A stretch of 64,000 nt of DNA, from the NCBI GenBank assembly GCA_951828385.1, contig OX639973.1:372001-436000 (forward strand), given 5' to 3'. Below the pieces are notes generated by a model that saw only the letters and a program-made list of their open reading frames with translations, did not search any database and was not told the origin of the DNA. This document shows, one piece after another, positions 1-64,000 of this stretch. Source of the DNA: an uncultured Poribacteria bacterium. GTDB lineage: Bacteria; Poribacteria; WGA-4E; WGA-3G. A program made the translations under genes and the position numbers. Positions within the stretch are counted from its first letter, which is position 1. Each line of letters starts with the position of its first letter.

Positions 1-355
1 CACGCTCCGCGCTCTCGCCTGTCAGGTTACGTACAACACCTGCTACCATCATCTGAAGTCCACCGCCGGCACTGCTGGTTGATATATAGATGTCAACCCC
101 TTCGTCGCCGCGCTGCGGTTTGAGGATAACGCCATCATCAAGCAGTTTGCGTCCAGCAAGTTCTTCAACTTCCATGACGGCGTTGATAACCCCCGCCGTT
201 ACATCTTCAACGGGTGCCTCAACAGTGGTCGGGGCTTCGCCGCGGACGATGAGTTGATACTCGTCGCCGCGTTTTTCAATCAGAATCGCTTTCGTGGTAG
301 TGCTACCACAATCGGTAGCAAGAATAGAGCGGATGTCCTCCGCTGATTTGTTCAT
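1..355 (-). CDS. GlmL/MutL-family ASKHA protein, 3' end outside the window
   Basis: Translating the minus strand from an ATG at 355 gives about 118 residues running off the left edge. The preceding AGGAGA is a good ribosome binding site and decides the start. Near the N-terminus is the phosphate-1 type motif ILATDCGSTTTKAIL, and further on STSSAGGGLQMM. Both are typical of the MutL/GlmL family, ASKHA-fold ATPases named as accessory proteins of glutamate mutase (methylaspartate mutase). The actual substrate in this organism is unknown. Only the N-terminal part is visible, so length and C-terminal completeness cannot be judged. The next gene upstream on the same strand is a TIM-barrel isomerase about 43 bases away, so the two may be co-transcribed. 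Confidence 0.8.
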   Translation of the reverse strand, partial: MNKSAEDIRSILATDCGSTTTKAILIEKRGDEYQLIVRGEAPTTVEAPVEDVTAGVINAVMEVEELAGRKLLDDGVILKPQRGDEGVDIYISTSSAGGGLQMMVAGVVRNLTGESAER

Positions 356-398
356 CAAATTCGTCTCCTGTAGGACTTACACAATCCACTTGGTAGGT

Positions 399-1190
399 TT
401 AGTACCCCAATTGCCGTAGATACTCCCGATTCACCGTCATCCGTTCTTCATCTGAACGGTCCTCAACTGTGCCAGGACACGCCGTAACCCATCGGTCATA
501 ATTGAGTTTTTCCAATGTCGACATGATACCGGGAAAATCCATAACATTTCCACTGCCGACATCCACCCAATCCACGTCATAAGAGGTGCCCGCTCCGCCT
601 GTATAGCCTGCATAATCCTGAAGATGAACATAGACGAGAACGTCGCTATAACGCTGGATGGACGCAATCGGATCGTAGCCCCAGAGTGCGGAATGCGATA
701 CGTCTATGCATAACTTGCACTTTCGGAGCAGGCTCATATATTTCGCCCAATCGTCAATAGAATCAACAGTGGTGTTCGTGTGGATATGGTAACAGACATC
801 CAACCCGTATTGTGAGGCGTATTCTGCCCACGCTTCGGAGACATCCGCAAGTGCTGCGAGGTCGGAGCTATCGACGGGTCTATCCTGCGGTTTGCCTGCG
901 CCCATGAACATGAAACAGTCGGCTTCAACCGCTGCGGCGAAGTCAATTCTGCGTTTATTGAGTTCCATCTGTTCCAGGTTTTTGTCGATCGGCAGTCCCC
1001 GTGCTGTTACAGCAGCGACGGGCAGGTCAACATTGTCGCAAATCTGTCGGATCCGCTGCGGTGTTCCGACCCAATCTAAGGATTGGCGCATCTCCCAACC
1101 GTCCCACCCCGCGTCTTTGAGTTGGGTCAAGAGTTCTTCAAAATCAGGTTGTTGCCAACGTAAAGTGCTATATCCAAATTTGAAACCCAT
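399..1190 (-). CDS. Sugar phosphate isomerase/epimerase-like TIM-barrel protein
   Basis: 263 residues from the ATG at 1190, chosen because GGAGG lies just upstream; a longer frame to 1244 has no such site. The protein begins MGFKFGYSTLRWQQPD and carries the pattern of the xylose-isomerase-like TIM barrel family (AP endonuclease 2 superfamily): acidic and histidine residues at strand ends such as YHIHTNT, CIDVSHSALWG and VYVHLQDY, which would bind a divalent metal. Members isomerise or epimerise sugars, inositols or keto acids, but the substrate cannot be read from sequence. It is divergent from the Gfo/Idh dehydrogenase at 1382, a pairing common in carbohydrate catabolism. Function within the family is uncertain. 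Confidence 0.85.
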   Translation of the reverse strand: MGFKFGYSTLRWQQPDFEELLTQLKDAGWDGWEMRQSLDWVGTPQRIRQICDNVDLPVAAVTARGLPIDKNLEQMELNKRRIDFAAAVEADCFMFMGAGKPQDRPVDSSDLAALADVSEAWAEYASQYGLDVCYHIHTNTTVDSIDDWAKYMSLLRKCKLCIDVSHSALWGYDPIASIQRYSDVLVYVHLQDYAGYTGGAGTSYDVDWVDVGSGNVMDFPGIMSTLEKLNYDRWVTACPGTVEDRSDEERMTVNREYLRQLGY

Positions 1191-1252
1191 AGTTTTCCTC
1201 CAGTGCGATACGATTTTCGGTTTAGGTGGAAGCTCCACTACCATAAAAAGAT

Positions 1253-1261
1253 ATTATAGCA
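1253..1261 (-). promoter_or_regulatory. Extended -10 promoter element upstream of the TIM-barrel gene
   Basis: On the minus strand the sequence TGCTATAAT lies about 63 bases before the ATG at 1190. It matches a sigma-70 extended -10 box (TG-N-TATAAT) exactly. No strong -35 hexamer is seen at 16-18 bases, which is acceptable for an extended -10 promoter. The same nonamer occurs before the gene at 9777. Confidence 0.45.
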
Positions 1262-1381
1262 CATATTGAAATAAATTGCAGTTTTCAATAGAATAAATTA
1301 CTTGCTATATAACAGAAGGTTTTGATAAACTATAGCAGTAAAACTTAGGGATTTTGAAATACCCATTTTTAAGGAGAACAC

Positions 1382-2347
1382 ATGGATAAAGTGAAACTCG
1401 GTTTTATCGGCACCGGCGGTATGGCGGGCGCGCACATGCGTAACCTCAAAGATAACTTTGAAGACGTTGAATTTTCTGCGATGTGCGACATTTCGGAAGA
1501 CCGCGCGAAGGCACGTGCCGAAGAATACGGTGGAAACGCTTACACCGACTATCGCGTCATGTACGACAAAGAGGACTTGGACGCGGTTTATATCTGCACA
1601 CCGCCGTTTGCACACGGTGAACAGGAACGCATCGCTTGTGAACAAGGCATCGCGATGTTCATTGAGAAGCCGATTCATTCTGAACTCGAACCCGCAATTA
1701 TCATCAATGAAGACGTTGAGCGGAGTGGTGTCATCACGAGTGTTGGTTACCACTGGCGGTATGGCGGCAATGCACAGAATGCGAAGGCCATGCTTGGAGA
1801 GCAACCCCAAATTCTCGGTGCGCTCGGCTACTGGATCGGCGGCATGCCCGGTACACCGTGGTGGCGGGTTCGCGCACAATCCGGCGGACAGCACGTTGAA
1901 CAAACAACGCACATCTTTGATCTCGCACGCTTCCTCGTCGGCAGCGACGGTAAAACCGTACACGGTGTCGCCGCAAGCGGTAGCATGACGCATATTGAAA
2001 ACTACGATGTAGACGACATCAGCATGGTGAACATTGAGTTTAAGAACGGTGCAGTCGCCAATATCGTCTCAAGTTGCGCCATGGAAGGCTTTGGACGTGT
2101 CCATCTTGAAGTGTTCACGCGTGGACTCGTTGTCACTGTCGGTGGTTCAAACGAAGTGAATCGTGGTGGCGAGAAAGAACCGCTGGCCGGCGACGGCGGA
2201 GCAGACCGCGATCGTGTCTTCATTGACGCTGTTAAGAGCGGTGATGGCTCTAAGATTCTATCGCCTTATAGCGATGCGTTGGAAACGCTCCGTATTATGC
2301 TCGCAGCAAGCACGTCTTTCCGTACGGGTAAGGCTATCGACTTATAG
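1382..2347 (+). CDS. Gfo/Idh/MocA family NAD(P)-dependent oxidoreductase
   Basis: 321 residues, with AAGGAG a few bases before the ATG. The N-terminus KLGFIGTGGMAGAHMRNL is the Rossmann GxGxxG dinucleotide-binding motif of the glucose-fructose oxidoreductase/inositol dehydrogenase family. The catalytic region contains FIEKPIHSELE, the family's conserved EKP motif, and a C-terminal alpha/beta substrate domain follows. The typical reaction is oxidation of a hydroxyl on a sugar or inositol. The gene is followed 75 bases later by a TIM-barrel isomerase, so the pair probably acts on the same sugar or cyclitol; that is inference. Length is slightly short of the usual 330-380 residues but no domain seems missing. 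Confidence 0.92.
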   Translation: MDKVKLGFIGTGGMAGAHMRNLKDNFEDVEFSAMCDISEDRAKARAEEYGGNAYTDYRVMYDKEDLDAVYICTPPFAHGEQERIACEQGIAMFIEKPIHSELEPAIIINEDVERSGVITSVGYHWRYGGNAQNAKAMLGEQPQILGALGYWIGGMPGTPWWRVRAQSGGQHVEQTTHIFDLARFLVGSDGKTVHGVAASGSMTHIENYDVDDISMVNIEFKNGAVANIVSSCAMEGFGRVHLEVFTRGLVVTVGGSNEVNRGGEKEPLAGDGGADRDRVFIDAVKSGDGSKILSPYSDALETLRIMLAASTSFRTGKAIDL

Positions 2348-2421
2348 AAAATAACAGGCACGGACGCTTCGTTACGGAAACCCGACGGAGCGTGCCTACT
2401 ACTTTAAAGAAAGAGAGAATT

Positions 2422-3177
2422 ATGCCAATTAATCAATCCATCTGCTTTGGCGGTTTCAGTCGTGGCAGGGACCCCGTAGAGGTTATCAAGAAAGCCGCTG
2501 AAATCGGTTATAAATCTGTTGAGATGCTTCCTGCAGAACACTGGTCAGTCGTCAAGGACCACGGGATGCGTATCGCGATTATCGTAGGGCATTCGTCCCT
2601 GCCGTCCGGCTTGAACGATCCGAGCAACCACGACCGGATCGAGGACGAACTCCTCAAGAACATCGATATCGCCGCAGAAAACGACATCCCCGGACTTATC
2701 TGCTTCTCTGGTAATAGGGAAGGTCGATCGGAAGAAGAGGGACGTGATAACACGATTGCGGGGTTGTCGCGTGTCACCAAATATGCCGAAGAAAAAGAGA
2801 TCAACCTCTGCGTCGAACTTCTGAACAGCAAAGTCAATCATCCGGACTATCAATGCGACACGACGGCGTGGGGCGTTGAAGTCTGCAAAGGTGTCGGTTC
2901 ACCCCGAGCGCAGCTGCTCTACGACATCTACCACATGCAGATTATGGAAGGCGACCTGATCCGTAACATCACGGACTACAGCGATTACATCGGGCATTAT
3001 CACACTGCTGGTAATCCGGGGCGACGCGACCTTGATGACGAGCAGGAAATCTATTATCCCGCAGTGATGCGCGCCATCGTAAACACCGGATACGCGCTCT
3101 ATGTAGGGCACGAATTCGGTCCGAAAGGCGACGCATTCGATGCGATGCAACACGCGTATGATGTATGTAACGTTTAA
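2422..3177 (+). CDS. Xylose-isomerase-like TIM-barrel protein (hydroxypyruvate-isomerase-like)
   Basis: 251 residues from the ATG at 2422, preceded by AAAGAGAG; a GTG at 2392 in the same frame has no better site. The chain is a TIM barrel of the AP-endonuclease-2/xylose isomerase superfamily. Metal-ligand patterns are CVELLNSKVNHPDY, LLYDIYHMQIMEGD, HYHTAGNPGRRDLDD and VGHEFGPKGD, which fit the hydroxypyruvate isomerase (Hyi/OtnI) group well. The usual reaction is interconversion of hydroxypyruvate and tartronate semialdehyde or a related keto-aldose isomerisation. It directly follows the Gfo/Idh dehydrogenase and is probably in its operon. A strong terminator lies just downstream. The exact substrate is uncertain. 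Confidence 0.85.
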   Translation: MPINQSICFGGFSRGRDPVEVIKKAAEIGYKSVEMLPAEHWSVVKDHGMRIAIIVGHSSLPSGLNDPSNHDRIEDELLKNIDIAAENDIPGLICFSGNREGRSEEEGRDNTIAGLSRVTKYAEEKEINLCVELLNSKVNHPDYQCDTTAWGVEVCKGVGSPRAQLLYDIYHMQIMEGDLIRNITDYSDYIGHYHTAGNPGRRDLDDEQEIYYPAVMRAIVNTGYALYVGHEFGPKGDAFDAMQHAYDVCNV

Positions 3178-3197
3178 ACAGGCGTAGTGAAGGTTAT

Positions 3198-3231
3198 AGG
3201 GACAGGTTTCTCTATGCCTGTCCCTTTTTTT
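3198..3231 (+). terminator. Rho-independent terminator after the isomerase gene
   Basis: GGGACAGG (3199-3206) pairs perfectly with CCTGTCCC (3217-3224) around a 10-base loop, followed at once by seven T residues. It ends the dehydrogenase-isomerase transcription unit and separates it from the LamG gene. Confidence 0.85.
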
Positions 3232-3267
3232 AGATTAACAAAATGTCACTCATAGGAGGAAATTGAA

Positions 3268-4080
3268 ATGAGAAACCTAAGTTGGTTCATACTAATTACA
3301 CTCGTAGTGACTGTTTACCTAACATCAGTCGCAAGTGCTGGTCTGAATGACGGTCTACTCATCTATTTGCCTTTTGATGACCGTTCAGGACAAGATGCTG
3401 CCGATGAGAGCGGAAACGGCAACGCTGCTAAACTTATTGAGGGTGCCAAATGGAAACCGAATGACGGTAAGATTGGCGGTGCTGTGGCACTTGATGGTGC
3501 AGGTGCTGCCGTTGAAGACGCGAAAGGTGGAGATTATATCAACGGACTTAAGGCTTTTACCATTTCTGTTTGGGTAAAGTCTGATTCAGTTGGACACGAC
3601 AGAGGTATTATCTTTGCTAAAGACCCTGCTGGCGGCGATGATGTGTTCGGGTTCCGTTACGATGCCGCAAGTTGGTCAACGCCAGGCGGTACGAATCTTA
3701 TCAAGGGCGCAATTACGACAACGGGCGGTGGTCAAGCGTATGAGGGTAAAAGCGATGTGCAAACGACTGAGTGGCAACACCTCGTTTTTACTTGGAAAAG
3801 TGGTGAACAACTGACCCTCTATATTGATGGCGAACTGGATGATGATCCTACACACAATGACGATGGTAAAGAGGGAGAAATCTCTGGTGCCACCAAATTA
3901 CTCATTGGTAAAGGAGCAAAGGATAATAACGGCACATCGTGGCCTGGACTCATAGACGACCTTCGCATCTATGATAGAGCACTGACCGAAGCAGAGATTG
4001 CGGAATTAGCAAGTGGTGTCCTCGCCGTCGAAGCGGACGGCAAGTTAGCAACAACCTGGGCAAACCTCAAACAGAGATAA
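3268..4080 (+). CDS. Secreted LamG/concanavalin A-like domain protein
   Basis: 270 residues with AGGAGG before the ATG. Residues 1-24 form a signal peptide: positive start, hydrophobic LITLVVTVYLTS, and a likely cleavage after ASA. The rest is one LamG-like jellyroll domain (LamGL / Laminin_G_3 type): LLIYLPFDDRSGQDAADESGNGN, then TISVWVKS, WQHLVFTWKSGEQLTLYIDGEL and LIGKGAKD, ending with IDDLRIYDRALTEAEI. Such domains bind glycans and are exported to the periplasm or cell surface. There is no catalytic domain. A short tail follows the domain. Its ligand is unknown; the neighbouring sugar genes fit a carbohydrate role but do not prove it. Confidence 0.88.
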   Translation: MRNLSWFILITLVVTVYLTSVASAGLNDGLLIYLPFDDRSGQDAADESGNGNAAKLIEGAKWKPNDGKIGGAVALDGAGAAVEDAKGGDYINGLKAFTISVWVKSDSVGHDRGIIFAKDPAGGDDVFGFRYDAASWSTPGGTNLIKGAITTTGGGQAYEGKSDVQTTEWQHLVFTWKSGEQLTLYIDGELDDDPTHNDDGKEGEISGATKLLIGKGAKDNNGTSWPGLIDDLRIYDRALTEAEIAELASGVLAVEADGKLATTWANLKQR

Positions 4081-4132
4081 GCACTCAGCCATCAGCGAAG
4101 TGGTATGCCTTAGTACCTATCGCGTACAAACG

Positions 4133-4161
4133 GGTAGGCGTGTCTCCTAAGCGCGCCTACC
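4133..4161. repeat. Intergenic palindrome of the TAGGCG type
   Basis: GGTAGGCG (4133-4140) pairs with CGCCTACC (4154-4161), with a further wobble and G-C pair toward the loop. There is no T tract. A sequence-related hairpin lies at 39518-39545, so this seems to be a dispersed REP-like repeat rather than a dedicated terminator. Confidence 0.55.
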
Positions 4162-4184
4162 AAACCCACAAATTGGAAAACATT

Positions 4185-4586
4185 ATGCAAACCTTCTATG
4201 AAAACCCTCCTGCAGGTGAGACATCGTTTCGGCACGCTATAAAACAAGAACTCGCGAGTCTCCATAAAGAAGTTAAGAACCTCTCGGTCGAAGATAGCGA
4301 ATTTTATCCCGCCCCGGAATTAGTCTACAATGATGCGCTCTTTCTTCTGGAGATGCTTCATCATTCCGGTATCCCGACACCAGACATCCGCTGGTCAGAA
4401 GACGACAGTCTGAATCTTACATGGCACCCTGAAGCGGGTGTAGCGACTTTAGAAATATACGGCAATGGGCTTGTCATCTATAACGCCTGTCTTGAAGATG
4501 AGCGTCCAGACGAAGTATCTTTCACCTTGACAGACACTATAAGTTTACAGGATTGCCTCGTAAAACTCAACCGCCTTTTTCGGTAA
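4185..4586 (+). CDS. Small conserved protein of unknown function, paralog 1 of 3 in the island
   Basis: About 133 residues from the ATG at 4185; an in-frame GTG at 4140 lies inside the palindrome above and is less likely. I do not recognise a named family. It is acidic, with a helical N-terminal half (ASLHKEVKNL) and a C-terminal half rich in beta strands. The block YNDALFLLEMLHHSGIPTPD, then W..D.S, then LEIYGNGLVIYNA is shared with the proteins at 10592 and 11733, so the three are paralogs. This copy sits 57 bases before hsdR, as the third copy sits just before hsdM. It might be an accessory or regulatory partner of the R-M genes, but that rests on position only. Confidence 0.7.
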   Translation: MQTFYENPPAGETSFRHAIKQELASLHKEVKNLSVEDSEFYPAPELVYNDALFLLEMLHHSGIPTPDIRWSEDDSLNLTWHPEAGVATLEIYGNGLVIYNACLEDERPDEVSFTLTDTISLQDCLVKLNRLFR

Positions 4587-4643
4587 CACTGTTATTTATG
4601 ACACGCCACGCTCAACGAAATTAGAAAGAAAATTCACCTTACT

Positions 4644-7055
4644 ATGCCCCCTGAACAGAGAGCCAGACGCAACATAGATAGTAAACTTGAAGCATCTGGC
4701 TGGCACATCCAAAATTATGCTGAAAGTGATACAGATGCTGCATTAGGTGTAGCTGTACGTGAGTATCGGTTGAGAGCAGATCAGCGGGCGGATTATCTCC
4801 TCTTTATCGGTGGCGTTGCAGTTGGGGTTATTGAAGCCAAACCAGAAGGAACGACGCTTAGTGGTGCCCTCCAACAGGCAGAACGGTATCGAGCAAGTTT
4901 ACCAGATGATTTGCCAAACCTTCCCAGATTTCCTTTTTCCTATGCATCAACGGGGGTTGAGACATACTTTCGGGATATTCGGGATCCTGATTCTCGTTCA
5001 CGGCAGATATTTACATTTCATACACCAGATTCTCTCTTGCGTCAAGGTAATGAGTTAACCACACTTCGCGAAAACCTCAAGGACGATTTACCAGCGTTAG
5101 GAAGAGGTTCGCTGAGAGATTGCCAATTTGAGGCGATAACCAATCTTGAAGAATCATTGGCAGAATCACACCAGCGTGCTTTAATCCAGATGGCAACCGG
5201 AAGCGGAAAGACCCATGCTGCCGTAAACAGCGTCTATCGTCTCATCAAATTTGGCAGAGTTAAACGCGTTCTTTTTCTGGTAGATCGCCGCAACCTGGGC
5301 AGACAAACTCTTAGCGAGTTTCAGTCTTACACGACTCCCGATGACGGTAGAAAATTCACGGACCTTTACAACGTTGAACATCTCTCCAGCAACGTTATCA
5401 ACGAAGCAAATTCGGTCTGCATTACAACCATTCAGCGTCTCTACTCCATGCTAAAAGGCGAAACTGACTATGAAAGAGATACTGAGGAGGTTTCTGCATT
5501 TGAAAATGAAGACAAACAAAAAGTAGAAGTTATCTATAATCCAAAAATCCCTATTGATACCTTTGACATTATCATCATAGATGAATGCCATCGCTCTATC
5601 TACGGCAAATGGAGGCAGGTACTCGAATACTTCGATGCATTCATTATCGGACTTACCGCAACACCCTATAGACAAACGCTCGCTTTTTTCGATCACAATC
5701 TCGTTTATGAATACCGCCACGAGCAAGCTATTGCGGATAATGTAAATGTCGGTTACTATGTCTATCGGATTAAAACTGAAATCACACAAAGCGGGAGTAG
5801 TCTCGAAGCAGGTAGTTATATCGCAAGACGCGATAGACAAAGTCGGCGACTTAACTGGGATGAATTGGATGCTGATGTTGAATATACAGAAAATCAGTTA
5901 GATCGCGATGTTGTTGCTATAAATCAAATCCGTACAGTCATCCAAACCTTCAAGGATAAACTTTTCACCGATCTCTTTCCAAGTAGGCAAACCGTTCCTA
6001 AAACACTTATCTTTGCGAAAGATGATTCTCACGCCGAAGATATTGTTCATATTGTGCGGGATGTATTTGCCAAAGGCGACGATTTCTGCCAAAAGATTAC
6101 CTATCAGAGCGATAAACCGGAGGAACTCATCAAAAGATTTCGCACACAATTAAATCCGCGAATCGCTGTCAGTGTTGACATGATTTCTACCGGCACAGAT
6201 ATAAAACCTCTTGAGTGTCTTCTCTTTATGCGTGCTGTCCGATCAAGTGGTTACTTTGAACAAATGATTGGACGCGGCGTGCGTACGATCAGTCCCGACG
6301 ATCTGAAAACTGTCACCGGCGATGCGACTACCAAAACGCATTTTTTCATCGTTGATGCTGTCGGTGTCTGCGAATCCGTAAAAACCGATTCACAATCACG
6401 CCCTGGAGAACCCCCCTCCACTGATCCAATTGAACCTTCAAAAAGAAATACTGGCCAACTAATTGATGATATTAGTGAAGATCACGTTCTTGATACTGGA
6501 CTTGAGACTCAAAGTTTCACACAAGTGGCTACAGTCATTCACGCCTTTAAACAGTTTATTGATCAAAACATAGACGAATTAACAGCGTTACAAATTTTGT
6601 GTAAACGTCCAGGGGCGCAAGGGACGTTGAACGAAAACAACTTGAAGGAACTGGAAGAAGCATTGCAGCAACATTCAAGTAGTCTGAGTCGCGAGTCATT
6701 ATGGTTGGTTTATAAAAACCGGTCTTCAGAGAGGGTTCAAGGAGGGACGGAACAACGTACTGACCTCATATCCCTCTTGCGATTTGCTATGGGGTATAAT
6801 CTTTTCCTGGAGCCATTTAGTGCAACTGTCAACCGAAATTTTGAAGAATGGTTAGATGGTAAAGATTTTAGCGTAGAGCAACGTGAATGGCTTGAGATGG
6901 TACGCGATCATATTGCCACCTCGCTTGATATTCAGATGTCTGATTTTGAATTAGCTCCCTTTGCTGAACTCGGAAACGGCGCGAAAGTTTACGAACTCTT
7001 CGGTGATGCGTTAGACAACATGCTAACGGATCTCACAAAAAAATTGGTCTCTTAA
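4644..7055 (+). CDS. hsdR: Type I restriction endonuclease, R (translocase/nuclease) subunit
   Basis: 803 residues. HsdR joins HsdM and HsdS to cut unmodified foreign DNA after ATP-driven translocation. The N-terminal PD-(D/E)XK nuclease shows D50 and the pair E64-x-K66 in VGVIEAKPEG. Helicase motifs follow in order: Walker A MATGSGKT at 183-190, DECH at 313-316, GLTATP at 336-341, a motif V-like SVDMISTGTDI near 510-520 and motif VI QMIGRGVR at 540-547. The length and motif order fit the EcoEI-like HsdR group, and the gene appears intact. Its partners are hsdS at 7615 and hsdM at 12164 on the same strand. The order R-S-M with several inserted small genes is unusual. Confidence 0.93.
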   Translation: MPPEQRARRNIDSKLEASGWHIQNYAESDTDAALGVAVREYRLRADQRADYLLFIGGVAVGVIEAKPEGTTLSGALQQAERYRASLPDDLPNLPRFPFSYASTGVETYFRDIRDPDSRSRQIFTFHTPDSLLRQGNELTTLRENLKDDLPALGRGSLRDCQFEAITNLEESLAESHQRALIQMATGSGKTHAAVNSVYRLIKFGRVKRVLFLVDRRNLGRQTLSEFQSYTTPDDGRKFTDLYNVEHLSSNVINEANSVCITTIQRLYSMLKGETDYERDTEEVSAFENEDKQKVEVIYNPKIPIDTFDIIIIDECHRSIYGKWRQVLEYFDAFIIGLTATPYRQTLAFFDHNLVYEYRHEQAIADNVNVGYYVYRIKTEITQSGSSLEAGSYIARRDRQSRRLNWDELDADVEYTENQLDRDVVAINQIRTVIQTFKDKLFTDLFPSRQTVPKTLIFAKDDSHAEDIVHIVRDVFAKGDDFCQKITYQSDKPEELIKRFRTQLNPRIAVSVDMISTGTDIKPLECLLFMRAVRSSGYFEQMIGRGVRTISPDDLKTVTGDATTKTHFFIVDAVGVCESVKTDSQSRPGEPPSTDPIEPSKRNTGQLIDDISEDHVLDTGLETQSFTQVATVIHAFKQFIDQNIDELTALQILCKRPGAQGTLNENNLKELEEALQQHSSSLSRESLWLVYKNRSSERVQGGTEQRTDLISLLRFAMGYNLFLEPFSATVNRNFEEWLDGKDFSVEQREWLEMVRDHIATSLDIQMSDFELAPFAELGNGAKVYELFGDALDNMLTDLTKKLVS

Positions 7056-7079
7056 TATCACCGCTGCAGGAGTGACTCT

Positions 7080-7168
7080 GGTCGCGATTAAAGCGCAGAA
7101 CTATTGTAGCATAACCTGTTAGGTTGTGTATTGTAGAAGCAACCCCCGGTCGCGATTAAGAGGGTTGC
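7080..7168. repeat. Short direct repeat and hairpin after hsdR
   Basis: The 12-mer GGTCGCGATTAA occurs at 7080-7091 and again at 7148-7159. The second copy lies in the loop of an imperfect stem formed by GCAACCC (7139-7145) and GGGTTGC (7162-7168). No gene is seen between 7056 and 7273. The hairpin could end hsdR transcription but has no T tract. Confidence 0.45.
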
Positions 7169-7303
7169 ATCTCAAGTCAGCTTTGTGTTAAACTTTATAA
7201 TGATTTTCCGCCAAAGGTCTTATGATTTGCTCCGATTTTAAAATAGGACAATACGCTAAAGAGGTATCCGTAAATGCCAAACCCAAAAAAGTAATCGGAA
7301 TCA

Positions 7304-7594
7304 TTGACTCGGAAGATCACTGAATGGATGCGTTTTATGAAAGATGAACGCGGTGAACCTTTGGTACGCGCTTTAAGTGAGGGTACAAGGAAGATGCGTC
7401 AAGAAATGGAAAACCTCAGTCTATCGGCACCCAATCATGAAACGGCTCAACGGACCAGCGTCACACTCTATAATCACTTTGAAGAGCGATTGGCACCACA
7501 CGCAGCGTATACCACTACATTTAAGCCCGAAATACCGCCTGAACAAGGCAGCGTAAAAAAAAACACTGCGTTCCATCGACGAGCGTCTCGCTAA
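7304..7594 (+). CDS. Small helical protein, probably frame-disrupted at both ends
   Basis: The open frame gives 96 residues from a TTG at 7304. The family is not recognised. Much of it is helical and charged (EWMRFMKDERGEPLVRAL and MRQEMENL). Two oddities suggest the native gene is 7274-7604. First, an ATG at 7274 behind AGAGG is separated from this frame only by a TAA at 7292-7294. Second, the frame crosses a run of nine A residues at 7555-7563. With eight A residues it would end TLRSIDERLAKIE and stop at 7604, in a charged helix like the rest and ten bases before the hsdS start. This may be a mutation, transcriptional slippage or an assembly error. Position between hsdR and hsdS suggests it belongs to the R-M operon. 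Confidence 0.5.
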   Translation: MTRKITEWMRFMKDERGEPLVRALSEGTRKMRQEMENLSLSAPNHETAQRTSVTLYNHFEERLAPHAAYTTTFKPEIPPEQGSVKKNTAFHRRASR

Positions 7595-7614
7595 AATCGA
7601 ATAAAAAGGAACAG

Positions 7615-9030
7615 ATGAGTAAAATGAATCCAATGGATTTGCCTCTGAATTGGCGGATCGTCAGATTTGCGGAGGTAACTACGTTTACCAAGAAACCAAA
7701 AGGCTTACGATATTCAGAGTATAACGAAGTCCCGTTTGTGCCGATGAATTTGATTCCAATTGCCAAGTTATATTCTAAGGAATTTAACCTCAAATCAACT
7801 GATGAACTCAGCAGCGGAACTTACTTTGAACCCGGGGATATTCTTCTGGCAAAAATTACACCGTCTTTTGAAAACGGTAAACAGTGTATTATTCAAGAAT
7901 TGCCAACGCCATTTGGTATTGCGACGACTGAAGTAATTCCAATTCGTGAAGTTAAAGGTGTCAGTGACAAATTTTATCTTTTCTATTATTTGTTAGTTCC
8001 TGACATCCGCGCTTTGCTTGCGGCAAGAATGAAAGGAACAACCGGAAGACTGCGATTAGGGACAGAAGCACTTGCCAACTTGGAAGTCCCGCTTCCGCCG
8101 CTGGCAGAACAACGCCGTATCGTAGCGAAGTTAGAGGTGCTGTTTACACAATTAGATGCAGCCGTTGATAGCCTCAAAAAAGCACAAGTGCAGTTGCATC
8201 GGTATCGTCAATCAATCCTCAAAGCTGCGTTTGACGGTGAATTGACAAGAGAGGGGAACAAAGGACATTCAGACACTTGGGAACGTATGAAACTGAGTGA
8301 ATTCATCACGCTTGAGAGTGGTTCGCGCCCAAAGGGCGGAGTCCGGGGTATTCTTGAAGGAGTACCGAGTCTCGGCGGCGAACATTTAAATAACGAAGGT
8401 AGTTTTAGGTTTAAAAAAATAAAATATGTTCCCGAAGATTTTTTTAAATCACTAAATAAAGGGAAGATTTATCCAAATGATATTATCGTTGTGAAAGATG
8501 GCGCAACAACAGGAAAAACAAGTTTTGTTGATAACAATTTTCCACATAAAGATGCTGCAGTTAATGAACATCTGTTTATTGTACGGGTAAATCCAAAGGT
8601 TGCTTTTCCAAAATTCGTGTTTTATCATCTCTTTAGCAGCAAAGGGCAGCAACAGATTCTCTCAGATTTTCGCGGGGCTACTGTTGGTGGGATTTCTCGT
8701 CGTTTTCCATTAAAGGTTGATATTCCAATTCCACCACTTCCTAAGCAAGAACAAATCGTTTCTGAACTTGAGCGGCACCTTTCAGTCGCTGATAAGGCAG
8801 AGGTAACTATTGATGCCGAACTTAAACGCGCGGAACGTTTGCAGCAGTCTATTCTCAAGCAGGCGTTCTCTGGTAAACTTGTGCCACAAGACCCGAACGA
8901 TGAACCGGCAAGTATCTTGTTAGAGAAAATCCGAGACGAGAAAGAACATCAACAATCCAAACGAAAGAAGACTACACCCAAATCGAAAACAACCGTTTCA
9001 GCAAAACAGATGTTGCTTCCACTCAACTAA
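7615..9030 (+). CDS. hsdS: Type I restriction enzyme specificity subunit
   Basis: 471 residues starting ATG behind AAAAGGAACAG. HsdS selects the DNA target for the type I complex. Two target recognition domains are visible: about residues 9-155 (ending with the typical LANLEVPLPPLAEQRRIVAKLE) and about 222-370 (ending with DIPIPPLPKQEQIVSELE). Each is followed by a long helix, the conserved spacer regions (AVDSLKKAQVQLHRYRQSIL near 190 and ELKRAERLQQSILKQAFSGKL near 400), the standard two-half layout. A lysine-rich tail follows. It lies with hsdR and hsdM on the + strand and is followed 12 bases later by two small antitoxin-like genes. It appears intact. Confidence 0.92.
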   Translation: MSKMNPMDLPLNWRIVRFAEVTTFTKKPKGLRYSEYNEVPFVPMNLIPIAKLYSKEFNLKSTDELSSGTYFEPGDILLAKITPSFENGKQCIIQELPTPFGIATTEVIPIREVKGVSDKFYLFYYLLVPDIRALLAARMKGTTGRLRLGTEALANLEVPLPPLAEQRRIVAKLEVLFTQLDAAVDSLKKAQVQLHRYRQSILKAAFDGELTREGNKGHSDTWERMKLSEFITLESGSRPKGGVRGILEGVPSLGGEHLNNEGSFRFKKIKYVPEDFFKSLNKGKIYPNDIIVVKDGATTGKTSFVDNNFPHKDAAVNEHLFIVRVNPKVAFPKFVFYHLFSSKGQQQILSDFRGATVGGISRRFPLKVDIPIPPLPKQEQIVSELERHLSVADKAEVTIDAELKRAERLQQSILKQAFSGKLVPQDPNDEPASILLEKIRDEKEHQQSKRKKTTPKSKTTVSAKQMLLPLN

Positions 9031-9042
9031 GGAATTATTATT

Positions 9043-9339
9043 ATGACGCAAGATGAAATACAAGACAACACGGATGAATCCGAGGAAACACAAGAGACCG
9101 ATCCGCTTCTTGCATTGGTAGGAACATTGCAATGGGACGTGGCAGAAATAAAAAAGCAACTCCGGGCCTCTAAGCGACCAGAGATACGTGTGGTTGAAGG
9201 AGCATACAAAGACCATCCGGATCCGCTCATTGCTTTAGCAGGGACGTTGGAATGTGATGTAACTGACATCGGTGAACGCCACGACGACTATATTGCAGCC
9301 GCTTTGTTGGCAGAATTATGGGGAGATGAGGATGAATAA
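9043..9339 (+). CDS. Small acidic protein with an internal duplication, antitoxin-tail-like
   Basis: 98 residues, very acidic, 12 bases after hsdS. It contains the same motif twice: DPLLALVGTLQWDVAEI (about 20-36) and DPLIALAGTLECDVTDI (about 61-77), the second followed by GERHDDYIAAAL. A D-P-hydrophobic stretch ending in D(V/L)TD..E.HD.Y is common at the C-terminus of small bacterial antitoxins, so an antitoxin or immunity-type role is possible. No DNA-binding N-terminal domain is seen. It is 14 bases from a UPF0175 gene, and the two could be one unit. No cognate toxin is recognised next to it. Function is unproven. Confidence 0.6.
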   Translation: MTQDEIQDNTDESEETQETDPLLALVGTLQWDVAEIKKQLRASKRPEIRVVEGAYKDHPDPLIALAGTLECDVTDIGERHDDYIAAALLAELWGDEDE

Positions 9340-9353
9340 CATGAGGTGAGTTT

Positions 9354-9644
9354 GTGACAAAAACAGAACTTGAAATCCGTTTTATATTACCGCTTGATGA
9401 GGTTTTACTGGAACACAAAGTTGACGCGGTGCACAAAGCGAGAGAGGCTTTTGTGCTTGAATTTTTACGTCAAGGTGACATCAGTGCTGGTAGAGCAGCA
9501 CGACTTCTCAACATTTCGCGGTGGGATCTCTCGGAATTGATGTATGAAGCAGGAATTTCCCCTTTTGACGATAGCATCACAGCAGAAACGTTAGATGCTG
9601 AAGCCAAAAGTGCATTGAAGGATTTTGATGTGTTAAATCACTAA
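9354..9644 (+). CDS. UPF0175 family protein, antitoxin-like
   Basis: 96 residues from a GTG at 9354. The core FVLEFLRQGDISAGRAARLL, then NISRWDLSELMYEAGISPFD, is the UPF0175 signature, a small helix-turn-helix-like fold often found beside PIN-domain toxins. No PIN gene follows here; the next gene is the TIGR04255-type cassette, 132 bases away behind its own promoter. The UPF0175 protein at 40666, in contrast, does have a PIN partner. This one may be an orphan antitoxin or the partner of the small acidic protein before it. Confidence 0.8.
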   Translation: MTKTELEIRFILPLDEVLLEHKVDAVHKAREAFVLEFLRQGDISAGRAARLLNISRWDLSELMYEAGISPFDDSITAETLDAEAKSALKDFDVLNH

Positions 9645-9699
9645 GATTGTTATAAACCGTCAAACTGCTTATTTGCAAGCACTATAGTTGAAATCGATA

Positions 9700-9728
9700 T
9701 TGCATCGGATGAAAATCTATGCTATAAT
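9700..9728 (+). promoter_or_regulatory. Sigma-70-type promoter for the TIGR04255 cassette
   Basis: TTGCAT (9700-9705), a 17-base spacer, and a perfect TATAAT (9723-9728) that also has the extended TG two bases upstream. The ATG at 9777 lies 49 bases further on, behind a TAGGTAGGA ribosome site. This is the clearest promoter in the window and shows that the downstream cassette can be expressed independently of the hsd genes. Confidence 0.7.
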
Positions 9729-9776
9729 ATACATAAGAGTAGTAAATTAATATTAAACTCTGATAGGTAGGACATT

Positions 9777-10592
9777 ATGGATGCCCAAAAAAATGAACTT
9801 AATTTTGCGCGGCCACCAGTAGACGAGGTTGTGTTAAGTGTTCTTTTTCAGTCTCTTGATGGCTTACTTGCACCACATCTTGGGCAAATCTGGCAGGAAT
9901 TTAGGGAAGATGGGTTTGTGAGCATTGAGGAGCAATCTCCGGTTAGTCCTATAGTGGAGGAATTTCCAAGTCGAATTCATGAACCTCAGTTGCAACTACG
10001 TCGTGCCCCTGATCTCGCTCGAATATGGTTTACCCATGAAGATAAAAGCCAAATCTTACAAGTGCAACGCGACCGATTCACATTTAACTGGCGTAAAACC
10101 GACCCGAATCAGCAATATCCAGGGTTCACCTCCATTTGCGAAAAATTTGAAAGTTTCTACAACCGTTTCTGCCAAATTATAAAAGACATGAAAATTGGTG
10201 AAGTAACCCCGCTGCAGTATGAGTTAACCTACATTGATCAGCTCAAGCAAGGAGATGGTTGGGATAGGCTTGATGAAATTGGGGAAATATATAATATGTT
10301 TGTTGATTGCCAACAGTCTGAGTCGTTTTGGTTAGGAGCCGAGTCTTTAATTTTGAGTACCTCATTTACGCTTGAAGATTTGCATGGTAGGTTGCATCTC
10401 ACTATAAGAAATCGTGTAAAGATGCCTGAAGAAAGTCAAACACTACAAACTGATTTCACGATGCGCGGTTTTCCAGAAAACGCTAACTACACAATGATAG
10501 ATTGGTTTAAGGCAGCTCGTGAGCAAATTCGGGAAAAATTCGTTTCTCTCTTTACAGAAAACATCCAAACACAAATATGGGGACGTAAATAA
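9777..10592 (+). CDS. TIGR04255 family protein
   Basis: 271 residues. The N-terminal FARPPVDEVVLSVLFQSLDG, followed by HLGQIWQEFREDGF, is the opening typical of the TIGR04255 family, a sporadically distributed family of unknown function that turns up in accessory regions of distant bacteria. The middle (PLQYELTYIDQL) and the C-terminal beta-rich half (DLHGRLHLTIRNRV) also fit. No catalytic motif, signal peptide or membrane segment is seen. It has a strong promoter of its own, and its stop codon overlaps the next ATG by one base, so it is translationally coupled to the gene at 10592. A defence or conflict role is plausible from its place inside an R-M island but is not demonstrated. Confidence 0.82.
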   Translation: MDAQKNELNFARPPVDEVVLSVLFQSLDGLLAPHLGQIWQEFREDGFVSIEEQSPVSPIVEEFPSRIHEPQLQLRRAPDLARIWFTHEDKSQILQVQRDRFTFNWRKTDPNQQYPGFTSICEKFESFYNRFCQIIKDMKIGEVTPLQYELTYIDQLKQGDGWDRLDEIGEIYNMFVDCQQSESFWLGAESLILSTSFTLEDLHGRLHLTIRNRVKMPEESQTLQTDFTMRGFPENANYTMIDWFKAAREQIREKFVSLFTENIQTQIWGRK

Positions 10593-11155
10593 TGATAAAA
10601 TCAAGGAGATATCTCCTACATCGTGAGGATCTTCAAAACGAAATGGAGTCAGATTTTATGGCTACCCCTAATGTTTCACGCTCAACTCCATATTATCCGG
10701 TTTTGCAAACCCAAGATTATAGGACTTTAAGAGCATCTGATGAAATAATGACGAATCCATTTTCTGTGGCAGATCTTGACTTCTCTTGGTTAACTGAGGC
10801 AAAACAACAATTAAAAGAAGTCTACCAAGAGGTTATGGATGCATGTACATTGGATAGCGAAATTGATCCTGTTCCAAGTGCCGCTTATTACGATGCGTTT
10901 TGGCTGCTGAAACTCCTTGATTATTATAATGTCCCTATGCCTGATATTGGTTGGTTGATAGATGGCGGTATTGGGTTTGAGTGGCGTTCAACGGATGGTA
11001 AAGGGATAGGTACGATGAGCATATATGGTAACAATCAAGTCGTTTATGGAGCCTCTTTAAGAAGCAACCCTAAAACCAAAGGAACTTGCGGATTAACTGA
11101 TTTAGTCCTACTAGTTCACTTCTTTCCAATGTTAAAGACCTTATGCTCTCAATAA
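10592..11155 (+). CDS. Unknown protein coupled to TIGR04255, paralog 2 of 3
   Basis: 187 residues from the ATG that overlaps the preceding stop (TAATG). Shorter starts at internal ATGs are possible. The first about 65 residues are a polar extension. From about residue 70 it matches the small proteins at 4185 and 11733: helix EAKQQLKEVYQEV, then SEIDPVPSAAYYDAFWLL, then PMPDIGW and TMSIYGNNQVVYGA. The domain has no name I can give. The N-terminal extension is unique to this copy and may be the part that contacts the TIGR04255 protein; this is inference. It is followed 10 bases later by the third gene of the cassette. Confidence 0.75.
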   Translation: MIKSRRYLLHREDLQNEMESDFMATPNVSRSTPYYPVLQTQDYRTLRASDEIMTNPFSVADLDFSWLTEAKQQLKEVYQEVMDACTLDSEIDPVPSAAYYDAFWLLKLLDYYNVPMPDIGWLIDGGIGFEWRSTDGKGIGTMSIYGNNQVVYGASLRSNPKTKGTCGLTDLVLLVHFFPMLKTLCSQ

Positions 11156-11165
11156 AGGACTTGGT

Positions 11166-11558
11166 ATGAACGTTCCGCCAGATGAAAAGTTGACTCGGTT
11201 CATTTCTTCTAAAAGTGGTTTTTCCATTGCTAAGAAAGTGGTCAGTTATAGGGCATTTATCCCACCGAGAAAGAGCCCACAGGAACTTTCTGTGTATCGT
11301 ATTTCTACCCTAACTGAAAATGAGATTTGGGAAATTGGAAAAGAATATGTTCAAGGGGAAAATGAAATAAAAGCGAGGGCAGATTTTTTGGCTAAGGTTG
11401 TTTATGAAAATAACCTTATTGTAATTGCAGACACACAAATTCATGAACTACATGCGAATATCAGCCCTCTACCAATGGACAGGGAGGATAGGGACGAAAT
11501 CCTAAGAGAACTCGCTCTTGCTAGCGAGCTAGTAATCAGCCCGTCAGAAGAGACCTAA
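11166..11558 (+). CDS. Third gene of the TIGR04255 cassette, small protein of unknown function
   Basis: 130 residues, ATG at 11166, 10 bases after the previous gene and probably in the same transcript. It begins with a proline- and charge-rich segment (PPDEKLTRFISSKSGFS), then SVYRISTLTENEIWEIGKEY, and a segment ending HELHANISPLP before a helical tail. There are no transmembrane segments and no catalytic motif I can name. The small size and last position resemble the small partner in other TIGR04255 neighbourhoods as I recall them, but this has not been checked by search. Function unknown. Confidence 0.72.
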   Translation: MNVPPDEKLTRFISSKSGFSIAKKVVSYRAFIPPRKSPQELSVYRISTLTENEIWEIGKEYVQGENEIKARADFLAKVVYENNLIVIADTQIHELHANISPLPMDREDRDEILRELALASELVISPSEET

Positions 11559-11588
11559 TTTCAGACTAAACCCAATTAAAGAATATCC

Positions 11589-11660
11589 ATTTCAAACGAA
11601 TCCACAACGATTGTCCAGAAACTCTGGAATTTCCGCAATACTCTCCAAGATGAGGTATTG
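11589..11660 (+). pseudogene. Fossil of an hsdM 5' end
   Basis: This stretch closely resembles the first about 24 codons of the real hsdM at 12164. Read in frame it gives SNESTTIVQKLWNF against SNESATIVQKLWNF in the intact gene, but the start ATG is ATT and the similarity fades after about 70 bases. Most differences are silent, so it was once coding. It shows that an hsdM once started directly after the TIGR04255 cassette, and that the small paralog at 11733 plus the present hsdM came in downstream or that the start was duplicated. Confidence 0.75.
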
Positions 11661-11732
11661 CGTTTCGTGAAAATCTGTGCCAAAATCAGAGCACGTTAGG
11701 GAACTATCTCACAGTCGTATAGGTAACACACT

Positions 11733-12149
11733 ATGGAAACCTTACAAACTGAAATTGAACCTACTGCTTGTTCAACAGACAAAGGGCTGCTTCGGAAACA
11801 GGTGCAACGTGAATTAGACGAAATCCGACAAGAAGCCGAGGCAGCTTATGCCTTGGATAAAGAGATTGACCCAATCCCAGATTCAGCATATAATGATACA
11901 CTTGTTTTGTTAGAGATACTTTGTAATTACAAGCTGCCCATGCCAGAAGTCAGTTGGGCAGAGGATGGCAGCTTTAGCATCGGATGGTATTTGGATGAAG
12001 GTATTATAACGATGGGTATTTATGGAGACGATCTTGTTATCTATAATGCCTTCTTTGAAGAAAAACGTCAATTTGAAGGCATCTGTGCACTATCAGATAC
12101 GCCAATGTTGTCAGGTTTCCTCAAAATATTGATTCCAATCCTTAACTAA
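11733..12149 (+). CDS. Small conserved protein of unknown function, paralog 3 of 3
   Basis: 138 residues from the ATG at 11733. It contains the helix QVQRELDEIRQEAEAAYALD, then EIDPIPDSAYNDTLVLLEIL, then PMPEVSW and TMGIYGDDLVIYNAF, aligning along its length with the proteins at 4185 and 10592. Residues shared by all three (DP or Y-P, Y.D, LL, P.P(D/E), IYG, V.Y.A) mark one domain of about 100 residues. It ends 14 bases before the hsdM ATG, so it is probably co-transcribed with hsdM. It lies just after the hsdM 5' fossil, which points to insertion or recombination here. No function is known. Confidence 0.73.
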   Translation: METLQTEIEPTACSTDKGLLRKQVQRELDEIRQEAEAAYALDKEIDPIPDSAYNDTLVLLEILCNYKLPMPEVSWAEDGSFSIGWYLDEGIITMGIYGDDLVIYNAFFEEKRQFEGICALSDTPMLSGFLKILIPILN

Positions 12150-12163
12150 ATTGAGATAAATTC

Positions 12164-13630
12164 ATGTCAAACGAATCCGCAACAATTGTCCAGAAGCTTT
12201 GGAATTTCTGTAACGTCCTCCGAGACGACGGGGTCAGTTACGGAGATTACGTCGAACAACTTACGTATCTACTGTTCCTTAAACTCGCTGACGAACAGAC
12301 GAAACCACCCTTCAACAAACCTTCAACAATCCCTTTAGGTTTGGATTGGACGAGTCTCCTTGAAGAGAGTGGTGCTGACTTAGAAACGCAGTACGTTAAA
12401 ATCTTGCGAGAACTGAGTAAGGCGGAAGGCTTACTCGGTGTAATCTTCAGAAAATCACAGAATCGTATTCAGACCCCCGCGAGTCTGAAACGTCTTATCC
12501 ACCTCATCAACGATGAGAACTGGAGTGGAATGACTGCCGACATCAAAGGCACTATCTACGAAGGACTTCTACAGAAAAACGCCGAAGACACCAAAAGCGG
12601 AGCCGGTCAATATTTCACACCACGTCCACTTATCAAGGCAATGGTTAACGTGATGCGTCCCGAACCGATGCAAACTATCTGCGATCCTGCGTGCGGTACC
12701 GGTGGTTTCTTTCTTGCAGCACACGACTATATTTCCGAAAATTACGGTAGTACGATGACCCGCGAACAGAAGGAATTCCTTAGATTTAGCACCTTTGCTG
12801 GCACAGACATCGTTGATAACGTCGTTCGCCTCTGTGTGATGAATCTATACTTACATGGTATCGGTGGCACCGAGAGCCCAATTACAACCGATGATAGCCT
12901 TAGCCAAGACACGGGGACCCGCTATGATATGGTGCTTACCAATCCGCCCTTTGGGAACAGGAGTAGCATTACAATCGCTACTAATGATGGTAAACGCAGC
13001 AATACATCGCTTACTTATGAACGCGATGATTTCTGGGCGACTACTTCAAATAAGCAGTTCAATTTCCTCCAACACATCAAGACGATTCTGAAAACGGATG
13101 GACGCGCCGCTGTCGTTCTTCCAGATAATGTCCTCTTTGAACGCGGTTCCGGTGAGATGATTCGCCAGCAGCTGCTCAATCAGTTTGATGTCCATACCCT
13201 CTTGCGATTACCAACCGGTATCTTCTACGCCCAAGGCGTAAAGGCGAATGTGCTCTTTTTCGACAAGCGTCCTGCGCGTGAAGAACCGTGGACTCAGAAA
13301 CTCTGGATATACGACCTGCGAACGAACAAAAGCTTTACGCTTAAGACAAATCCACTACACGATACCGACCTGCAAGATTTTATCAACGTCTACAATCCAG
13401 ACAATCGCGAAGCGCGAGTTGAAACTGAGCGATTTCGCGCCTACAGTTATGAAGAGCTCATCGAACGAGAGCATATCAACCTTGACATTTTCTCGCTAAA
13501 AGATAAGTCGCTTGAGGATGCAGCAGACCTTCCCACCCCAGACGTATTAGTAGCGGAAATCACAGAGAATTTAGAGGCGGCATTAGCACAATTTCAGAAC
13601 ATCCAAACAGAGTTAGACAAGAACGACTAA
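12164..13630 (+). CDS. hsdM: Type I restriction-modification DNA methyltransferase subunit
   Basis: 488 residues. HsdM transfers a methyl group from S-adenosylmethionine to N6 of adenine at the site chosen by HsdS, protecting host DNA. An N-terminal helical HsdM_N domain (residues about 7-140) precedes the class I methyltransferase. SAM-binding motif I is DPACGTGGF at 174-182 and the catalytic motif IV is NPPF at 260-263. The C-terminal helix near 450-488 would contact HsdS. The gene appears complete. It is separated from hsdS by about 3.1 kb of inserted small genes. It stops immediately before the ATG of the nucleotidyltransferase fusion gene with no gap. Confidence 0.95.
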   Translation: MSNESATIVQKLWNFCNVLRDDGVSYGDYVEQLTYLLFLKLADEQTKPPFNKPSTIPLGLDWTSLLEESGADLETQYVKILRELSKAEGLLGVIFRKSQNRIQTPASLKRLIHLINDENWSGMTADIKGTIYEGLLQKNAEDTKSGAGQYFTPRPLIKAMVNVMRPEPMQTICDPACGTGGFFLAAHDYISENYGSTMTREQKEFLRFSTFAGTDIVDNVVRLCVMNLYLHGIGGTESPITTDDSLSQDTGTRYDMVLTNPPFGNRSSITIATNDGKRSNTSLTYERDDFWATTSNKQFNFLQHIKTILKTDGRAAVVLPDNVLFERGSGEMIRQQLLNQFDVHTLLRLPTGIFYAQGVKANVLFFDKRPAREEPWTQKLWIYDLRTNKSFTLKTNPLHDTDLQDFINVYNPDNREARVETERFRAYSYEELIEREHINLDIFSLKDKSLEDAADLPTPDVLVAEITENLEAALAQFQNIQTELDKND

Positions 13631-16060
13631 ATGAAAACACACCTCCTTGAAAACCTACTCGGTTCCGAATTAGAAGAGACGCTCATAGCAATCTCCGCGG
13701 ATGCAGACACATTTGAAACGTTCCTCGCCACACTCCCGACAGATTCCGTCGAAAACCACCTTACACCGCAATGGGTCGTACTTGCGGCTGGTAAAGGCAC
13801 GCGGATTGATCCTACCGGACGCTTGAGCAAAACGTTGGACATCACCTTCGGGGAACAGAACACGCTCCAACACTCGCGGCGTTACCTACCCGGCAACCGT
13901 CCGGACATCGTTGTGATCAACCCACAGATGGCATCGCGTATTGAGAACAGTGAATCTGCGGCGCAATTGCTCGGTCCCGATGCGATACCTTGTATCCAAG
14001 CAGAGATGAACGGCACGGGAGGCGCGCTGCAAGCCGCACTCCCCGCACTTCAAGACTCCGACGCTGAATGGATTGGGGTGGCGTTCGGTGATGAACCGTT
14101 TTTGGAACGCGCTATTTTTGCACAGACACTGCTCTCACATTTTCTCTCCGGTGCGGATGTTACGCTCTGCGGCAAAACCCCTGAAACTGTTGAGGATAAG
14201 GGCGGACTTTTCTTCGACGCTGAAGGAAAACTCACGGGGACCAAAGAGTGGTACGATATGACAGCAGCCGAAAAACAGGAGATGTGGGACCGATGGCACA
14301 ATGGTGAAGCCTACACCAACACAGGTATCACACTCATTCGGAAAAGTGCGTTGTTAGATCGGATACATCGGTTGGAACCGCATGCAAATCGGAACGATGA
14401 ACTCCATCACGTCGATCTCATCCGACACTGTTATAGAGATGGGCTGAAAACAAACGCCTTTATCTATCGTGGTAATGTGTTGTCTGGCGTGAACCGCTGG
14501 TCGAATGTTTTATCCGGTGAAGCGGCACTGTATGCACAGATACGGGAATCTCTCACGCGAAAAGGCGTTCGCATCGATCCCGCTGCACAGATAACATTGG
14601 GCGGTGATGACATTGAAATCGGCACGGCGTGCTATCTTATCGGTAGCGTGCATCTCGGCGAAAAGGTTCGGATCGGAGATTATTGCAGGCTTGAAAACGT
14701 TACGTTGCTTGGTGCGACAACAGTCGGTGATGCGGTTGGATTAGAAGGTGTTTCTGCGGAGGATACCGTATTTGAAGCAAACCCGATCCCGGAAACATTG
14801 GCGGCACCCGTGCGGGGCCTCGCGACTAAAAGTACAATCAAAAATTGCACGTTTGACGTGACGAGCGTCGGGAGTAGCGTTCAACTTTCGGGAGTTGTCG
14901 CGCATGGAACAGTGATTCCGTCCGGTATCGTTTTGACGGATCGGACACTCGGTGTCCCACCAGCACAAGTCCCGCCTGCCGTGCCGAAGTCGTTATTTGA
15001 TCAGATTGTGCCTTCGGATTATAGCCCAGGTGTTTTTACCTTTGGAGAAAAGCGAGAATTACCGGATTGGGAAAACCTCCGACGACACGTGCAATCGCAT
15101 AGTGCTGCAGAACTCATTCCGCGTGCGACGCACGATCCGCAGTTACAACAGACGACCTGCGACGCGGTCCAGACCCTCTTGGACCTGCGACGCGCAAATT
15201 CGGATTATCTGATTGAATCGCTCACACCAGAAGAACTATGGGGAAGCATCTTTGAGTTGGTAACGCTTCATACCGGCAATCCGAACCCATATCATCACGA
15301 TAAACTGAAAGCGCGGCAGACGGCACTCGACCTACTGCCAGAGTTTTGGGATAATCATTGGCTGACGCGTCTGAAATTGGTTGTCGCTGGGAATATCATC
15401 GACTACAGCAGCGAGCGGGTTGTAAAAAAATTGAAAGCGAATCCTGACTATTTCTCTGAAGCACTCCGCGCGGCGGTCGAAACGCCTTTCAGTATCAACT
15501 GTTACGAAGCCTTCATCGAAAAGGTGATTGAAGGGACACCGCAGCAGATTCTCTGGCTCGCGGATAACGACGGAGAGGTGATATTTGACATCGTCTTCAT
15601 TCAGGAACTCGTCGCGTCTGGACACCACATCTCCCTTGTTGGCAAAGCAGACAACGCCAGCAACGACGCGACTGTGGCAGACCTGCACGCAATTGTCAAC
15701 TACCCGCAATTTCAGGAACTTCAGGCAGCCATTCGGGACGGTACGCTCCGGTTGCTATCATCAGGTGCAATAACAATCGGGACCAATCTCTATCAGGCGA
15801 CACCGGAATTCATCAACGCGCTGTCAGCAGCAGATCTTGTTATTTCAAAAGGACAGGGGAATTTCTATACCACACCCGGATGGGGGAAGGATACTTTCTA
15901 TCTTCTACTCTCTAAAGGTTTAACAGCTGAACGGAGTACAGGTGTTATTGCAGATCGGAATCTACCGATTGATGGCATGATTTTGGCTTACGTGCCAGCA
16001 GGCACAAGACGGGACGCGCCTTTGTTGGATATTTGTCGGGAATGGACGACGGAAAACTAA
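13631..16060 (+). CDS. Nucleotidyltransferase/left-handed beta helix/DUF89 fusion protein
   Basis: 809 residues. Three parts are visible. Residues about 45-310 are a sugar-nucleotidyltransferase-like domain with WVVLAAGKGTRI as the nucleotide-binding motif and MNGTGGALQAAL further on. Residues about 330-455 have the short isoleucine-valine-glycine periodicity of a left-handed beta helix (VRIGDYCRLENVTLLGATTV), as in GlmU-type enzymes. Residues about 500-809 are a DUF89/ARMT1-type domain: VVAGNIID, the metal site LADNDGEVIFD, and SKGQGNFYT. DUF89 proteins are metal-dependent phosphatases acting on damaged or overproduced phospho-metabolites. Making a sugar nucleotide and removing a harmful sugar phosphate in one chain is a plausible reading. 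The gene abuts hsdM and overlaps the converging PaaK-like gene by four bases. Confidence 0.85.
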   Translation: MKTHLLENLLGSELEETLIAISADADTFETFLATLPTDSVENHLTPQWVVLAAGKGTRIDPTGRLSKTLDITFGEQNTLQHSRRYLPGNRPDIVVINPQMASRIENSESAAQLLGPDAIPCIQAEMNGTGGALQAALPALQDSDAEWIGVAFGDEPFLERAIFAQTLLSHFLSGADVTLCGKTPETVEDKGGLFFDAEGKLTGTKEWYDMTAAEKQEMWDRWHNGEAYTNTGITLIRKSALLDRIHRLEPHANRNDELHHVDLIRHCYRDGLKTNAFIYRGNVLSGVNRWSNVLSGEAALYAQIRESLTRKGVRIDPAAQITLGGDDIEIGTACYLIGSVHLGEKVRIGDYCRLENVTLLGATTVGDAVGLEGVSAEDTVFEANPIPETLAAPVRGLATKSTIKNCTFDVTSVGSSVQLSGVVAHGTVIPSGIVLTDRTLGVPPAQVPPAVPKSLFDQIVPSDYSPGVFTFGEKRELPDWENLRRHVQSHSAAELIPRATHDPQLQQTTCDAVQTLLDLRRANSDYLIESLTPEELWGSIFELVTLHTGNPNPYHHDKLKARQTALDLLPEFWDNHWLTRLKLVVAGNIIDYSSERVVKKLKANPDYFSEALRAAVETPFSINCYEAFIEKVIEGTPQQILWLADNDGEVIFDIVFIQELVASGHHISLVGKADNASNDATVADLHAIVNYPQFQELQAAIRDGTLRLLSSGAITIGTNLYQATPEFINALSAADLVISKGQGNFYTTPGWGKDTFYLLLSKGLTAERSTGVIADRNLPIDGMILAYVPAGTRRDAPLLDICREWTTEN

Positions 16061-17430
16061 AGTTCGCCTGCCGATACTTTTGAAATCGTGTATTCCCTTT
16101 TACCGGATGCAAGCAGCGGGATATCCTCTACAAATTCCACCGTGACAACGACATCTGCACCGAGTACCTCTTGAATCTTCTGGACGAGGTGATGGCGTGT
16201 CTCTGCTCTCCACGCCACGTTAATAACTAGTTTCAAGACACACCGCTCAAACGTTTCCTGAATCAGTTGAAATTGACTAATCCCGACGAGGTTATAGAAC
16301 TGTCGTGTGAAATAACCGCCATGTATTAAGGTCCCAGTTTTCGTACGGAAAGTTGCAGTGGTGCGTCCAAGCAGTTCTGCCAAGATAGGTAATTCACTAC
16401 CGCAGGGACACATTTCGTCCGAGAGCATACCGACATCTCCGATACGATACCGAATAAACGGCATAGCGTAGTTATTGAGTTGCGTGATAAGGATTTCTCC
16501 GGGTTCAGTGTATGGATAAGGACTATCTATTTCAAGGTAGAGGTCATGGCAGTTGATATGCATGCGCCCTTCTGGACACTCCATCGCGATCAAACCGACT
16601 TCCCGTCCGCCATAACGATTATAGACTTTCGCTTTGAAAATGATCTCAGCTAAGGCGCGGTCATGTAGATGTAGCATCTCAGCGGAAGAGATAATACCCT
16701 TCAATTTCCATTTCGGGATCAAGCCGTTATCGGAGAGAAATGTAGCAAACTGATAAAGCGATGACGGATAAGCGAGGATGGTCTGTGGGAGGTCCTGATT
16801 CATCTGTTCAAACATTGCCAGCATCGCTGCGTCTGTAAGGCGAAACCCATTGAGCCAATACTGATTCCGCCAAAAGGTGCCGAGCCGGTGTTTCCAGTGT
16901 CCAGCGTCTTCCAAATCTGCGGGTGCCCCCCAGATAATGAGTTGCGGCTCACCAAAATTCCAGCCTGCCCATCGATCGAAATAGTAAACGCTCAAGTTTC
17001 GTTGATTCCAATAGTTCCTATCCTGATAGAACACAAGCGGCGTACCTGTTGAGCCGCCCGTAGCGTTCCTGATGCGTTCTTCCTGTGGAAATGCTTCAGA
17101 ACAGAGACGCTCTAACTGTTCTCGAACGTTCTGTTTTTCAAGTGGCGGAACCTCTGATATATCCGGTGATTCCGTCTTGAGCAATTCACGGTAATACGGT
17201 GTTGTCTGGTATGCGTGCTGGAGGAGTTTTTCTAACCGTTCTTTCTGGAATGCCGCGATGGTTTCGCGCGGGGCATCCAGCACTGCTGCAGTCTGTGAGA
17301 ACCGAGAGCGATAGCGCGCCCCTTTGCGGTAACTGTTGTAGGCGTGCCACGCCGCCTTCGAGAATAGCGTTTTGGCATAACGACGGATGGGCATGGTTTT
17401 TCTAATTGGGGTGCTTGGATGCCCGAACAC
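16057..17430 (-). CDS. Phenylacetate-CoA ligase-like (PaaK/CapK) adenylate-forming enzyme
   Basis: 457 residues from a GTG at 17430 behind AAGGA; an in-frame ATG 12 codons later is possible. The family activates a carboxylic acid as acyl-AMP and transfers it to a thiol or other acceptor. The phosphate-binding loop NATGGSTGTPLVFY (about 121-134), the mid-domain YNRYGGREVGLIAMEC and the hinge-side YRIGDVGML are all characteristic. The C-terminal subdomain around residue 380-450 is present. Close relatives include coenzyme F390 synthetase and CapK, so the acid substrate cannot be fixed. A sulfatase gene follows upstream on the same strand after 21 bases, suggesting an operon with it. Confidence 0.88.
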   Translation of the reverse strand: MFGHPSTPIRKTMPIRRYAKTLFSKAAWHAYNSYRKGARYRSRFSQTAAVLDAPRETIAAFQKERLEKLLQHAYQTTPYYRELLKTESPDISEVPPLEKQNVREQLERLCSEAFPQEERIRNATGGSTGTPLVFYQDRNYWNQRNLSVYYFDRWAGWNFGEPQLIIWGAPADLEDAGHWKHRLGTFWRNQYWLNGFRLTDAAMLAMFEQMNQDLPQTILAYPSSLYQFATFLSDNGLIPKWKLKGIISSAEMLHLHDRALAEIIFKAKVYNRYGGREVGLIAMECPEGRMHINCHDLYLEIDSPYPYTEPGEILITQLNNYAMPFIRYRIGDVGMLSDEMCPCGSELPILAELLGRTTATFRTKTGTLIHGGYFTRQFYNLVGISQFQLIQETFERCVLKLVINVAWRAETRHHLVQKIQEVLGADVVVTVEFVEDIPLLASGKREYTISKVSAGEL

Positions 17431-17451
17431 ATTCAGGCATCCTTGATTGAA

Positions 17452-18939
17452 TTAAGAAGGTCGTCTCAACGGATCAATATGCGGCGAATATCCTTGTGGA
17501 AACTGATCACTCACAGAACGCCCATCTTGGAAAAGTTGTCCTGCATCCGGATTCTCAGGTTCAACAGGAGCGGGAAAGTCTCGCCATCTGTTACCATCAA
17601 GTGGGCGTTCGTAACCGTCCTCGCGGAGCCATTCAATCAAACGTTTTCGATAAGCACTCAGAATTCTACCATACCCCGGATTACCCGCAAGGCTCCGCTC
17701 GTCAAGTCTGCCGTGTATGCGTCTGAAAAGCCATTCTTGCCGATCCGCGGCGGAGTAGATGTATTTGTATTCATTTGTCAGGAGCATATAGACCCCTGTG
17801 CCTTCCTGCCCCAATTGACCAACGATGGCATCCCGTTGCGCATTCCCGGTGGCAAGGTCCGCGAGATCCATACCGCTCCGATCCGCCTGTGCCGGTAACC
17901 CCGCTGCGCCGAGACTCGTCGGTAGCACATCCACAAGACTCGTCGGCGTATCGCACTGCCTGCCTGCCTCGAAACGTTCGGGATATCGGACCAGCAGTGG
18001 TATGCGAGCAGCGGCATCAAGGAACGAGCGTTTCCCGTAGCAGTCATAGTCGCCGAGCAATTCGCCATGGTCGGAGGTATAAAGGATCAACGTGTTGTCC
18101 AACTCGCCTTCGGATTCGAGGTAATCAAGGATACGCCCCACCTGATAATCAATAAAGGAGATGGCTGCGTAGTAAGCAGCGCGCATCGTCCGCAGAAGAT
18201 TCATATCGCGTCCTTGGTCACGGTATTTGTAGCGATTTTGGTGTCGATTCCAGTAGGTATGCAGATGCTCGTAATCTGGCGGCAGGAACGGTAACGGCAT
18301 CTCCGCGGTACGGTAGAGCCTGCTCCACGGCACGGGTGATTCAAACGGTGGGTGTGGTTTAATAAAACTACTCCAACACAAAAACGGGCGGTCAGTATCT
18401 CGCTGTGAGAAGAATTCGAGCGTTTTATCGCCTACCCACTGCGTATGGTGTAGACGCGCTGGGAGTTGTGAGGGTTGCGGGATATAATAGTATTCACTCC
18501 GTTCACCGTGGGGTGCGACAACATAGTCATAGCCGTTTTCACTTAGAAATTCCGTGAAATCGTCAGGCCCGGGACCCTCTTCGGAATAGTCGCGCGTCTC
18601 AAATCCCCACATTTTACGTCCTTGCGGTGTGAAGTGCATCTTGCCGATCCCGTGTGTCTGATAGCCTGCCGCATTGAGCAGCTCCATCACTGAGACACGC
18701 TCTTGGGGCATTGCGGAATTGCTTGTGCACTCCGTCTGATGCGGCCATTGTCCGAGCAAGAAACTACAGCGCGATGCCACACATACCGGTGACGGACAGT
18801 AGGCTGAAGTGAAACTTGTCCCGTCTCGCACAATTCGGTCTAACGCCGGTGTCTGGATAATAGGATTTCCGAGTGCACCGACGGTATCAAAACGCTGCTG
18901 ATCGGTCATAAGATAAAGGATATTGGGCTGTTTTGCCAT
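17452..18939 (-). CDS. Type I (formylglycine) sulfatase
   Basis: 495 residues. Sulfatases of this alkaline-phosphatase-like family hydrolyse sulfate esters using a cysteine converted to formylglycine. Metal residues are near the N-terminus (ILYLMTDQQRFD, D13 and Q14). The modified cysteine motif is C53-V-A-S-R57 in SPVCVASRCSFLLG; it has alanine where proline is more usual, which is an accepted variant. The C-terminal metal site TSDHGELLGDYDCYGK (about 291-306) follows. No signal peptide is evident, so it may be cytoplasmic. Similarity is greatest to arylsulfatase A/choline-sulfatase types. Marine bacteria often use these on sulfated glycans; the substrate here is unknown. Confidence 0.92.
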   Translation of the reverse strand: MAKQPNILYLMTDQQRFDTVGALGNPIIQTPALDRIVRDGTSFTSAYCPSPVCVASRCSFLLGQWPHQTECTSNSAMPQERVSVMELLNAAGYQTHGIGKMHFTPQGRKMWGFETRDYSEEGPGPDDFTEFLSENGYDYVVAPHGERSEYYYIPQPSQLPARLHHTQWVGDKTLEFFSQRDTDRPFLCWSSFIKPHPPFESPVPWSRLYRTAEMPLPFLPPDYEHLHTYWNRHQNRYKYRDQGRDMNLLRTMRAAYYAAISFIDYQVGRILDYLESEGELDNTLILYTSDHGELLGDYDCYGKRSFLDAAARIPLLVRYPERFEAGRQCDTPTSLVDVLPTSLGAAGLPAQADRSGMDLADLATGNAQRDAIVGQLGQEGTGVYMLLTNEYKYIYSAADRQEWLFRRIHGRLDERSLAGNPGYGRILSAYRKRLIEWLREDGYERPLDGNRWRDFPAPVEPENPDAGQLFQDGRSVSDQFPQGYSPHIDPLRRPS

Positions 18940-19087
18940 GAGGTGTTCCTGTCCTGTATTTTCTCAACATATAAAAACAGCATACCACCTTTCCAAACAG
19001 AATACAACTACAAAATTATGTATAATCTGCCTGGTTTTGCTTCATTTTTTGTTGACATTTGATAGCATATCTGATAATATTTTTATA

Positions 19088-19516
19088 GTGGGGAGCGAAA
19101 CCAACCTTAACTATGTGGAATGGTTTTCCTTATGGAGTCACGAATCTATCTCTTACGACGCGGAGTTGAGTGGGACTCCCGACTATCTTGTGTCAACAAA
19201 ATCTGCGTTAGGGAAAACAGTCCCCGGAATACCTATTCTTATCGTTGTAGAAGCCAAACGGAACGACTTTGTAATGGGATAGGAGCAGTGTTTGGCTGAG
19301 TTGGTTGCTGTTCAAAAAATCAATAATGACGCTTTAAAGCAAGTTTATGGGATCGTAACCGATGGCACGCTGTGGCAATTCGGAAAATTAGTTAAAGACC
19401 TATTTACTTTAAGCAAAACGGCACTCACAATAAACGAACTGAAAAAGGTTTTCGGTGCGATTGGATATCTGATGCGCGACAGTTTACCTAAGAACCCAGA
19501 AATTAAACACCTATGA
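19088..19516 (+). pseudogene. Nuclease-like protein gene broken by an amber codon and 5' truncation
   Basis: Two stretches in the same frame are separated only by TAG at 19280-19282. Before it the chain reads GTPDYLVSTKSALGK, then IPILIVVEAKRNDF. After it comes EQCLAELVAVQKINND, then QVYGIVTDGTLWQFGKL. This pattern (PD...E-A-K, then a helix with QCL.E, then YGIVT.G..W.FGKL) is that of PD-(D/E)XK-fold nuclease-like proteins common in cyanobacteria and other accessory-gene-rich bacteria. The residue at the stop is a conserved tryptophan position, so TGG probably mutated to TAG. No start with a ribosome site is found and the N-terminal part seems missing; a GTG at 19088 is the first usable codon. 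The rest of 18940-19547 holds nothing else I can support. Confidence 0.65.
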
Positions 19517-19547
19517 TCTGTTAGGCGGCAATTTGAGTTGTAAATAG

Positions 19548-19766
19548 ATGCAAAAATGGTATGAAAACAAAAAACTCCTGAACACCTTCATTGTTTTGAT
19601 GTGTACGAGTTTCATCGCCTACTTTTTCTTTCACTGGAATTGGGGGCTGCCTTTAGTGCTGTTTCTTGGCACAGCGATTATGGTGAGAGGTGTCGTAAAA
19701 ATCACGATGCGGATGCGGGGGAGAAAGAATGAAAAGAAGAACGTTCATAAAACTGAGCGCGATTAG
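19548..19766 (+). CDS. Small membrane protein, two hydrophobic segments
   Basis: 72 residues with two hydrophobic stretches, about 12-29 (FIVLMCTSFIAYFFFHW) and about 30-48 (GLPLVLFLGTAIMVRGVV), separated by a short turn, then a highly basic tail (MRMRGRKNEKKNVHK). This topology fits a two-helix inner-membrane protein. It overlaps the start of the sulfite-oxidase-like gene by 38 bases in a different frame. It could be a membrane anchor or quinone-interacting partner for that enzyme, which lacks a heme subunit here, but no heme-ligand histidine pair is obvious. The overlap lowers confidence that the whole tail is real. Confidence 0.5.
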   Translation: MQKWYENKKLLNTFIVLMCTSFIAYFFFHWNWGLPLVLFLGTAIMVRGVVKITMRMRGRKNEKKNVHKTERD

Positions 19767-20718
19767 TGCCGCGGGGATGGTCTTGCCCGTTCAACTCCAA
19801 GGACACGCAGCAGTGAAACCGCTCCTTAAACCGAAGACGCTGATTACACCGAACGCCGACTTCTATATCCTGCAGATTGGGAATCCGGTTGCGCTTGATG
19901 CTAAAACGTGGCGGATGGGAATCACCGGTTTAATCGAAAAACAGATGACCTTGCAGTTTGCGGATATCACAGCAATGGAAGCCGTTAAGGCGATGCGCAC
20001 CTTGAAATGTATCGGAGACCCGATTGGCACAGAACAGATGAGTAATGCGAATTGGAAAGGTGTTCGGCTTCGCGATCTGCTTGAGAAAGTCGAACCCAAA
20101 CCCGAAGCAAAAGTGGTTGTCTTCCGTTGTGCTGATGGCTACCATACAGCAATTCCATTGGAAGACGCGATGCGTGAAGAAACACTCCTCGCTTACGAGA
20201 TGAATGGCGTACCACTTCCGACTGAACACGGTTTCCCTATCCGACTGCTGAACCCGGGGCACTACGGCACAAAGAACCCGAAATGGATAGTGAATATCCA
20301 ACTCGCAGCAGCACATGAGAGTTATTGGGAGAAACGGGGTTGGGATCCGATTGCGAATGTGAAACTTGCTACAATGATTGGCACACCGAATGATGGTGAA
20401 GAAATTACTGGCGGCAAGGTTTATACAGTGAGCGGTGCAGCGTTCGATGCGGGCAACCATGGCGGTATCAAGAAAGTAGAAGTTAGCGTTGATTACGGAC
20501 AGACGTGGGAAGAAGCAAAAATTTGGGCGCAAGATACGCCGCTTGCATGGGTGCTCTGGAAATGGGATTGGCACGTCCCGGAAGAGGAAGATCCCGTCGA
20601 AATTTATGCAAGAGCCACAGCGAATAGCGGTCTCATACAAGATGAAATCGGTATTGAGGCGGATCCGGTTGGTGCTACGCCGTATCACATGATTGATGCA
20701 AGGATTGTAGAACCCTAA
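19729..20718 (+). CDS. Sulfite-oxidase-family molybdopterin enzyme, Tat-exported
   Basis: 329 residues. It begins MKRRTFIKLSAISAAGM, a twin-arginine-type signal (RRTFIK), so export in folded form to the periplasm is expected. The molybdopterin domain carries the Mo-ligating cysteine C94 in MRTLKCIGDPIGTEQ, then NANWKGVRLRDLL. The substrate face contains FPIRLLNPGHYGTKNPKW. A C-terminal Mo-co dimerisation domain (about 200-329) with VEVSVDYGQTWEEAK completes the sulfite oxidase fold. No heme domain is fused. The substrate could be sulfite or another oxo-compound (compare YedY/MsrP, which has a similar core). It precedes an MFS transporter. Confidence 0.9.
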   Translation: MKRRTFIKLSAISAAGMVLPVQLQGHAAVKPLLKPKTLITPNADFYILQIGNPVALDAKTWRMGITGLIEKQMTLQFADITAMEAVKAMRTLKCIGDPIGTEQMSNANWKGVRLRDLLEKVEPKPEAKVVVFRCADGYHTAIPLEDAMREETLLAYEMNGVPLPTEHGFPIRLLNPGHYGTKNPKWIVNIQLAAAHESYWEKRGWDPIANVKLATMIGTPNDGEEITGGKVYTVSGAAFDAGNHGGIKKVEVSVDYGQTWEEAKIWAQDTPLAWVLWKWDWHVPEEEDPVEIYARATANSGLIQDEIGIEADPVGATPYHMIDARIVEP

Positions 20719-20741
20719 CCTTCGGTGCGGAACGACATAAT

Positions 20742-21971
20742 ATGCGCCAACTTTGGTCAGGCAAGTTTTGGCTGGCGATCGTCGCCAAAATGTGCCACCT
20801 GTTTACAGTTTATCTCCCTGTCCTGCTCATTGATCTCGCTTTTAGCGGTATCATCACCAACACCTCCTTTTATACGAGTTACTTAGGACTCTCCTCAACC
20901 TTCTTAGGCGTGCTGAAAGCAGTCATGACTGGTTTTTTCGTGGTACTTGCGATCCCATTCGGACGGTTATCGGATCGCATAGAGCGGCGCTATGTGCTTT
21001 ACGCGGCGTGTCTGGTGCTTGGTGCAGTCAGTATCGCGCTACCGCAATGCCGAAACAGTTTGCACTTGATGCTTATTTTTCCGGGCATCGGCATCAGTAT
21101 GGCACTTTTCTGGCCCGCCTATGAGGCGTGGCTTGCTGAACGCGAAGGTGAAGGTCAACTGATCCAACGGGTTATGCTCTTTAACCTCTTTTGGAGCGTT
21201 GGTGTCACTTTAGGTCCAGCACTTTCAAGTTACCTCTATGGCGATACGAACCCGTTCAGATCGTTCTATCTCGCGGCGGTTTTCAGTTTACTCACCTTAG
21301 GGACAATTGTCGCGAACAGTCTTCAAACATCCGATGTGCCACAAACCGATGCTTCCTCTGAAATCGCTTCGGAATCTCCTGAAACGCTTTATCCCCCCCA
21401 ACCTGTACGGACGACTTATCTTAACCTTGCGCGGTGCGCGAATTTCACCTCGTGGTTCCTGCTCGGCGTGTTGCGTCGCCTTGCCCCGAAACTCACGAAG
21501 GAAATAGGGATACCGCCGACAACATTCGGCAACCTGATGTTGACTCTTGGCGGTATGCAGACGTTAGCCTTTCTCGTGCTTGGGAGCGGCTACTCGACCC
21601 GATGGCACTATCGTTTCGCGCCCATATTGATCGTTCAGGTGTTGGCGGTTGTCAGTTTTCTCGGAATATGGAAAATCCAACACACGACCCTCTGGGTATT
21701 CGCGTTCGGGGTGATCGGCGTGTCTGCCGCTTTCACCTATTTCAGTAGCCTCTACTACGGTTTGGATCGGCATGCGGACAAAGGGAATAAAAGCGGATGG
21801 CATGAGGGGATATTGGGGTTAGGGATTCTGTTGGGACCGCTCTTAGGGGGCATTCTGGCGGATTCTCGATTCGGGACACAGAGTCCGTATCTGCTCTGTG
21901 CAGTGGCAATTGCTACCGCGATTGTGATAGAAATTTTCGTTTATTTTACGGGGACAAAGCAAGCGGATTAG
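20742..21971 (+). CDS. Major facilitator superfamily transporter
   Basis: 409 residues with about 12 hydrophobic helices in two halves, separated by a polar loop near 195-230 (SLQTSDVPQTDASSEIAS). The loop between helices 2 and 3 reads FGRLSDRIERRYVLYAA, the MFS motif A (G-R-x-S-D-R-x-x-R-R). It would be an inner-membrane secondary transporter. The substrate cannot be inferred; it has no sugar- or drug-specific signature I recognise. It follows the sulfite-oxidase-like gene by 23 bases and may be co-transcribed. Its end overlaps the converging coiled-coil gene by four bases. Confidence 0.88.
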   Translation: MRQLWSGKFWLAIVAKMCHLFTVYLPVLLIDLAFSGIITNTSFYTSYLGLSSTFLGVLKAVMTGFFVVLAIPFGRLSDRIERRYVLYAACLVLGAVSIALPQCRNSLHLMLIFPGIGISMALFWPAYEAWLAEREGEGQLIQRVMLFNLFWSVGVTLGPALSSYLYGDTNPFRSFYLAAVFSLLTLGTIVANSLQTSDVPQTDASSEIASESPETLYPPQPVRTTYLNLARCANFTSWFLLGVLRRLAPKLTKEIGIPPTTFGNLMLTLGGMQTLAFLVLGSGYSTRWHYRFAPILIVQVLAVVSFLGIWKIQHTTLWVFAFGVIGVSAAFTYFSSLYYGLDRHADKGNKSGWHEGILGLGILLGPLLGGILADSRFGTQSPYLLCAVAIATAIVIEIFVYFTGTKQAD

Positions 21972-22381
21972 GGCCCGAAGAAGATCGCTTTCACAATATA
22001 AAGAAGTATGGCACCGCCAATGCCGAGCGATATTTTTTTAATCCACTCAACTTCGGTAGTCGTTTTTTCCATAGTTGCCGTGAGTGTCGATATGTACTCG
22101 TAATTTTTGTCGAAACGCTCATCAATCTTTTCAAGGTGGTTTTCAATTTTGTCAAAGCGTCCATTAATTACCTCAAACTGCTTATCATGATAATCCACGC
22201 GGAAGTTAAGCTTATCATGGTGCTGCTCGAGGCTATCCAAACGGTTCTCAAGATTACTGAATCGTTTATCAAAACGCTCATCAATCTCATCAAACCGTTT
22301 ATTAATTTCATCAAATTTCTGGTTAACAAGGTCAAAACCTTGTTTCATGGTTTCAAGTATAATCTTTTGGTCATCAGCCAT
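21968..22381 (-). CDS. Coiled-coil protein with a C-terminal membrane anchor
   Basis: 137 residues, ATG at 22381 behind AAAGGAAC. Residues about 15-100 are a nearly continuous heptad coiled coil built of repeats like FDEINKRFDEIDERFDKRF and FDKIENHLEKIDERFDKNY. The C-terminus holds one hydrophobic helix (LGIGGAILLYIVKAIFFG, about 117-135). The layout resembles DUF1640/Laminin-like bacterial coiled-coil proteins that anchor at the inner membrane. Role unknown. It converges on the MFS gene. Confidence 0.75.
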   Translation of the reverse strand: MADDQKIILETMKQGFDLVNQKFDEINKRFDEIDERFDKRFSNLENRLDSLEQHHDKLNFRVDYHDKQFEVINGRFDKIENHLEKIDERFDKNYEYISTLTATMEKTTTEVEWIKKISLGIGGAILLYIVKAIFFGP

Positions 22382-22464
22382 TTTATGTTCCTTTGAGGGA
22401 ATTGTTACTGATTAACAATAGCATACCAAAACCTTTGCTAAAAGTCAAGCGATATTTTAAGGCT

Positions 22465-23595
22465 TTAAGTGTATTCAGTTCTCAGGAGATTCGCCTTGAT
22501 ATAGTCCTCATCAGGCGTAACGCCGAGTCCGGGTCCATCTGGCACTGTCACAACATGGTCGTGTATGTCGATGCCGCTTACTGCCATCGTTTCCAAAAAG
22601 GCGGGTGCGTTGAGTTCCGCGGGGAGTACGAGATCCAAAGTTGAGAAAAGATGGACGCTGGCGATGAAACCGATACCGGCTTCCGTTAACCCGCTACCGA
22701 GGAGTTCTAATGCATTGGCTTCGGCAACATGAGTACTTTTGAGACACTCCGCTAAGCCTCCAGATTTACACACCTTCAAAACGACGGCATCGGCACATTC
22801 TAAGCGCGCGATTTTCGCCAAGTCGAAGTAGGTAAAGCAACCTTCGTCAATTGCGATTGGGATAGGGGCATCCTCCCGAACCCGTTTCATGCCGAACCAG
22901 TCTTGACTCGCCACGGGTTGTTCCATACAGTAGATTTCCCGGATGTCTCCAACACGCTTTAACAATTCAAGGGCATTCGACGGTGTATAGGACTGATTCG
23001 CATCGATCCAAAGCTTCGCATTTGGCATCGCCTCATGCACGGCGCGCAGGCGTTCTTCATCTGCTGCGGGGAGACCTCCAACTTTGACTTTGAAACAGGA
23101 ACAGGGTGCCAAGGCTTTCGCCTTCAGTCCCATGATTTCGGGTGTATCAATACTCAATGCATAACAGAGGGGGAGTGTGTCGTGGCGTTTGCCACCAAAG
23201 AGGGTATGTATCGGCACCTCAAGAATGTGTCCACACAGGTCGTGCAAAGCGATGTCCACTGCTGCTTTGGCAAAAGGGTGTCCGTTGCTGACAGCGGGTT
23301 TCAAAGCGTCATAGATAGCACGGTGGATGGCGTTGAGATTCAGCGGATCTTGTCCGAGAAGTAGCGGGGCGATGTGATGTCGGATAGTGGTTGTAATTGA
23401 CTCAGTCGTCTCGTAGCTCCACGACGGGAGGGCGCGTTGTTCACCCCAGCCGATATAGCCATCGTCTGTTGTGATTTTGACAAAAACATGGTCGCCTGCG
23501 GAGCCGGTATCTCCGACGAAACCGGTGCCGATATTAAAGACATCTTTCATCCCGACAGCCGTCGGATAAACCTCTACGTGTGCTATTTTAGGCAT
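22465..23595 (-). CDS. Mandelate racemase/muconate lactonizing enzyme family protein
   Basis: 376 residues of the enolase superfamily. These enzymes abstract the alpha proton of a carboxylate to racemise, dehydrate or cycloisomerise acid sugars and related compounds. The barrel carries the catalytic K169-x-K171 (CFKVKVGG), Mg ligands D198 (LWIDANQSY), E225 (CMEQP) and the D250-E251 pair (IAIDEGC), and K274 (VVLKVCKSGG) on the far strand. The KxK / K arrangement is that of the muconate-lactonizing subgroup. N-terminal capping domain is residues 1-120. The substrate is unknown; nearby sugar-acid genes (PfkB kinase and hydroxyacid dehydrogenase) suggest a hexuronate-type or acid-sugar route. Confidence 0.92.
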   Translation of the reverse strand: MPKIAHVEVYPTAVGMKDVFNIGTGFVGDTGSAGDHVFVKITTDDGYIGWGEQRALPSWSYETTESITTTIRHHIAPLLLGQDPLNLNAIHRAIYDALKPAVSNGHPFAKAAVDIALHDLCGHILEVPIHTLFGGKRHDTLPLCYALSIDTPEIMGLKAKALAPCSCFKVKVGGLPAADEERLRAVHEAMPNAKLWIDANQSYTPSNALELLKRVGDIREIYCMEQPVASQDWFGMKRVREDAPIPIAIDEGCFTYFDLAKIARLECADAVVLKVCKSGGLAECLKSTHVAEANALELLGSGLTEAGIGFIASVHLFSTLDLVLPAELNAPAFLETMAVSGIDIHDHVVTVPDGPGLGVTPDEDYIKANLLRTEYT

Positions 23596-23660
23596 GTACT
23601 TTTAAGTTTCCTTGTGATTACGACTAACATAAGTCCAACAATTAAAATGCACGGGTGGTC

Positions 23661-23904
23661 GTAGGTTGGGTTGAACGGATTTCACCAAAACCGTAAAAAT
23701 CATAGAAAAACGAAACTTTCTCCATCTATGCTATATCAACCAGAAACCGAGTGAACCCAACGCTTTTGTTGTGAAGTTTCCGCAACACTGACGGTATGAA
23801 GTTGGGTTTCACTATGCGCTTGCGTGTATATGGTAACATATTGGATTTGACGTGCATTTGGAACACCAACAGCCGACTTCTCAATGCCGTTCTACCCAAC
23901 CTAC
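23661..23904. repeat. 244-bp TIR-bounded dispersed repeat, copy A
   Basis: It starts GTAGGTTGGGTTGAACGG and ends CCGTTCTACCCAACCTAC, terminal inverted repeats matching at 17 of 18 positions. Internally it carries the phrases AAGTTGGGTTTCACT and GAACCCAACGC that form an inner pair. The interior is related to the element at 45690-45928 in the opposite orientation. It has no credible coding frame, so it is probably a non-autonomous mobile element or REP-like repeat. It fills most of the 434-base gap between the enolase-family gene and the zinc-motif gene; the rest of the gap shows nothing. Confidence 0.7.
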
Positions 23905-24029
23905 ACGCTGCCCATAGTTTACCACAACAGCCACGAATAAATCAAACAATTTCCGTTGACTTCTTCACAGTTACCGACTATAGTAATAGGCATTATAGTT
24001 GCTGGATGTCGCTATGAGGAAAACAGGCA

Positions 24030-24296
24030 ATGTTATTTGCTATTTTTGTAATTGTTACGCCTATCGTCGTTTGGTTGGTTCTGCATTTCACGTCTCGGCA
24101 GAAAAACGGTGATGAAACGGATACACCCCAAGAACCGATAGAACTTTGTGCGGTCTGCCAAGAAGAGTTCCCGATGAACCAGTTGCTTGAAAAAGAGATC
24201 GGCGGATACGGTAGGGTCTACTGTTTCTGTGGACAGTGTATTGAAAATCTTTATCACGAATACCAGAATACAACAGACATCAAAACAGGAGAATAA
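24030..24296 (+). CDS. Small membrane-anchored CxxC zinc-ribbon-like protein
   Basis: 88 residues, ATG at 24030 behind a GAGGA about 11 bases upstream. An N-terminal hydrophobic helix (LFAIFVIVTPIVVWLVLHF, about 2-20) is followed by a short polar linker and two cysteine pairs, CAVC (about 43-46) and CFCGQC (about 69-74), a likely treble-clef or zinc-ribbon fold facing the cytoplasm. No family name is recognised. It ends five bases before the PfkB kinase gene, so it is probably in the same transcript. Confidence 0.7.
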   Translation: MLFAIFVIVTPIVVWLVLHFTSRQKNGDETDTPQEPIELCAVCQEEFPMNQLLEKEIGGYGRVYCFCGQCIENLYHEYQNTTDIKTGE

Positions 24297-24301
24297 ACGA
24301 T

Positions 24302-25345
24302 ATGTATGATTTAGTCACGTTTGGAGAAGCGATGATTCGTCTCACCTCACCGGAGTTTATGCGGCTTGAGAACGCGACATCGCTGTCAATCACTGCAGGC
24401 GGTGCGGAGATGAACGTCGCTGTTAACGCTGCACAACTCGGTCTTCGGACAGCGTGGGTATCACGGCTCGTGGATAACTGGTCGGGTCGCTATATCCGTA
24501 ACAAGGGCCGCGAACTCGGTGTGGACATGTCTAACATCGTCTGGGTGGACTTTGACGGTGTCGGCTTTGAGCGGAACGGGTTTTATCACCTCGAAATGGG
24601 TGCGGGACCACGTGCAAGCAGTGTTACTTATGACCGCGGATACTCGGCAATCTCCAAAGTGCAACCCGGTGAGATTGATTGGGCATCTATTTTTAGCAAC
24701 GCACGGTGGTTCCATCTGAGTGGGATTACACCGGCGTTGTCAGAATCCGCAGCTGCGGTCTCGGCAGAGGCTCTTCAAGCCGCGCGGGCAGCGGGTGTTA
24801 AAACCAGTTACGACCTAAACTTCCGTTCCAAACTCTGGAGCGCAGAGGAAGCACAGGCAGCGAACAGCCCTATGATGGAGCATGTCTCCGTGCTCATCGG
24901 TAACGAGGAAGACTTTGAGAAATCGCTCGGTTTCGCAGCGGAAGGGGCAACCGAATCCTACAGTAAACTTGAACCGGAGAGTTACAAAGCGGTTGCGCAG
25001 CGCGTCAAAGATACTTTTCCGAATATAGAGATGATCGGTACAACGTTACGCGATGCGAAAACCGGTTGGCTCAACGATTGGCGGACGCTCCTGTTTGATG
25101 GCTCAGAATTTTATCTGTCGCGTATCTATGAAAACTTAGAACTCGTTGACCGTGTGGGTGGCGGTGATAGCTTCTCGTCTGGGTTGATTTATAGCCTATT
25201 GAACGGCAAATCGCCGCAGGAGGCTGTCGATTTCGCTGGTGGATACTCCGCCTTGGCGCATACGTTCCCCGGCGACTTCAATTGGGCAACGGCAGAAGAG
25301 GCAGAGAAGGCAATGCAAGCAGGCGGTGTTCGTATCAGTCGCTAA
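24302..25345 (+). CDS. PfkB family sugar kinase, KDG-kinase-like
   Basis: 347 residues of the ribokinase/PfkB family, which phosphorylate sugars with ATP. It opens DLVTFGEAMIRLTSP, has the N-terminal GGAEMNVAVNAAQLG substrate loop, and the C-terminal signature RVGGGDSFSSGLIYSLL where the anion hole and catalytic Asp lie (usual GAGDxF is GGGDSF here). The overall form is closest to 2-keto-3-deoxygluconate kinases. Together with the enolase-family enzyme at 22465 and the dehydrogenase downstream (11 bases away) this suggests degradation of acid sugars. That pathway reading is inference. Confidence 0.9.
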   Translation: MYDLVTFGEAMIRLTSPEFMRLENATSLSITAGGAEMNVAVNAAQLGLRTAWVSRLVDNWSGRYIRNKGRELGVDMSNIVWVDFDGVGFERNGFYHLEMGAGPRASSVTYDRGYSAISKVQPGEIDWASIFSNARWFHLSGITPALSESAAAVSAEALQAARAAGVKTSYDLNFRSKLWSAEEAQAANSPMMEHVSVLIGNEEDFEKSLGFAAEGATESYSKLEPESYKAVAQRVKDTFPNIEMIGTTLRDAKTGWLNDWRTLLFDGSEFYLSRIYENLELVDRVGGGDSFSSGLIYSLLNGKSPQEAVDFAGGYSALAHTFPGDFNWATAEEAEKAMQAGGVRISR

Positions 25346-25356
25346 GAGATAAAACT

Positions 25357-26367
25357 ATGGAAACCAAAATTTTACTATCTCCTATTTTTGAGAACAGTGA
25401 GTTTGATACTGCGGAACGCCGCGCAGCGTTGGCGGATTTGGAGCAATTGGGTGAGTTGAGTATCCATCCTCGCGAACTGACAGCGGAACATGCCGATGGT
25501 GTTGTTGGCGTGATCGCAGGCGGCGTGCCCTTTCATGAAAGCTTCTATCAAGCCGCTACATCGCTCCGAATCATTGCGCGGTGGGGTGTCGGCTATGAAA
25601 CCGTTAACGTTGATTTGGCGACGGAGTCTGGTGTCATAATCACCATCGCACCTGAACACATGGTAACTGTCGCCGAATATGCGATTGCACAGTGGTTTGC
25701 CACTATGAAGCGCGTCTACACGCTAAATAGAGCCTCTCATAGTGGGGATTTTGGGCTTATCAAGACCCATGAGGTGATGGGTTCTACGCTCGGTCTGTAT
25801 GGCTTTGGTCGGATTGGGCAAGAAGTTGCCCGCCGTGCGCGTCCGCTTCTCGGTGAGGAAGGGAGGCTTCTGGTTTATGACATCCGTCCGGATATCGCTG
25901 AACTCGCAGCGGCATTTGGGGCGGAGGCTGTTGATACACCACTGACCCTCTTCAAAGAGAGCGACACTGTCTCTCTGCACCTATCCGGTGCAGATACTGT
26001 TGTCGGTTACGAAGAACTCTGTGCGATGAAACCGCATGCCTCTCTCATCAATCCCTCACGCGGGAATCTTGTTGACGATGCAGCAGCCAATCGCGCCGTT
26101 AGTGAAAATCGACTCTGGTATTATGTTGTGGATGATCCGGTTAACGGACCGCGGGCGATTCACAAGGATCATCCGCGTATCATCTCTACGAATCACAATG
26201 CAGGGATGACTGTTGAATCTGGGATTCGGTTGGATCTTCGGACGATTGGACAGGTTACAGATGCGATTCAGGGACGTGCCCCAGCATATATTCTGAACCC
26301 AGAGGTGTTGGAGCATCCGAGGGTTAAGGCATTTTGTAAAGACACTTCACACCCCCTTAAACTGTGA
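25357..26367 (+). CDS. D-isomer-specific 2-hydroxyacid dehydrogenase
   Basis: 336 residues from the ATG at 25357, with AAGAGAT upstream; an earlier in-frame start inside the kinase gene is unlikely. The family reduces 2-keto acids or oxidises D-2-hydroxyacids with NAD(P). The Rossmann motif is STLGLYGFGRIGQEVARRA (about 144-162). The catalytic Arg is in LINPSRGNLVDD and the His in STNHNAGMT, with the acidic partner in VVDDPVNG. Phosphoglycerate or glyoxylate/hydroxypyruvate-type relatives are closest; the substrate is open. It is co-oriented and tightly spaced after the PfkB kinase. Confidence 0.9.
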   Translation: METKILLSPIFENSEFDTAERRAALADLEQLGELSIHPRELTAEHADGVVGVIAGGVPFHESFYQAATSLRIIARWGVGYETVNVDLATESGVIITIAPEHMVTVAEYAIAQWFATMKRVYTLNRASHSGDFGLIKTHEVMGSTLGLYGFGRIGQEVARRARPLLGEEGRLLVYDIRPDIAELAAAFGAEAVDTPLTLFKESDTVSLHLSGADTVVGYEELCAMKPHASLINPSRGNLVDDAAANRAVSENRLWYYVVDDPVNGPRAIHKDHPRIISTNHNAGMTVESGIRLDLRTIGQVTDAIQGRAPAYILNPEVLEHPRVKAFCKDTSHPLKL

Positions 26368-26453
26368 TTTAGCTCTTGTCGGGATTTGACACCTCGAAAA
26401 ATCGGTATCTCATGCCGTTAGATAAAGCTTTATTTGTCATGAGGAGATAGATT

Positions 26454-27275
26454 ATGTCGTTCAACATGCTGATGCTTATGTGTGTGATCGCCGCGCCGGA
26501 ACCAGAGACGAATGCGTTACCCGCAGATCCAATCTTGCTCGCTCACCGCGGTGTCGTGCGGTACGCGCCCGAAAACACTTTGCCCAGTTTCGCCGTCGCC
26601 ATCGAGTTAGGGCTATCAATTGAGTTGGATGTCTACCAAACACGCGATGAACACCTTGTCATCATCCACGACAAAACTGTAGACCGGACAACCAACGGCA
26701 CCGGCGAAGTGACCGAAATGACGTTGGCAGAAATCCGAAAACTGGATGCTGGAAGCTGGTTCGATCCTCGTTTCGCTGGTGAGAAGGTACCGACACTCGA
26801 AGAGGTCTTCAAACGCATTCGCGAGCGTCAACGAACACCAGTGACCATTGCACTGAATATGAAAGTCATCTCGCCCGGGATTGAAGAGAACATCGTGCGA
26901 CTCGTCGAGAAATACGAGCTGTTCGACCAACTCTTCGCCTTCGGTCAATCCAGCGATTCAAGTCGTCGCTTCAAACAAGCCAACCCGAAGCTGCGAACCA
27001 CGGTGTATCTAAACGATAGTGAAGCCGACCAATTCGCTGCAGCCCTGCGGGATCCGCTGGCAGATTGCCTGTGGGTCCGATTCATTCCGAATGTGGAAGC
27101 GATGGAACAGGCGCGTAAACTCGGTAAGCAGGTCTGGCTCGCCTTGCACATCGGTGAGAATCGACCCGATATCTGGAACAAAGCCCGCGCCAATAAAATA
27201 GACGGTATTTGTACCGATTGGCCATTGGCGTGCAGTATACATTGGCGTCTCAATACGAAATCTAAAGACGATTAG
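26454..27275 (+). CDS. Glycerophosphodiester phosphodiesterase
   Basis: 273 residues with an ATG behind GAGGAG. The GDPD family hydrolyses glycerophosphodiesters to glycerol-3-phosphate and an alcohol with a metal ion. Signature HRGVVRYAPENTLPSF (about 30-45) gives the first catalytic His, IELDVYQTRDEHLVIIHD gives the E-x-D metal pair and the second His, and DRTTNGTGEV follows. A short hydrophobic start may be a weak signal peptide. The C-terminal barrel strands end with GICTDWPLAC, as usual. It converges on the adenine methylase gene eight bases downstream. Confidence 0.92.
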   Translation: MSFNMLMLMCVIAAPEPETNALPADPILLAHRGVVRYAPENTLPSFAVAIELGLSIELDVYQTRDEHLVIIHDKTVDRTTNGTGEVTEMTLAEIRKLDAGSWFDPRFAGEKVPTLEEVFKRIRERQRTPVTIALNMKVISPGIEENIVRLVEKYELFDQLFAFGQSSDSSRRFKQANPKLRTTVYLNDSEADQFAAALRDPLADCLWVRFIPNVEAMEQARKLGKQVWLALHIGENRPDIWNKARANKIDGICTDWPLACSIHWRLNTKSKDD

Positions 27276-27282
27276 GCATCCT

Positions 27283-28416
27283 TCAAATGAGAGGCGTGTT
27301 TTTTTCAAGAAGGAAAAGGAATTCTCGGTTCGGTGTTTCAGCGTCGTTTATCCATTCGTCCGTCCATTTCATACCTGCCATGACGTTCCTTTTATAGTCA
27401 AGCTCAAGGGTAGTGAGTAGTTTTCCATTGTTCTGCATGACTTCATCAAGTTGCTGCGCAGTCGCACGACCCCCGGAACTGTAGGATAGCAGAATCCAAC
27501 GTGCTTGCGTCTCTTGGATCAATTGTGCAATGGCTTCAACGGCGATGAAATGACCGGTGGTGTTCGTTCTGAATTCCTCAAATACAGAAGCGGCGAGGGG
27601 GTCTGATGTATCTTCTCGCCGTTTTGCTTTGCCGAAAAGGGCGGGTTTGTCAAATAGAACAACGCTTTTCCAGAGGTGATAGTAGGCGGCGTATCTGACG
27701 CGAGACGGGGGCATCTTCTCGTTGTTTGAACCGTACGGCGGATCGAAGTAGGCAAGGTCTACAGAGACACGCGGCACGAGGTCAAAGATGTCGCTTTGGT
27801 AGACCTGATGCTTTCCTTCTGAGGTGAAGACTTGCGGCACTTCAAGGACTAATTCTTTATAAGCACGGGGTGCCCACGCTTTGAGATATGCTGAAAAGTG
27901 ACCGAGGCTATTGTCAACTCGGTCGAGTGCAAGAATCAGGCTCGTAAGTGCGACCGCTTTATCAACTGGATCAAGATTCAAGTTTTCGATTTCTTGCCGA
28001 ATGGCATCTAATTTACGGGTGTTGTGGCGCTGCCACGGCTTCTTGAGCCCGTCGGCTTGGATAGCACACCCACCGTTGGCGCGTCCGCCGTAGTGTTCTG
28101 TGAACCAGCCATCAACAGGCCGTACAGCATTGAGGTGATCAATAAACGGTTGATATGTCTCTCTCGGTTTAGTATTGAGAAGATAACATGTGCCAAAGAC
28201 CTCTGTCCATGGTGCAACATCACTGCAGATAACGGTATAGCCAAGTTTAGCAAGTGCCTGTGAGACACGTGTCGTGCCTGCAAAGCCGTCAAGGATTGTC
28301 TTAGCATCGACTTTTTTGACGAGTTCCAAGACTTGCGGGATGAGTTTTAGTTTGGAACCGATGTATTTGATGCCTTCTGTGGGAGGTGCGTGCATGGGTG
28401 GAAGCGTTTGGTGCAT
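27283..28416 (-). CDS. D12-class N6-adenine DNA methyltransferase (Dam-like)
   Basis: 377 residues. It contains the D12 (alpha-class) motifs in order: motif X KYIGSKLKLIP (about 17-27), SAM-binding motif I LDGFAGTTRVSQALAKLGY (about 41-59), and catalytic motif IV YFDPPYGSNN (about 219-228). It methylates adenine N6 at an unknown target. The neighbouring minus-strand gene upstream encodes a NucS-like nuclease, so the pair could be a type II-like restriction-modification unit. A solitary regulatory methylase is the alternative. Confidence 0.88.
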   Translation of the reverse strand: MHQTLPPMHAPPTEGIKYIGSKLKLIPQVLELVKKVDAKTILDGFAGTTRVSQALAKLGYTVICSDVAPWTEVFGTCYLLNTKPRETYQPFIDHLNAVRPVDGWFTEHYGGRANGGCAIQADGLKKPWQRHNTRKLDAIRQEIENLNLDPVDKAVALTSLILALDRVDNSLGHFSAYLKAWAPRAYKELVLEVPQVFTSEGKHQVYQSDIFDLVPRVSVDLAYFDPPYGSNNEKMPPSRVRYAAYYHLWKSVVLFDKPALFGKAKRREDTSDPLAASVFEEFRTNTTGHFIAVEAIAQLIQETQARWILLSYSSGGRATAQQLDEVMQNNGKLLTTLELDYKRNVMAGMKWTDEWINDAETPNREFLFLLEKNTPLI

Positions 28417-28460
28417 GGGTTTGTGTTAATTGGGTTAGTATATTTTTCTATACACCTTTC

Positions 28461-28477
28461 GCCCCGCTGGGGCTTTT
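28461..28477 (+). terminator. Short GC hairpin with T4 tail
   Basis: GCCCC and GGGGC flank a GCT loop, followed by TTTT on the + strand. It lies in the 83-base gap between the methylase and nuclease genes, both on the - strand, so it is on the wrong strand for a clear terminator and may act in both directions or be a repeat. Confidence 0.3.
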
Positions 28478-28499
28478 ACCTGTACGGGCAGACATATTA

Positions 28500-29420
28500 T
28501 TATGCATCAGTTTCGGGATTATATAGACGGTATTTTCCTATTTCTACCCTCCAGTATTTATTTTCACTGTCAGGATAATCACTCCGTTTTGGGAAGTTAA
28601 CACAACCTCCTCTTATCCACCTTCTTACTGTGTACACCGGAAAATCGGAATACCTATTTTTAACGGCTTTGTCAATGTCTGCGGGTGCAAATGTAGTGTT
28701 TGGATCTCCATTTGTAAATTCTTGTACTGCTTCCCACACTACCTGTTCTTGTTCTAGTTTATTTCCTGACCACCGCGATGTTTGCGAAATTCGTTGATGC
28801 CGCTTCTTAGAGGTAGCGGTCTCTTCATCTCCGACTTTAATCTCAGTACTAACAATCTCGTCTCCCGATTTAGTCTGAAACTTTGAAACCGCTATACAAC
28901 CGATATCCATTTTGTATGAAGTCTGGAGGAATTGACAAACACGGATTATTTGCCCTGGGATTTCTTCTGCAACTATGAATAAACGTAACTTCTGATTTAA
29001 TAGCGGAATTTCCTTGTCGTCAGGCATATCAAATGCCTCTCTGAAAGCATCATCAAAGGTTTTTTCTTGAAATTCTTCGCGAGTTTTAAAGTAATCCTTA
29101 GCAATTTCACGAATCTGTTCCGGTGGAAGCTCATCTGCCCATGCAGCATATTCAAGTAATTGTGCTACAACATCTCGTGGAGTTCTTCCGCGCTTAAATT
29201 CAATAATGACAAGATTACCTTCTGAATCAATTCCGAGCAAGTCTGGAAAGATTGTTCTCTCCTCATCTGCTGCACTTGTTTGCCTACCAATCCACAGTAA
29301 CTCATCTTGTATAACTGCCCACGGACTGTTTTCAAGCCACTCTTCCACATCACTCTCACGTTCAACCTCTGTTTTCTTCGCTGGAACAAGTTCAACATCA
29401 TTTAATATGAAAATAGGCAT
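28500..29420 (-). CDS. NucS/DUF91-like PD-(D/E)XK nuclease with a C-terminal DNA-binding-like domain
   Basis: 306 residues. Residues about 20-110 resemble the NucS/DUF91 endonuclease core: EEWLENSPWAVIQDELLWIG, then the catalytic set FPDLLGIDSEGNLVIIEFK (D and E-x-K) and the following helix ADELPPEQI. The middle includes a strand-rich domain (LRLFIVAEEI). The C-terminal about 90 residues (YSDFPVYTVRRWIRGGCVN) look like a winged-helix-type module. Similar nucleases are found beside DNA methylases in restriction systems. It lies 16 bases after the Uma2 gene and 83 before the methylase on the same strand. Role in restriction or repair is not settled. Confidence 0.78.
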   Translation of the reverse strand: MPIFILNDVELVPAKKTEVERESDVEEWLENSPWAVIQDELLWIGRQTSAADEERTIFPDLLGIDSEGNLVIIEFKRGRTPRDVVAQLLEYAAWADELPPEQIREIAKDYFKTREEFQEKTFDDAFREAFDMPDDKEIPLLNQKLRLFIVAEEIPGQIIRVCQFLQTSYKMDIGCIAVSKFQTKSGDEIVSTEIKVGDEETATSKKRHQRISQTSRWSGNKLEQEQVVWEAVQEFTNGDPNTTFAPADIDKAVKNRYSDFPVYTVRRWIRGGCVNFPKRSDYPDSENKYWRVEIGKYRLYNPETDA

Positions 29421-29436
29421 TGTCTTCCCTTAAAAT

Positions 29437-30003
29437 CTATTCAAAGAGTTGGGCGACTGGACATGCAAATCCTTCGACGACATCTTCGCCTGTCAATGTG
29501 TCTTCACAGTTCAGCACAGTGAAATCTGTCTCAGACCGGTAAACCATTACCGTTTTCGCGACGGGTTCAATCACCCAAACAAGGCGTGTGCCTGATCTCA
29601 AATAGGCGAGTGCTTTTTCGGTAACATCATAGTGTTTGTCTGATGGCGAGACGACTTCAACCGCCAAATCCGGTGGGACCGGTGATGCCTTCTCTCTATT
29701 TTCAGGTAATCGGTCGGTCAAAACAAACGCAATATCGGGCTTTACTGCTCGGTCATCCAATTGAAACGTTGTTTCGGCAATATATAATTGTCCTAACCGA
29801 TTTTCCTGAACGTGCAGACCTAAGCGTATATGAAGCTTACTACTGATTTCACCATGTATCATCGTCGCTGGTGGCATCGGGACTAATTCTCCTTTTACAT
29901 ATTCATACCCCTCTAAGTCGTTTTCAAGAAACTCCTCCAGCGTCATCGGATCGGGCACCGGTATTTCTTGTATAGCCTCAGCGGTTGTTTGCGTATTAAG
30001 CAT
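29437..30003 (-). CDS. Uma2 family (DUF820) PD-(D/E)XK endonuclease-like protein
   Basis: 188 residues. Uma2 proteins are short nuclease-fold proteins abundant in cyanobacteria and other genomes, often in many copies; their role is unclear. The core is PMTLEEFLENDLEGYEYVKG, then VKPDIAFVLTDR, PDLAVEVVSPSDKHYDV and LVWVIEPVAKTVMVYR, giving the catalytic-type D...E-V-x-S/K arrangement. It precedes the NucS-like nuclease on the same strand and may be transcribed with it. Confidence 0.9.
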   Translation of the reverse strand: MLNTQTTAEAIQEIPVPDPMTLEEFLENDLEGYEYVKGELVPMPPATMIHGEISSKLHIRLGLHVQENRLGQLYIAETTFQLDDRAVKPDIAFVLTDRLPENREKASPVPPDLAVEVVSPSDKHYDVTEKALAYLRSGTRLVWVIEPVAKTVMVYRSETDFTVLNCEDTLTGEDVVEGFACPVAQLFE

Positions 30004-30036
30004 CAGTTGCCTCCTCCCAAATTTGGTATTAAGTGT

Positions 30037-31275
30037 TTACGTATGCCGAATCGCGTCAATAGGTGCCATTTTGGCGGCTTGGCTGGCCGGGTAGAAACCG
30101 AAGAAGATGCCTACGGCTGCCCCCGCACCGACAGAAATCAGCACGGCTTCCGGCGTAATCACAGCGGGCCAGGATAACTCATCAAAGAATCGACTCACTA
30201 TCCACGCGAAACCTTTCCCTGCTACGGCACCTACCGTGATACCGAGCAGGCTCCCGATGAGACACAGCAGCACAGATTCTGTCAGGAATTGGATACGGAT
30301 GTCGAGGCTTTTGGCACCGACTGCTTTCCGTAGTCCGATCTCCGGGATCCGTTCTGTTACAGAGACGAGCATGATATTGAGAATCCCGATACCCGCAACA
30401 ATCAAAGAGACAGACGCAATGACGACCAAGACTGACTCAATGATAAAGATCATTCTTTTCCCGCTTTCAATCCCCTTCTTCGCGTTCCATGTTCGGAAAA
30501 AAGTTTCATCGCCACCGTGATTGCGTGAAATAACGGTTTTGACCTCTTTGAGTGCTTGCTCGACGACGTCAATGCTTTTGGCGCGTGCCATGATCGCGCC
30601 GACGCGATTCCGTCCGCCAAAACGGGTTTGAGCAGTCGTGATGGGGATAAAGATCATATTGTCATCGCTTCTGCCGCGCTCCAATCCATCGCCACGGCTC
30701 TCCATGATGCCGATAACCGTAAAACGTCTGTTGTTGATACCCACCTCTTTACCAATTGGGTTCTGTCCTTTAAACTGCTCTTTCCAGACTTTTGCACCGA
30801 TGACACAAACTTTATTCCAAAAGTCCATGTCAGTATCGGCGAGAAACCTGCCGTATTCTGTTTTCCATCTCCGGACGGCTTGGTATTCATTCGTTGTTGC
30901 GCGGAGGTAGGTCTGTCGGTGTTTCCCCTCAACTTTAAAGTCAATCGGGTGACTTCTTTCGACAGTGGCGACTTCAACAGAGGGACAGTCCGCCAGAATG
31001 TCGTACAGATCTTGCATCTCCAAATAATGTGGGCTGGTGTTGCGCTGCCAACGGTTATTTTTCCGAATATATCCGGGTCGGTAAACGCCGAACATACTGG
31101 GACCGCCGATATTCTCGAATTCCGCCATCATGAGTTTTTCGGCACCTGCGCCAAAAGACATCATCGCAATGACCCCTGCGATGCCAATCGTAATCCCTAA
31201 GAGGGTGAGGACTGTGCGGAGTTTACTTCCGCGGAGGACAGAAAACGCTGAGATTAAATTCTCCAGTATATGCAC
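30037..31275 (-). CDS. ABC transporter permease, MacB/FtsX family, tandem copy 2
   Basis: 412 residues. It has one N-terminal helix (RTVLTLLGITIGIAGVIAM, about 20-38), a large periplasmic MacB_PCD domain (about 40-270) and three C-terminal helices in the FtsX-like domain (ESVLVVIASVSLIVAGIGIL, LCLIGSLLGITVGAVAGK and the last near 375-400). This is the four-helix topology of MacB-type permeases that drive export or lipoprotein-related transport mechanically. It is strongly similar over the full length to the gene at 31290 (a tandem duplication, 14 bases apart). No ATPase subunit is found next to it in this window. Confidence 0.92.
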   Translation of the reverse strand: MHILENLISAFSVLRGSKLRTVLTLLGITIGIAGVIAMMSFGAGAEKLMMAEFENIGGPSMFGVYRPGYIRKNNRWQRNTSPHYLEMQDLYDILADCPSVEVATVERSHPIDFKVEGKHRQTYLRATTNEYQAVRRWKTEYGRFLADTDMDFWNKVCVIGAKVWKEQFKGQNPIGKEVGINNRRFTVIGIMESRGDGLERGRSDDNMIFIPITTAQTRFGGRNRVGAIMARAKSIDVVEQALKEVKTVISRNHGGDETFFRTWNAKKGIESGKRMIFIIESVLVVIASVSLIVAGIGILNIMLVSVTERIPEIGLRKAVGAKSLDIRIQFLTESVLLCLIGSLLGITVGAVAGKGFAWIVSRFFDELSWPAVITPEAVLISVGAGAAVGIFFGFYPASQAAKMAPIDAIRHT

Positions 31276-31289
31276 GCTTAGTTTCCTTA

Positions 31290-32540
31290 TTATGTATGGC
31301 GGATGGCATCAATAGGAGCCATTTTAGCGGCTTGACTGGCGGGGTAATAACCGAAGAAGATGCCTACGGCTGCCCCTGCGCCGACGGAGATCAGCACCGC
31401 CTCTGGGGTAATCACTGAGGGCCATGTCATCTCATCTAAAAATTTGCCCACTACCCAAGCAAAGCCTCTCCCAGCGATCGCGCCGAAAGCGATACCGAGT
31501 AGGCTGCCGATCAAACATAAGAGGACGGATTCTGTGAGGAACTGGATACGGATGTTAAAACTCTTGGCACCGACCGCTTTCCGTAATCCGATTTCTGGTA
31601 TCCGCTCCGTTACGGAGACGAGCATAATGTTGAGAATCCCGATACCCGCGACAATCAAAGAAACAGACGCAATGACGACTAAGACCGTCTCGATAATAAG
31701 GATCATTCTTTTAGCGTTTGCGATGCCCTGTTTAGCGGACCATGTTCGGAAAAAAGTGTCGTCGCCACCATGGTTCCGCATAATAATGGTCTTGACTTCT
31801 TTGAGCGCCTGATCGACCACAAACGGACTTTTAGCACGCACCATGATATGCCCAACGTGATCGTGTCCCCAAAACCGTTTTTGTGCAGTCGTGATAGGAA
31901 TGAAGAGCATATTGTCATCGCTTTTGCCGCGCTCTAAACCGTCGCCGCGGCTCTCCATAATGCCAATAACCGTAAAACGTTTGTTATTCCCGAAGTTGTT
32001 GATTACGACTTCCTTGCCGATAGGGTCTTGTCCCTTAAACTGCTCTTTCCATATCTTTGAGCCGATGACACACACTTTTGTCCACGCGTCCATATCGGTA
32101 TCAGCGAGGAATCTACCATACTCCGTACGCCATTCGCGAACGGCTTGGTATTCGTTTGTCGTTGCCCGGAGATAGGTGCGTTGAAATTTTCCGTCAATGC
32201 CGAGATTGATATAGTAGCTGCCTTCAACAGTGGCGACTTCGACGGACGGACATTCAACGAGAACATCTTGGAGGTCTTTCATCTCAAGGTGATGTGGACT
32301 GGTGTTGCGTTGCCAGCGCCCATTTTTTCGGATATGTCCGGGGCGGTAAACACCGAACATACTGGGACCGCCGATCTTCTCAAATTCCGCCATGATAAGT
32401 TTTTCAGCACCTGCGCCAAAAGACATCATCGCAATGATCCCTGCAATACCAATGGTAATACCTAAGAGCGTGAGAACGGTACGTAACTTGCTCGCCCGAA
32501 GAACGGAAAGTGCTGATATGATATTTTCTAATAGCCTCAT
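31290..32540 (-). CDS. ABC transporter permease, MacB/FtsX family, tandem copy 1
   Basis: 416 residues with the same layout as its neighbour: N-terminal helix RTVLTLLGITIGIAGIIAM, a periplasmic MacB_PCD region, and the FtsX-like helices including VVIASVSLIVAGIGILNIML and SVTERIPEIGLRKAVGAKS. The two proteins differ mainly in the periplasmic part, so they could form a heterodimeric channel or have diverged in substrate. Usually an ATP-binding subunit is adjacent; here neither side has one. The 230 bases upstream, before the divergent gene at 32771, hold no other recognisable feature. Confidence 0.92.
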   Translation of the reverse strand: MRLLENIISALSVLRASKLRTVLTLLGITIGIAGIIAMMSFGAGAEKLIMAEFEKIGGPSMFGVYRPGHIRKNGRWQRNTSPHHLEMKDLQDVLVECPSVEVATVEGSYYINLGIDGKFQRTYLRATTNEYQAVREWRTEYGRFLADTDMDAWTKVCVIGSKIWKEQFKGQDPIGKEVVINNFGNNKRFTVIGIMESRGDGLERGKSDDNMLFIPITTAQKRFWGHDHVGHIMVRAKSPFVVDQALKEVKTIIMRNHGGDDTFFRTWSAKQGIANAKRMILIIETVLVVIASVSLIVAGIGILNIMLVSVTERIPEIGLRKAVGAKSFNIRIQFLTESVLLCLIGSLLGIAFGAIAGRGFAWVVGKFLDEMTWPSVITPEAVLISVGAGAAVGIFFGYYPASQAAKMAPIDAIRHT

Positions 32541-32770
32541 AGTTATTCCTTTTAGCGTAGTTCGGCGGCTGTCAAAGTTTAATGCGAAGCACCCGGATTA
32601 CAGTTTGTCAGGCGAGTAGGATAGAAACTTTTGATTGCATGAATTCCGAAGGTGTGCTAAACTTTTAGTATAAAAATCGAAAAGTTACGAACCTGTACAT
32701 ACCTTCAATGTTAAAAGTATATCACAAAGTATTTAAGAGTTGCAAATTTTTTGGATAGGAGCTGGTAGTT

Positions 32771-34585
32771 GTGCAGACGGATGCTTTTCGCGCGGGAAAT
32801 GTACTATCGTGGCAAAGGACCCAAGACGCAGCAGCCCATCAGGCGGAATTACGACAGAGCAAACACGCCTGGGTTGCGTTGCCGTCCGCCTTATTGCAAA
32901 CACGCTATGAGTTGAACGCTGTAGACCTATCCTTCGGCGATGCGGCAACAGCGACAACGATCCAATCCTTATTTCGGGACTCCCAACTATCAGGCGGGAT
33001 AGAATTTAATCAATACTACTTAATCGCGGAACCGCATGCGGATGAGCCGTGTTACAACATCAGCGACTACGTTCAACGCTGTGTGGCAGGTGACCTCACA
33101 ATTGCTGAACGGCTTCGTGGACGTACAGTGATTAACCTCTATCAGACAGAAGGAGTGGCAGACGATCTACTAAGTGAGCAAGGGGTATCTCAGTTTATAG
33201 CGCGGATGCTGAGAGACTACTTAAAAACTTACGGCAAGCAACACCTCGTAGGTTTTACCTGTGAACCCCCGAAGTTTTTGTCTTTAGGGAGCGTCTTAGG
33301 TGCTGGAACATCATCAGTACCGTGGAGTCCTGTCCTACTGGCAGCAGCGGAAACAACACTCACAACATACCTGCCGTTAGTGTTCTATGAAACTTACAAC
33401 TCAGCGGCTGTCAGAAACACTTTTTGGAAGGCGTTAACGACACGATTCGCGACCTGCTTCCTTGGCGGTATTCGGGACTTTTGCCATCAAGAAGGCCTGC
33501 GGTTCGCTTTAAGCCTCTCAGCGAGTGCAAAGACGTTGGAATTTGAGTTAGGATGCATGCTTGCAGAAGTAGACTGTCCTATTCTAAACACCACAGAAAT
33601 AGATACGCCGAAGCGATTTGTTGTCGCTAAATGGACATGCAGCGACACACAACATGCCGGTATTGCCCGAAAAAAAAGCAACAAGACGGATGCGCGCGCC
33701 CCCATATCGCGACTCCTTGAAGATGCAAGTTTCGGTTTCAACCTATGGATGAACAGAAACAGTGCCGCTGAGAGTGTGCCGCAAGGGTTAGCAATCGGAT
33801 ACCCGAAACGACCGATCCTAATGATAGCACCAACGCAGAGCCTCTGGACAAAACCCGATGAGAAATCGTGGAGTGGGGTCACAAAAGCGTGGGGGTGGTT
33901 GTGCCAAAGTGTGTGGGAACTGGGTTACGACTTTAAAATTGTTTCAGAACAGGAATTCGCTTCAGCCGAGATTATAGAGGCACCCCGCGCAGGAAAACGC
34001 GTCCGTGGAAATCTGAGTCTCTGTTTAAAGAACAGCCGTTCCGGGGCTAAGGAGGTCTACAGAGTTGTTTTACTTCCGAGCTGTATATCCCTTCAAGAAG
34101 AAACAGTAAAGTGCTTGCGAGCATTTACAAAAGCAAAGGGACGATTGATAGCAGACGAACCGACACCGTATTTGCTGAACGGTCGGATTGGACTGGAGCC
34201 GTATCCGCTTGAGCAACTCATCTTTGGACGACGCACAACGATCTTGCGAGGTCCACCGGACGAAAAGTTAGTGAGACTCGAGAAATGTCTCCGAAAATGG
34301 GTGCAGCGCCCTCTATCAATATATGTAAAACCAGACAATGAACCGACAGATGACATTCAAGTGCTCCGCAGGGAAACAGAAGCATCTGAACTTTTCTACT
34401 TGTTCAACACAAGCACTGAAGCGATTGAGACCTTAATTGAACTGCCCCAGGAGGTAAAACGTGTCGTAGAATGGCAGCTGTTTAAGGAGATGACAAAGAA
34501 CATAGATTTTTGGATCGCTGATGGCAAGTCATATTTGAACTGTACATTTGCCCCGAGGCAGGCAAGGCTTTTTGTCGTTTCCTAA
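32771..34585 (+). CDS. Glycoside-hydrolase-like protein of unknown specificity
   Basis: 604 residues from a GTG at 32771 behind AGGAG. I do not recognise a named family with confidence. The layout is that of a large glycosidase: a TIM-barrel-like first half with FTCEPPKFL (about 158-166, an acid in a catalytic-type position), TFWKALTTRFATCFLGGIRD and CHQEGLRFALSLSAS. From about 355 comes a domain with LMIAPTQSLWTKPDEKSWSG and VVLLPSCISLQEETVKCL, similar to the glutamine-amidotransferase-like trimerisation domain of GH42 or the equivalent region of GH106 enzymes. The C-terminal beta domain (about 520-604) ends RQARLFVV. No signal peptide is seen. It is next to a protease gene on the same strand. 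Confidence 0.55.
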   Translation: MQTDAFRAGNVLSWQRTQDAAAHQAELRQSKHAWVALPSALLQTRYELNAVDLSFGDAATATTIQSLFRDSQLSGGIEFNQYYLIAEPHADEPCYNISDYVQRCVAGDLTIAERLRGRTVINLYQTEGVADDLLSEQGVSQFIARMLRDYLKTYGKQHLVGFTCEPPKFLSLGSVLGAGTSSVPWSPVLLAAAETTLTTYLPLVFYETYNSAAVRNTFWKALTTRFATCFLGGIRDFCHQEGLRFALSLSASAKTLEFELGCMLAEVDCPILNTTEIDTPKRFVVAKWTCSDTQHAGIARKKSNKTDARAPISRLLEDASFGFNLWMNRNSAAESVPQGLAIGYPKRPILMIAPTQSLWTKPDEKSWSGVTKAWGWLCQSVWELGYDFKIVSEQEFASAEIIEAPRAGKRVRGNLSLCLKNSRSGAKEVYRVVLLPSCISLQEETVKCLRAFTKAKGRLIADEPTPYLLNGRIGLEPYPLEQLIFGRRTTILRGPPDEKLVRLEKCLRKWVQRPLSIYVKPDNEPTDDIQVLRRETEASELFYLFNTSTEAIETLIELPQEVKRVVEWQLFKEMTKNIDFWIADGKSYLNCTFAPRQARLFVVS

Positions 34586-34641
34586 GGTAAGGAACACTCG
34601 GCTAAAACGGTAGACATTAGAAAGCATAGGTGCTTTATGAC

Positions 34642-36621
34642 ATGAAAAAAAGAATTCACACCCGCAGCATCCCCAAAGAAATCTCCCAAAAGATCCAAGG
34701 TACCCTGGCGATCTTGGAGGTAGAGAAATTTGGGAAGTATATTGGCAGCAACAAATACGAAGCTAACATTAGTAATTGTAGTGGCTTCTTTGTGGGACGC
34801 AATCAAATTGCGACAAGTTTTCACATTTTAGAAGGGGCTATGAACATTGCTGCAAAGCATGTTGACACAGATGCCGCGTACACAATTGAAGGCATCACAG
34901 CGTTTGATGAAAAGAACGATCTCGCTGTTCTAAAAATTTCGGAAGAAGAGATTCCTTTTCAGCTCGGCAACAGCGAGACTGTGAAAAAAAGAGCGCGCAT
35001 TTGTGCCATCGGCTATGACGGTGACAAGGAAAACAGCGCAGCGGCTACGGTACGATGTATTGAGAAAAGGGACAAATGGCTTCGGTTGCACATACCTGAT
35101 GCGGGGCCAGGGTGGAGTGGGTGCCCAGTGCTAAACAACAAAGGCGAAGTCATAGCCGTACTTTCGCGCGGTAGTGTCAAACCCAGTAGGAGTCGGGGGC
35201 ATGCTGTACCTTCAAGTGTACTTGAAGCGTTGCTGACAGCGGCGGAACAGACAGAAGTTCAGCCTTTAGCGGAATGGCAAAACCGCCCGCGAATACGTGC
35301 CTATCTTGAATATCAAAAGGGCATGGCGCATCAAGCGGGAGACGATTTTGAAGGTGCCCTTGCCGCCTATAATAAGGCTATCAATCTTAATCCGGATATA
35401 CCTAATGCCTATACAGCCCGTAAGGACACGCAATTTAAATTGATAATGCTGAATGCTGGTGGGAAACTGACGCAGATTGACTCGCTTGACTTTACAACAG
35501 TCCTTATGGACCAGGTTACGGCTTACCGACTCATGTCAACGAATTATTTTGCGCCAAATCTTCGTTCTTTCTGGAATCAAATGTTAGCACGGCTATTTCT
35601 GCGATGGCTAAGCAACCCGAAGGCAGCTTACGCCCGCGCAAATGCAAAGATGCGAAGTGGCGAATCCAAAGTAGCACATGGGGATATAGCAGCAGCCCGA
35701 AAGCACTATCACGCGGCGATCGCCGACTGGACGCGCTTCATCAAGTGGGAACCAAAGCATGCTTCAGCCTATAATGCCCGCGGCTGGACGAAATATCTCC
35801 TCGGGCAAATTGTAACTGAACCCGAGCACAGCGGAGAAGCCGAATGGTACTATCAAAGCGCGGTCGTTGACAGTGATGCGGCTATCCAGTTAGCCTCAGC
35901 AGATGAGGAGAGCAGTGCTGCCTACCATACGCGTGGGGCTGCACGGGCTGCCCTTGGTGACTATGACAATGCAATCGCAGATTTCGATGCTGCCATCCAA
36001 CTCAATCCAGAGACAGCGATAAACTATCTCGATCGCGGGCTTGCAAAGGAGGCACTCGGCGAAAAGGATGCCGCAAAAACCGACTTTGAGAAGGCAACGC
36101 GGATAAACGGAGATTTGGCAGAGAATTACTACAAAGAGGGACGCGGAAAAAATGACGGACGCGCGTACGAAGCCGCAATGGCCAGTTTTGATAGGGCTAT
36201 CCGGTTAAACCCAGAATACGCGTCTGTCTACAGCAATCGGGCAATTTCGCAGAATGACCTGGGACGACGCGAGTTGCGTCGGGAGAATCCGGAAAAAGCA
36301 AAATATCACTTGCGCGGGGCAATTGCCGATTGTACCGAGGCTCTCCGCCTGAATCCAAAGTATACTGCCGCTTACAACAATCGCGGGCTTGCAAAATACC
36401 GCTTAGGTCAGGCGGAGGCTGATTGCAGCAATTCACAAGAAGCAGAGTGTCACTATCACGCGGCGATTGCCGATTTGGACAAAGCGATTCAGTTAAATCC
36501 GAAGCATGTCAAGGCGCATCGGAATCGCGGGTATGTGAAAGAGAAATTAGGTCAACAGGCAGCAGCGGAGGCTGACTTTGAGAAGGCGAAGGCACTCGAC
36601 TCAACCGCACAGACTGAGTAA
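34642..36621 (+). CDS. Trypsin-like serine protease domain fused to TPR repeats
   Basis: About 659 residues from the ATG at 34642 behind TAGGTG; an in-frame GTG at 34630 is possible. Residues about 15-205 are a chymotrypsin-fold HtrA-like protease with the triad H61 (TSFHIL), D93 (KNDLAVL) and S159 (PGWSGCPV). No PDZ domain follows. Residues about 225-650 hold several TPR units, clearest at AAYNKAINLNPDIPNAYTAR, then AIADFDAAIQLNPETAINYL, ASFDRAIRLNPEYASVYSNR and AIADLDKAIQLNPKHVKAHR. There is no signal peptide, so it is probably cytoplasmic. Trypsin-TPR proteins occur in bacterial conflict and signalling loci; the role here is open. Confidence 0.88.
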   Translation: MKKRIHTRSIPKEISQKIQGTLAILEVEKFGKYIGSNKYEANISNCSGFFVGRNQIATSFHILEGAMNIAAKHVDTDAAYTIEGITAFDEKNDLAVLKISEEEIPFQLGNSETVKKRARICAIGYDGDKENSAAATVRCIEKRDKWLRLHIPDAGPGWSGCPVLNNKGEVIAVLSRGSVKPSRSRGHAVPSSVLEALLTAAEQTEVQPLAEWQNRPRIRAYLEYQKGMAHQAGDDFEGALAAYNKAINLNPDIPNAYTARKDTQFKLIMLNAGGKLTQIDSLDFTTVLMDQVTAYRLMSTNYFAPNLRSFWNQMLARLFLRWLSNPKAAYARANAKMRSGESKVAHGDIAAARKHYHAAIADWTRFIKWEPKHASAYNARGWTKYLLGQIVTEPEHSGEAEWYYQSAVVDSDAAIQLASADEESSAAYHTRGAARAALGDYDNAIADFDAAIQLNPETAINYLDRGLAKEALGEKDAAKTDFEKATRINGDLAENYYKEGRGKNDGRAYEAAMASFDRAIRLNPEYASVYSNRAISQNDLGRRELRRENPEKAKYHLRGAIADCTEALRLNPKYTAAYNNRGLAKYRLGQAEADCSNSQEAECHYHAAIADLDKAIQLNPKHVKAHRNRGYVKEKLGQQAAAEADFEKAKALDSTAQTE

Positions 36622-36653
36622 GTACAAGACTATAGAAAAGGAGTTAACTAACT

Positions 36654-38213
36654 ATGACAGGTGGCGATATTTTTGTTGAATGTTTGAAGGCACAAGGTGT
36701 TAAAGATATTTTTGGTTTACCGGGGAATCATTTAGATACCGTTTACGAAGCATTATACAACAACCAAGACAACATCCAGCACTATGTCACACGGCATGAA
36801 GGTGGTACGGCGTTTATGGCGGATGGTTATGCACGTGCGACTGGCGATGTCGGTGTTTGTATGACTGTGCCGGGTCCGGGATCAAATAATGCCTCTGTTG
36901 GCATTGGTGAAGCGAATACTGCTTCGTCACCGGTGCTTTGGATTACCGGGCAGAACCCATCTTACTTGGCGCAACGGGATCCGAAGAAAAGTTTCCATGG
37001 GTTGGATCAGCGAGCCGCTTTCACGCCGATGACGAAACATCTGGAGATTGTGCATCGCGTGGATCAGATTCCGGGTGCGGTCAATAGAAGTTTTAGTGCG
37101 TTACGCTCCGGGAGACCTGGACCTGTCCTGATTGAACTTGCGAAAGATGCGTTGGATGCAGAAGCGGACTTGCCGATCCCACCACGAAATAATGGTATCC
37201 AAACAACAGCAAATCCACAAGACGTAGATGCTGCGCTGTCACTGTTGAAGACAGCAGAACGCCCGCTGATCATCTCAGGCGGCGGTATTAACCATACACG
37301 CGCGACTGCGGAAATACTTGCGTTCGCGCAGCTGCTGGACGCACCCATCGTGATGACGGGTTTTGGAAAAGGTTCGGTGCCGGAAGACTCGCCGCATTCT
37401 ATTGGTATCTTTCGAGACGGTGTTGCGCAAGCAGCGATGAACGCCTCCGACCTAATCGTTGCCGTTGGCACCCGATTTAACTACCGTGATACTGGCAACT
37501 GGAGCCTCAAGATTTCGCAACCGCTATTGCATATTGAAGCCGACCCTGAGGAGATTCACAAGGAATACCCTGCGACTGTTGGCATCGGCGCGAATCCGAA
37601 ATTGGTTTTACGCCAGTTGAACGCTGCGCTGAGCGATGAGAAACAGATAGACGGTTGGGGTGAAGGTTTACAAGCATTACGCCGCCAATTTATGGCAATT
37701 GAACGTCCCCGCATCCTCAAAGAGATGCGCGATGTGATGCCGCGTGATGCCATCTTGTCGGTTGACGTTAACATCACTGGCTATGGTGCGCTGCCACATT
37801 TCCCATGTTATTACCCCGGGAGTTACATCTTCTCCGGTGTATCTGTGGCAATGGGCATCGGATTGACGGGTGCTATCGGTGCGCAAGTGGCTTATCCTGA
37901 TCGGAAAGTTGTTGCGCTGAGTGGTGACGGCGGGTTCTTAATGACGTGTCCAGACCTTGCAACCGCGGTGATGTATGATCTCCCTATTGTGACACTCGTG
38001 ATGAACGACAATCAATATACCTCAATTGAGCGTGGTCAGCTGCGACGGTTCGGTAAACGCATCGGTGTTGAGTTGGTGAATCCAGACTTTGTGCAATTTG
38101 CTGAGTCGTTTGGTGCAGTCGGGTTACGGGTTGAAGATCCAAACGATTTTAAGCCGATGTTTGAAAAGGCACTCGCCTTGGATAAGCCGGTTCTTCTTGA
38201 AGTCGTTAAGTAG
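36654..38213 (+). CDS. Thiamine-diphosphate-dependent enzyme, acetolactate synthase-like
   Basis: 519 residues. The N-terminal PYR domain has HEGGTAFMADGYARATG with the glutamate that activates ThDP. The central domain is residues about 190-320. The C-terminal PP domain carries the ThDP/Mg motif GDGGFLMTCPDLATAV to MNDNQYTSI (about 423-452), the GDG...NDN hallmark. These enzymes decarboxylate 2-keto acids and ligate or release the aldehyde: acetolactate synthase, glyoxylate carboligase, benzoylformate or sulfopyruvate decarboxylase. The length (about 520) is shorter than catabolic acetolactate synthases but full for decarboxylases, so the exact reaction is not fixed. Confidence 0.88.
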   Translation: MTGGDIFVECLKAQGVKDIFGLPGNHLDTVYEALYNNQDNIQHYVTRHEGGTAFMADGYARATGDVGVCMTVPGPGSNNASVGIGEANTASSPVLWITGQNPSYLAQRDPKKSFHGLDQRAAFTPMTKHLEIVHRVDQIPGAVNRSFSALRSGRPGPVLIELAKDALDAEADLPIPPRNNGIQTTANPQDVDAALSLLKTAERPLIISGGGINHTRATAEILAFAQLLDAPIVMTGFGKGSVPEDSPHSIGIFRDGVAQAAMNASDLIVAVGTRFNYRDTGNWSLKISQPLLHIEADPEEIHKEYPATVGIGANPKLVLRQLNAALSDEKQIDGWGEGLQALRRQFMAIERPRILKEMRDVMPRDAILSVDVNITGYGALPHFPCYYPGSYIFSGVSVAMGIGLTGAIGAQVAYPDRKVVALSGDGGFLMTCPDLATAVMYDLPIVTLVMNDNQYTSIERGQLRRFGKRIGVELVNPDFVQFAESFGAVGLRVEDPNDFKPMFEKALALDKPVLLEVVK

Positions 38214-38234
38214 GGGTTAGGTCACCTAACCCCT
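38212..38234 (+). terminator. Perfect hairpin overlapping the stop of the ThDP enzyme gene
   Basis: AGGGGTTAGG (38212-38221) pairs with CCTAACCCCT (38225-38234) around a TCA loop, giving a 10-bp stem that begins inside the stop codon. No T tract follows, so it may act as a weak or Rho-assisted terminator, or protect the 3' end. Confidence 0.55.
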
Positions 38235-38274
38235 CCGGGCTCACGTGAGTTATTATCTTGTAAAGGAGTTTTAT

Positions 38275-39495
38275 ATGAAAAAAAAGATTGGTGTTTTAAC
38301 AGGGGGTGGCGATACGAGCGCGCTCAACGCTACCCTTAAAGGCATCGCGCTGAAAGCCGAGGAACTCGGTTTTGAACTAATTGGATTTATGGAGGGCTGG
38401 CGTGGTGTTTTGAAGGGTGGGCACTACTTTACGCTAACGCCTGATCTGATTGACGAAAACCGGGGCGGGACGCTTTTAAAGAGTTCACGCACGAACCTGA
38501 TTAAAGATAATAAGTTAGATGAGGCAGTAGATAATCTTAAAAAACTAAACATTAGTGGTCTCATCCCGATTGGGGGTGATGATACTTTGACGGTCGGTAC
38601 CGCACTGTCCGATCAGTTCACAACCACGTTCGTCACCAAAACAATTGATAACGATGTCGGTATCAATCCACCTGAAGGGGATGCTGTCGATTACTCTAAG
38701 ATGGTGAACTATTTCTGTCCCGGCTTCCCTTCATCTGCGAATAGAGTCATCAATTACGTGCAAGATCTGCGGACAACGACCTACTCCCACGATCGCGTGA
38801 TTGTTGTTGAAGCGATGGGAAGAGATGCGGGTTGGTTGACCTTATCCGCCGCTTATGGGCAAGCGGATCTTATCGTTGTTCCAGAAGTACCGTATCAACC
38901 GGAGAGATTGGCGGAAGCGATTCGTGAAAAACACGCATCCCAAGGGAACGTCATCGTTGTCGTGTCGGAAGGGATACGGAATGATGCTGGGGAACTGATG
39001 ATTAGTTCACAAGCGGAACTCGATGCTTTTGGGCATACGAAACCGGGAGGGTGTTCAGAAATTATCGTTGAGACGATGAAAAAGCTGCTTCCCGAGATTC
39101 CAAGTTCTGCGTTCCGGGCATTGATACTCGGTTATCTCCAGAGGTGCGGTAGCCCGATACCCTTGGATAGAGACATCGCTATGAAGGCGGGTGCTATGGC
39201 AGTGCAAGCGCTCTCAGACGGGATGTTCAACGGTGTTGCGACTATTACGCGGACAGAGGTGGGGATTGAACCGACGCTGTTGCCGTTAGAACAAGTCTTA
39301 AAGCGGGATGCATCGGGGCATGTCATTCGGAGGAGTCTGGATCTGCGGTTCTACGATGCGGAGCGGTACCAGATGTCGCCAGCGGGGACAGGATATTTCC
39401 GTCCATTGTTCGGGGACTTGCCACACCCAGCATTGTCACTGGGGGATCGCTTGTCATTGGGTTCTCGTTTGATTGAGATCGGCGAGATTGGATAG
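38275..39495 (+). CDS. 6-phosphofructokinase, pyrophosphate-type signature
   Basis: 406 residues from the ATG at 38275 behind AAAGGAG; a GTG-type extension upstream is unlikely. It catalyses phosphorylation of fructose-6-phosphate in glycolysis. Motif MKKKIGVLTGGGDTSALN opens the phosphate-donor site. PIGGDDTL places an aspartate (D103) where ATP-dependent enzymes have glycine, and TKTIDNDVG places K122 where they also have glycine. In the family this pair usually means pyrophosphate rather than ATP as the donor, so a reversible PPi-PFK is predicted. VVEAMGRDAGWL and the C-terminal regions are complete. Confidence 0.9.
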   Translation: MKKKIGVLTGGGDTSALNATLKGIALKAEELGFELIGFMEGWRGVLKGGHYFTLTPDLIDENRGGTLLKSSRTNLIKDNKLDEAVDNLKKLNISGLIPIGGDDTLTVGTALSDQFTTTFVTKTIDNDVGINPPEGDAVDYSKMVNYFCPGFPSSANRVINYVQDLRTTTYSHDRVIVVEAMGRDAGWLTLSAAYGQADLIVVPEVPYQPERLAEAIREKHASQGNVIVVVSEGIRNDAGELMISSQAELDAFGHTKPGGCSEIIVETMKKLLPEIPSSAFRALILGYLQRCGSPIPLDRDIAMKAGAMAVQALSDGMFNGVATITRTEVGIEPTLLPLEQVLKRDASGHVIRRSLDLRFYDAERYQMSPAGTGYFRPLFGDLPHPALSLGDRLSLGSRLIEIGEIG

Positions 39496-39517
39496 TAATC
39501 GGAGTGTTTCAGTATAG

Positions 39518-39545
39518 GTAGGCGCGGTTTGAAGCCGCGCCTTAC
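39518..39545. repeat. Palindromic repeat between pfk and the hsdR remnant
   Basis: GTAGGCGCGG and CCGCGCCTTAC flank a TTTGAAG loop, giving an 8-bp GC-rich core stem plus outer pairs. It lies between two converging genes and overlaps the last codons of the truncated hsdR. It resembles the hairpin at 4133-4161. It probably acts as a dispersed REP and possibly a bidirectional stop. Confidence 0.5.
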
Positions 39546-40679
39546 TTAATTTTCGGTATAAATACTTTTTCCTTCACCGTAGTAAGAATCGTATAAATCG
39601 TTATTTTTATCACCCAAACAAAGGTCCAGTTTCCCAGCACTTTTCTAAGCACTTTCTGCGCGAAAAAGAGCATTGAAATGCTTTTCCCGCTGCCCTGTGT
39701 ATGCCAAAAGACACCGAGTTTGCCTCGGTTATCTTCAATCTGTTTTAGAGACTCAATCGTGTTGTTGACACCGAGGTATTGATGGTTCTTGGCGAGGATT
39801 TTGATTAATCCGCCTTGCGCTTCCATGAACAGGATAAAGTTCTCGACAACATCGAACAATTGTTCCGGTGTGCAAAGTGCGTGCAGGATTGTCTCTAAGG
39901 AGGCTTGAGGCAGTTCGTCTTCGCTGTGAATACGTTTCCATCAATTGTTCCGGTGTGCAAAGTGCGTGCAGGATTGTCTCTAAGGAGGCTTGAGGCGGTT
40001 CGTCTTCGCTGTGAATACGTTTCCATTCGGCGAAGTGTTCCCAATCAGCCGTGAGGCTCCCGATTTTACTTTCCGTGCCGTTAGAAAGCAAAATGAAGGC
40101 GTTATACCAAAAGAGGTGTGGGATGGTATCTTTATAGTCTCGGAGGTTGTCGTTATAGGCAGCGTGGAGGTGAACATCAATCCGTTTGAACTCCATCAGG
40201 ATTAACGGAATTCCGTTGACGAAACATACTATATCTGGACGTTTTGTATACATCTCGCCGGTAATCCAGAATTGGGATGCAGCAAAGAAATCGTTATTCT
40301 CTGGGGTGTCCCAGTCGATGACTTGCAGCACTTCAACGGTCTCGTCTTCGCTATCTGGCTCGCTGAGGGTAATCTTTACGCCGTCTTTCAGGAGGGTATA
40401 AATCTCGCGATTGGCTTCGACAGGGCTCATGACCGCGCGGGAGTGGGTGAGTTCCTCAACTGCCTTGGCGACAGTATCATCGGTTGCAGTAGGATTGAAG
40501 CGTTTTAGCGCGGTTTCCAGTCGGGCAGTTAGGACGACTTCGGATTTGGTTCGTCTACCAAGTGGACTTTCTTCCGCTTGTTCAAATTCATTCTGACAGT
40601 CCAGCGTCTCCCATCCGATTTCTTTAAGTAGGTTGATGGTAGGTTGTTCTATGAGTTGGTCTTCACTATAGGGGTTCAT
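39542..40679 (-). pseudogene. hsdR: Truncated, frameshifted hsdR remnant (second type I system)
   Basis: The 5' part, from the ATG at 40679, encodes the HsdR N-terminal nuclease region: SEDQLIEQPTINLLKEIGWE, then RPDIVCFVNGIPLILMEFK with the catalytic D and E-x-K. After CTPEQL the frame breaks because 85 bases are duplicated in tandem. The continuation in another frame gives LFDVVENFILFMEAQGG, then FWHTQGSGKSISMLFFAQKV, the Walker A region. The coding sequence ends soon after at 39542 in a non-homologous tail (KEKVFIPKIK), and the helicase domains are absent. Restriction activity from this locus must be lost, while hsdM and hsdS remain. Its start overlaps the UPF0175 gene stop by 14 bases. 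Confidence 0.88.
39857..40026 (-). repeat. 85-bp tandem duplication that breaks hsdR
   Basis: Two head-to-tail copies, 39857-39941 and 39942-40026, differ at one base (a G or A giving Pro or Leu in the encoded chain). Because 85 is not a multiple of three, the second copy cannot be read in frame. Near identity means the event is recent relative to the divergence seen elsewhere. Confidence 0.88.
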
Positions 40680-40980
40680 TTGATTTATGAAGGTTTTTTA
40701 TCAGAGAAACTCCCTCTTTCAATTCGTCTGCTGAATCAACTTCGACGATTTTCCAGATACCTCTTGCTGCCAAAGCCTCTTCAAATTCAAAACGGTGGAT
40801 GCCAGCTAACTCAGCGGCTCTGCCGAGCGTCACTTCACCCTCTTGATAGCGTAGAATCGCGGCATCCAACTGTGATTCCTCTTCAAGAGATTTACGCAAC
40901 TGCTCACGCTCAGCTTTGGGCAGCTTATGTATCAGCGGTAATAGTTTCTCAAGTGTTATTGGTTCAGAAATTTGAATCAT
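40666..40980 (-). CDS. UPF0175 family antitoxin-like protein
   Basis: 104 residues. After a helical start (LEKLLPLIHKLPKAEREQLR) comes the UPF0175 core AILRYQEGEVTLGRAAELAG, then IHRFEFEEALAARGIW. UPF0175 proteins usually accompany a PIN-domain protein and act as its antitoxin; here the PIN gene is immediately upstream on the same strand, 6 bases away. The stop overlaps the start of the hsdR remnant, so the three were one transcript. Confidence 0.82.
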   Translation of the reverse strand: MIQISEPITLEKLLPLIHKLPKAEREQLRKSLEEESQLDAAILRYQEGEVTLGRAAELAGIHRFEFEEALAARGIWKIVEVDSADELKEGVSLIKNLHKSNEPL

Positions 40981-40986
40981 TGTGAT

Positions 40987-41451
40987 CTATTCCTTTTGGA
41001 TTTCCTTTAAGAAATTTGGTGGTTCAATGACTTCAATCCCAAACTCAAATAAGGCTCGCTTGAGTTCCGCATCATCTACGAGATCTTTGTCATACGACAC
41101 CAAAAATTGGACGCGTCCTGAGATGGCACAATCAATGAATTTATCATCCTTGGGGTCGCGACATAATTCAACTGATGAGGGAACCTCAACAATGTTTGCT
41201 TGGGGCAAAAGGTTGATGAGACGCATGGCTGCTGTGCGTGTATACTGAAGCTCTCGCATAAGAGCCGGACGTAATAAAACATCCTGAACTTCATCAACAA
41301 TAGCCTGCGATAGCACAAGAATAAATCGACCATCAAGCCAAAGCGAGATCAGATAGTTCGCAAGATTATCCTTCTGAATCAATGAACGGACAAAGATGTT
41401 GGTGTCAAATGTTGCTCGGTAAATGCGCCACCGGTTCTCAGGCTCGTTCAC
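40987..41451 (-). CDS. PIN-domain toxin-like ribonuclease
   Basis: 154 residues. PIN proteins of this type are Mg-dependent RNases and usually the toxins of TA pairs. Acidic residues occur at the expected places: YRATFDTNIFVRSL (first Asp), a central acid region in AIVDEVQDVLLRP, and DPKDDKFIDCAISGRVQFLVSYDKDL for the last cluster. The form is close to COG1569 proteins. The UPF0175 gene follows at 6 bases. It overlaps the 3' end of the Toprim-like gene by 14 bases. Confidence 0.85.
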   Translation of the reverse strand: MNEPENRWRIYRATFDTNIFVRSLIQKDNLANYLISLWLDGRFILVLSQAIVDEVQDVLLRPALMRELQYTRTAAMRLINLLPQANIVEVPSSVELCRDPKDDKFIDCAISGRVQFLVSYDKDLVDDAELKRALFEFGIEVIEPPNFLKEIQKE

Positions 41452-41980
41452 GCCTCACCTCTGCAAGTGCTTCCTCAAAATGACGTAGCACTTCCTCCTC
41501 TGGAATATCGGCAAACACATCGTGAAAGTGTGCGAGGGTTTTATCCCACTCCTCCCGAAACCGTTTGCGCTCACTTTCAACTTCAGAGCGGAAGCGCGAA
41601 ACGATGTGCTGCCACTCTGTTGGTATAGAGTCCATACATTTTTGGATATCCGGCATGAAAAAGATTTTATCAGAAAAATCTCCATCTTCGACGACACGTC
41701 TGATTTGCTCAACAAGTGATTTTGATTTTGATTGTCCTTGTTGGTCGGAGTCAGTGACGAAAATAATATAGTCGTCTTGGTTGAGGTAGTGCTGGATCGC
41801 CTTCCTAAGACTTCCCTCTAAAAGTGTGCCTTTTCTATGACACTTGCGAAGTGTACTTCTTCCGGCTGTTCGGATAGCGATATCCCCAAGCTGCCTGAAT
41901 CTCAGAAATTCGTTTTCCAAGAATTTGACTCCTTTAGCGTCACAGTCCGATTGCAAATTCCAAACTCTCACGCTTAGCAT
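41438..41980 (-). CDS. Toprim/DUF4276-like partner of the adjacent ATPase
   Basis: 180 residues. The segment DDYIIFVTDSDQQGQSKS (about 91-108) puts an acidic D-x-D at the end of a hydrophobic strand, the feature expected in a Toprim fold as in RloB, DUF4276 or OLD-family nucleases, and a long charged helix follows. The gene overlaps the 3' end of the AAA ATPase by 7 bases, so they are co-translated. ATPase plus a small Toprim-like protein is the layout of split OLD-type, PARIS and Rlo abortive-infection pairs. Which of these it belongs to is not settled. Confidence 0.7.
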   Translation of the reverse strand: MLSVRVWNLQSDCDAKGVKFLENEFLRFRQLGDIAIRTAGRSTLRKCHRKGTLLEGSLRKAIQHYLNQDDYIIFVTDSDQQGQSKSKSLVEQIRRVVEDGDFSDKIFFMPDIQKCMDSIPTEWQHIVSRFRSEVESERKRFREEWDKTLAHFHDVFADIPEEEVLRHFEEALAEVRRERA

Positions 41981-43200
41981 ACGGGTTCCTCCATAAGGTC
42001 TTGTAGCAGTCCACTGTCGAAAACGGCACTACCGATTCCGAAATCCGCTATCCAACCAGCCAGTGCTTCACGCTTATCACGAATCTCCTCAAGGTTGAGT
42101 ACTTCCGTGCCGAGCCCGGGGCGATTACGTAGAAGTAAAACACCGAGCGAATCCGATAAACTCTTAGAACTGAAGGTATCAAGGAGTTGTGAGCTGTGTG
42201 TCGTGATTATCACCTGTGTTCGTTCGGCAATACGCTCAAGCGCGTATGCGATATTTGTCAGTGCACCAGGGTACAGATTCCTTTCAGGTTCCTCAATAGC
42301 AATGAGCGGAGGTAATTTGTCCTGGTAAAGCAAAATATAATATGCGATGAGACGCAATGTGCCTTCCGATGCCTTTTGCAAAGATATGGGATTCTTATAT
42401 CCTTCTAAAAGACAAAGTTGATTCCTCCCATCAACTTCATTGAAGTCCATTTTAAAATTTATAGACGCAGCAAGGGAATCACTTACACGGTCAAAACGCT
42501 CTCGATCATCTTTGTACCAAGATGAAAGTAACTCTTGTATCCCCATATGAAATCTGGTATTGGATATCTCAGCCATCTGTTCAGAGCTCAGTGATAAAAT
42601 CGAAATCCGTTTATTAATCGGTGAAGATGCGTCTAATTCTTCTGGATCTAATCCCGGTGGGCGATCCCGCATATGCCCCGGTTGGAAATCATAAAATTCC
42701 CAAGTTTTAATATATTCCCGTAAAACGCCACTACTTATAGGAGATTTCTCTTCATGAGGACTAAGGGGTTTTAAAGTGACTTTTTCTGATATATTTTCGG
42801 TTTCGTCCTTATTATTTCCAACACTGATCTCATATTTTTCGTTCAGAATTGATGTAATCTTCAAATCGTTAACCGACAATTCCTCGTCAAACAAGAGTTT
42901 ATCAACATCAGTTTTAAGTACTAGATCATAGATAATTTGGGATCCTTCGATTTCGGATCGCAATTGGAAAGTGATGTGATTTGATTCACCTGCCCAGAGT
43001 CGCTCTCGGATGAATTTAATTGACAATGGAGGTTCCCGTGTTATCGTTCTAAGAAGGCGTAAGGCTCTCAAGATATTGGACTTCCCGCTCGCGTTGGGAC
43101 CAACAAGGACCGTCAAAGGCTTTAGTGGAAGTGTAACGTTCCGCAAACTCAGAAAATTTTTGATATGAACTTTCTCTAAAAAAGCTATTCTTTTCGACAT
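41974..43200 (-). CDS. AAA_21/OLD-like ABC-type ATPase
   Basis: 408 residues of the RecF/SMC-like predicted ATPase group (AAA_21/AAA_15, COG4637-like). Walker A is LVGPNASGKSN at 32-42. A signature-like LQKASEGTLRLIAYY (about 266-280) precedes Walker B PPLIAIEEPERNLYPG (about 288-303) and the H-loop VIITTHSSQLLDTF. The central region about 90-260 is an insert typical of these ATPases. Such proteins sense DNA ends or phage products and work with a nuclease; here the nuclease candidate is the overlapping downstream gene. It lies in the decayed R-M locus with several TA genes. Confidence 0.85.
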   Translation of the reverse strand: MSKRIAFLEKVHIKNFLSLRNVTLPLKPLTVLVGPNASGKSNILRALRLLRTITREPPLSIKFIRERLWAGESNHITFQLRSEIEGSQIIYDLVLKTDVDKLLFDEELSVNDLKITSILNEKYEISVGNNKDETENISEKVTLKPLSPHEEKSPISSGVLREYIKTWEFYDFQPGHMRDRPPGLDPEELDASSPINKRISILSLSSEQMAEISNTRFHMGIQELLSSWYKDDRERFDRVSDSLAASINFKMDFNEVDGRNQLCLLEGYKNPISLQKASEGTLRLIAYYILLYQDKLPPLIAIEEPERNLYPGALTNIAYALERIAERTQVIITTHSSQLLDTFSSKSLSDSLGVLLLRNRPGLGTEVLNLEEIRDKREALAGWIADFGIGSAVFDSGLLQDLMEEPVC

Positions 43201-43218
43201 GGGTTTTACCTTTGTTTA

Positions 43219-43415
43219 TCAGTCTTTTATCAAGTCGTCCCGAATGTCTTGATAGTCCCGAAAATCTGTCTCTGTTTGGACAACGATATCCATCTCTAAT
43301 ATGTCTTCTAAATCTTCAAGACGTTGTATGAGAAGTTGGTATTCCTTGATTGACAAAAGCGCAGCCGTTTTTTCCCTGTGTCATCAACAAGATATTGAGG
43401 GTTAATATTGAGCAT
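43219..43415 (-). pseudogene. Phd/RelB-like antitoxin gene with a one-base frame disruption
   Basis: From the ATG at 43415 the chain begins MLNINPQYLVDDTGKK. The frame then breaks at a run of six T on the + strand (43368-43373). If one A is added in the coding strand, it continues TAALLSIKEYQLLIQRLEDL, then EDILEMDIVVQTETDF, ending at 43219, 18 bases before the ATPase gene. The rebuilt form (about 65 residues, a D-x-T/S-G-K start, then a helix with E-Y-x-x-L-x-x-x-L-E-D-L-E-D) is a common small antitoxin. No cognate RelE/ParE gene is adjacent. The break may be real, a slippage site or an assembly error. Confidence 0.6.
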
Positions 43416-43466
43416 AATTGTCTTCCTAATTGTCTTGTTGTAATTATACACCGTTGTGTTATATCT

Positions 43467-43665
43467 GTCAATATCAAGTTCGGATACGTCCAGGGTGATT
43501 TAGTTTTAAGAAATTCGCGGGCTTTATGCTTTTTGTTACAGATCCGGTGCGGTTAGAAACACGCACCTACCGGTCCTGGGGCCAAAATTGGACGAAAAAA
43601 CCGAGAACTAAATAGCCCTGCGGATACGTCAATCTCACCGGAGATAAGTTTGGAGAGGACCCAAT
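43467..43665 (-). pseudogene. Duplicated hsdS 3' end, split by a MITE
   Basis: Joined across the inserted element, the - strand encodes KLISGEIDVSELDID, nearly the same as KLISGEIDVSELDIN at the C-terminal end of the HsdS domain at 44280-44335. About 50 of 56 bases match. It begins just after the DUF5615 stop codon, so the DUF433-DUF5615 pair is bracketed by direct repeats of the hsdS tail. After the tail the frame runs without a stop toward the antitoxin-like start at 43415. Confidence 0.75.
43481..43630. mobile_element. 130-bp MITE with 10-bp target-site duplication
   Basis: The insert 43491-43620 has terminal inverted repeats starting CAGGGTGATTTAGTT and, read inward from the other end, CAGGGCTATTTAGTT (13 of 15 match, 15 of 20 when extended). 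It is flanked by exact copies of CGGATACGTC (43481-43490 and 43621-43630). The intact hsdS holds the same surroundings with one copy of this 10-mer and no insert. The middle carries GATCCGGTGCGGTTAG and CACCTACCGGTCCTGG, related to the repeats at 45994 and 50894. No transposase is encoded; it would be moved in trans. Confidence 0.85.
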
Positions 43666-43667
43666 CA

Positions 43668-44036
43668 CTAACTTGGCACTGGTCTCTGTCGGATGTCGTT
43701 TTCATTATGAACAACGAAAAAGTTTTCTGTCCAGTCTGATCGACTTTCCACTACGTTTGCCATAATTTGTGCTACCTCCGATGGTGAACGGTTATCACGG
43801 CGGACGCGGAATAGGATAACTCCAAAGGGAGCTTTCTGTTTGTTTCGGAAAATTAGACGGCCAAAATGTCCTTTGTCGGATGTGAGAAGCACCCTGCCTT
43901 CAGCAGTGGCACGGGAAAGCACCATTTGGTCATCAATCCCAGGCGTTTCTTCTTCTATCCATACGAGGTCATGTCCGCGAGAACGAAGCATTTCTACTTC
44001 TATTCTGTTGAAATTTTCATCTGCTAACAGACGCAC
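43668..44036 (-). CDS. DUF5615 PIN-like toxin
   Basis: 122 residues. DUF5615 proteins are PIN-like nucleases that pair with DUF433 antitoxins. Features are the opening RLLADENFNRIEVEMLRSRG with the acidic D-E-N, the conserved HDLVWIEEETPGIDD, and RVLLTSDKGHFGRL. The start overlaps the 3' end of the HsdS-DUF433 gene by 20 bases, so the antitoxin domain and toxin are translated in tandem, as in a normal DUF433-DUF5615 pair except that the antitoxin is fused to HsdS. Confidence 0.87.
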   Translation of the reverse strand: MRLLADENFNRIEVEMLRSRGHDLVWIEEETPGIDDQMVLSRATAEGRVLLTSDKGHFGRLIFRNKQKAPFGVILFRVRRDNRSPSEVAQIMANVVESRSDWTENFFVVHNENDIRQRPVPS

Positions 44037-45591
44037 GTTTCACCTTTTCTTGATACGCGCGACACGCCGCAATGTCTTCATGTACAACGCTGGGATAATT
44101 TTCAACAATATCTTTCTCGCTCCACCCTTGTTTTAGTAAACCAAGAATAAACGCAACAGCCAAACGCGTCCCTTTGATAACAGGTTTTCCACCGAGGATT
44201 TTTCCATCGGAATGCAAACGCTCTGTTAGCGGGTATGGAATGTATGTCCCACCTTTTGTTGGCTGTATTCCATTTATGTTAATGTCAAGTTCGGATACGT
44301 CAATTTCTCCGGAGATGAGTTTGGGGAGGAGGTGGTCGCGGGTTTGGCGGAGATTCTGATTTCTTCGTTTGAGAATTTCTGTTTTTTGAAATATGCCAGT
44401 GGTGAAGTCAGAGAATTGTTCACTTGTTTCAGGGTCAGCAACTGCAACTACTTTATTGTTAAGTTCTGTCCAATACCGCTTGTATTCTTTTGTTTCAACA
44501 AGACTGGAAATTAGAAAAAATAAATATCCAACCGGCGTTTTATCTTTGGCGATAAAAGGAACTACGTTGGGCCCAAGAGAGAAAGGAACAACCATTAATT
44601 GCATCTTACAAGTATGATCCCCAAAAATCACAATTGGGTCTCTTGAAGAAGCATTGTGATCCGGTTCATTATCATGAAAACCTAAAAAATCCGCACGAGA
44701 TTGGTCAACCACAATAATTTTACCTGTTTGATCAACATCAGTTTCTCTATATGTTTTACCCGCTTTTAGACGTTTAACTATCTCCTTTACCTTCTTTACC
44801 TCCCATCCTTGCGGTATCAGTCCCAGCGGCGATTCTACCATCGGGACGTTCTCATGTCCGGGGAATCGGAAGTGGACGAACCATTCTCGGTAGAGGGTCT
44901 GTGCCATATCTTCAAGGATTTTGATGCGGCGGGTGTTGTTTTCGATGAGGTCGTCGTAGGTGGAAAGGATAGCGGCGATTTTGCATTGGGTTGCAAGAGA
45001 ATAGGCTGGAATATGGATGTCTTCAACGGATGACAATATAGCGCGCTGCCGTCCTGATGCCCCAGTCATACTCTTGACAGCAGGATCCCGAATTATAGGG
45101 CTCAGAGCCAAGTAGAATACGTAAGTTGAGTCTGATACATTGGGCTTGCCACGAAAGATGAAGAACTCTGTTGATCCAAAACAAGGTTCATTACTTGTGT
45201 GTTTACATCGGACAATCTTTCCATTTTCTAAACAAGGCGTGATACGAGCAAAAAGCGTGTCCCCGAATTGAAACCGTGAGCCTCCGCCTTTGTAAACCCG
45301 TTTTTTTTGTGGTAAAACAAATCCATTGCCTGGGTTAACATCAGCCATTTCAATGTAAGGATATTCTTTTCCCTTCTCTAACCGGATGCGCGGATTAACC
45401 TCAACGAAATCGCCAAAACGCATTGTGTCTGCCATCTTATTTCCTCTTTTACGTGGCTTTAGGTTAACCTTAACTTCCACTTCATGAGTTTCGTCCCAAT
45501 AATCGGCAAGGCTATGTGTGTCCCAAAAATCGCCGATTTCTTCTGGTGTTGCATCAGGAGGCGGCATTGGATCTCGCTCTTTATTTTTCAT
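44017..45591 (-). CDS. hsdS: HsdS specificity subunit fused to an N-terminal antitoxin-like segment and a C-terminal DUF433 domain
   Basis: 524 residues in one frame. Residues about 8-45 (PPDATPEEIGDFWDTHSLAD, then YWDETHEVEVKVNLKPR) match the start of the CopG-antitoxin/BrnA-like family, which lacks its usual C-terminal part here. HsdS proper may begin at M53 (45435), with AGAGGA upstream. Two target recognition regions follow: about 57-210, and about 255-420 (opening WEVKKVKEIVKRLKAGKTYR). The usual HsdS end DHLLPKLISGEIDVSELDI is then joined to about 70 residues of DUF433 (LHSDGKILGGKPVIKGTRLA, then LLKQGWSEKDIVENYPSVV). DUF433 is the antitoxin of DUF5615, encoded by the overlapping next gene. 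The HsdM partner is at 46112. Confidence 0.85.
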   Translation of the reverse strand: MKNKERDPMPPPDATPEEIGDFWDTHSLADYWDETHEVEVKVNLKPRKRGNKMADTMRFGDFVEVNPRIRLEKGKEYPYIEMADVNPGNGFVLPQKKRVYKGGGSRFQFGDTLFARITPCLENGKIVRCKHTSNEPCFGSTEFFIFRGKPNVSDSTYVFYLALSPIIRDPAVKSMTGASGRQRAILSSVEDIHIPAYSLATQCKIAAILSTYDDLIENNTRRIKILEDMAQTLYREWFVHFRFPGHENVPMVESPLGLIPQGWEVKKVKEIVKRLKAGKTYRETDVDQTGKIIVVDQSRADFLGFHDNEPDHNASSRDPIVIFGDHTCKMQLMVVPFSLGPNVVPFIAKDKTPVGYLFFLISSLVETKEYKRYWTELNNKVVAVADPETSEQFSDFTTGIFQKTEILKRRNQNLRQTRDHLLPKLISGEIDVSELDININGIQPTKGGTYIPYPLTERLHSDGKILGGKPVIKGTRLAVAFILGLLKQGWSEKDIVENYPSVVHEDIAACRAYQEKVKRASVSR

Positions 45592-45689
45592 ATTTTTATT
45601 ATACCCTATTTCCCAGAATCTTTGCCAGATTGTTGCAATGTCTTAGCAGTGCTAAACAAATACCACTCCATAGGTGTCAATTTAGTCCC

Positions 45690-45928
45690 GTAGGTTGGGT
45701 TGAACGGTGTTGAGAAGGTATATGTCGGGGTGCCAATACCCTCAAATCCAACCTATCGTCCTATACATCCAAAAACGCAGTGAAACCCAACTTGAGACCC
45801 GTAGATGTCCGGAAACCGCAAAGATGTTGGGTTTCTCTCGGTTTTCTGTTTGTCGTGCCATCTATGGGACAGGCTGAGTCTTGTGGTACTTTTCAGGGTT
45901 TGGGGAGTATCCGTTCAACCTAACGGAA
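45690..45928. repeat. TIR-bounded dispersed repeat, copy B (inverted relative to 23661)
   Basis: It starts GTAGGTTGGGTTGAACGG, identical to the outer 18 bases of the element at 23661, and ends with CCGTTCAACCTAACGG, a decayed form of the other end. The interior AGTGAAACCCAACTT and TTGGGTTTCTCTCGGTTTTC aligns with the reverse complement of copy A, and the length is about the same. Together with the next repeat it fills most of the 520 bases between hsdS and hsdM. Confidence 0.68.
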
Positions 45929-45993
45929 ACACCCAAGCAAAAACACCTACGGGACTGAAGAGGTTTTTGAAGTCTTCAATATTTCTGCGTAGA

Positions 45994-46062
45994 ATCCGGT
46001 TCGGTTAGGAATGCAGGTCGCATTTGGGCGTGTACGCCGCAAAACCGAACCTACCGGACCTG
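45994..46062. repeat. Palindromic repeat, family C copy 1
   Basis: TCCGGTTCGGTT on the left and AACCGAACCTACCGGA on the right form an imperfect inverted pair around ATGCAGGTCGCATTTGGGCG and TGTACGCCGC. The same phrases recur at 50721, 50894 and 50985, and a related core sits inside the MITE at 43491. It has no coding role that I can see. Confidence 0.65.
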
Positions 46063-46111
46063 GGAACCGAGACGGTTGTTGCAGAAATTAAAAGTTTATC
46101 CGACAGGTTTC

Positions 46112-47671
46112 TTAATCTTCCAAAATCTTTGCAACATTCTCAGCGATGCGTTCCTCGAGTTGATGTGCTTCAGCATTTAGTACCGCTAATTCCTCGTTGA
46201 GCTGCGTAAATCGTTCGGTGAAGTCGAAATCATCGGTTGTCTGTTCATCAACCCCGACATAGCGTCCGGGGTTCAGACTCCAGCCTTGTGACTCAATCTC
46301 GGCAATCGTAGCGACCTTGCAAAGCCCGGGAACATCACTGTATTCTGTATCGGGGAATTTTGAGGCGAAGAAATCTGCACTGTCGTGTTGATTCTCTGGT
46401 GCTTCTCCGCGATAGCACCTGACGATGTTTGCGAGGAATTCAAGTTGTCCGGGTGTGAATTCCCGATGTGCGCGGCTCACTTGCTGATAGAGATGGCGTG
46501 CATCAATGAACAAGACTTTATCGTGTCTATCGCACTCCCGTTTGGATTTATCAAAAAACCAAAGGGTACAAGGCAGCGTAACGGTATAGAAGAAATTGGA
46601 AGCGATGCTGACGATGACATCGACTGCCCCCGATTCGATAATCTGGCGGCGGATGTCGAGTTCAGAGGCGCGGGCATCGGCGGCGGAGTTCGCCATGACG
46701 AAACCTGCGCGTCCAGATTCTGAGAGCGAACTATAGAACAGTTGTATCCAAAGGTAGTTGGCATTATCAACGCGAGGCATACCGAAGGGAAATCGGGGAT
46801 CGTCTTTGATGCGTTCTCTGTCTACGCGATCGACGTTGAAGGGTGGATTTGCCATCACAAAATCAAACCTACCGAAGCAGTTGTGCGGATCCTCATAGTA
46901 ACTATTTGCCTGTTTGATATCGCCTTCAAGCGCATGAACGGCGAGATTCATCTTACACAACCTGATAGTTTCGGCGACGCGTTCAACGCCGTAAATGCTG
47001 ATGTCTCCGGGGTTACCATTTTTCTTGTGGTTGCTAATGAACGCTGCACTCTGGACGAACATGCCACCGGAGCCACACGCGGGATCAAGGATGCGCCCGT
47101 GAAAGGGTTGTATAATCTCAACGATGAGTTTGACGAGCGAAGTCGGCGTGAAGAATTCACCACCGCGTTGCCCCTCGCTCATGGCGAAATTGCCGAGGAA
47201 GTACTCATAAACTTTCCCGAAAGCATCTCCTTCAATGTCCATAGGAATCTGTTCCATGATACGGAGGAGTTCAAGGAGTGTGCTCTTTTCGAGACGATTG
47301 TACGTCTTCGGTAGGACACCATCGACCTGTGAATTTTCTGTCTCTATTGCCTTCATAGCGTCTGTGACGGCTTGTCCGATGTTTTCACCTTCTGGCAAAT
47401 TCAGTAGGTATTGAAAACGTGAATGCTCCGGCAGATAAAGTACACAGCGGGCTTGACATTCCATTCTCAGGTCGGGATGCCTGCGGCTGTTTGGATCGGC
47501 TTCGCTGCTGATTTCTTGTTCAGCCTGTGTAAATTTGTGATTGGCGTATCGTAAGAAGATAAGACCGAGGACAGGTGTTGAGTATTCGGATGCCTTAAGA
47601 CGTGAATTGGCTCTGAGTTCATCGGCAGCACTCCAGAGCCTATTTTCGATGTCGGTGAGATTGGTGTTCAT
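46112..47671 (-). CDS. hsdM: Type I restriction-modification DNA methyltransferase subunit (second system)
   Basis: 519 residues. HsdM_N occupies about 5-150 and the methyltransferase domain about 155-420. SAM motif I is [10 protein letters not shown] at 196-205 and catalytic motif IV NPPF at 275-278, so N6-adenine methylation is expected. The C-terminal coiled helix ([20 protein letters not shown]) contacts HsdS. It differs from the HsdM at 12164 and belongs to a different type I family. Its genetic partners are the fused hsdS at 44017 and the truncated hsdR at 39542, so it can act at most as a methylase. Confidence 0.94.
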
Positions 47672-47679
47672 GATGTCTG

Positions 47680-48228
47680 TTATTTACTCCTTGTCTGAAA
47701 TGGAAATTGTTCTGCGACGACGAATCGGTCATCTGTTTCAGGTGAACGGTAGATGAGACTGATCGCTGCCATTTCACACTGTATCGGTTGCCATTCAGTT
47801 TGGAGTCGCTGTTGTTCGGTATGGAGAGAACGAGACTGAAATTGTCCAACCGAGAGGTGTGGATGGAAGCCACCGGCAAATCGTGCTGTATCATCGTAGT
47901 CGGGAAGATGTTGCAATAGGAGGCTGTGTAATCGAACGATTTCGTTTTCGGGTTCTGGAACGAGGAACATTGTACACGATTTACGGTGTTTGAACGCGTC
48001 AAAGCGTGCGAGTTGAATGGAAAAAGGTGACATCTGTTGTGCGGCTTTTGCGAGTGCGGGCGCGATTCCTGTGAAATCGCGATGTTCTGCGAATGGATAG
48101 AGCAGCGTTATATGGGGCATCCATCGCTTGAAGTTCCGGTCGTGAATCTGCCGGATGGCTTGGATAGGTGGTTGCGCGGCTTCCGGTGGGATGAGGACAA
48201 CGGCTGTGGTGTGGGTTTTATTAGGCAT
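47680..48228 (-). CDS. 2'-5' RNA ligase-like 2H phosphoesterase
   Basis: 182 residues from the ATG at 48228 (an upstream start at 48270 would overlap the SDR gene). The 2H family has two H-x-(S/T)-x motifs that hydrolyse cyclic phosphates or join 2'-5' linkages. Both are visible: [12 protein letters not shown] (HIT) and [12 protein letters not shown] (HLS), about 85 residues apart, within a compact two-lobed domain opening [20 protein letters not shown]. Members include LigT/ThpR. It is between hsdM and the SDR genes on the same strand; no ribosome site stands out. Physiological substrate unknown. Confidence 0.8.
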
Positions 48229-48248
48229 ATTGTGAATGGTAGAGGAAA

Positions 48249-49046
48249 TTAGCCGACGGACATTCCCCAACGGCCGCCATCAACGTGTATCGTCTGTCCT
48301 GTGATATAGGAAGCATCGTCACTGAGGAGGAAAGTGATCGCGGCGGCGACCTCTTCCGGTTTGGCAAGCCGTTTCATGATACACGAGGAAATCGTTAATT
48401 CCTCTAACGCCTTTTTTTGAGCAGCGGGATCCGACGCGCCACCGTAGTGCATCTCGGTAACGATCCAGCCCGGTGCGACAGCATTAACCCGTATACCGTA
48501 TTCTACAAACTCATAAGCCATTGTCTTGGTTACAGAGACTAATCCTGCCTTAATCGCATCGTAGATCCACTGCCCCGGTCTACCCAGGAATCCAGCTTCC
48601 GATGAGAGATTGACGATAGCGGCACCTTCCTGTTTCAAAAGCGGTAGTAGATGTTGTGTAATCAACACCCATCCTCGGAGACCAATCGCTGTTTCGGGTT
48701 CCCAATTCGGCAGCCATGCACCGTCTTCAATTTTGCCGGTTCTCAAAATAGCGGCATTGTTGACGAGGACGTGCAGCGCGGAAAACTTTTCGGTGACAGC
48801 ACGTGCAGCGGCGATAACGCTTTCATCGTCAGCAAGATCGACCTCTATGTAGGTCGCTTTACCACCCACTGCCTCAATTTTGGCAACTGTCTCATGCGCC
48901 ATTTCTGCGTTGTTGTCAGCAATGATGACGTGGGCACCTTCAGCCGAAAGACGGTTCGCGATCGCTCTACCGATGCCGGAGGCACCGCCTGTTATTAATG
49001 CGATTTTATCTGTGAAACGGATTGTTCCCCATGGGTTTGTTTGCAT
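48249..49046 (-). CDS. Short-chain dehydrogenase/reductase
   Basis: 265 residues of the classical SDR family. The NAD(P) motif is TGGASGIG near 18-25, the NNAAI motif is present (HVLVNNAAIL) and the catalytic set is a serine (NLSSEAGF) and YDAIKAG (Y-x-x-x-K). The C-terminal SYITGQTIHVDGGRWG is typical of the family. The substrate is not known. Another SDR lies upstream on the same strand about 94 bases away; the two are paralogs. Confidence 0.92.
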   Translation of the reverse strand: MQTNPWGTIRFTDKIALITGGASGIGRAIANRLSAEGAHVIIADNNAEMAHETVAKIEAVGGKATYIEVDLADDESVIAAARAVTEKFSALHVLVNNAAILRTGKIEDGAWLPNWEPETAIGLRGWVLITQHLLPLLKQEGAAIVNLSSEAGFLGRPGQWIYDAIKAGLVSVTKTMAYEFVEYGIRVNAVAPGWIVTEMHYGGASDPAAQKKALEELTISSCIMKRLAKPEEVAAAITFLLSDDASYITGQTIHVDGGRWGMSVG

Positions 49047-49140
49047 GCGTAGTTTCCTTTGATTGGGCTGTCAGAAGTCGCGAGCGCGGGAAAAACACCC
49101 TAAGCAAAAACATTCGCTCCTACAGAAGATATGCAATCCT

Positions 49141-49914
49141 CTATACGCCTGCGGCGAAGCCTCCATCGACAAGCAAGGAGGCACCGGTGATCCATTCTGC
49201 GTCGTCGGAGGCGAGGAAGACAGCGGCACGTCCGATGTCTCTCGGTAGACCGAAACGCGGCAAAGCGGTCTTTTCTAACGCCTCTTCAATCTGTTCTGGC
49301 GTGAGATAGTCTTGGATAGCTGTCTCAATATAACCGGGACAGATGGCGTTGACGGTTATCCCGTCCTGTCCGATTTCTAAAGCGGTATCCCGAACCATAT
49401 TGACGACAGCGGCTTTCGCGGGGGCATACGCGGGACCTGCGCCGCCTCCATAGGCATGGACAGAGGCGATCTGGATAATCCTTCCAAAATTCGACTGCTT
49501 TAGATGTGGAATAGCGAGTTTCGTCGCCACGAAAACGCCGCGAAGGTTGACCCCTACAACTTTGTCCCAGTCAGCGATAGAGATTTCTTGTGCACCACCC
49601 GGGATGTGGATACCGGCGTTGTTGATGAGAATATCAAGTCCGCCGAAGTGGTCAACGGTTTGCTGGATTGCGTGCGCGACTTGTGATACGTCGGCGACAT
49701 CGGTTTGGCGGAATATACCCTGCGCGCCGAGTTTTTCGATCTCAGTGACGGTTGGGGTTGTAACATCGGTTTCGTGATATTTGCCGCGAAGGGGTGTCTC
49801 TTGCTTATCTACGACCGCGACACACGCGCCCTCACGGGCGAACTCAAGTGCGATGCCGCGCCCGATGCCTGAACTCCCGCCGGTTACAATGCAAACACGA
49901 TCCTTGAGTAGCAT
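49141..49914 (-). CDS. Short-chain dehydrogenase/reductase
   Basis: 257 residues from the ATG at 49914 behind GAAAGAGG. It shows CIVTGGSSGIGRGIALEFAR (dinucleotide motif), NNAGIHIPGG, a serine in IQIASVHAYGG and the Y-x-x-x-K motif as YAPAKAA. The end WITGASLLVDGGFAAG is the standard SDR C-terminus. It is distinct from its downstream paralog at 48249, especially in the N-terminal loop around residue 40. The substrate could be a sugar alcohol or a 3-oxoacyl compound; it is not determined. Confidence 0.92.
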   Translation of the reverse strand: MLLKDRVCIVTGGSSGIGRGIALEFAREGACVAVVDKQETPLRGKYHETDVTTPTVTEIEKLGAQGIFRQTDVADVSQVAHAIQQTVDHFGGLDILINNAGIHIPGGAQEISIADWDKVVGVNLRGVFVATKLAIPHLKQSNFGRIIQIASVHAYGGGAGPAYAPAKAAVVNMVRDTALEIGQDGITVNAICPGYIETAIQDYLTPEQIEEALEKTALPRFGLPRDIGRAAVFLASDDAEWITGASLLVDGGFAAGV

Positions 49915-49947
49915 TAGCCTCTTTCTCCCCAAAGCAAACAGACATCG

Positions 49948-50274
49948 TTACGTAACAAAAACTCGCCGGTAGCTGGCTGTTTTGTCCGAAGGCTTAACAT
50001 GAATTTCAACCTTGCGGTTCAGCCGCTTCAGAATCATTAGCAACCGCTCCACGGTGAAATCAAAATCCATTTCTTTCAAGCGGGACACATCAGACGGATC
50101 GAGTCCAAAGCGTGCTTCTGCTTTTGCTGGTGTTAGCTTTTGCTCCTCAAGAAGATGGTGGATTGCGAAGGCAAGATCTACCCTTAACTGTTCGTATTCC
50201 GCTTCTTCCTCAGAGAAACCGATATCCAAAAACACATTCCCAGAACTCTCCTCAATTTTTATTTTCTCACTCAT
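49948..50274 (-). CDS. HigA/XRE-type antitoxin
   Basis: 108 residues. An N-terminal arm (EESSGNVFLDIGFSEEEAE) precedes a helix-turn-helix of the XRE/COG5606 type: QKLTPAKAEARFGLDPSDVSRLKE, followed by DFTVERLLMILKRLNRKVEI. In the usual role it binds DNA and neutralises the partner RelE-like toxin. The toxin gene lies directly upstream on the same strand and overlaps by 8 bases, giving the toxin-first order of HigBA systems. Confidence 0.88.
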   Translation of the reverse strand: MSEKIKIEESSGNVFLDIGFSEEEAEYEQLRVDLAFAIHHLLEEQKLTPAKAEARFGLDPSDVSRLKEMDFDFTVERLLMILKRLNRKVEIHVKPSDKTASYRRVFVT

Positions 50275-50623
50275 TTGTTGCCTCCATCTCTCGCGCCATT
50301 CTCAGACGCTGTTTAATCAAGTCAATTTCCCTTTTGGGTGTGCTAATGCCACGGGTGGATTTCTTCTGAAATGCATGAAGCACATAGATGTTCTCGCCAA
50401 TCTTAACAGTATAAACCGCACGGTAGGTGTTCGTATCGTAACGAGTAGCGATCTCAAATACGCCTGAACCCACTCCCCTTAGCGGTTTGGCATTCTGGTG
50501 TTTACCTCCGATTTGAGCAATACGTAACGCTTCACCTACTGCTGCTTTAACGGGTTTGGGGAAACGCCGTAATTGGTCACGAGAATCTCCAACCCATTTC
50601 ACATCTTTCATCGCTTGATCCAA
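50267..50623 (-). CDS. HigB/RelE-like toxin (Gp49 family)
   Basis: 118 residues from a TTG at 50623 behind AAGAGG; an internal ATG is possible. The RelE/HigB fold is suggested by RRFPKPVKAAVGEALRIAQ, then AKPLRGVGSGVFEIATRYDT, TYRAVYTVKIGENIYVLHAF and QKKSTRGI, matching the Gp49/HigB family of ribosome-dependent mRNases or a near relative. It overlaps the antitoxin gene. The upstream region carries an hsdM-like fragment and a TATAAT at the same place. Confidence 0.87.
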   Translation of the reverse strand: MDQAMKDVKWVGDSRDQLRRFPKPVKAAVGEALRIAQIGGKHQNAKPLRGVGSGVFEIATRYDTNTYRAVYTVKIGENIYVLHAFQKKSTRGISTPKREIDLIKQRLRMAREMEATNE

Positions 50624-50641
50624 AATTCCACCTCTTTTATA

Positions 50642-50690
50642 TTATACCGTATCCTCCAAAATTCTCGCAACATTTTCAGGGATACGTGGG
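50642..50690 (-). pseudogene. Fossil of an hsdM 3' end before higB
   Basis: The - strand encodes RIPENVARILEDTV followed by a stop, close to [12 protein letters not shown] at the C-terminus of HsdM at 46112. It lies directly before the HigB start. The stop codon overlaps a TATAAT. It suggests that the TA pair was inserted behind an hsdM that is now gone. Confidence 0.5.
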
Positions 50691-50720
50691 TATGTAAATA
50701 TTTTGTCAATTGTTGTCTGA

Positions 50721-51050
50721 ATGCAGATCGCATTTGGGTGAGTACGTCGCAAATCACGGATTTTCTCGGATTGGGAAATACGGGTTTTCCACAGACTAAC
50801 AGTCTATGCTACAACAGAGACCTGCCACAGACTAACAGTCTATGCTACAGGGCGGGATTCAAGAGGGTTTTGAAGTCTTCAAAGTTTCCGCGTAGTATCC
50901 GGTTCGGTTAGGAATGCAGGTCGCAAATGTAAAGCTAAGACAAATTTTGCCGCGTGTGGGCAAAATTTGGGCGTGTACGCCGCTATGCACGTCGCATCTG
51001 GGCGTGTACGCCGCAAAAACCGAACCTACCGGACCTGGGCCTGAGACGTA
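50721..51050. repeat. Repeat cluster of family C between higB and lptD
   Basis: The 30-base theme ATGCAGGTCGCATTTGGGCG-TGTACGCCGC occurs at 50721-50753 (diverged) and 50985-51017, with a partial copy at 50912. A second full-type copy of the family begins at 50894 (TATCCGGTTCGGTTAGG) and ends CCGAACCTACCGGACCTGGG near 51038. A perfect hairpin, AAATTTTGCC with GGCAAAATTT around a seven-base loop (50942-50968), lies inside. Between 50789 and 50849 a 36-base unit is repeated. There is no gene in this region. Confidence 0.6.
50789..50849. repeat. 36-bp tandem repeat
   Basis: The phrase CCACAGACTAACAGTCTATG-CTACA appears at 50789 and again at 50825, 36 bases apart, with intervening ACAGAGACCTG. 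It is within the higB-lptD repeat cluster and has no coding meaning I can see. The core CAGACTAACAGTCTATG contains a short inverted pair, AGACT with AGTCT. Confidence 0.6.
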
Positions 51051-51060
51051 GGGTCAAACA

Positions 51061-54000
51061 TTAGAAATAAGACCTGCCGAGTGAGTTGCCGACCCCGAAG
51101 GCGTTGTAAGGTGTCCCGGCTGGTAATGTTCGGATGCCCCACGTTTCCGTTGTTGCGTCATAACCGACACCCATTGAAACTGCTGGCTCTTGGATGAGAC
51201 TGACTTGGAACGTGAAGTCTTGACGGACGTTGTCGTAAGGGGGTTCGCGTTTAATACCGATTCGACTCCAAGAAATCCGGAGGTTCCAATCGTGTAGGTT
51301 CCGCGTCATACTTAAACGTTGTTGATAAAACTGTCCATCAATCGGATAATAGATGAGACTGGCATTAAATTCGAGGTTTCGGCTCAAACGGTACCGTCCG
51401 GTAGCAGTAATGGAACGGGAGGCACGCCTTGCGGTATGCCTTTTGCTAAAAGAACTACCAATACTAACGTTCCAAGACTGTCGGGTGTAGCGGATGTTGG
51501 AACGGAACCCGACCAACTTAAACTGTTTTCCATCATCTGGGTGCGGATTGGGGTCGTGCGTCATCCGGATGGTCATGTTAAGGTTTCGACTCGGAAGCGG
51601 AACGATGGTAACATCGCTCTCAATCGGTTCAAACTGCCGTTCATATAAGGGGTCAAATTCAGTGAAATCGGCAGTCAGCCGCGTATCAAAATACATGATC
51701 CGATGCGGCGATTGGCTCCGCCGGGTTTTGATCTCAATCCCGGTATTGAAACTATAGGTAAGACGTTTTCGCTCATAAAAATAGGTGCTGGGCCCGAACG
51801 GATAGAGGTTATCATCTCTATCAACGGCAGGTTGGTAATCATACCGGAGTGAGGATTGAATTTCGTGCCGTAATTTCCGCAGCCCTGGGATAAAACTGAC
51901 GTTGTAGATGCGAAAGAGGGTATTCGTAGCCGATCCGTTAAAACTGAAAACGCCCCGAAAAATGTTCTTGTTTTGATCCTGGTCTCGGTCGTGCCAAACT
52001 GTATTTGAGTTGAGATTAAGGTTCAGCTGCAATTCCCGTAAAGGCGTAATAAGGAGGGTTGATTGTTTGCGGACATCAAATCCGAGGTCCATCGTTTTCA
52101 GGAATACATCTCTTTCTTCTTCACTGTCTTTATTGCGAAATACCTCTCTAAAGAAGTTGCCGAGTTCAATATCAAAGTCAATACTTGTGCTTTCAAGCGT
52201 TGGAAACGTGAGCATTGAGAGGAACGGCTTCTCCGTTTGGAGTTTTTCAGCCACCGTTACCATGCTGTCGTTGAGGGTAGAAAAGAGTGGAAACGCGCTG
52301 AGGCGCATCCGTGAAAAGTTCACGGTTAATCGGGGAAGTTTCTGTAACGACCTTGTGCCTTCACCCGTGAAATCGTGGATGTGCCGGATTTCAAGCCTAC
52401 TTGTGATGTCTCCAATAGTCTCTCGTGAAAACTTCAGATTCCCATTTTCATCAAGATCATAAAAATCAACTGTGGATAAACCGGTTCCATAAGTGAGTAT
52501 CGCAAAAGAATTGAGTGTGGATTGATTCGGGAGTTGGTATTCTTCTTTATAACTCTGGGATCGAAGTTCTGTTCTGCCACTGAAACTGATGGGTCTTCGC
52601 CCCTCTTGGCGGTTATCCCACGGCGTATAGATGGAATGTGTGTGTGCCCATCGCGCGATCAGATTGTTACCGGTTCGGATAGCACTTTGTCGCTGAGCGG
52701 AATAAACATCTTTAGTATAGATATAGAGGTCGCCGCGATAGGTACGCTTTCTATCAACTTTGATGAGCCGAAAAGATTTTTTGGTTTGAAGGGGGCGTCT
52801 ACTCAAGTCGCCGGCATACAAATTTTGCGCTTCCGAGGCTACTGGACTCGGGTCTTCCCATCGTCCCCGGAATCCGTGCTTTCGATAAATTTTAAGTGCT
52901 TCCTCATCTTCTGCTCCTTCTTCACCTTCTGCCTCTTCTTCTGTAGCTTCTTCGGTGGCTATGTCTTGGGAATCGGCTTCGTTTTGATCAGGCGTTGCGT
53001 CGTTCTGTTTGTCCGCTTCCGTTTCGTTTTGCTCGGTGTTCTGTGCACCATCAACATCATCTGTTTCGTTCTGCTCGTCGTTCTGTGTATCATCAATATT
53101 AGCGGCATCAGCGTCTTGAACAGGTTGCTCGGTGCTCTGTGCATCATCAACACCATCTGTTTCGTTCTGCTCGTCGTTCTGTGTATCATCAATATTAGCG
53201 GCATCAGCGTCTTGAACAGGTGCTTCCTCAGCGGGAGCAACATCAGCTTCTTGTGGCTGAATAGCCTCAGTAGTATCTTGTGTTGTTTCCTCCGTTTCAG
53301 TGCCTTCCTCGCCCTCTTCAGGTGCAGGATTCATTACACCTTCGTAAAAGGTCTCCCATTCCGCTTCAAATTCCTCTGCGACCGCTTCAAAAGTAGGTGT
53401 TTCTTCTTTTCTGATTAATTGGAAGACGTAGAGTCCTTCAGGCATCGTAATAGGTCGGCGTTCAATGATGTCTCCGGGTTTCTTTAAACGCCTGACAGAG
53501 GACTGCCAAGAAGACTCCATCTCATTTAGTGGCAACCCTTTGCCTTCATTGATTTCGGAGACCGTCGGTTGCGCTACATCAACGAATTCATCGGAAAGCG
53601 TTTCCATTATGTCCGCGGATACCTGCACGAGTTGTTCAAAGGGTTCACCTTCGTGTGCCCGTTTGAGCATATCATCTGCTAATAGGCGGAGTGCATCCTT
53701 TGTATCATCGCTTGCCGTAACAGCGATGTCAATCCGCCGGAGTTGAATCTCGCGCTCACCGTAGACATCAATAACGTGCTCGGCTTTGAGGATGTGAAAC
53801 GCAGAGTCGGTTTGGACGATACCACTAATCTCACCCTCTTGTAACGCGAAGGCAGCTTCTTGTAAAGCGGGCTCAAGCTTAGGTTCACCTTCCTCATCAA
53901 CTTCACCGCGAGCCAGGAAACCGAGGTCGCCGCCATCGTAACGGGTATCCGAATGATCGGAATTACGCTGCGCGAGTTCGGCAAAGTCTGCGCCTTCTTC

Positions 54001-55344
54001 TTGAAGCTGTTTGAGGAGATCTTCCGCCTTCTCTTTGGCACGGGTAACATCAGCATCCGTGATTTTATATTCCAGAAAAAGCTGCTTCAACCAATAGCGA
54101 TCGTATTCACCATCAAGTCGGTCCTGTAATTCTTGGGCTTTTTCTTGTAACTTGGTCCGTTGGTTAGGGGTCACATCCGGCGGAATAGGGATATAAATTT
54201 CTTGGAATTTTGTATCCGAGAACCGATACTTTCCTTCAAAACCGTAACCTTGCCCCCGTCGCGCGCTTCTATCGTAAAGCAACGCACCATCATAACGGCG
54301 TTTACGTGCAATAGGTTGGATGATACTGAGATAGGGGCCTTGGTAGCTATCAGTTCCGAGTTTGACGATAATCTTTGCGACTTTTCCTTTACGAAGATCA
54401 CGGCGAATCGCTGGGAAATAGAAGAGCGGGAACCCACCAATCCGCAAAACGATGTTTTTGGCGATCAACTCCTGATTCATTCGGACAATGACTTCGGTGA
54501 CGCTGAAATAGTAGTGTGGGTGTTTCAGAGAACAGGTGGTCAGCGTTGCGCCTCGGATATAGGATCGGTCTTCCTCTATTTTAAAGATTTCACTCCCACC
54601 GAAGTACCACGGGTCGCTGTATGTAAAGCCGTTGCGTGCAATGCCTTTTTTCGTTTCGAGGTTGAAGATGAGTTCATCAGAGTAGGTTTCTTCATTGCCG
54701 ACCTTGAGATGAACGTTGCCCGATGCCCGCAACAGATTCTCGTCGAAATCCGCCCAGATATGATCCGCCCGCAAAATGACATTTTCGTGTTTGATGAGTG
54801 CATTCCCGTGAATTTGAACGAAATTATCGACAATAGACATATCATCGCCATCGCCGATAACCATACCTTCTTCTGGTATATCAGTCTCCGGATCCAACCG
54901 TTCTGAACTGTTTTCTTCTTCTGGTGCCTGCTCCTCAGAATCGGGGGTTTCCGTCTCAGCGGCAGGCGGTTCAGATGGTTCTTCGGAATCGGGGGTTTCC
55001 GTCTCAGCGGCAGGCGGTTCAGATGGTTCTTCGGAATCAGGGGTCTCCGCCTCAGCGGCAGGCGGTTCAGATGGTTCTTCGGAATCGGGGGTTTCCGTCT
55101 CAGCAGCAGGTGGCTCAGATGGTTCTTCGGAATCGGGAGCTTCGGTCTCAGCAGCAGGCGGCTCAGGCGGTTGGGCTTCTTGCGCTATAACCCCGTGCAT
55201 TGGGAAAAAAAGATAGGCAATGATTAATATGGCTGCCGCTATGCCTGCACGCTTCAGCATAAAAACAAGCGATGCGCGTATTCGCGACGGAAGGTCTGTT
55301 TTGTAAGGGTACACTGCGTTGGCATATTGCTGCTGGTGACTCAT
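51061..55344 (-). CDS. lptD: LptD-like outer-membrane assembly protein with an internal parvulin region
   Basis: About 1427 residues from the ATG at 55344. A hydrophobic N-terminal segment (GIAAAILIIAYLFFPMHGV) acts as signal or anchor. An acidic-proline repeat follows (about 60-145), then an OstA/LptA-like domain at 165-330 (FVQIHGNALIKHENVILRAD, then YSDELIFNLET). From about 415 to 530 lies a parvulin PPIase-type domain (AEDLLKQLQEEGADFAELAQ, then YDGGDLGFLARGEVDE), and a weaker second one extends to about 670. An acidic repeat linker at about 680-810 precedes the C-terminal beta barrel (amphipathic strands such as RLEIRHIHDFTGEG), which would insert LPS-like lipid into the outer leaflet. 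LptD normally lacks a parvulin. It follows a SurA-like gene. Confidence 0.83.
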   Translation of the reverse strand: MSHQQQYANAVYPYKTDLPSRIRASLVFMLKRAGIAAAILIIAYLFFPMHGVIAQEAQPPEPPAAETEAPDSEEPSEPPAAETETPDSEEPSEPPAAEAETPDSEEPSEPPAAETETPDSEEPSEPPAAETETPDSEEQAPEEENSSERLDPETDIPEEGMVIGDGDDMSIVDNFVQIHGNALIKHENVILRADHIWADFDENLLRASGNVHLKVGNEETYSDELIFNLETKKGIARNGFTYSDPWYFGGSEIFKIEEDRSYIRGATLTTCSLKHPHYYFSVTEVIVRMNQELIAKNIVLRIGGFPLFYFPAIRRDLRKGKVAKIIVKLGTDSYQGPYLSIIQPIARKRRYDGALLYDRSARRGQGYGFEGKYRFSDTKFQEIYIPIPPDVTPNQRTKLQEKAQELQDRLDGEYDRYWLKQLFLEYKITDADVTRAKEKAEDLLKQLQEEGADFAELAQRNSDHSDTRYDGGDLGFLARGEVDEEGEPKLEPALQEAAFALQEGEISGIVQTDSAFHILKAEHVIDVYGEREIQLRRIDIAVTASDDTKDALRLLADDMLKRAHEGEPFEQLVQVSADIMETLSDEFVDVAQPTVSEINEGKGLPLNEMESSWQSSVRRLKKPGDIIERRPITMPEGLYVFQLIRKEETPTFEAVAEEFEAEWETFYEGVMNPAPEEGEEGTETEETTQDTTEAIQPQEADVAPAEEAPVQDADAANIDDTQNDEQNETDGVDDAQSTEQPVQDADAANIDDTQNDEQNETDDVDGAQNTEQNETEADKQNDATPDQNEADSQDIATEEATEEEAEGEEGAEDEEALKIYRKHGFRGRWEDPSPVASEAQNLYAGDLSRRPLQTKKSFRLIKVDRKRTYRGDLYIYTKDVYSAQRQSAIRTGNNLIARWAHTHSIYTPWDNRQEGRRPISFSGRTELRSQSYKEEYQLPNQSTLNSFAILTYGTGLSTVDFYDLDENGNLKFSRETIGDITSRLEIRHIHDFTGEGTRSLQKLPRLTVNFSRMRLSAFPLFSTLNDSMVTVAEKLQTEKPFLSMLTFPTLESTSIDFDIELGNFFREVFRNKDSEEERDVFLKTMDLGFDVRKQSTLLITPLRELQLNLNLNSNTVWHDRDQDQNKNIFRGVFSFNGSATNTLFRIYNVSFIPGLRKLRHEIQSSLRYDYQPAVDRDDNLYPFGPSTYFYERKRLTYSFNTGIEIKTRRSQSPHRIMYFDTRLTADFTEFDPLYERQFEPIESDVTIVPLPSRNLNMTIRMTHDPNPHPDDGKQFKLVGFRSNIRYTRQSWNVSIGSSFSKRHTARRASRSITATGRYRLSRNLEFNASLIYYPIDGQFYQQRLSMTRNLHDWNLRISWSRIGIKREPPYDNVRQDFTFQVSLIQEPAVSMGVGYDATTETWGIRTLPAGTPYNAFGVGNSLGRSYF
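53061..53221 (-). repeat. 96-bp coding direct repeat in the lptD linker
   Basis: A stretch encoding about 32 residues rich in D, N, Q and E (QDADAANIDDTQNDEQNETD) is present twice, 96 bases apart, keeping the frame. It lies in the acidic linker between the parvulin region and the barrel. Length variation would be neutral, as expected for a disordered spacer. Confidence 0.7.
54938..55177 (-). repeat. Five 48-bp coding repeats near the LptD N-terminus
   Basis: Five copies of a 16-residue unit (EEPSEPPAAETETPDS and close variants) follow the hydrophobic segment. The 48-base period keeps the frame. The unit is acidic and proline-rich, as expected for an extended periplasmic spacer. Confidence 0.75.
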
Positions 55345-55378
55345 CGGCAAATCGGAATCGCTCTTTCTCAGAGGTTTC

Positions 55379-56674
55379 TTACTCTTTTAGATTAATTTTC
55401 ACGTAGGCGTTTTCAAGCAATTTATGGGTGTACGCGTCCCATTCTTCCTGAAATCGCTGTTGACGGAGTATTACGGTAATCTGTGTTTTCTCCGCTTCAG
55501 TCAAGCCGGGACTATCCCGTTCGTCAACTTTGAAGATGTGGAGTCCAAGTTCCGTTTCATAAGGTTGACTATAACCACCGGATGCGAGCGGCTCGACGAC
55601 TGCTCTCGTTTTAGGATTGAGTTCGGATAAGGATCGGATGCCGAGATCTCCACCGTTTTCACGCGTTTCATCATCATCTGAATGTGCCAATGCGAGTTTA
55701 CTGAAATCTTCACCCGCCTCCAATTTTGCGTAAACTCCGTCAGTCTGCTTGCGTGTGTCTTGTATAGCCGACGGACTCGGCACCAATGGAACAATGAAAT
55801 ACCGAAATTCAATCATCTCGTCCGTTTTATTTTCAACCGTGAAGACATAGAGCCCTCTGTCCCCTTCAATAGGTTCACTGAGTGTACCTATCGTCAAGTT
55901 TGTGAGTGAATCTTGGAAGAGCTTCGGAAATTTACTGAGTTCTTCGGTGGAAGCTTTTATGAGATCGCCTGTCTGCTTGGAGGTATCATAACGTTTTGCG
56001 ACATCTTCAAACTTCGCGCCCCCTGTTTCGATCTGATTAAGTGCTTTTTTGACGTTTTCATAAGCGGCATCGCGATCTGCTTGGTTGGGTTTAAAGGCGA
56101 TAAACATGTGTCGTAAATGGACTTTATCCGCTTTAGTTGATAGTTGATCTCGATTTTCTTCAAAGAATTTTTGGATTTCACTATCGCGTATCTGTAATCG
56201 GGGTACAATTCTGCCCATAACAAGTTTCTCGGTTTTGAGGTTCCGCTCCGATTGCTCACGAAATGCGACGAGTGTCATCCCTTCTCGGTTCAACTGTCTC
56301 TTAAATTCGTCGTCGGTTTCAATTTGATATTTATCTTTAAACTCTTTGATGTACTGTTCCACCTCTATTTCACTGACAGTAATCCTTAATGTCAACGCTG
56401 CTTCCAAAAGTAGCATTTGCCGGATGAGCCTATCCAACAACTCAGATCGTTGGCGTTCAGCCTCATTGAGTGCCTCGCGCTCGCTAAAGCGATAAACTTG
56501 TTGAAGTTCCATCGCGCGCTGATTCACTAAGACATCAAGTTCGCGCTTGGTTACAACATCATCGTTAACGTAAGCAACGATTTTATCAAATGTGCGTGCG
56601 TGAACGCTTGAGATACCGCCACTGATGATAAGAAGGACGATCACCGTGAGATAGACCCCTTTTTTATCCAGCAT
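55379..56674 (-). CDS. surA: SurA-like periplasmic chaperone/peptidyl-prolyl isomerase
   Basis: 431 residues with a signal peptide (VYLTVIVLLIISGGISSVHA). The SurA_N-type helical domain is residues about 30-170 (DKIVAYVNDDVVTKRELDVL). Two parvulin-like domains follow, about 180-290 (ADKVHLRHMFIAFKP, ending GDRGLYVFTVENKTD) and about 295-400 (GEDFSKLALAHSDDDETREN, then GGDLGIRS). SurA delivers outer-membrane beta-barrel proteins, LptD among them. Here it is 34 bases upstream of the lptD-like gene, which fits that role. The gene is complete. Confidence 0.88.
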   Translation of the reverse strand: MLDKKGVYLTVIVLLIISGGISSVHARTFDKIVAYVNDDVVTKRELDVLVNQRAMELQQVYRFSEREALNEAERQRSELLDRLIRQMLLLEAALTLRITVSEIEVEQYIKEFKDKYQIETDDEFKRQLNREGMTLVAFREQSERNLKTEKLVMGRIVPRLQIRDSEIQKFFEENRDQLSTKADKVHLRHMFIAFKPNQADRDAAYENVKKALNQIETGGAKFEDVAKRYDTSKQTGDLIKASTEELSKFPKLFQDSLTNLTIGTLSEPIEGDRGLYVFTVENKTDEMIEFRYFIVPLVPSPSAIQDTRKQTDGVYAKLEAGEDFSKLALAHSDDDETRENGGDLGIRSLSELNPKTRAVVEPLASGGYSQPYETELGLHIFKVDERDSPGLTEAEKTQITVILRQQRFQEEWDAYTHKLLENAYVKINLKE

Positions 56675-56741
56675 GTGTCTGCTCCTTTAAAGGTGTGACG
56701 CGATCATTAACCGCGCCACACTTATAGTGTTGAAAAATAAA

Positions 56742-57746
56742 CTATTCTTCGGGTTCCGTCTCCGCAGGCGGTTCTTCGGGTTCCGCCTCTGGAATCCGAT
56801 CAATATAGGTTTTGACCTCGGCACGCTCGCGGAGTTTGTTGATCCATTCCGTCATAAGTGCCTCTCGTTTTTCGCGATCCGCTTTCCGCTCTACACTCTT
56901 ACGGACATCCTCATCGTCAAAGGGTTTTTGGAATTCATCGCGAGCTTCATCCTTACGGAACATCATGAAGTATTTCTGTCCTTGGACTTCAAGCTCAATA
57001 ACGTCATCGTGGATTTGACCGATCTCTGCAGAGAAGGCCGCGTCCAAGAAGGGTTCTGTTCCCGACGGATAGGAATCACGACTGAAGTAATCGGTGTCGC
57101 CCGGAGCGGATGGGTTGGCACCGGGACCGACGAGTTCGCCTCGGTCAGAGAGTTCTTGTGCGGCTTCGGCGATGTCTTTCCCCTCTTTGATTTGCGCGGA
57201 GACTTCATCAGCCCGTTCCTTATCTATAAGCGTGATACACAAAAGCCTCACTTGCGCGGGGCGGACGTATTCCTCTTTGTGTGTTTCATAATACGCCATA
57301 TAATCGGCTTCAGACAAGGTGAGTTTATCGTCAACTTCTTGGGTGGTAATTCTTTTAACCATCAACTCGTGAAGATAGTCCTGAACCTTCTTGAGAATTT
57401 CTGCGTCTTCGTTAAGTTTATGATCGCGAGCGAGATTGAGAATTAAGCGACTTTCCGCCATAAGGAGCATGTATGTCTCCAGCCCCTCTTTGTCCTGATA
57501 CTGCCGTTGCTTGTATTCCGGGAGTTCGCTAATCTCTTGCATCATCTCCTCAAGGGTGATGCGCTGTTTACCATTCCACTCAAATTCAGCGATAACTGTT
57601 CCGTCGGCGCCGATGGCCTTGTCGCCACAACTATAAAAGATGGGGTGTGTGGCAAGAATCCCAATTAAAAGTAAAGGGACGACCGGCAGTCGAAGCGTGC
57701 AATCTATTCTACCCATGGATTGGGCAATTCTTGTGAGCATTTTCAA
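56742..57746 (-). CDS. Lipoprotein-like parvulin/SurA_N-related protein, paralog 1
   Basis: 334 residues from a TTG at 57746 behind AAGGAG (an ATG lies two codons on). A hydrophobic N-terminal stretch ends HPIFYSCGD, a lipobox-like site, so it is probably lipidated in the periplasm. A helical domain (RITLEEMMQEISELPEYKQR, then LMLMAESRLILNLARDHK-type) precedes a parvulin-like domain with VRPAQVRLLCITLIDKERAD and DTDYFSRDSYPSGTEPFL. The C-terminal tail is acidic and rich in E and P. It is co-oriented with the SurA gene and a close paralog (57809). Foldase or chaperone activity is likely but not proven. Confidence 0.75.
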   Translation of the reverse strand: MKMLTRIAQSMGRIDCTLRLPVVPLLLIGILATHPIFYSCGDKAIGADGTVIAEFEWNGKQRITLEEMMQEISELPEYKQRQYQDKEGLETYMLLMAESRLILNLARDHKLNEDAEILKKVQDYLHELMVKRITTQEVDDKLTLSEADYMAYYETHKEEYVRPAQVRLLCITLIDKERADEVSAQIKEGKDIAEAAQELSDRGELVGPGANPSAPGDTDYFSRDSYPSGTEPFLDAAFSAEIGQIHDDVIELEVQGQKYFMMFRKDEARDEFQKPFDDEDVRKSVERKADREKREALMTEWINKLRERAEVKTYIDRIPEAEPEEPPAETEPEE

Positions 57747-57808
57747 TTTTAACTCCTTTTCGACCTAACGCTGTGGTTAGGGACATTGCTTCCACAAATG
57801 GAAATAGG

Positions 57809-58783
57809 CTACTGTTCTGACTCCTCGGTCTCCGCTTCCTCAGGTTGCGGTGGCGTTGGAATATTCTCAGCGTAGGTTTTCAATTTGCCTTTTTCGGAGA
57901 TCTCAGCGACCCACTCATTGATGCGTTCGCGTTTCTTTGAACGCTCAACAGTTCTTTCGATATCGCTTTTGACCTCGTCAAATTCCTTTTGTCGTTCGGG
58001 TTGATGTTCCTCTTTCCGGAAGATAAGGTAGAAGGTTTCGTCATTGACATCGACTTCAAAGACAGCATCTGTCATTTCGCCAACTTCTTGAGCGAAAACA
58101 GCTTCTATGAACTCCGTCCAACGCGCTGAAGCGGATTTTGTGAAGAAGTAGGTATTACCGGGATCCTCTGGGTCAGAGCTGCCGGGGCCGTTTGCGGCGA
58201 ATTTTCCTGCTTCAAAAATCTCCTTCGCCATCTCAACGATGTCTTTTCCTGCTTTAATCGCATCAAGCGTTTCGTTAGCGAGGTCCTCATCATCCAGTGT
58301 AATGCAGGTTGCGCGAACCTTTTCATCCTCAATGTACTCGCCGAGATTCCCCTGGTAGTGTGCCATGAGATCGTCAGTTGTATAAATGACCTTGGCATCA
58401 ACTTCCATTTCGGTTAATTTCTCAACCATGAGTTGGTGCGTGTAGTCATCGAGTTTCTTGAGGTGTTCCGGGAGTTTATCAAACCCCTCATCAGCCGCGC
58501 GGAGAATTTTGAGCCGTTCCTCTATTAATTCTTCAAGATATTCGGCTTTATCCACTCGACTCTTATAGTTCTGTTGACGGTAAACGGGTAATTCTGCGAT
58601 TGCAGCGTTTAGATCCGCCAACGAAATTTGGTGTGTGTCGTCGTTCCATTTGTACTCCGCTACAATCACCTGGCTTTCGTCCATATCAGATGCCGGCTGC
58701 TCATGGCTATCCGATTGAACGAACTTCCAAGTCAATAGACAGGTCATGGCGACAACTACAAAAATAGTAATCGTTTTTTTCAT
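57809..58783 (-). CDS. Parvulin/SurA_N-related periplasmic protein, paralog 2
   Basis: 324 residues from the ATG at 58783 behind AAGGAAC; the longer frame upstream is not supported. An N-terminal hydrophobic segment (TITIFVVVAMTCLLTWKFV) is the signal or anchor. The helical part HQISLADLNAAIAELPVYRQ and the parvulin-like part YIEDEKVRATCITLDDEDLA, then NTYFFTKSASARWTEFIEAV, align with the protein at 56742, so the two are paralogs. The C-terminus is acidic. It lies between mfd and its paralog on the same strand. Confidence 0.75.
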   Translation of the reverse strand: MKKTITIFVVVAMTCLLTWKFVQSDSHEQPASDMDESQVIVAEYKWNDDTHQISLADLNAAIAELPVYRQQNYKSRVDKAEYLEELIEERLKILRAADEGFDKLPEHLKKLDDYTHQLMVEKLTEMEVDAKVIYTTDDLMAHYQGNLGEYIEDEKVRATCITLDDEDLANETLDAIKAGKDIVEMAKEIFEAGKFAANGPGSSDPEDPGNTYFFTKSASARWTEFIEAVFAQEVGEMTDAVFEVDVNDETFYLIFRKEEHQPERQKEFDEVKSDIERTVERSKKRERINEWVAEISEKGKLKTYAENIPTPPQPEEAETEESEQ

Positions 58784-58946
58784 ATTTTTAATGTTCCTTG
58801 CGGTTCGGTCAGGTCGGTTTGGAAAATGAAGTGCCTTTCCGTATATCCAGCCTGCCCGCCCCTTCCCAGTAACGGGTGGGGCCCCGGTTAGGCTTACGCG
58901 CTTTGGGCATTGCGCGTAGCACATCTTTTTTTGCTACCTTGCGTTT

Positions 58947-61900
58947 TTAAGACGACTCAACAAACAACCTGAGCGTTTGTTGTAATTCGGTTAATATATT
59001 CACTCCAGTCATCCCCGGCATCCCAATTTTGAGTTGTGCTGGGGGTTGCAACTGAAGGTTGCTATTTTTGTGGATTATTTCAATGAATTTCTTCACATTA
59101 ATTTTCGGTTTCTGTTCATCAAAGGTAACCTTTACCTGCTCTTTTCCAGCAACGATCGCGGTAATACCGAGATTTTGGCTGAGTTGCTTTACGCTGGCAA
59201 TTTCCAGTAACATCTCAGCGGGTTCAGGGATCGCGCCATAGCGGTCCTGAAGTTCCTCGCGGAGTTCTTTCACTGCAGCAGTGTCTTTCAAACCTGCAAT
59301 TTTCTTATAGATGGAGACTTTCTGGCGGCTATCGGGTACATAATCATCGGGAAGATAGGCTTCTACTGGCAGGCTAATGCGTGTTTCCAGCGTTTCCTCA
59401 ACCTTCTCACCTTTTAGCGCCATCACTGCTTCTTCAAGAAGTTTACAATAAAGTTCATAGCCAACAGTGACGATATGTCCATGCTGCTCAGCACCGAGTA
59501 TATTTCCGGTACCTCGAATTTCTAAATCTCGGAGGGCAATCTTAAAACCTGAACCGAGGTCAGTGAATTCCTCAATAACGCGAAGTCGTTTTTGCGCGCC
59601 CTCCGTAATGGCTCGGTCTCGTGGATAGAATAGATATCCATACGCCTGAATGTTGGCACGTCCGACGCGCCCCCGTAACTGATAGAGTTGCGCTAAACCG
59701 AGTGCGTCCGCACGATTAATCAGGATCGTGTTAACGTTCGGTATATCCAGTCCTGATTCAATAATCATTGTACAAACGAGTATATCGTGTTTGTGGCGGA
59801 CAAACTCAAGCATCACAGATTCTAATTCACGTTCTGGCATTTGTCCGTGTGCGACAGCAATGCGTGCGTCCGGTACGAGTTCCTGAAGCGTTATAGCGAT
59901 ATTTTGAATATCTTGAACCCGGTTATGAACGAAAAAGACTTGTCCGCCGCGCGCTAATTCCGCTGTGATCGCTTCTCGAATGACCTCACTATCGTAAGGC
60001 ATCACATACGTCTGGATGGGTAATCGATCTGCGGGTGGCGTATTGATGACGCTGAAATCCCGGATACCGACAAGCGACATGTGGAGTGTCCGCGGGATCG
60101 GTGTAGCCGTCAATGTAAGCACATCGATAGTCTCTTTAAATTGTTTAATTTTTTCCTTATGCTTAACACCAAAACGATGCTCCTCGTCAACGATGAGAAG
60201 CCCGAGATTCTGAAATGCGACTGTCTTGGAAAGCAGACTATGTGTGCCAATCACAACATCAATTGTCCCTTTCGCTAACCTTTCCTTTATCTGTTTAATC
60301 TCCCTCGGCGTACGAAACCGGTTGAGCATCTCAATATTGATAGGAAAAGATTGAAAACGTTTCTCAAAGGTGTCGTAGTGTTGGAGTGCGAGAATCGTTG
60401 TTGGCACGAGAATTGCGACCTGCTTTTCAGCCATGACTGCTTTGAAAGCGGCGCGCAAGGCGACCTCTGTTTTTCCATATCCGACATCTCCACAGACAAG
60501 CCTATCCATCGGTTGCTCATCTTCCATGTCAGTTTTAACGTCCTCAATTGCCTGGAGTTGGTCATCGGTTTCCTGATACGGGAAGAGTGCCTCAAATTCG
60601 GTTTGCCACGGCACCTCAGTCGGAAAACTGTATCCTTTTCGGGCTTGCCGAAGGGCATACAAGTTGAGCAGTTCATCCGCCATCTGTTCAATAGACGCTT
60701 TAACACGTCCTTTTCGTCGATGCCACGCTGTCCCACCGAGCCGGTCCACGCGAGGTTTATGCGTGTTATCTTTGCTCCCGATATATTTCTGAACGAGGTC
60801 TACTTGATAGGTAGGTACATAGAGGGTATTATCATCGCTATATTTAAGGATCAGAAAATCTTGTGATTTGCCGTCAATAGCTAACCGGCGTATCCCGTCA
60901 TAGATAGCAATACCGTGGGAAACGTGGACAACATAATCCCCGACTTTCAGATCAATCAAGCTAAGAATCGGCGTGCCATCTGTAGGGGGTCGGTGTCGGA
61001 TGGTACGGCGTTGACGATTTCCGAAGAGTTCGTCTTCAGAAATAACCATGAGATTTAACTGTTCGTTGAGAAACCCCTCACTGATTGCGCCGACACTGAT
61101 GTCAATATCTGGTGGAAATAAGTCACGCTCGGCTAATATCTCAGTTACGCGTTTTAACTGCTGCGGCGTTTCGCAAAAAAGATGGATGCGTTTCCCTGCG
61201 ACTACCCATGTTTTAACCTGATTGATGATCGTTTGGTAGTTGCCAGATGGTAGGGCGAGCGGTTTCATCTCAAAATGCAGCGGTGTCAATTGACTCTCGG
61301 TAACTTCACGCGGTGGTGCCAAAGATGATGAGATGACGGGGTACCTCTCTAATTCTGCGCTAAGCACTTCAAAGGAGGCTAAGAGGTTCTCCGGTGGCAC
61401 CATGAGGCTGGATTCATCCATCTTTTTTTGATACAATTCCTGCGTCCGTTCCTGCATTTGTGAGGCTTCGCGCTGTTGCCACTGTGGTTCTATCAAGCAG
61501 ACGATTGTATCATCGGAGAGATAGTCCGTCAGCAATTCGGTTTCCGGGACAAGCATGGGTAAAAACGCCTCTATTGCATCATTGAGCGGACAGTCTTGAA
61601 GCGGATATTGAGACGTTGCTTTTGTCAAATGTTGTGTGACTTCCCGGACCGCGTTTATCAGTTGCGGTGTGGGTTGTGCCTGAATGAGCGAATCTGTTTG
61701 GGCGCGCCAATGTTCAATGGATATATCATCGGAAAGTACTTCTCGCAGCGGTGTTAGGGTAACCGATTGAATCGATGCCGTTGAACGTTGCGATATCGGA
61801 TCGAAGGTGCGGATGGTATCAATTTCATCTCCGAAAAATTCAATTCGGACGGGTGTATCCGTTGTCAAGGGATAGACATCAAGGATGTCGCCTCTGCGTG

Positions 61901-62495
61901 CGAATTCGCCTTTGACTTCCACGAGTTCAACGCTCTGGTATCCACCGCGAATAAGCGTTGCTGCGACATCGTCGGGATCTATCTCGTCACCGAGATTAAG
62001 GACACGGCAAGCGTCGGCAAAATGCTGTCGGGGCGGAAGTTTGTAAAGCATCGCTTGGGTTGTGGTTACGACGATGCTCCGTTCTCGCTGTAGCAGCCCT
62101 TGGAGACAGCGCATCCGGTCTGCGACAGTGTTTTTAGGCGGCGCGATCCCGTCAAAAATTTTGCGGTGCCAACTGGGGAAGAAATTAATACCGGACTGTG
62201 GGGCAGTGGTGGGTGTTGTTTGTAAAGCGGGGTACGCTCGGTATGTACAGATTTCCTCCATCACCTGTTCGGCTTCACGATGTGAGGGCAGCACAATTAG
62301 GAAGGATTTCTTCGGAAACTCGTCAATTAGCGTTGCGAGGAGATAGGCAGTCGATGCGTTTGCCAATCCTCTCAGCCAAGGGAGTTTCTTGCCGTCTTTG
62401 AGGCGCGCCACCAACGTTTGGTAATTTTCTGTTTCACGTAAAAGTTCTATCACTTCTATTTCCTTGACAAGCCACCAGCGGTTTTGCGGCTCCAA
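58947..62495 (-). CDS. mfd: Transcription-repair coupling factor
   Basis: 1182 residues. Mfd removes stalled RNA polymerase from damaged DNA and recruits UvrA. Seen in order: UvrB-like N-terminal region ([20 protein letters not shown], then SQSGINFF-type), the RNA polymerase interaction domain near 500-560 ([20 protein letters not shown]), then the translocase with Walker [20 protein letters not shown] box [27 protein letters not shown] and [10 protein letters not shown], and the C-terminal TRCF domain. The start shown is a TTG; a GTG at 62453 behind AAGGAA is a good alternative. The length is normal. It lies within a run of envelope genes. Confidence 0.95.
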
Positions 62496-62514
62496 AACGT
62501 TTGTTATGTAAGTT

Positions 62515-63285
62515 CTAATTTGCTATTTCAATGTCGGTTAAAGTGGCTTTTATCGCACCTATTTTGCTCTTTGTCTCAATTTTGACAGGTAACCGTCGTT
62601 CATCATCAGTAATCCAGAAGCGGCCGCCTTCTGAGGTTCGTAACACAATTGTTCTAACATTGCCTAATTTTTTATTTTTAACGAACTCTCTGCGTTCAAC
62701 GGTGAGTGTCGCTTTCAGAACCTTTCCTTTAACGAGCAGCGGGAAGAAATAGGTTTCACCGAGCACAAATTGCTTAGACCGTAGGAAGTAGATAAGCGAG
62801 AGTTCATCTTGTGTGCCGGGCGGTATTTCGAGTACTTTTGCCTCACGTTTTTCCGGTACTTTTGGTTTTGGACGCGAGACCTTTTCATATTCCGCTTTAC
62901 CGTCACGGAAATTAATTTTGACAACCGCTTGATATTTTCGGTCCTGCACATAATTCTGAAAGCGGACCGGCGAAAGTGTTGTCGGATTAAAGTGCGTTTC
63001 CTGCTCGCTTCGGAATTTATAGAACCTGAAAAGTGCCCGAGTTTTCATTTCAGATTGGATACGATAAACATCTGCACCATTAACGACTTGTTCTTCAACA
63101 ATCCAGTCTGTCCGTTTGCCAGCGGGCAATTTTTTCAAACTAATATTGTATGTTAATTTTTCACCGACTTGAAGGGGGCTCGGGACAATGTCCTCGGCAT
63201 CAACAAGAAACAGAGAATCATCGCTTAAGGCGATGTTCCCGATGAAGAGCAGCGCAAAGATTATTAGGTATTTTGCATAACGCAC
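62515..63285 (-). CDS. DUF3108 domain-containing periplasmic protein
   Basis: 256 residues. An N-terminal signal peptide (YAKYLIIFALLFIGNIALS) precedes a beta-rich domain with VGEKLTYNISLKKLPAGKRT, then RTIVLRTSEGGRFWITDDE and IETKSKIGAIKATLTDIE at the end. This is the DUF3108 pattern, a family of secreted proteins of unknown function often encoded near cell-envelope and carbohydrate genes. It is 20 bases upstream of mfd on the same strand. Confidence 0.85.
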   Translation of the reverse strand: MRYAKYLIIFALLFIGNIALSDDSLFLVDAEDIVPSPLQVGEKLTYNISLKKLPAGKRTDWIVEEQVVNGADVYRIQSEMKTRALFRFYKFRSEQETHFNPTTLSPVRFQNYVQDRKYQAVVKINFRDGKAEYEKVSRPKPKVPEKREAKVLEIPPGTQDELSLIYFLRSKQFVLGETYFFPLLVKGKVLKATLTVERREFVKNKKLGNVRTIVLRTSEGGRFWITDDERRLPVKIETKSKIGAIKATLTDIEIAN

Positions 63286-63336
63286 GCTTTTGTCCTCGCA
63301 ATAGGTGTGTTGAGATAAAAGTCTTCTGCGGCGATT

Positions 63337-63984
63337 TTAGAATCTATGGGTAAAAACCAGAGATTGAAGACCACTCCCTGTTTGTTGCACCTGCAGCGAA
63401 AATCTTCGATTATTATAGGCTTCAGCGGTTTTCGGTGCATCAAGGATATTCCAGATATGGATGCCGATGCCTGTTGCGAGGAAAATACCGCTGAAAAATG
63501 CATGATTTTTCATGCGCGTACGCCCTTGGTCATACGTTAAGAATTCACCCGTTCGGACATCTTGGAATCCGGTCTCAAAGACCCCTTGTTCGTTATAATG
63601 CAGGGCGCGAGCGATGTTATACCCAGCAAGTGCGAAAGTGCTTAACTCAACAGTTAGGAACAACGTCGCTTTAGTATAATTACCGGCATAAGCCTGTCCC
63701 AATCCGGGCATAAAAGTTGATAACCGCTTTGCTTTTTGGAGGTCAAGTTCAGGGTAGTACCGCTCTGGATGCGACCGAAATAGTGCGTAATTCGGTTCCG
63801 TCTCAGGTTCATCCACATAACTCGGAACAAACGGTAAAGGTCTTTGGCTGGCGGTGTCGGATTTCGTATTCGCAGCGGTATCGGTTTCATCCGTTGCTGT
63901 TTGAGCGTTGACGTCACCAAACCCAATGCTGAGAAAGAGCATAAACGCCAAAAGTATGTAAAATAGAGGTGGTATTTGCACCAC
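63337..63984 (-). CDS. DUF5683-like membrane protein
   Basis: 215 residues from a GTG at 63984. An N-terminal signal-like helix (LFYILLAFMLFLSIGFGDV) is followed by a polar region, then LSTFMPGLGQAYAGNYTKAT, the P-G-L-G-Q-x-Y segment of DUF5683-type and related membrane proteins. Further hydrophobic segments follow (LFLTVELSTFALAGYNIA and FFSGIFLATGIGIHIWNIL). The role is unknown. A hairpin around the start codon (63965-63988) could limit its translation. It is the first gene of the envelope run in this window. Confidence 0.75.
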   Translation of the reverse strand: MVQIPPLFYILLAFMLFLSIGFGDVNAQTATDETDTAANTKSDTASQRPLPFVPSYVDEPETEPNYALFRSHPERYYPELDLQKAKRLSTFMPGLGQAYAGNYTKATLFLTVELSTFALAGYNIARALHYNEQGVFETGFQDVRTGEFLTYDQGRTRMKNHAFFSGIFLATGIGIHIWNILDAPKTAEAYNNRRFSLQVQQTGSGLQSLVFTHRF

Positions 63985-63988
63985 CTCT
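63965..63988 (-). promoter_or_regulatory. Hairpin covering the start of the DUF5683-like gene
   Basis: AGAGGTGGT and ACCACCTCT form a perfect 9-bp stem around a six-base loop. On the transcript the stem includes the AGAGG ribosome binding sequence and the GTG start codon at 63984, so folding would hide both. Whether it is a regulator or chance is not settled. Confidence 0.5.
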
Positions 63989-64000
63989 CTATCCTTTTTC

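Follow-up and report, generated by a model that had tools for sequence, protein, structure and literature searches.

The stretch of DNA analysed here (the window, 64,000 nucleotides from an uncultured Poribacteria bacterium) contains genes of a type I restriction system together with three copies of a small domain, SD1, SD2 and SD3 (Table 1). All three open reading frames are present on the + strand, SD1 starting at 4140 or 4185. Their neighbours had been given correctly in the original prediction: SD1 is followed after 57 bp by hsdR and SD3 after 14 bp by hsdM, and SD2 is coupled to a gene for a TIGR04255 protein, its start coinciding with the final base of the TIGR04255 stop codon. A further gene, M32B, which was absent from the original gene list, lies directly 3' of SD2. 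The predicted paralogy of the three proteins was borne out by single BLASTP comparisons of SD1 with SD3 (85 bits, 38% over 104 aa, E 4e-27), SD2 with SD3 (87 bits, 38% over 113 aa, E 4e-27) and SD1 with SD2 (73.6 bits, 36% over 104 aa, E 5e-22); these scores rule out a chance resemblance, as had been anticipated. In the alignment of SD1, SD2 and SD3, 30 columns are invariant, among them Y48, D50, L54, L55, P64, P66, W70, I91, Y92, G93, V97, Y99 and A101. A profile built from the three matched only these same proteins in the 6.66 Mb genome (E≤1). A more distant SD member is found at genome position 1,781,466, far beyond the window, and is followed by a distant version of M32B.

Table 1. Coordinates of the features around the three SD copies, with the evidence for each assignment.
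Feature	Coordinates	Strand	Basis
SD1, orphan small-domain copy	4185..4586	+	Paralog alignment; 57 bp before hsdR
hsdR, type I restriction subunit	4644..7055	+	Pfam ResIII 132 bits, EcoEI_R_C 115 bits
hsdS	7615..9030	+	Pfam Methylase_S 81.7 bits
TIGR04255 protein, first cassette gene	9777..10592	+	NCBIfam TIGR04255 63.9 bits, cut-off 30
SD2, cassette copy with N-terminal extension, proposed antitoxin	10592..11155	+	Paralog alignment
M32B, predicted ADP-ribosyltransferase fold, proposed toxin	11166..11558	+	Weak PDC-M32B match, AF2 model
hsdM 5' end remnant, before SD3	11587..11660	+	Aligns with hsdM start 12161-12235
SD3, orphan copy, M32B deleted	11733..12149	+	Alignment with L044
hsdM	12164..13630	+	Pfam N6_Mtase 229.6 bits

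Linkage and decay of SD and M32B

In the loci that were retrieved, each of the 46 pieces matching the M32B profile is preceded by a co-oriented SD, as a rule at a distance of 10–22 nt. These loci had been selected by SD, so that the search starting from M32B carries more weight. It yielded 49 matches in the genomes of 97 relatives, 46 of which fell in the SD-selected loci. Of the three beyond those loci, the G087 match directly follows an SD-like gene; the match in G014 overlaps by 1 base with a weakly matched upstream SD (14 bits), and for the match in G002 the upstream DNA is cut by the contig end. Every match with visible upstream DNA was thus preceded by an SD (weakly recognised in two cases), giving the adjacent, co-oriented arrangement of a toxin-antitoxin pair. 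The need of M32B for SD equally fits any obligate complex.

A second, independent sample was collected SD-first and comprised 14 loci outside the phylum, from Planctomycetota and Alphaproteobacteria. An M32B-type gene directly followed SD in 13 of the 14 (two match at only 13 bits, and to the distant branch), and a TIGR04255 gene directly preceded SD in 11, in keeping with the link proposed originally. The complete order TIGR04255-SD-partner was seen in 10 loci with a recognised partner, or 11 with the unrecognised gene of L164 included. SD and M32B co-vary with r 0.77, a value reached in 0 of 2000 permutations. The steady partner of SD is M32B and not the restriction-modification (R-M) genes, which adjoin SD in 3/14 loci outside the phylum. 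When profiles were compared with those of a larger second branch of SD/M32B, the results were E 8e-6 (probability 84) for SD and E 5e-5 (probability 67) for M32B; kinship with this branch is likely for SD and tentative for M32B. Relatives of the module were found neither in viral contigs, an insensitive test, nor in plasmids or phages by the likewise insensitive tblastn with single sequences (E 0.001–0.01).

The two genes decay asymmetrically. An intact SD precedes a broken M32B in 6 cases, which represent 6 separate events on the tree, both genes are broken in 1 pair, and an intact M32B with a broken SD was found in 0 cases; with the deletion in the window included, the direction is the same in 7/7 (sign test, p 0.016). 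Broken SDs make up 6/39 of those without M32B versus 0/33 of those with an intact M32B (Fisher, p 0.028). In the window, the M32B that followed SD3 has been deleted, the junction being placed near 12128–12135 by alignment with the relative L044, in which SD, M32B and hsdM follow each other in that order. Because 33/83 SDs are intact without any M32B, SD must act, or be tolerated, alone. The median dN/dS was 0.24 for the SD1 type, 0.27 for other orphan SDs and 0.26 for paired SDs; judged by these ratios, the orphans are under purifying selection.

Predicted folds of M32B and SD

The AF2 model of M32B has a pLDDT of 93.7. Foldseek returned no match at E≤0.001 for this model, its top rows being unrelated proteins. 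In a second look with VIA, the best 24 rows were all folds of the ADP-ribosyltransferase (ART) superfamily, and unrelated folds appeared from Z 2.5; the top match was Tpt1/KptA (Z 8.2, 2.6 Å, 91 aligned), where a Z of about 8 is rated middling by the tool. AvrPphF, Tne2, DarT, RES and Arr were among the other ART-fold matches. None of the sequence searches tied M32B to any ART. In 41 sequences, R11 (95%), S42 (100%) and H96 (100%) are conserved, and these residues sit on strands 8–13, 41–45 and 96–100 of the model. The active sites of ARTs are usually of the R-S-E or H-Y-E type; in M32B the third conserved residue is H96, which replaces the usual Glu. We infer from the modelled fold that M32B is probably an ART-fold enzyme. 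Searches by sequence for solved relatives of M32B, its distant branch and the proteasome-like gene found none at E≤1.

The SD model also gave no Foldseek match at E≤0.001; the PDB entry ranked first was that of the toxin TreTu with its immunity protein TriTu (E 0.15, prob 0.69), in which 7zhm chain C, from its length of 87 residues, would be the immunity protein. VIA aligned SD to TriTu over 77/87 residues with Z 6.9, behind the best match, Mediator Med17 (Z 8.3), and level with T4 MotA (Z 6.7) and Fbxo7. In the viral structure library, the best match was an uncharacterised Pithovirus protein (E 0.003). Sequence searches for solved SD relatives gave none that is credible (8 chains, E 0.26–0.93). 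A macrodomain, which is what the antitoxin DarG is, does not occur among the VIA matches listed for SD, an absence that proves nothing there.

Proposed mechanism and alternatives

We moderately favour a reading of the module in which SD is an antitoxin or immunity protein, M32B an ART-fold toxin, and TIGR04255 a component that often stands ahead of the pair. SD would keep M32B inactive; once free of SD, M32B would stop growth by modifying a target or consuming NAD. The TIGR04255 protein, made just before SD, may sense infection or stabilise SD, acting as a sensor or chaperone. As a mobile module, often nested beside hsdM in a type I operon, the set could provide abortive defence as a second line behind restriction. 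SD3 would then be the leftover of an M32B deletion and SD1 an old copy kept without its toxin, and both perhaps still neutralise incoming relatives. In this scheme the gene order, the joint inheritance of the pair, its asymmetric decay, the deletion in the window and the purifying selection on SD are observed; the fold, and with it the enzyme class, and the neutralising, sensing and defence roles are inferred.

An explanation of SD as an adaptor linking a sensor (TIGR04255) with an effector (M32B) that has no activity unless both are there and have been triggered would account for the conserved gene order outside the phylum and for the constant company of M32B, and it is unlikely in our view: M32B breaks while SD stays intact, SDs without TIGR04255 or M32B are under purifying selection, and SD-partner pairs occur without an adjoining TIGR04255, such as the second pair of this genome. 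The adaptor role originally predicted for SD, that of an accessory to the type I restriction enzyme, fares worse and is very improbable. The association behind it is real inside the phylum, where, by our reading of the listing, 40/55 SD-holding stretches have an hsd gene or fragment, 8 mapped loci, the window among them, have an SD1-type gene immediately in front of hsdR, and four SDs, one of which is SD3, stand immediately in front of hsdM; outside the phylum, where R-M genes are mostly missing from the neighbourhood, it did not hold up. In the same 20 loci, SD co-varies with M32B (r 0.70) and not with HsdM (r −0.01). Inside the phylum, 15/55 stretches lack an hsd gene (some contigs are short), in L068/L105 the cassette occupies the same site and no hsd gene is present, and several hsdM genes lack an immediately preceding SD. 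Co-evolution of SD with hsd genes and dependence on them were not supported, and SD as part of the R-M enzyme is rejected on the lack of co-variation with HsdM and the sparse R-M adjacency outside the phylum; the original interpretation is partly supported overall.

That SD, or SD1 at any rate, regulates its host operon by binding DNA, as many antitoxins do, would fit the spacing of 55–61 bp to hsdR kept in 7/8 SD1-type loci and the weak fold match to the DNA-binding domain of MotA. We give this little credence, as MotA is one among several tied weak matches and genes of the SD1 clade persist at sites without hsdR (L050, L078, L085). Least plausible of all is that the orphan SDs are functionless, decaying leftovers; the broken copies among SDs without M32B would point that way, but the orphans have dN/dS values like those of paired SDs, and SD1 belongs to a clade of 16 rows, without any partner gene, that spans two genera.

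Relation to known systems

PADLOC lists PDC-M32 (genes PDC-M32A and PDC-M32B) as a candidate defence system and gives no mechanism. Several SDs, among them SD1 and those of L124, L107 and L130, align with the PDC-M32A models over the C-terminal third (E 1e-5 to 8e-3); the SD1 match (E 0.001) covers positions 284–367 of 375 and not the full length. M32B, the adjacent partner in both cases, matches PDC-M32B at E 0.007–0.05 (E 0.03 and 0.045 for the M32B of the window, which is weak, and 0.007 for that of L107). The N-terminal ~250 residues of PDC-M32A are unmatched. That PDC-M32A (375 residues) might be a fusion of TIGR04255 and SD was rejected, as these models are not matched by TIGR04255 proteins scoring 64 and 150 bits; the unmatched N-terminal portion is accordingly something other than TIGR04255. 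With matches this weak, the SD/M32B module is at best a remote branch of PDC-M32. A PADLOC-based report places PDC-M32 in Sinorhizobium prophages (PMC12429752). The PDC-M32B model PDLC04579 gave 0 matches in 385 alphaproteobacterial genomes, which is uninformative, as no positive control was scored.

The three-gene plan resembles that of CmdTAC, reportedly an mRNA ADP-ribosyltransferase defence made up of an ART toxin, an antitoxin and a SecB-like helper; this likeness suggests a role for TIGR04255, which would stand in the place of that helper. E. coli DarTG2 is an ADP-ribosyltransferase toxin-antitoxin pair that sits within a type I R-M island (PMC12255303), as is predicted here; that pair lies between hsdS and hsdR, the present one mostly before hsdM, the toxin belongs to another subfamily, and SD has no macrodomain as far as seen. 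PrrC in EcoprrI is likewise a growth-stopping effector inside a type I operon, which it guards (PMC12707154); it differs in being an anticodon nuclease. TreTu, an ADP-ribosyltransferase (PMC10469887), shares with the module as proposed here the pairing of an ART toxin and a small immunity partner, in its case TriTu, whose structure weakly resembles SD; TreTu is a secreted Rhs toxin, and no sequence similarity was found.

For TIGR04255, no paper was found in the literature searched. We put forward, with considerable doubt, that TIGR04255, SD and M32B together make up an abortive defence system of three parts that spans phyla and has yet to be described. A toxin of a new ART branch with an R-S-H active site would be held by SD and released through TIGR04255 as the sensor; in Poribacteria, the module would have inserted at hsdM and lost its toxin there repeatedly, filling the restriction operon with orphan antitoxins that immunise the cell against incoming copies and perhaps make the toxin depend on the state of the type I enzyme. 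The proposal gives TIGR04255 a role and offers a mechanism that can be tested for PDC-M32, so far an uncharacterised defence candidate. The window itself gives a DNA-level view of a putative toxin gene lost and its putative antitoxin kept inside a restriction operon, and the paired and orphan SDs may serve as a natural series for anti-addiction studies. Together with DarTG2, the module would extend the pattern of type I operons that harbour an ADP-ribosylating toxin pair.

The three paralogs and their island

SD1, SD2 and SD3, the three copies of the small domain (SD) in the window, are 36–38% identical to one another across 104–113 aligned residues, which upholds the paralogy put forward in the original prediction; Pfam and NCBIfam gave no credible family match for any of them. 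The earlier assignments of the type I restriction-modification (R-M) genes hsdR, hsdS and hsdM and of TIGR04255 were correct, as judged by Pfam/NCBIfam matches. The open reading frame directly after SD2, absent from the earlier gene list, was named M32B because of its weak PADLOC match to PDC-M32B; SD1 matched PDC-M32A weakly, in the C-terminal part. On these matches, the SD/M32B pair is putatively a sister of PADLOC's defence candidate PDC-M32 or one of its remote branches.

Locations of genes discussed in the text
Feature	Location	Strand	Remark
SD1	window 4185-4586	+	
SD2	window 10592-11155	+	
SD3	window 11733-12149	+	
M32B	window 11166-11558	+	130 aa
LamG-domain gene	window 3268-4080		island flank in many relatives
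Gene of about 807 aa	window 13631-16060		nucleotidyltransferase by look; island flank in many relatives
Short ORF	window 7304-7594		between hsdR and hsdS
Repeat protein	window 9043-9336		antitoxin-like
UPF0175 protein	window 9354-9641		antitoxin-like; PADLOC match PDC-S70
Distant SD/partner pair	L097:9466-10354		same genome as window
Proteasome-like proteins near SD	L117:1244-1993, L067:6433-7224, L048:1151-1909, L072:10120-10917		
SQSCDL-type cassette	L139:5471-7308		

The site between the LamG and 807-aa genes is a conserved integration hot spot, and its hsd content in relatives is varied or nil. The short ORF between hsdR and hsdS has same-site matches of 304–495 or about 1110 residues in relatives, so a larger gene has probably been lost here and left this remnant. 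Neither of the two additional antitoxin-like genes has an adjoining toxin; in L106 the repeat protein is contained in a longer one, and a PIN-domain gene comes next.

In a relative, G029 (locus L044, on the same contig as L104), an SD3 ortholog (92% identity) has M32B after it, and hsdM comes next. The window differs: the SD3 sequence breaks off at ...AAAATATTGA, and next comes TTCCAATCCTTAACT..., a stretch found past the M32B stop codon in relatives. The entire M32B has been deleted after SD3, apparently across a short TTGA repeat, and the C-terminal end of SD3 is new. A remnant of an hsdM start (roughly 70 bp) precedes SD3 and suggests that SD3-M32B-hsdM came in by recombination behind an older hsdM copy. 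SD1 falls within a clade of 16 rows (support 100/99), none with M32B, that is seen at this one site in two genera, whether hsdR is present or not. The same 6.66-Mb genome has, 1.4 Mb from the window, a more distant SD/partner pair with neither TIGR04255 nor hsd genes adjoining; similar pairs were found in all six other loci inspected in relatives, and L101 among these has TIGR04255 and hsdS nearby.

Linkage of SD, M32B and TIGR04255

A protein search of named genomes with M32B yielded 23 loci, 20 of them from Candidatus Poribacteria, several isolates of which we take to be of sponge origin. SD was present in 55 of the 61 stretches mapped from relatives and the window, often with M32B directly after it at a short gap, and TIGR04255-SD-M32B recurred as a three-gene cassette. 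In L048, L058 and L067, TIGR04255 is replaced, directly upstream of SD-M32B, by a protein starting MTLIVS.R.PDGIVIA.DS. Such proteins near SD genes gave no database match but look like proteasome-type N-terminal hydrolases (Thr directly following Met, Asp at position 17 from that Thr, conserved Lys).

The three-sequence SD profile matched in 47 of 97 relative genomes. SD lay upstream of all 46 M32B pieces in the fetched loci. Searching the other way, an M32B profile matched 49 times, in 39 of the 97 genomes. Three of these matches fell outside the fetched loci: two are directly preceded by an SD-like gene, recognized in one case from a weak match to PDC-M32A and in the other at 14 bits, and the third is truncated by the contig end.

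The search of named genomes with M32B also reached other phyla, namely Latescibacterota, Planctomycetota and Alphaproteobacteria, with TIGR04255-SD-M32B in each. As this search starts from M32B, a separate SD-only search was made, which matched 10 of 343 Planctomycetota and 4 of 385 alphaproteobacterial genomes. In the independent sample (14 loci, two already known genomes excluded), the gene after SD matched an M32B profile in 13 (two weakly, to a distant branch, 13 bits) and none of the profiles in L164. TIGR04255 preceded SD in 11 (ten above the NCBIfam cut-off; L167 by a profile built in this analysis), and DNA methylase or restriction genes adjoined three (L169, L171, L174). SD is therefore a rare domain tied to M32B and TIGR04255; the predicted link to TIGR04255 stood, that to R-M only sometimes.

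Co-variation, decay and selection

SD and M32B distances were correlated (r 0.77, 33 intact pairs; none of 2000 permutations as high), also when only the 20 pairs whose stretch holds a full hsdM were taken (r 0.70). In the same 20 pairs HsdM followed neither M32B (r 0.08) nor SD (r −0.01), the latter arguing against an accessory or adaptor role of SD in the type I enzyme. SD and M32B thus travel together, whichever hsdM they adjoin.

Counting a single open frame as intact, whatever its start codon, 83 SD genes were classified in the fetched loci. Intact SDs had an intact M32B (33), no M32B (33), a broken M32B (6) or one cut by a contig end (2); broken SDs had none (6) or a broken one (1), and two SDs were themselves cut by contig ends. 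The six broken M32B genes beside intact SDs represent six separate events in the SD tree; no intact M32B beside a broken SD was seen among the classified genes. Among SDs without M32B, 6 of 39 were broken, against 0 of 33 beside an intact M32B (Fisher p 0.028). By the Nei-Gojobori method, for pairs with dS 0.05–1.2, median dN/dS was 0.24 for the SD1 type, 0.27 for other SDs without M32B, 0.26 for paired SDs, 0.30 for M32B, 0.16 for TIGR04255 and 0.06 for the HsdM control.

Predicted structures and proposed function

The AF2 model of SD3 (mean pLDDT 86) has two helices, then five strands and a last helix; neither it nor the M32B model (pLDDT 93.7) gave a Foldseek match at E≤0.001. In VIA, the first 24 rows for M32B were all of the ADP-ribosyltransferase (ART) fold (Z 8.2 to 3.3), with unrelated folds from Z 2.5 downward. 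R11, S42 and H96, 95–100% conserved among 41 sequences and on three separate strands of the model, are presumably the superfamily's three active-site positions, with His in place of the usual Glu. For SD the VIA matches were weaker and mixed (Med17, Z 8.3; TriTu, 6.9; Fbxo7, 6.8; MotA, 6.7), and TriTu is given weight solely because Foldseek, too, lists it first and its partner is an ART toxin.

Gene order, the dependence of M32B on SD, the loss of M32B with SD kept, SD/M32B co-variation and the ART-like predicted fold are best explained by a model in which SD would be the antitoxin to an M32B toxin and TIGR04255 would be the third component. Four loci (L139, L143, L144, L145) hold another type of TIGR04255 cassette, in which the gene is followed by a protein of roughly 150 residues and one with an SQSCDL or similar motif; in two of them it adjoins large HsdM-like proteins. 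TIGR04255 may serve several effectors.

PDC-M32 is a candidate already named in print, and the literature search found no paper naming TIGR04255. Within the searches made, the antitoxin reading, ART assignment, TIGR04255 link and orphan SD copies appear new to print. The nesting of SD-M32B beside hsdM is like that of DarTG2 in a type I island (PMC12255303) and resembles that of PrrC (PMC12707154), and by this analogy a role of the module in defence is likely.

Follow-up and report, generated by a model that had tools for sequence, protein, structure and literature searches.

Three nested parvulin units within the barrel of LptD from Poribacteria

In E. coli, LptD is assisted by the chaperone SurA. 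The outer-membrane barrel of the usher FimD has a folded plug domain between two of its strands, and this plug sits in the lumen or in the periplasm. The loops L1-13 of LptD are extracellular and its turns T1-12 periplasmic (PMC4353691). Residues 237-239, right after strand b1, form the extracellular loop L1, and the extracellular loops seal the channel (PMC4493717). At least one disulfide between jellyroll and barrel is needed for the function of E. coli LptD, and the same source cites a cooperation of SurA, DsbC and DsbA (PMC10567701).

The lptD gene described here is located in a stretch of 64,000 nucleotides from an uncultured Poribacteria bacterium (contig OX639973.1, positions 372,001 to 436,000; hereafter the window). 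Its product resembles the solved LptDs (5iv9, 7omm, 8h1r/5iva) in having a signal, a jellyroll, a barrel and a proline in b1, which is invariant in Poribacteria, and LptE, LptF/G and LpxC are encoded in the genome. In contrast to the solved proteins, the b3-b4 turn of Poribacteria LptD holds three nested parvulins and an acidic linker, and the cysteine pair is lost in the window's class. With SurA (E. coli, 1m5y) and SurA-like PPIases (8hm4) the insert shares the P1-P2 order and a collinear profile match, and the adjacent gene encodes a SurA; unlike these proteins, it has neither SurA_N nor a pair of active-site histidines, and its units are nested in a third, split parvulin that is joined to an outer-membrane barrel. 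This split unit has the fold of the Pin1-type PPIases (PF00639; Z 9.4 over 96 residues for Pin1), but its two pieces lie far apart in the chain and flank two further units. The FimD plug is likewise a domain between barrel strands, but differs in fold and in barrel. No description of a parvulin-containing LptD or of such a nested architecture was found in the open-access papers searched.

The lptD gene and its neighbours

The gene (51061-55350, minus strand, as are all its parts given below) is a single open frame for 1429 amino acids, counted from a TTG at 55350; an ATG at 55344 is an alternative start. Pfam assigned Rotamase (PF00639) to residues 431-524 (E 9e-23), a second stretch to Rotamase_2 and residues 1053-1182 to LptD_2 (PF19838; E 3.5e-5, 23.1 bits with a cut-off of 22.5), while OstA_2 at residues 176-233 stayed below its cut-off (E 0.017). 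Residues 138-410 match the solved LptD 7omm. As seen from LptD_2, 7omm and the matches of LptDs from outside the phylum, one and the same chain contains a jellyroll and, after it, an LptD barrel, and the product was confirmed as a genuine LptD. This bears out the initial annotation, which had described an LptD with parvulin domains inside the chain and had expected a parvulin profile match within residues 415-670. It had also named a joining of two genes during assembly as a possible error and proposed a search for the same fusion in related genomes. A false joint is ruled out, since the genome is one contig of 6.66 Mb and 76 of 85 Poribacteria genomes carry the frame undisrupted.

Sequence reading places a signal peptide or N-terminal hydrophobic segment at residues 1-56 (55183-55350). 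Residues 59-150 (54901-55176) consist of acidic, proline-rich tandem repeats, EPPAAETETPDSEEPS, encoded by an in-frame repeat at 54938-55166 with a unit of 48 bp in 4.8 copies. The OstA/LptA-like jellyroll (residues ~165-325, 54376-54858) holds C273, the only cysteine of the protein. Barrel strands b1-b3 (residues ~334-378, 54217-54351), with the invariant Pro346 in b1, were recognised by alignment with solved and out-of-phylum LptDs; the remainder of the barrel, which starts with b4 and ends with the C-terminal strand (residues 870-1429, 51064-52743), is delimited by the LptD_2 match, outgroup profile matches and the same kind of alignment.

Only 28 nt upstream of lptD lies a gene for a SurA-like chaperone with SurA_N and two Rotamase domains by Pfam (55379-56674, minus strand), in agreement with the initial annotation, which had SurA-like genes directly preceding lptD. 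Two further genes for PPIC-type periplasmic proteins come before it (Pfam; 56742-57746 and 57809-58924, both on the minus strand, the latter a weak match of 27.5 bits with a cut-off of 27), and beyond these an mfd-like ORF was read. In most Poribacteria genomes the adjacent surA is the next-best match of the LptD profile, and from its adjacency the insert was probably derived from this neighbour. SurAs of other phyla score similarly against the profile, so that adjacency fits a local origin but is no proof of it.

The LPS pathway is present in the phylum. LpxC was found in 82 of 85 genomes. An LptE above the cut-off of its family was found in 36 of the 85, among them the genome of the window (G000:C1:1009318, E 2.3e-5), which also has two genes for LptF/LptG at 6465421-6467734. 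This genome has the partners LptE and LptF/G as well as LpxC for an LPS substrate. A replacement of LptE by the parvulin insert was considered, and the detection of LptE speaks against it. Elsewhere in the window, a type I restriction specificity subunit (Methylase_S) with a C-terminal DUF433 is encoded at 44017-45591 (minus strand) and overlaps a DUF5615 gene (43668-44036, minus strand), an arrangement that links an antitoxin-like domain to HsdS and places it next to a toxin-like partner; HsdM is encoded at 46112-47671 (minus strand).

Position and build of the insert

For comparison with the Poribacteria profile, 17 LptDs from outside the phylum were used. They match the jellyroll and b1-b3 (profile positions 2-~220, iE 1e-30 to 1e-46), and most of them also match the C-terminal barrel, while the parvulin part is unmatched in all 17 and homology ends at the insertion point. 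When the insert is excised, Poribacteria proteins align with these LptDs through one hairpin, in which GYGFEGKYRF (b3) precedes and GDLYIYTKD (b4) follows the insert. According to this alignment and to the solved LptDs, which pass through a short b3-b4 turn uninterrupted, the insert comprises residues ~379-869. An uninterrupted hairpin is a common but not a defining trait of LptD, and the protein of the window is therefore a variant. The initial annotation had correctly joined an OstA-like domain, parvulins and a barrel in one gene; its order, with the parvulin domain between OstA and barrel, is ruled out, since strands b1-b3 come before the insert.

Because L1 directly follows b1 and the L loops are extracellular, the b3-b4 turn corresponds to the extracellular loop L2, and by this strand count the insert would lie on the outside of the cell. 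The full-length structure model is of low confidence (pLDDT 35), and the barrel topology was for this reason taken from homology only. An alternative strand count, in which the segment KFQEIYIPIP would be b4 and the insert would come to lie in the periplasm, was discarded: this segment is the b1-a1 part that the C-terminal piece of the insert needs for a complete parvulin, and in the alignment with other LptDs their b4 falls behind the insert.

Instead of the parvulin pair of the initial annotation, the insert holds three parvulin units, the outermost of which (residues ~379-417, ~650-667 and 821-869) is split and encloses the pair P1/P2 (418-649). The first half of the outer unit (b1-a1, residues 379-417) is encoded at 54100-54216. 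Then follow P1 (residues 418-529, 53764-54099), which carries the PF00639 match, and the degenerate P2 (residues 530-649, 53404-53763), which corresponds to the second Rotamase_2 stretch and whose profile is collinear with SurA P1-P2. The second half of the outer unit is encoded in two parts (residues 650-667, 53350-53403, and residues 821-869, 52744-52890), separated by an acidic low-complexity linker of 153 aa with a net charge of -54 (residues 668-820, 52891-53349) and low pLDDT in the insert model. This interruption is found in the window's order only; more distant lineages have ~10 aa at that place, and core inserts measure 313-340 aa in lineages without the long linker. Part of the linker is encoded by an in-frame tandem repeat at 53029-53221 (two copies of a 96-bp unit), and both the linker and the acidic N-terminal stretch differ in length among relatives.

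Three separate Rotamase stretches were recognised by Pfam in linker-free relatives (L060, L067, L059). In the third, only the C-terminal part of a parvulin can be recognised, FEELARQYSD...GYRGPW...GEMSDVIET..YRIIKVEDKR, and the b1-a1 missing from it is located where the insert begins, FQEIYIPIPPDATP... When combined, both pieces reach 35.2 bits over positions 8-97 of the 97 of PF00639, compared to 25.7 bits for the C-terminal piece alone. The structure of the insert was predicted for a relative (L047, 471 aa) from a shallow alignment of 22 close sequences. The model has a mean pLDDT of 62 and a pTM of 0.48, with values mostly of 80-90 in the first half of the outer unit and in P1, and the acidic linker is disordered. 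Human Pin1 superposes on 96 residues that span positions 12-446 of this model (rmsd 2.8, Z 9.4), an outcome to be expected only when the two ends of the insert together build a single parvulin. For SurA P1 the superposition covers 98 residues spanning 52-284 (rmsd 2.3, Z 10.5) and suggests an interleaved rather than a tandem arrangement of the inner units P1 and P2. The half-domains would then follow the order N-N-C-N-C-C; given the shallow alignment and the pTM, this arrangement of the inner units is provisional.

The profile match of P1, the three Rotamase stretches in relatives and both superpositions identify the insert as parvulin in fold and profile. The insert is not a SurA, which combines SurA_N with two parvulins in a soluble periplasmic chaperone: Pfam gave no SurA_N match in the LptD protein of the window, and the insert is part of a barrel.

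Distribution and related changes in the barrel

A profile (A2) built from 16 diverse members was searched in 85 Poribacteria genomes and in 302 genomes of other phyla. All 85 Poribacteria genomes match the LptD protein of the window, and jellyroll, parvulins and barrel form one open frame in 76 of them by our count; the remaining genomes yielded contig-end fragments, a split frame or hits to SurA only. The insert is kept in every recovered Poribacteria LptD whose contig covers the site, and many of its residues are invariant in close relatives. Two sequences (L032 and L045, from G032 and a related contig) show LptD in two frames around residue 270 of the window protein, possibly by a frameshift or a sequencing error. 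One genome with 9% contamination (G059) carries two different full-length parvulin-LptD genes, on contigs C130 and C35, which probably belong to two organisms.

No fusion was present among the matches listed from the 302 genomes of other phyla, which represent about two genomes per phylum with the best two candidates each. The best hits there were LptDs matching profile positions 2-~220 (a few up to 254-266) or separate SurAs matching ~250-510. With two candidates scored per genome and the stronger matches listed, a rare fusion outside Poribacteria may have escaped this search. Additional searches in further phyla, with 2-6 genomes each, gave no fusion and add little. The fusion is real and old within Poribacteria, and the parvulin was most likely acquired by the last ancestor that the sampled members share.

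The cysteine pair of jellyroll and C-terminal barrel (TTC / LHC) is found in most of the out-of-phylum LptDs sampled (L084-L100) and is missing from some of them (L089, L100). The window protein, with C273 as sole cysteine and the motif RNLHDW near its C-terminus, lacks these disulfide cysteines, a common rather than a strict trait of LptD. LHCW is changed to LHDW in 44 of 51 distinct Poribacteria proteins. The pair is broken in the window's class and present in G001 and G002, the two genomes outside this class, which retain LHCW.

These two genomes (L056 of G002 and L055 of G001) also have a second parvulin in the barrel, after PDFSLRLP / PEINFNSP. By the same strand count it would lie between the homologues of b9 and b10, i.e. 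in L5, on the extracellular side. Its C-half precedes its N-half, and restoring the usual order raised the Rotamase_3 score of the G002 unit from 62.3 bits for a partial match to 71.5 bits for one of nearly full length. The second parvulin is probably circularly permuted.

Possible function of the insert

All three units were aligned with approximate reference sequences of Pin1, PpiC and SurA P2, and the active-site positions H59, C113/D, M130, F134 and H157 of Pin1 were compared. None of the units has both active-site histidines together in any sequence examined. P1 keeps the second histidine (H157) in the window's order only, and F134 is replaced nearly everywhere in these sequences. As judged from these alignments, the loss of the paired histidines argues against an isomerase, though a weak activity would be compatible with it, and the insert is most likely a non-catalytic binding or structural module.

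We favour, with a probability of roughly 0.55, a non-catalytic parvulin cap or binding module at the outer mouth of Poribacteria LptD that was inserted in the ancestor of the phylum. In this ancestor a parvulin, probably from the adjacent surA, would have entered the b3-b4 hairpin. In the central sheet of a parvulin the first strand lies next to the last, so that such a unit can extend the hairpin and leave the barrel unbroken. A further parvulin pair lies within the first unit, between its helices a1 and a2. The L2 hairpin is near the lateral gate b1/b26, where the module most likely caps the outer mouth of the translocon (or folds back towards the lumen). We infer a function as a lid or as a scaffold that may bind loops of LptD itself, LptE or a surface partner, and that possibly holds the hairpin during assembly. 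A demanding requirement counts against a cap at L2: a folded extracellular domain of ~490 aa must cross the outer membrane during assembly. More tentatively, the extracellular units may be a Russian-doll stack of three non-catalytic parvulins at L2, which would act as gating lid or docking scaffold for outgoing LPS and in part replace the control of assembly by the jellyroll-barrel disulfide.

The initial annotation had proposed that the fusion could couple folding to LPS transport. In this reading the insert would be an intramolecular chaperone or isomerase that serves the barrel of its own LptD chain within the periplasm. The role of SurA in E. coli, the collinearity of the insert with SurA P1-P2 (E 6e-17) and the surA gene directly upstream would suit such a built-in SurA, and so would the periplasmic location of the whole chain before membrane insertion; moreover, the window's class has no jellyroll-barrel cysteine pair, so that its control of assembly must differ. 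However, the insertion site corresponds to the extracellular L2, a separate surA is still next door, no unit has kept both active-site histidines and SurA_N is missing. The proposal is therefore unsupported, and we regard a built-in foldase as unlikely and as a weaker reading than a non-catalytic binding or lid module; the insert could still act in a chaperone-like way before membrane insertion, while the chain is periplasmic.

The decayed catalytic residues, the variable length of the acidic linker and the second parvulin in L5 of the two genomes outside the window's class would also be expected if an extracellular loop simply accepts insertions and the module is neutral or merely shielding. 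This is improbable given the presence of the insert in every recovered LptD of the phylum whose contig spans the site, and given its many invariant residues in close relatives. Marginally less probable still is a plug, formed by an insert that turns back into the barrel lumen to close or gate LptD, although the extracellular loops of known LptDs seal the channel (PMC4493717) and the b3-b4 hairpin is not far from the lateral gate. LptE, which is known as the plug of LptD, still scores above its cut-off in 36 of 85 genomes including the window's, and with LptE in the lumen there would be little room for a core insert of 313-340 aa.

LptD is among the proteins targeted in antibiotic development, and it is commonly viewed as a jellyroll plus a barrel. 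Throughout the phylum Poribacteria, bacteria of sponges and the sea, one loop of this protein contains a module of three parvulins, and in the main class the jellyroll-barrel cysteine pair is lost as well. Nested or permuted parvulin domains within an outer-membrane barrel are a rare case, and the LptD of Poribacteria represents a natural experiment on the assembly and gating of LptD.
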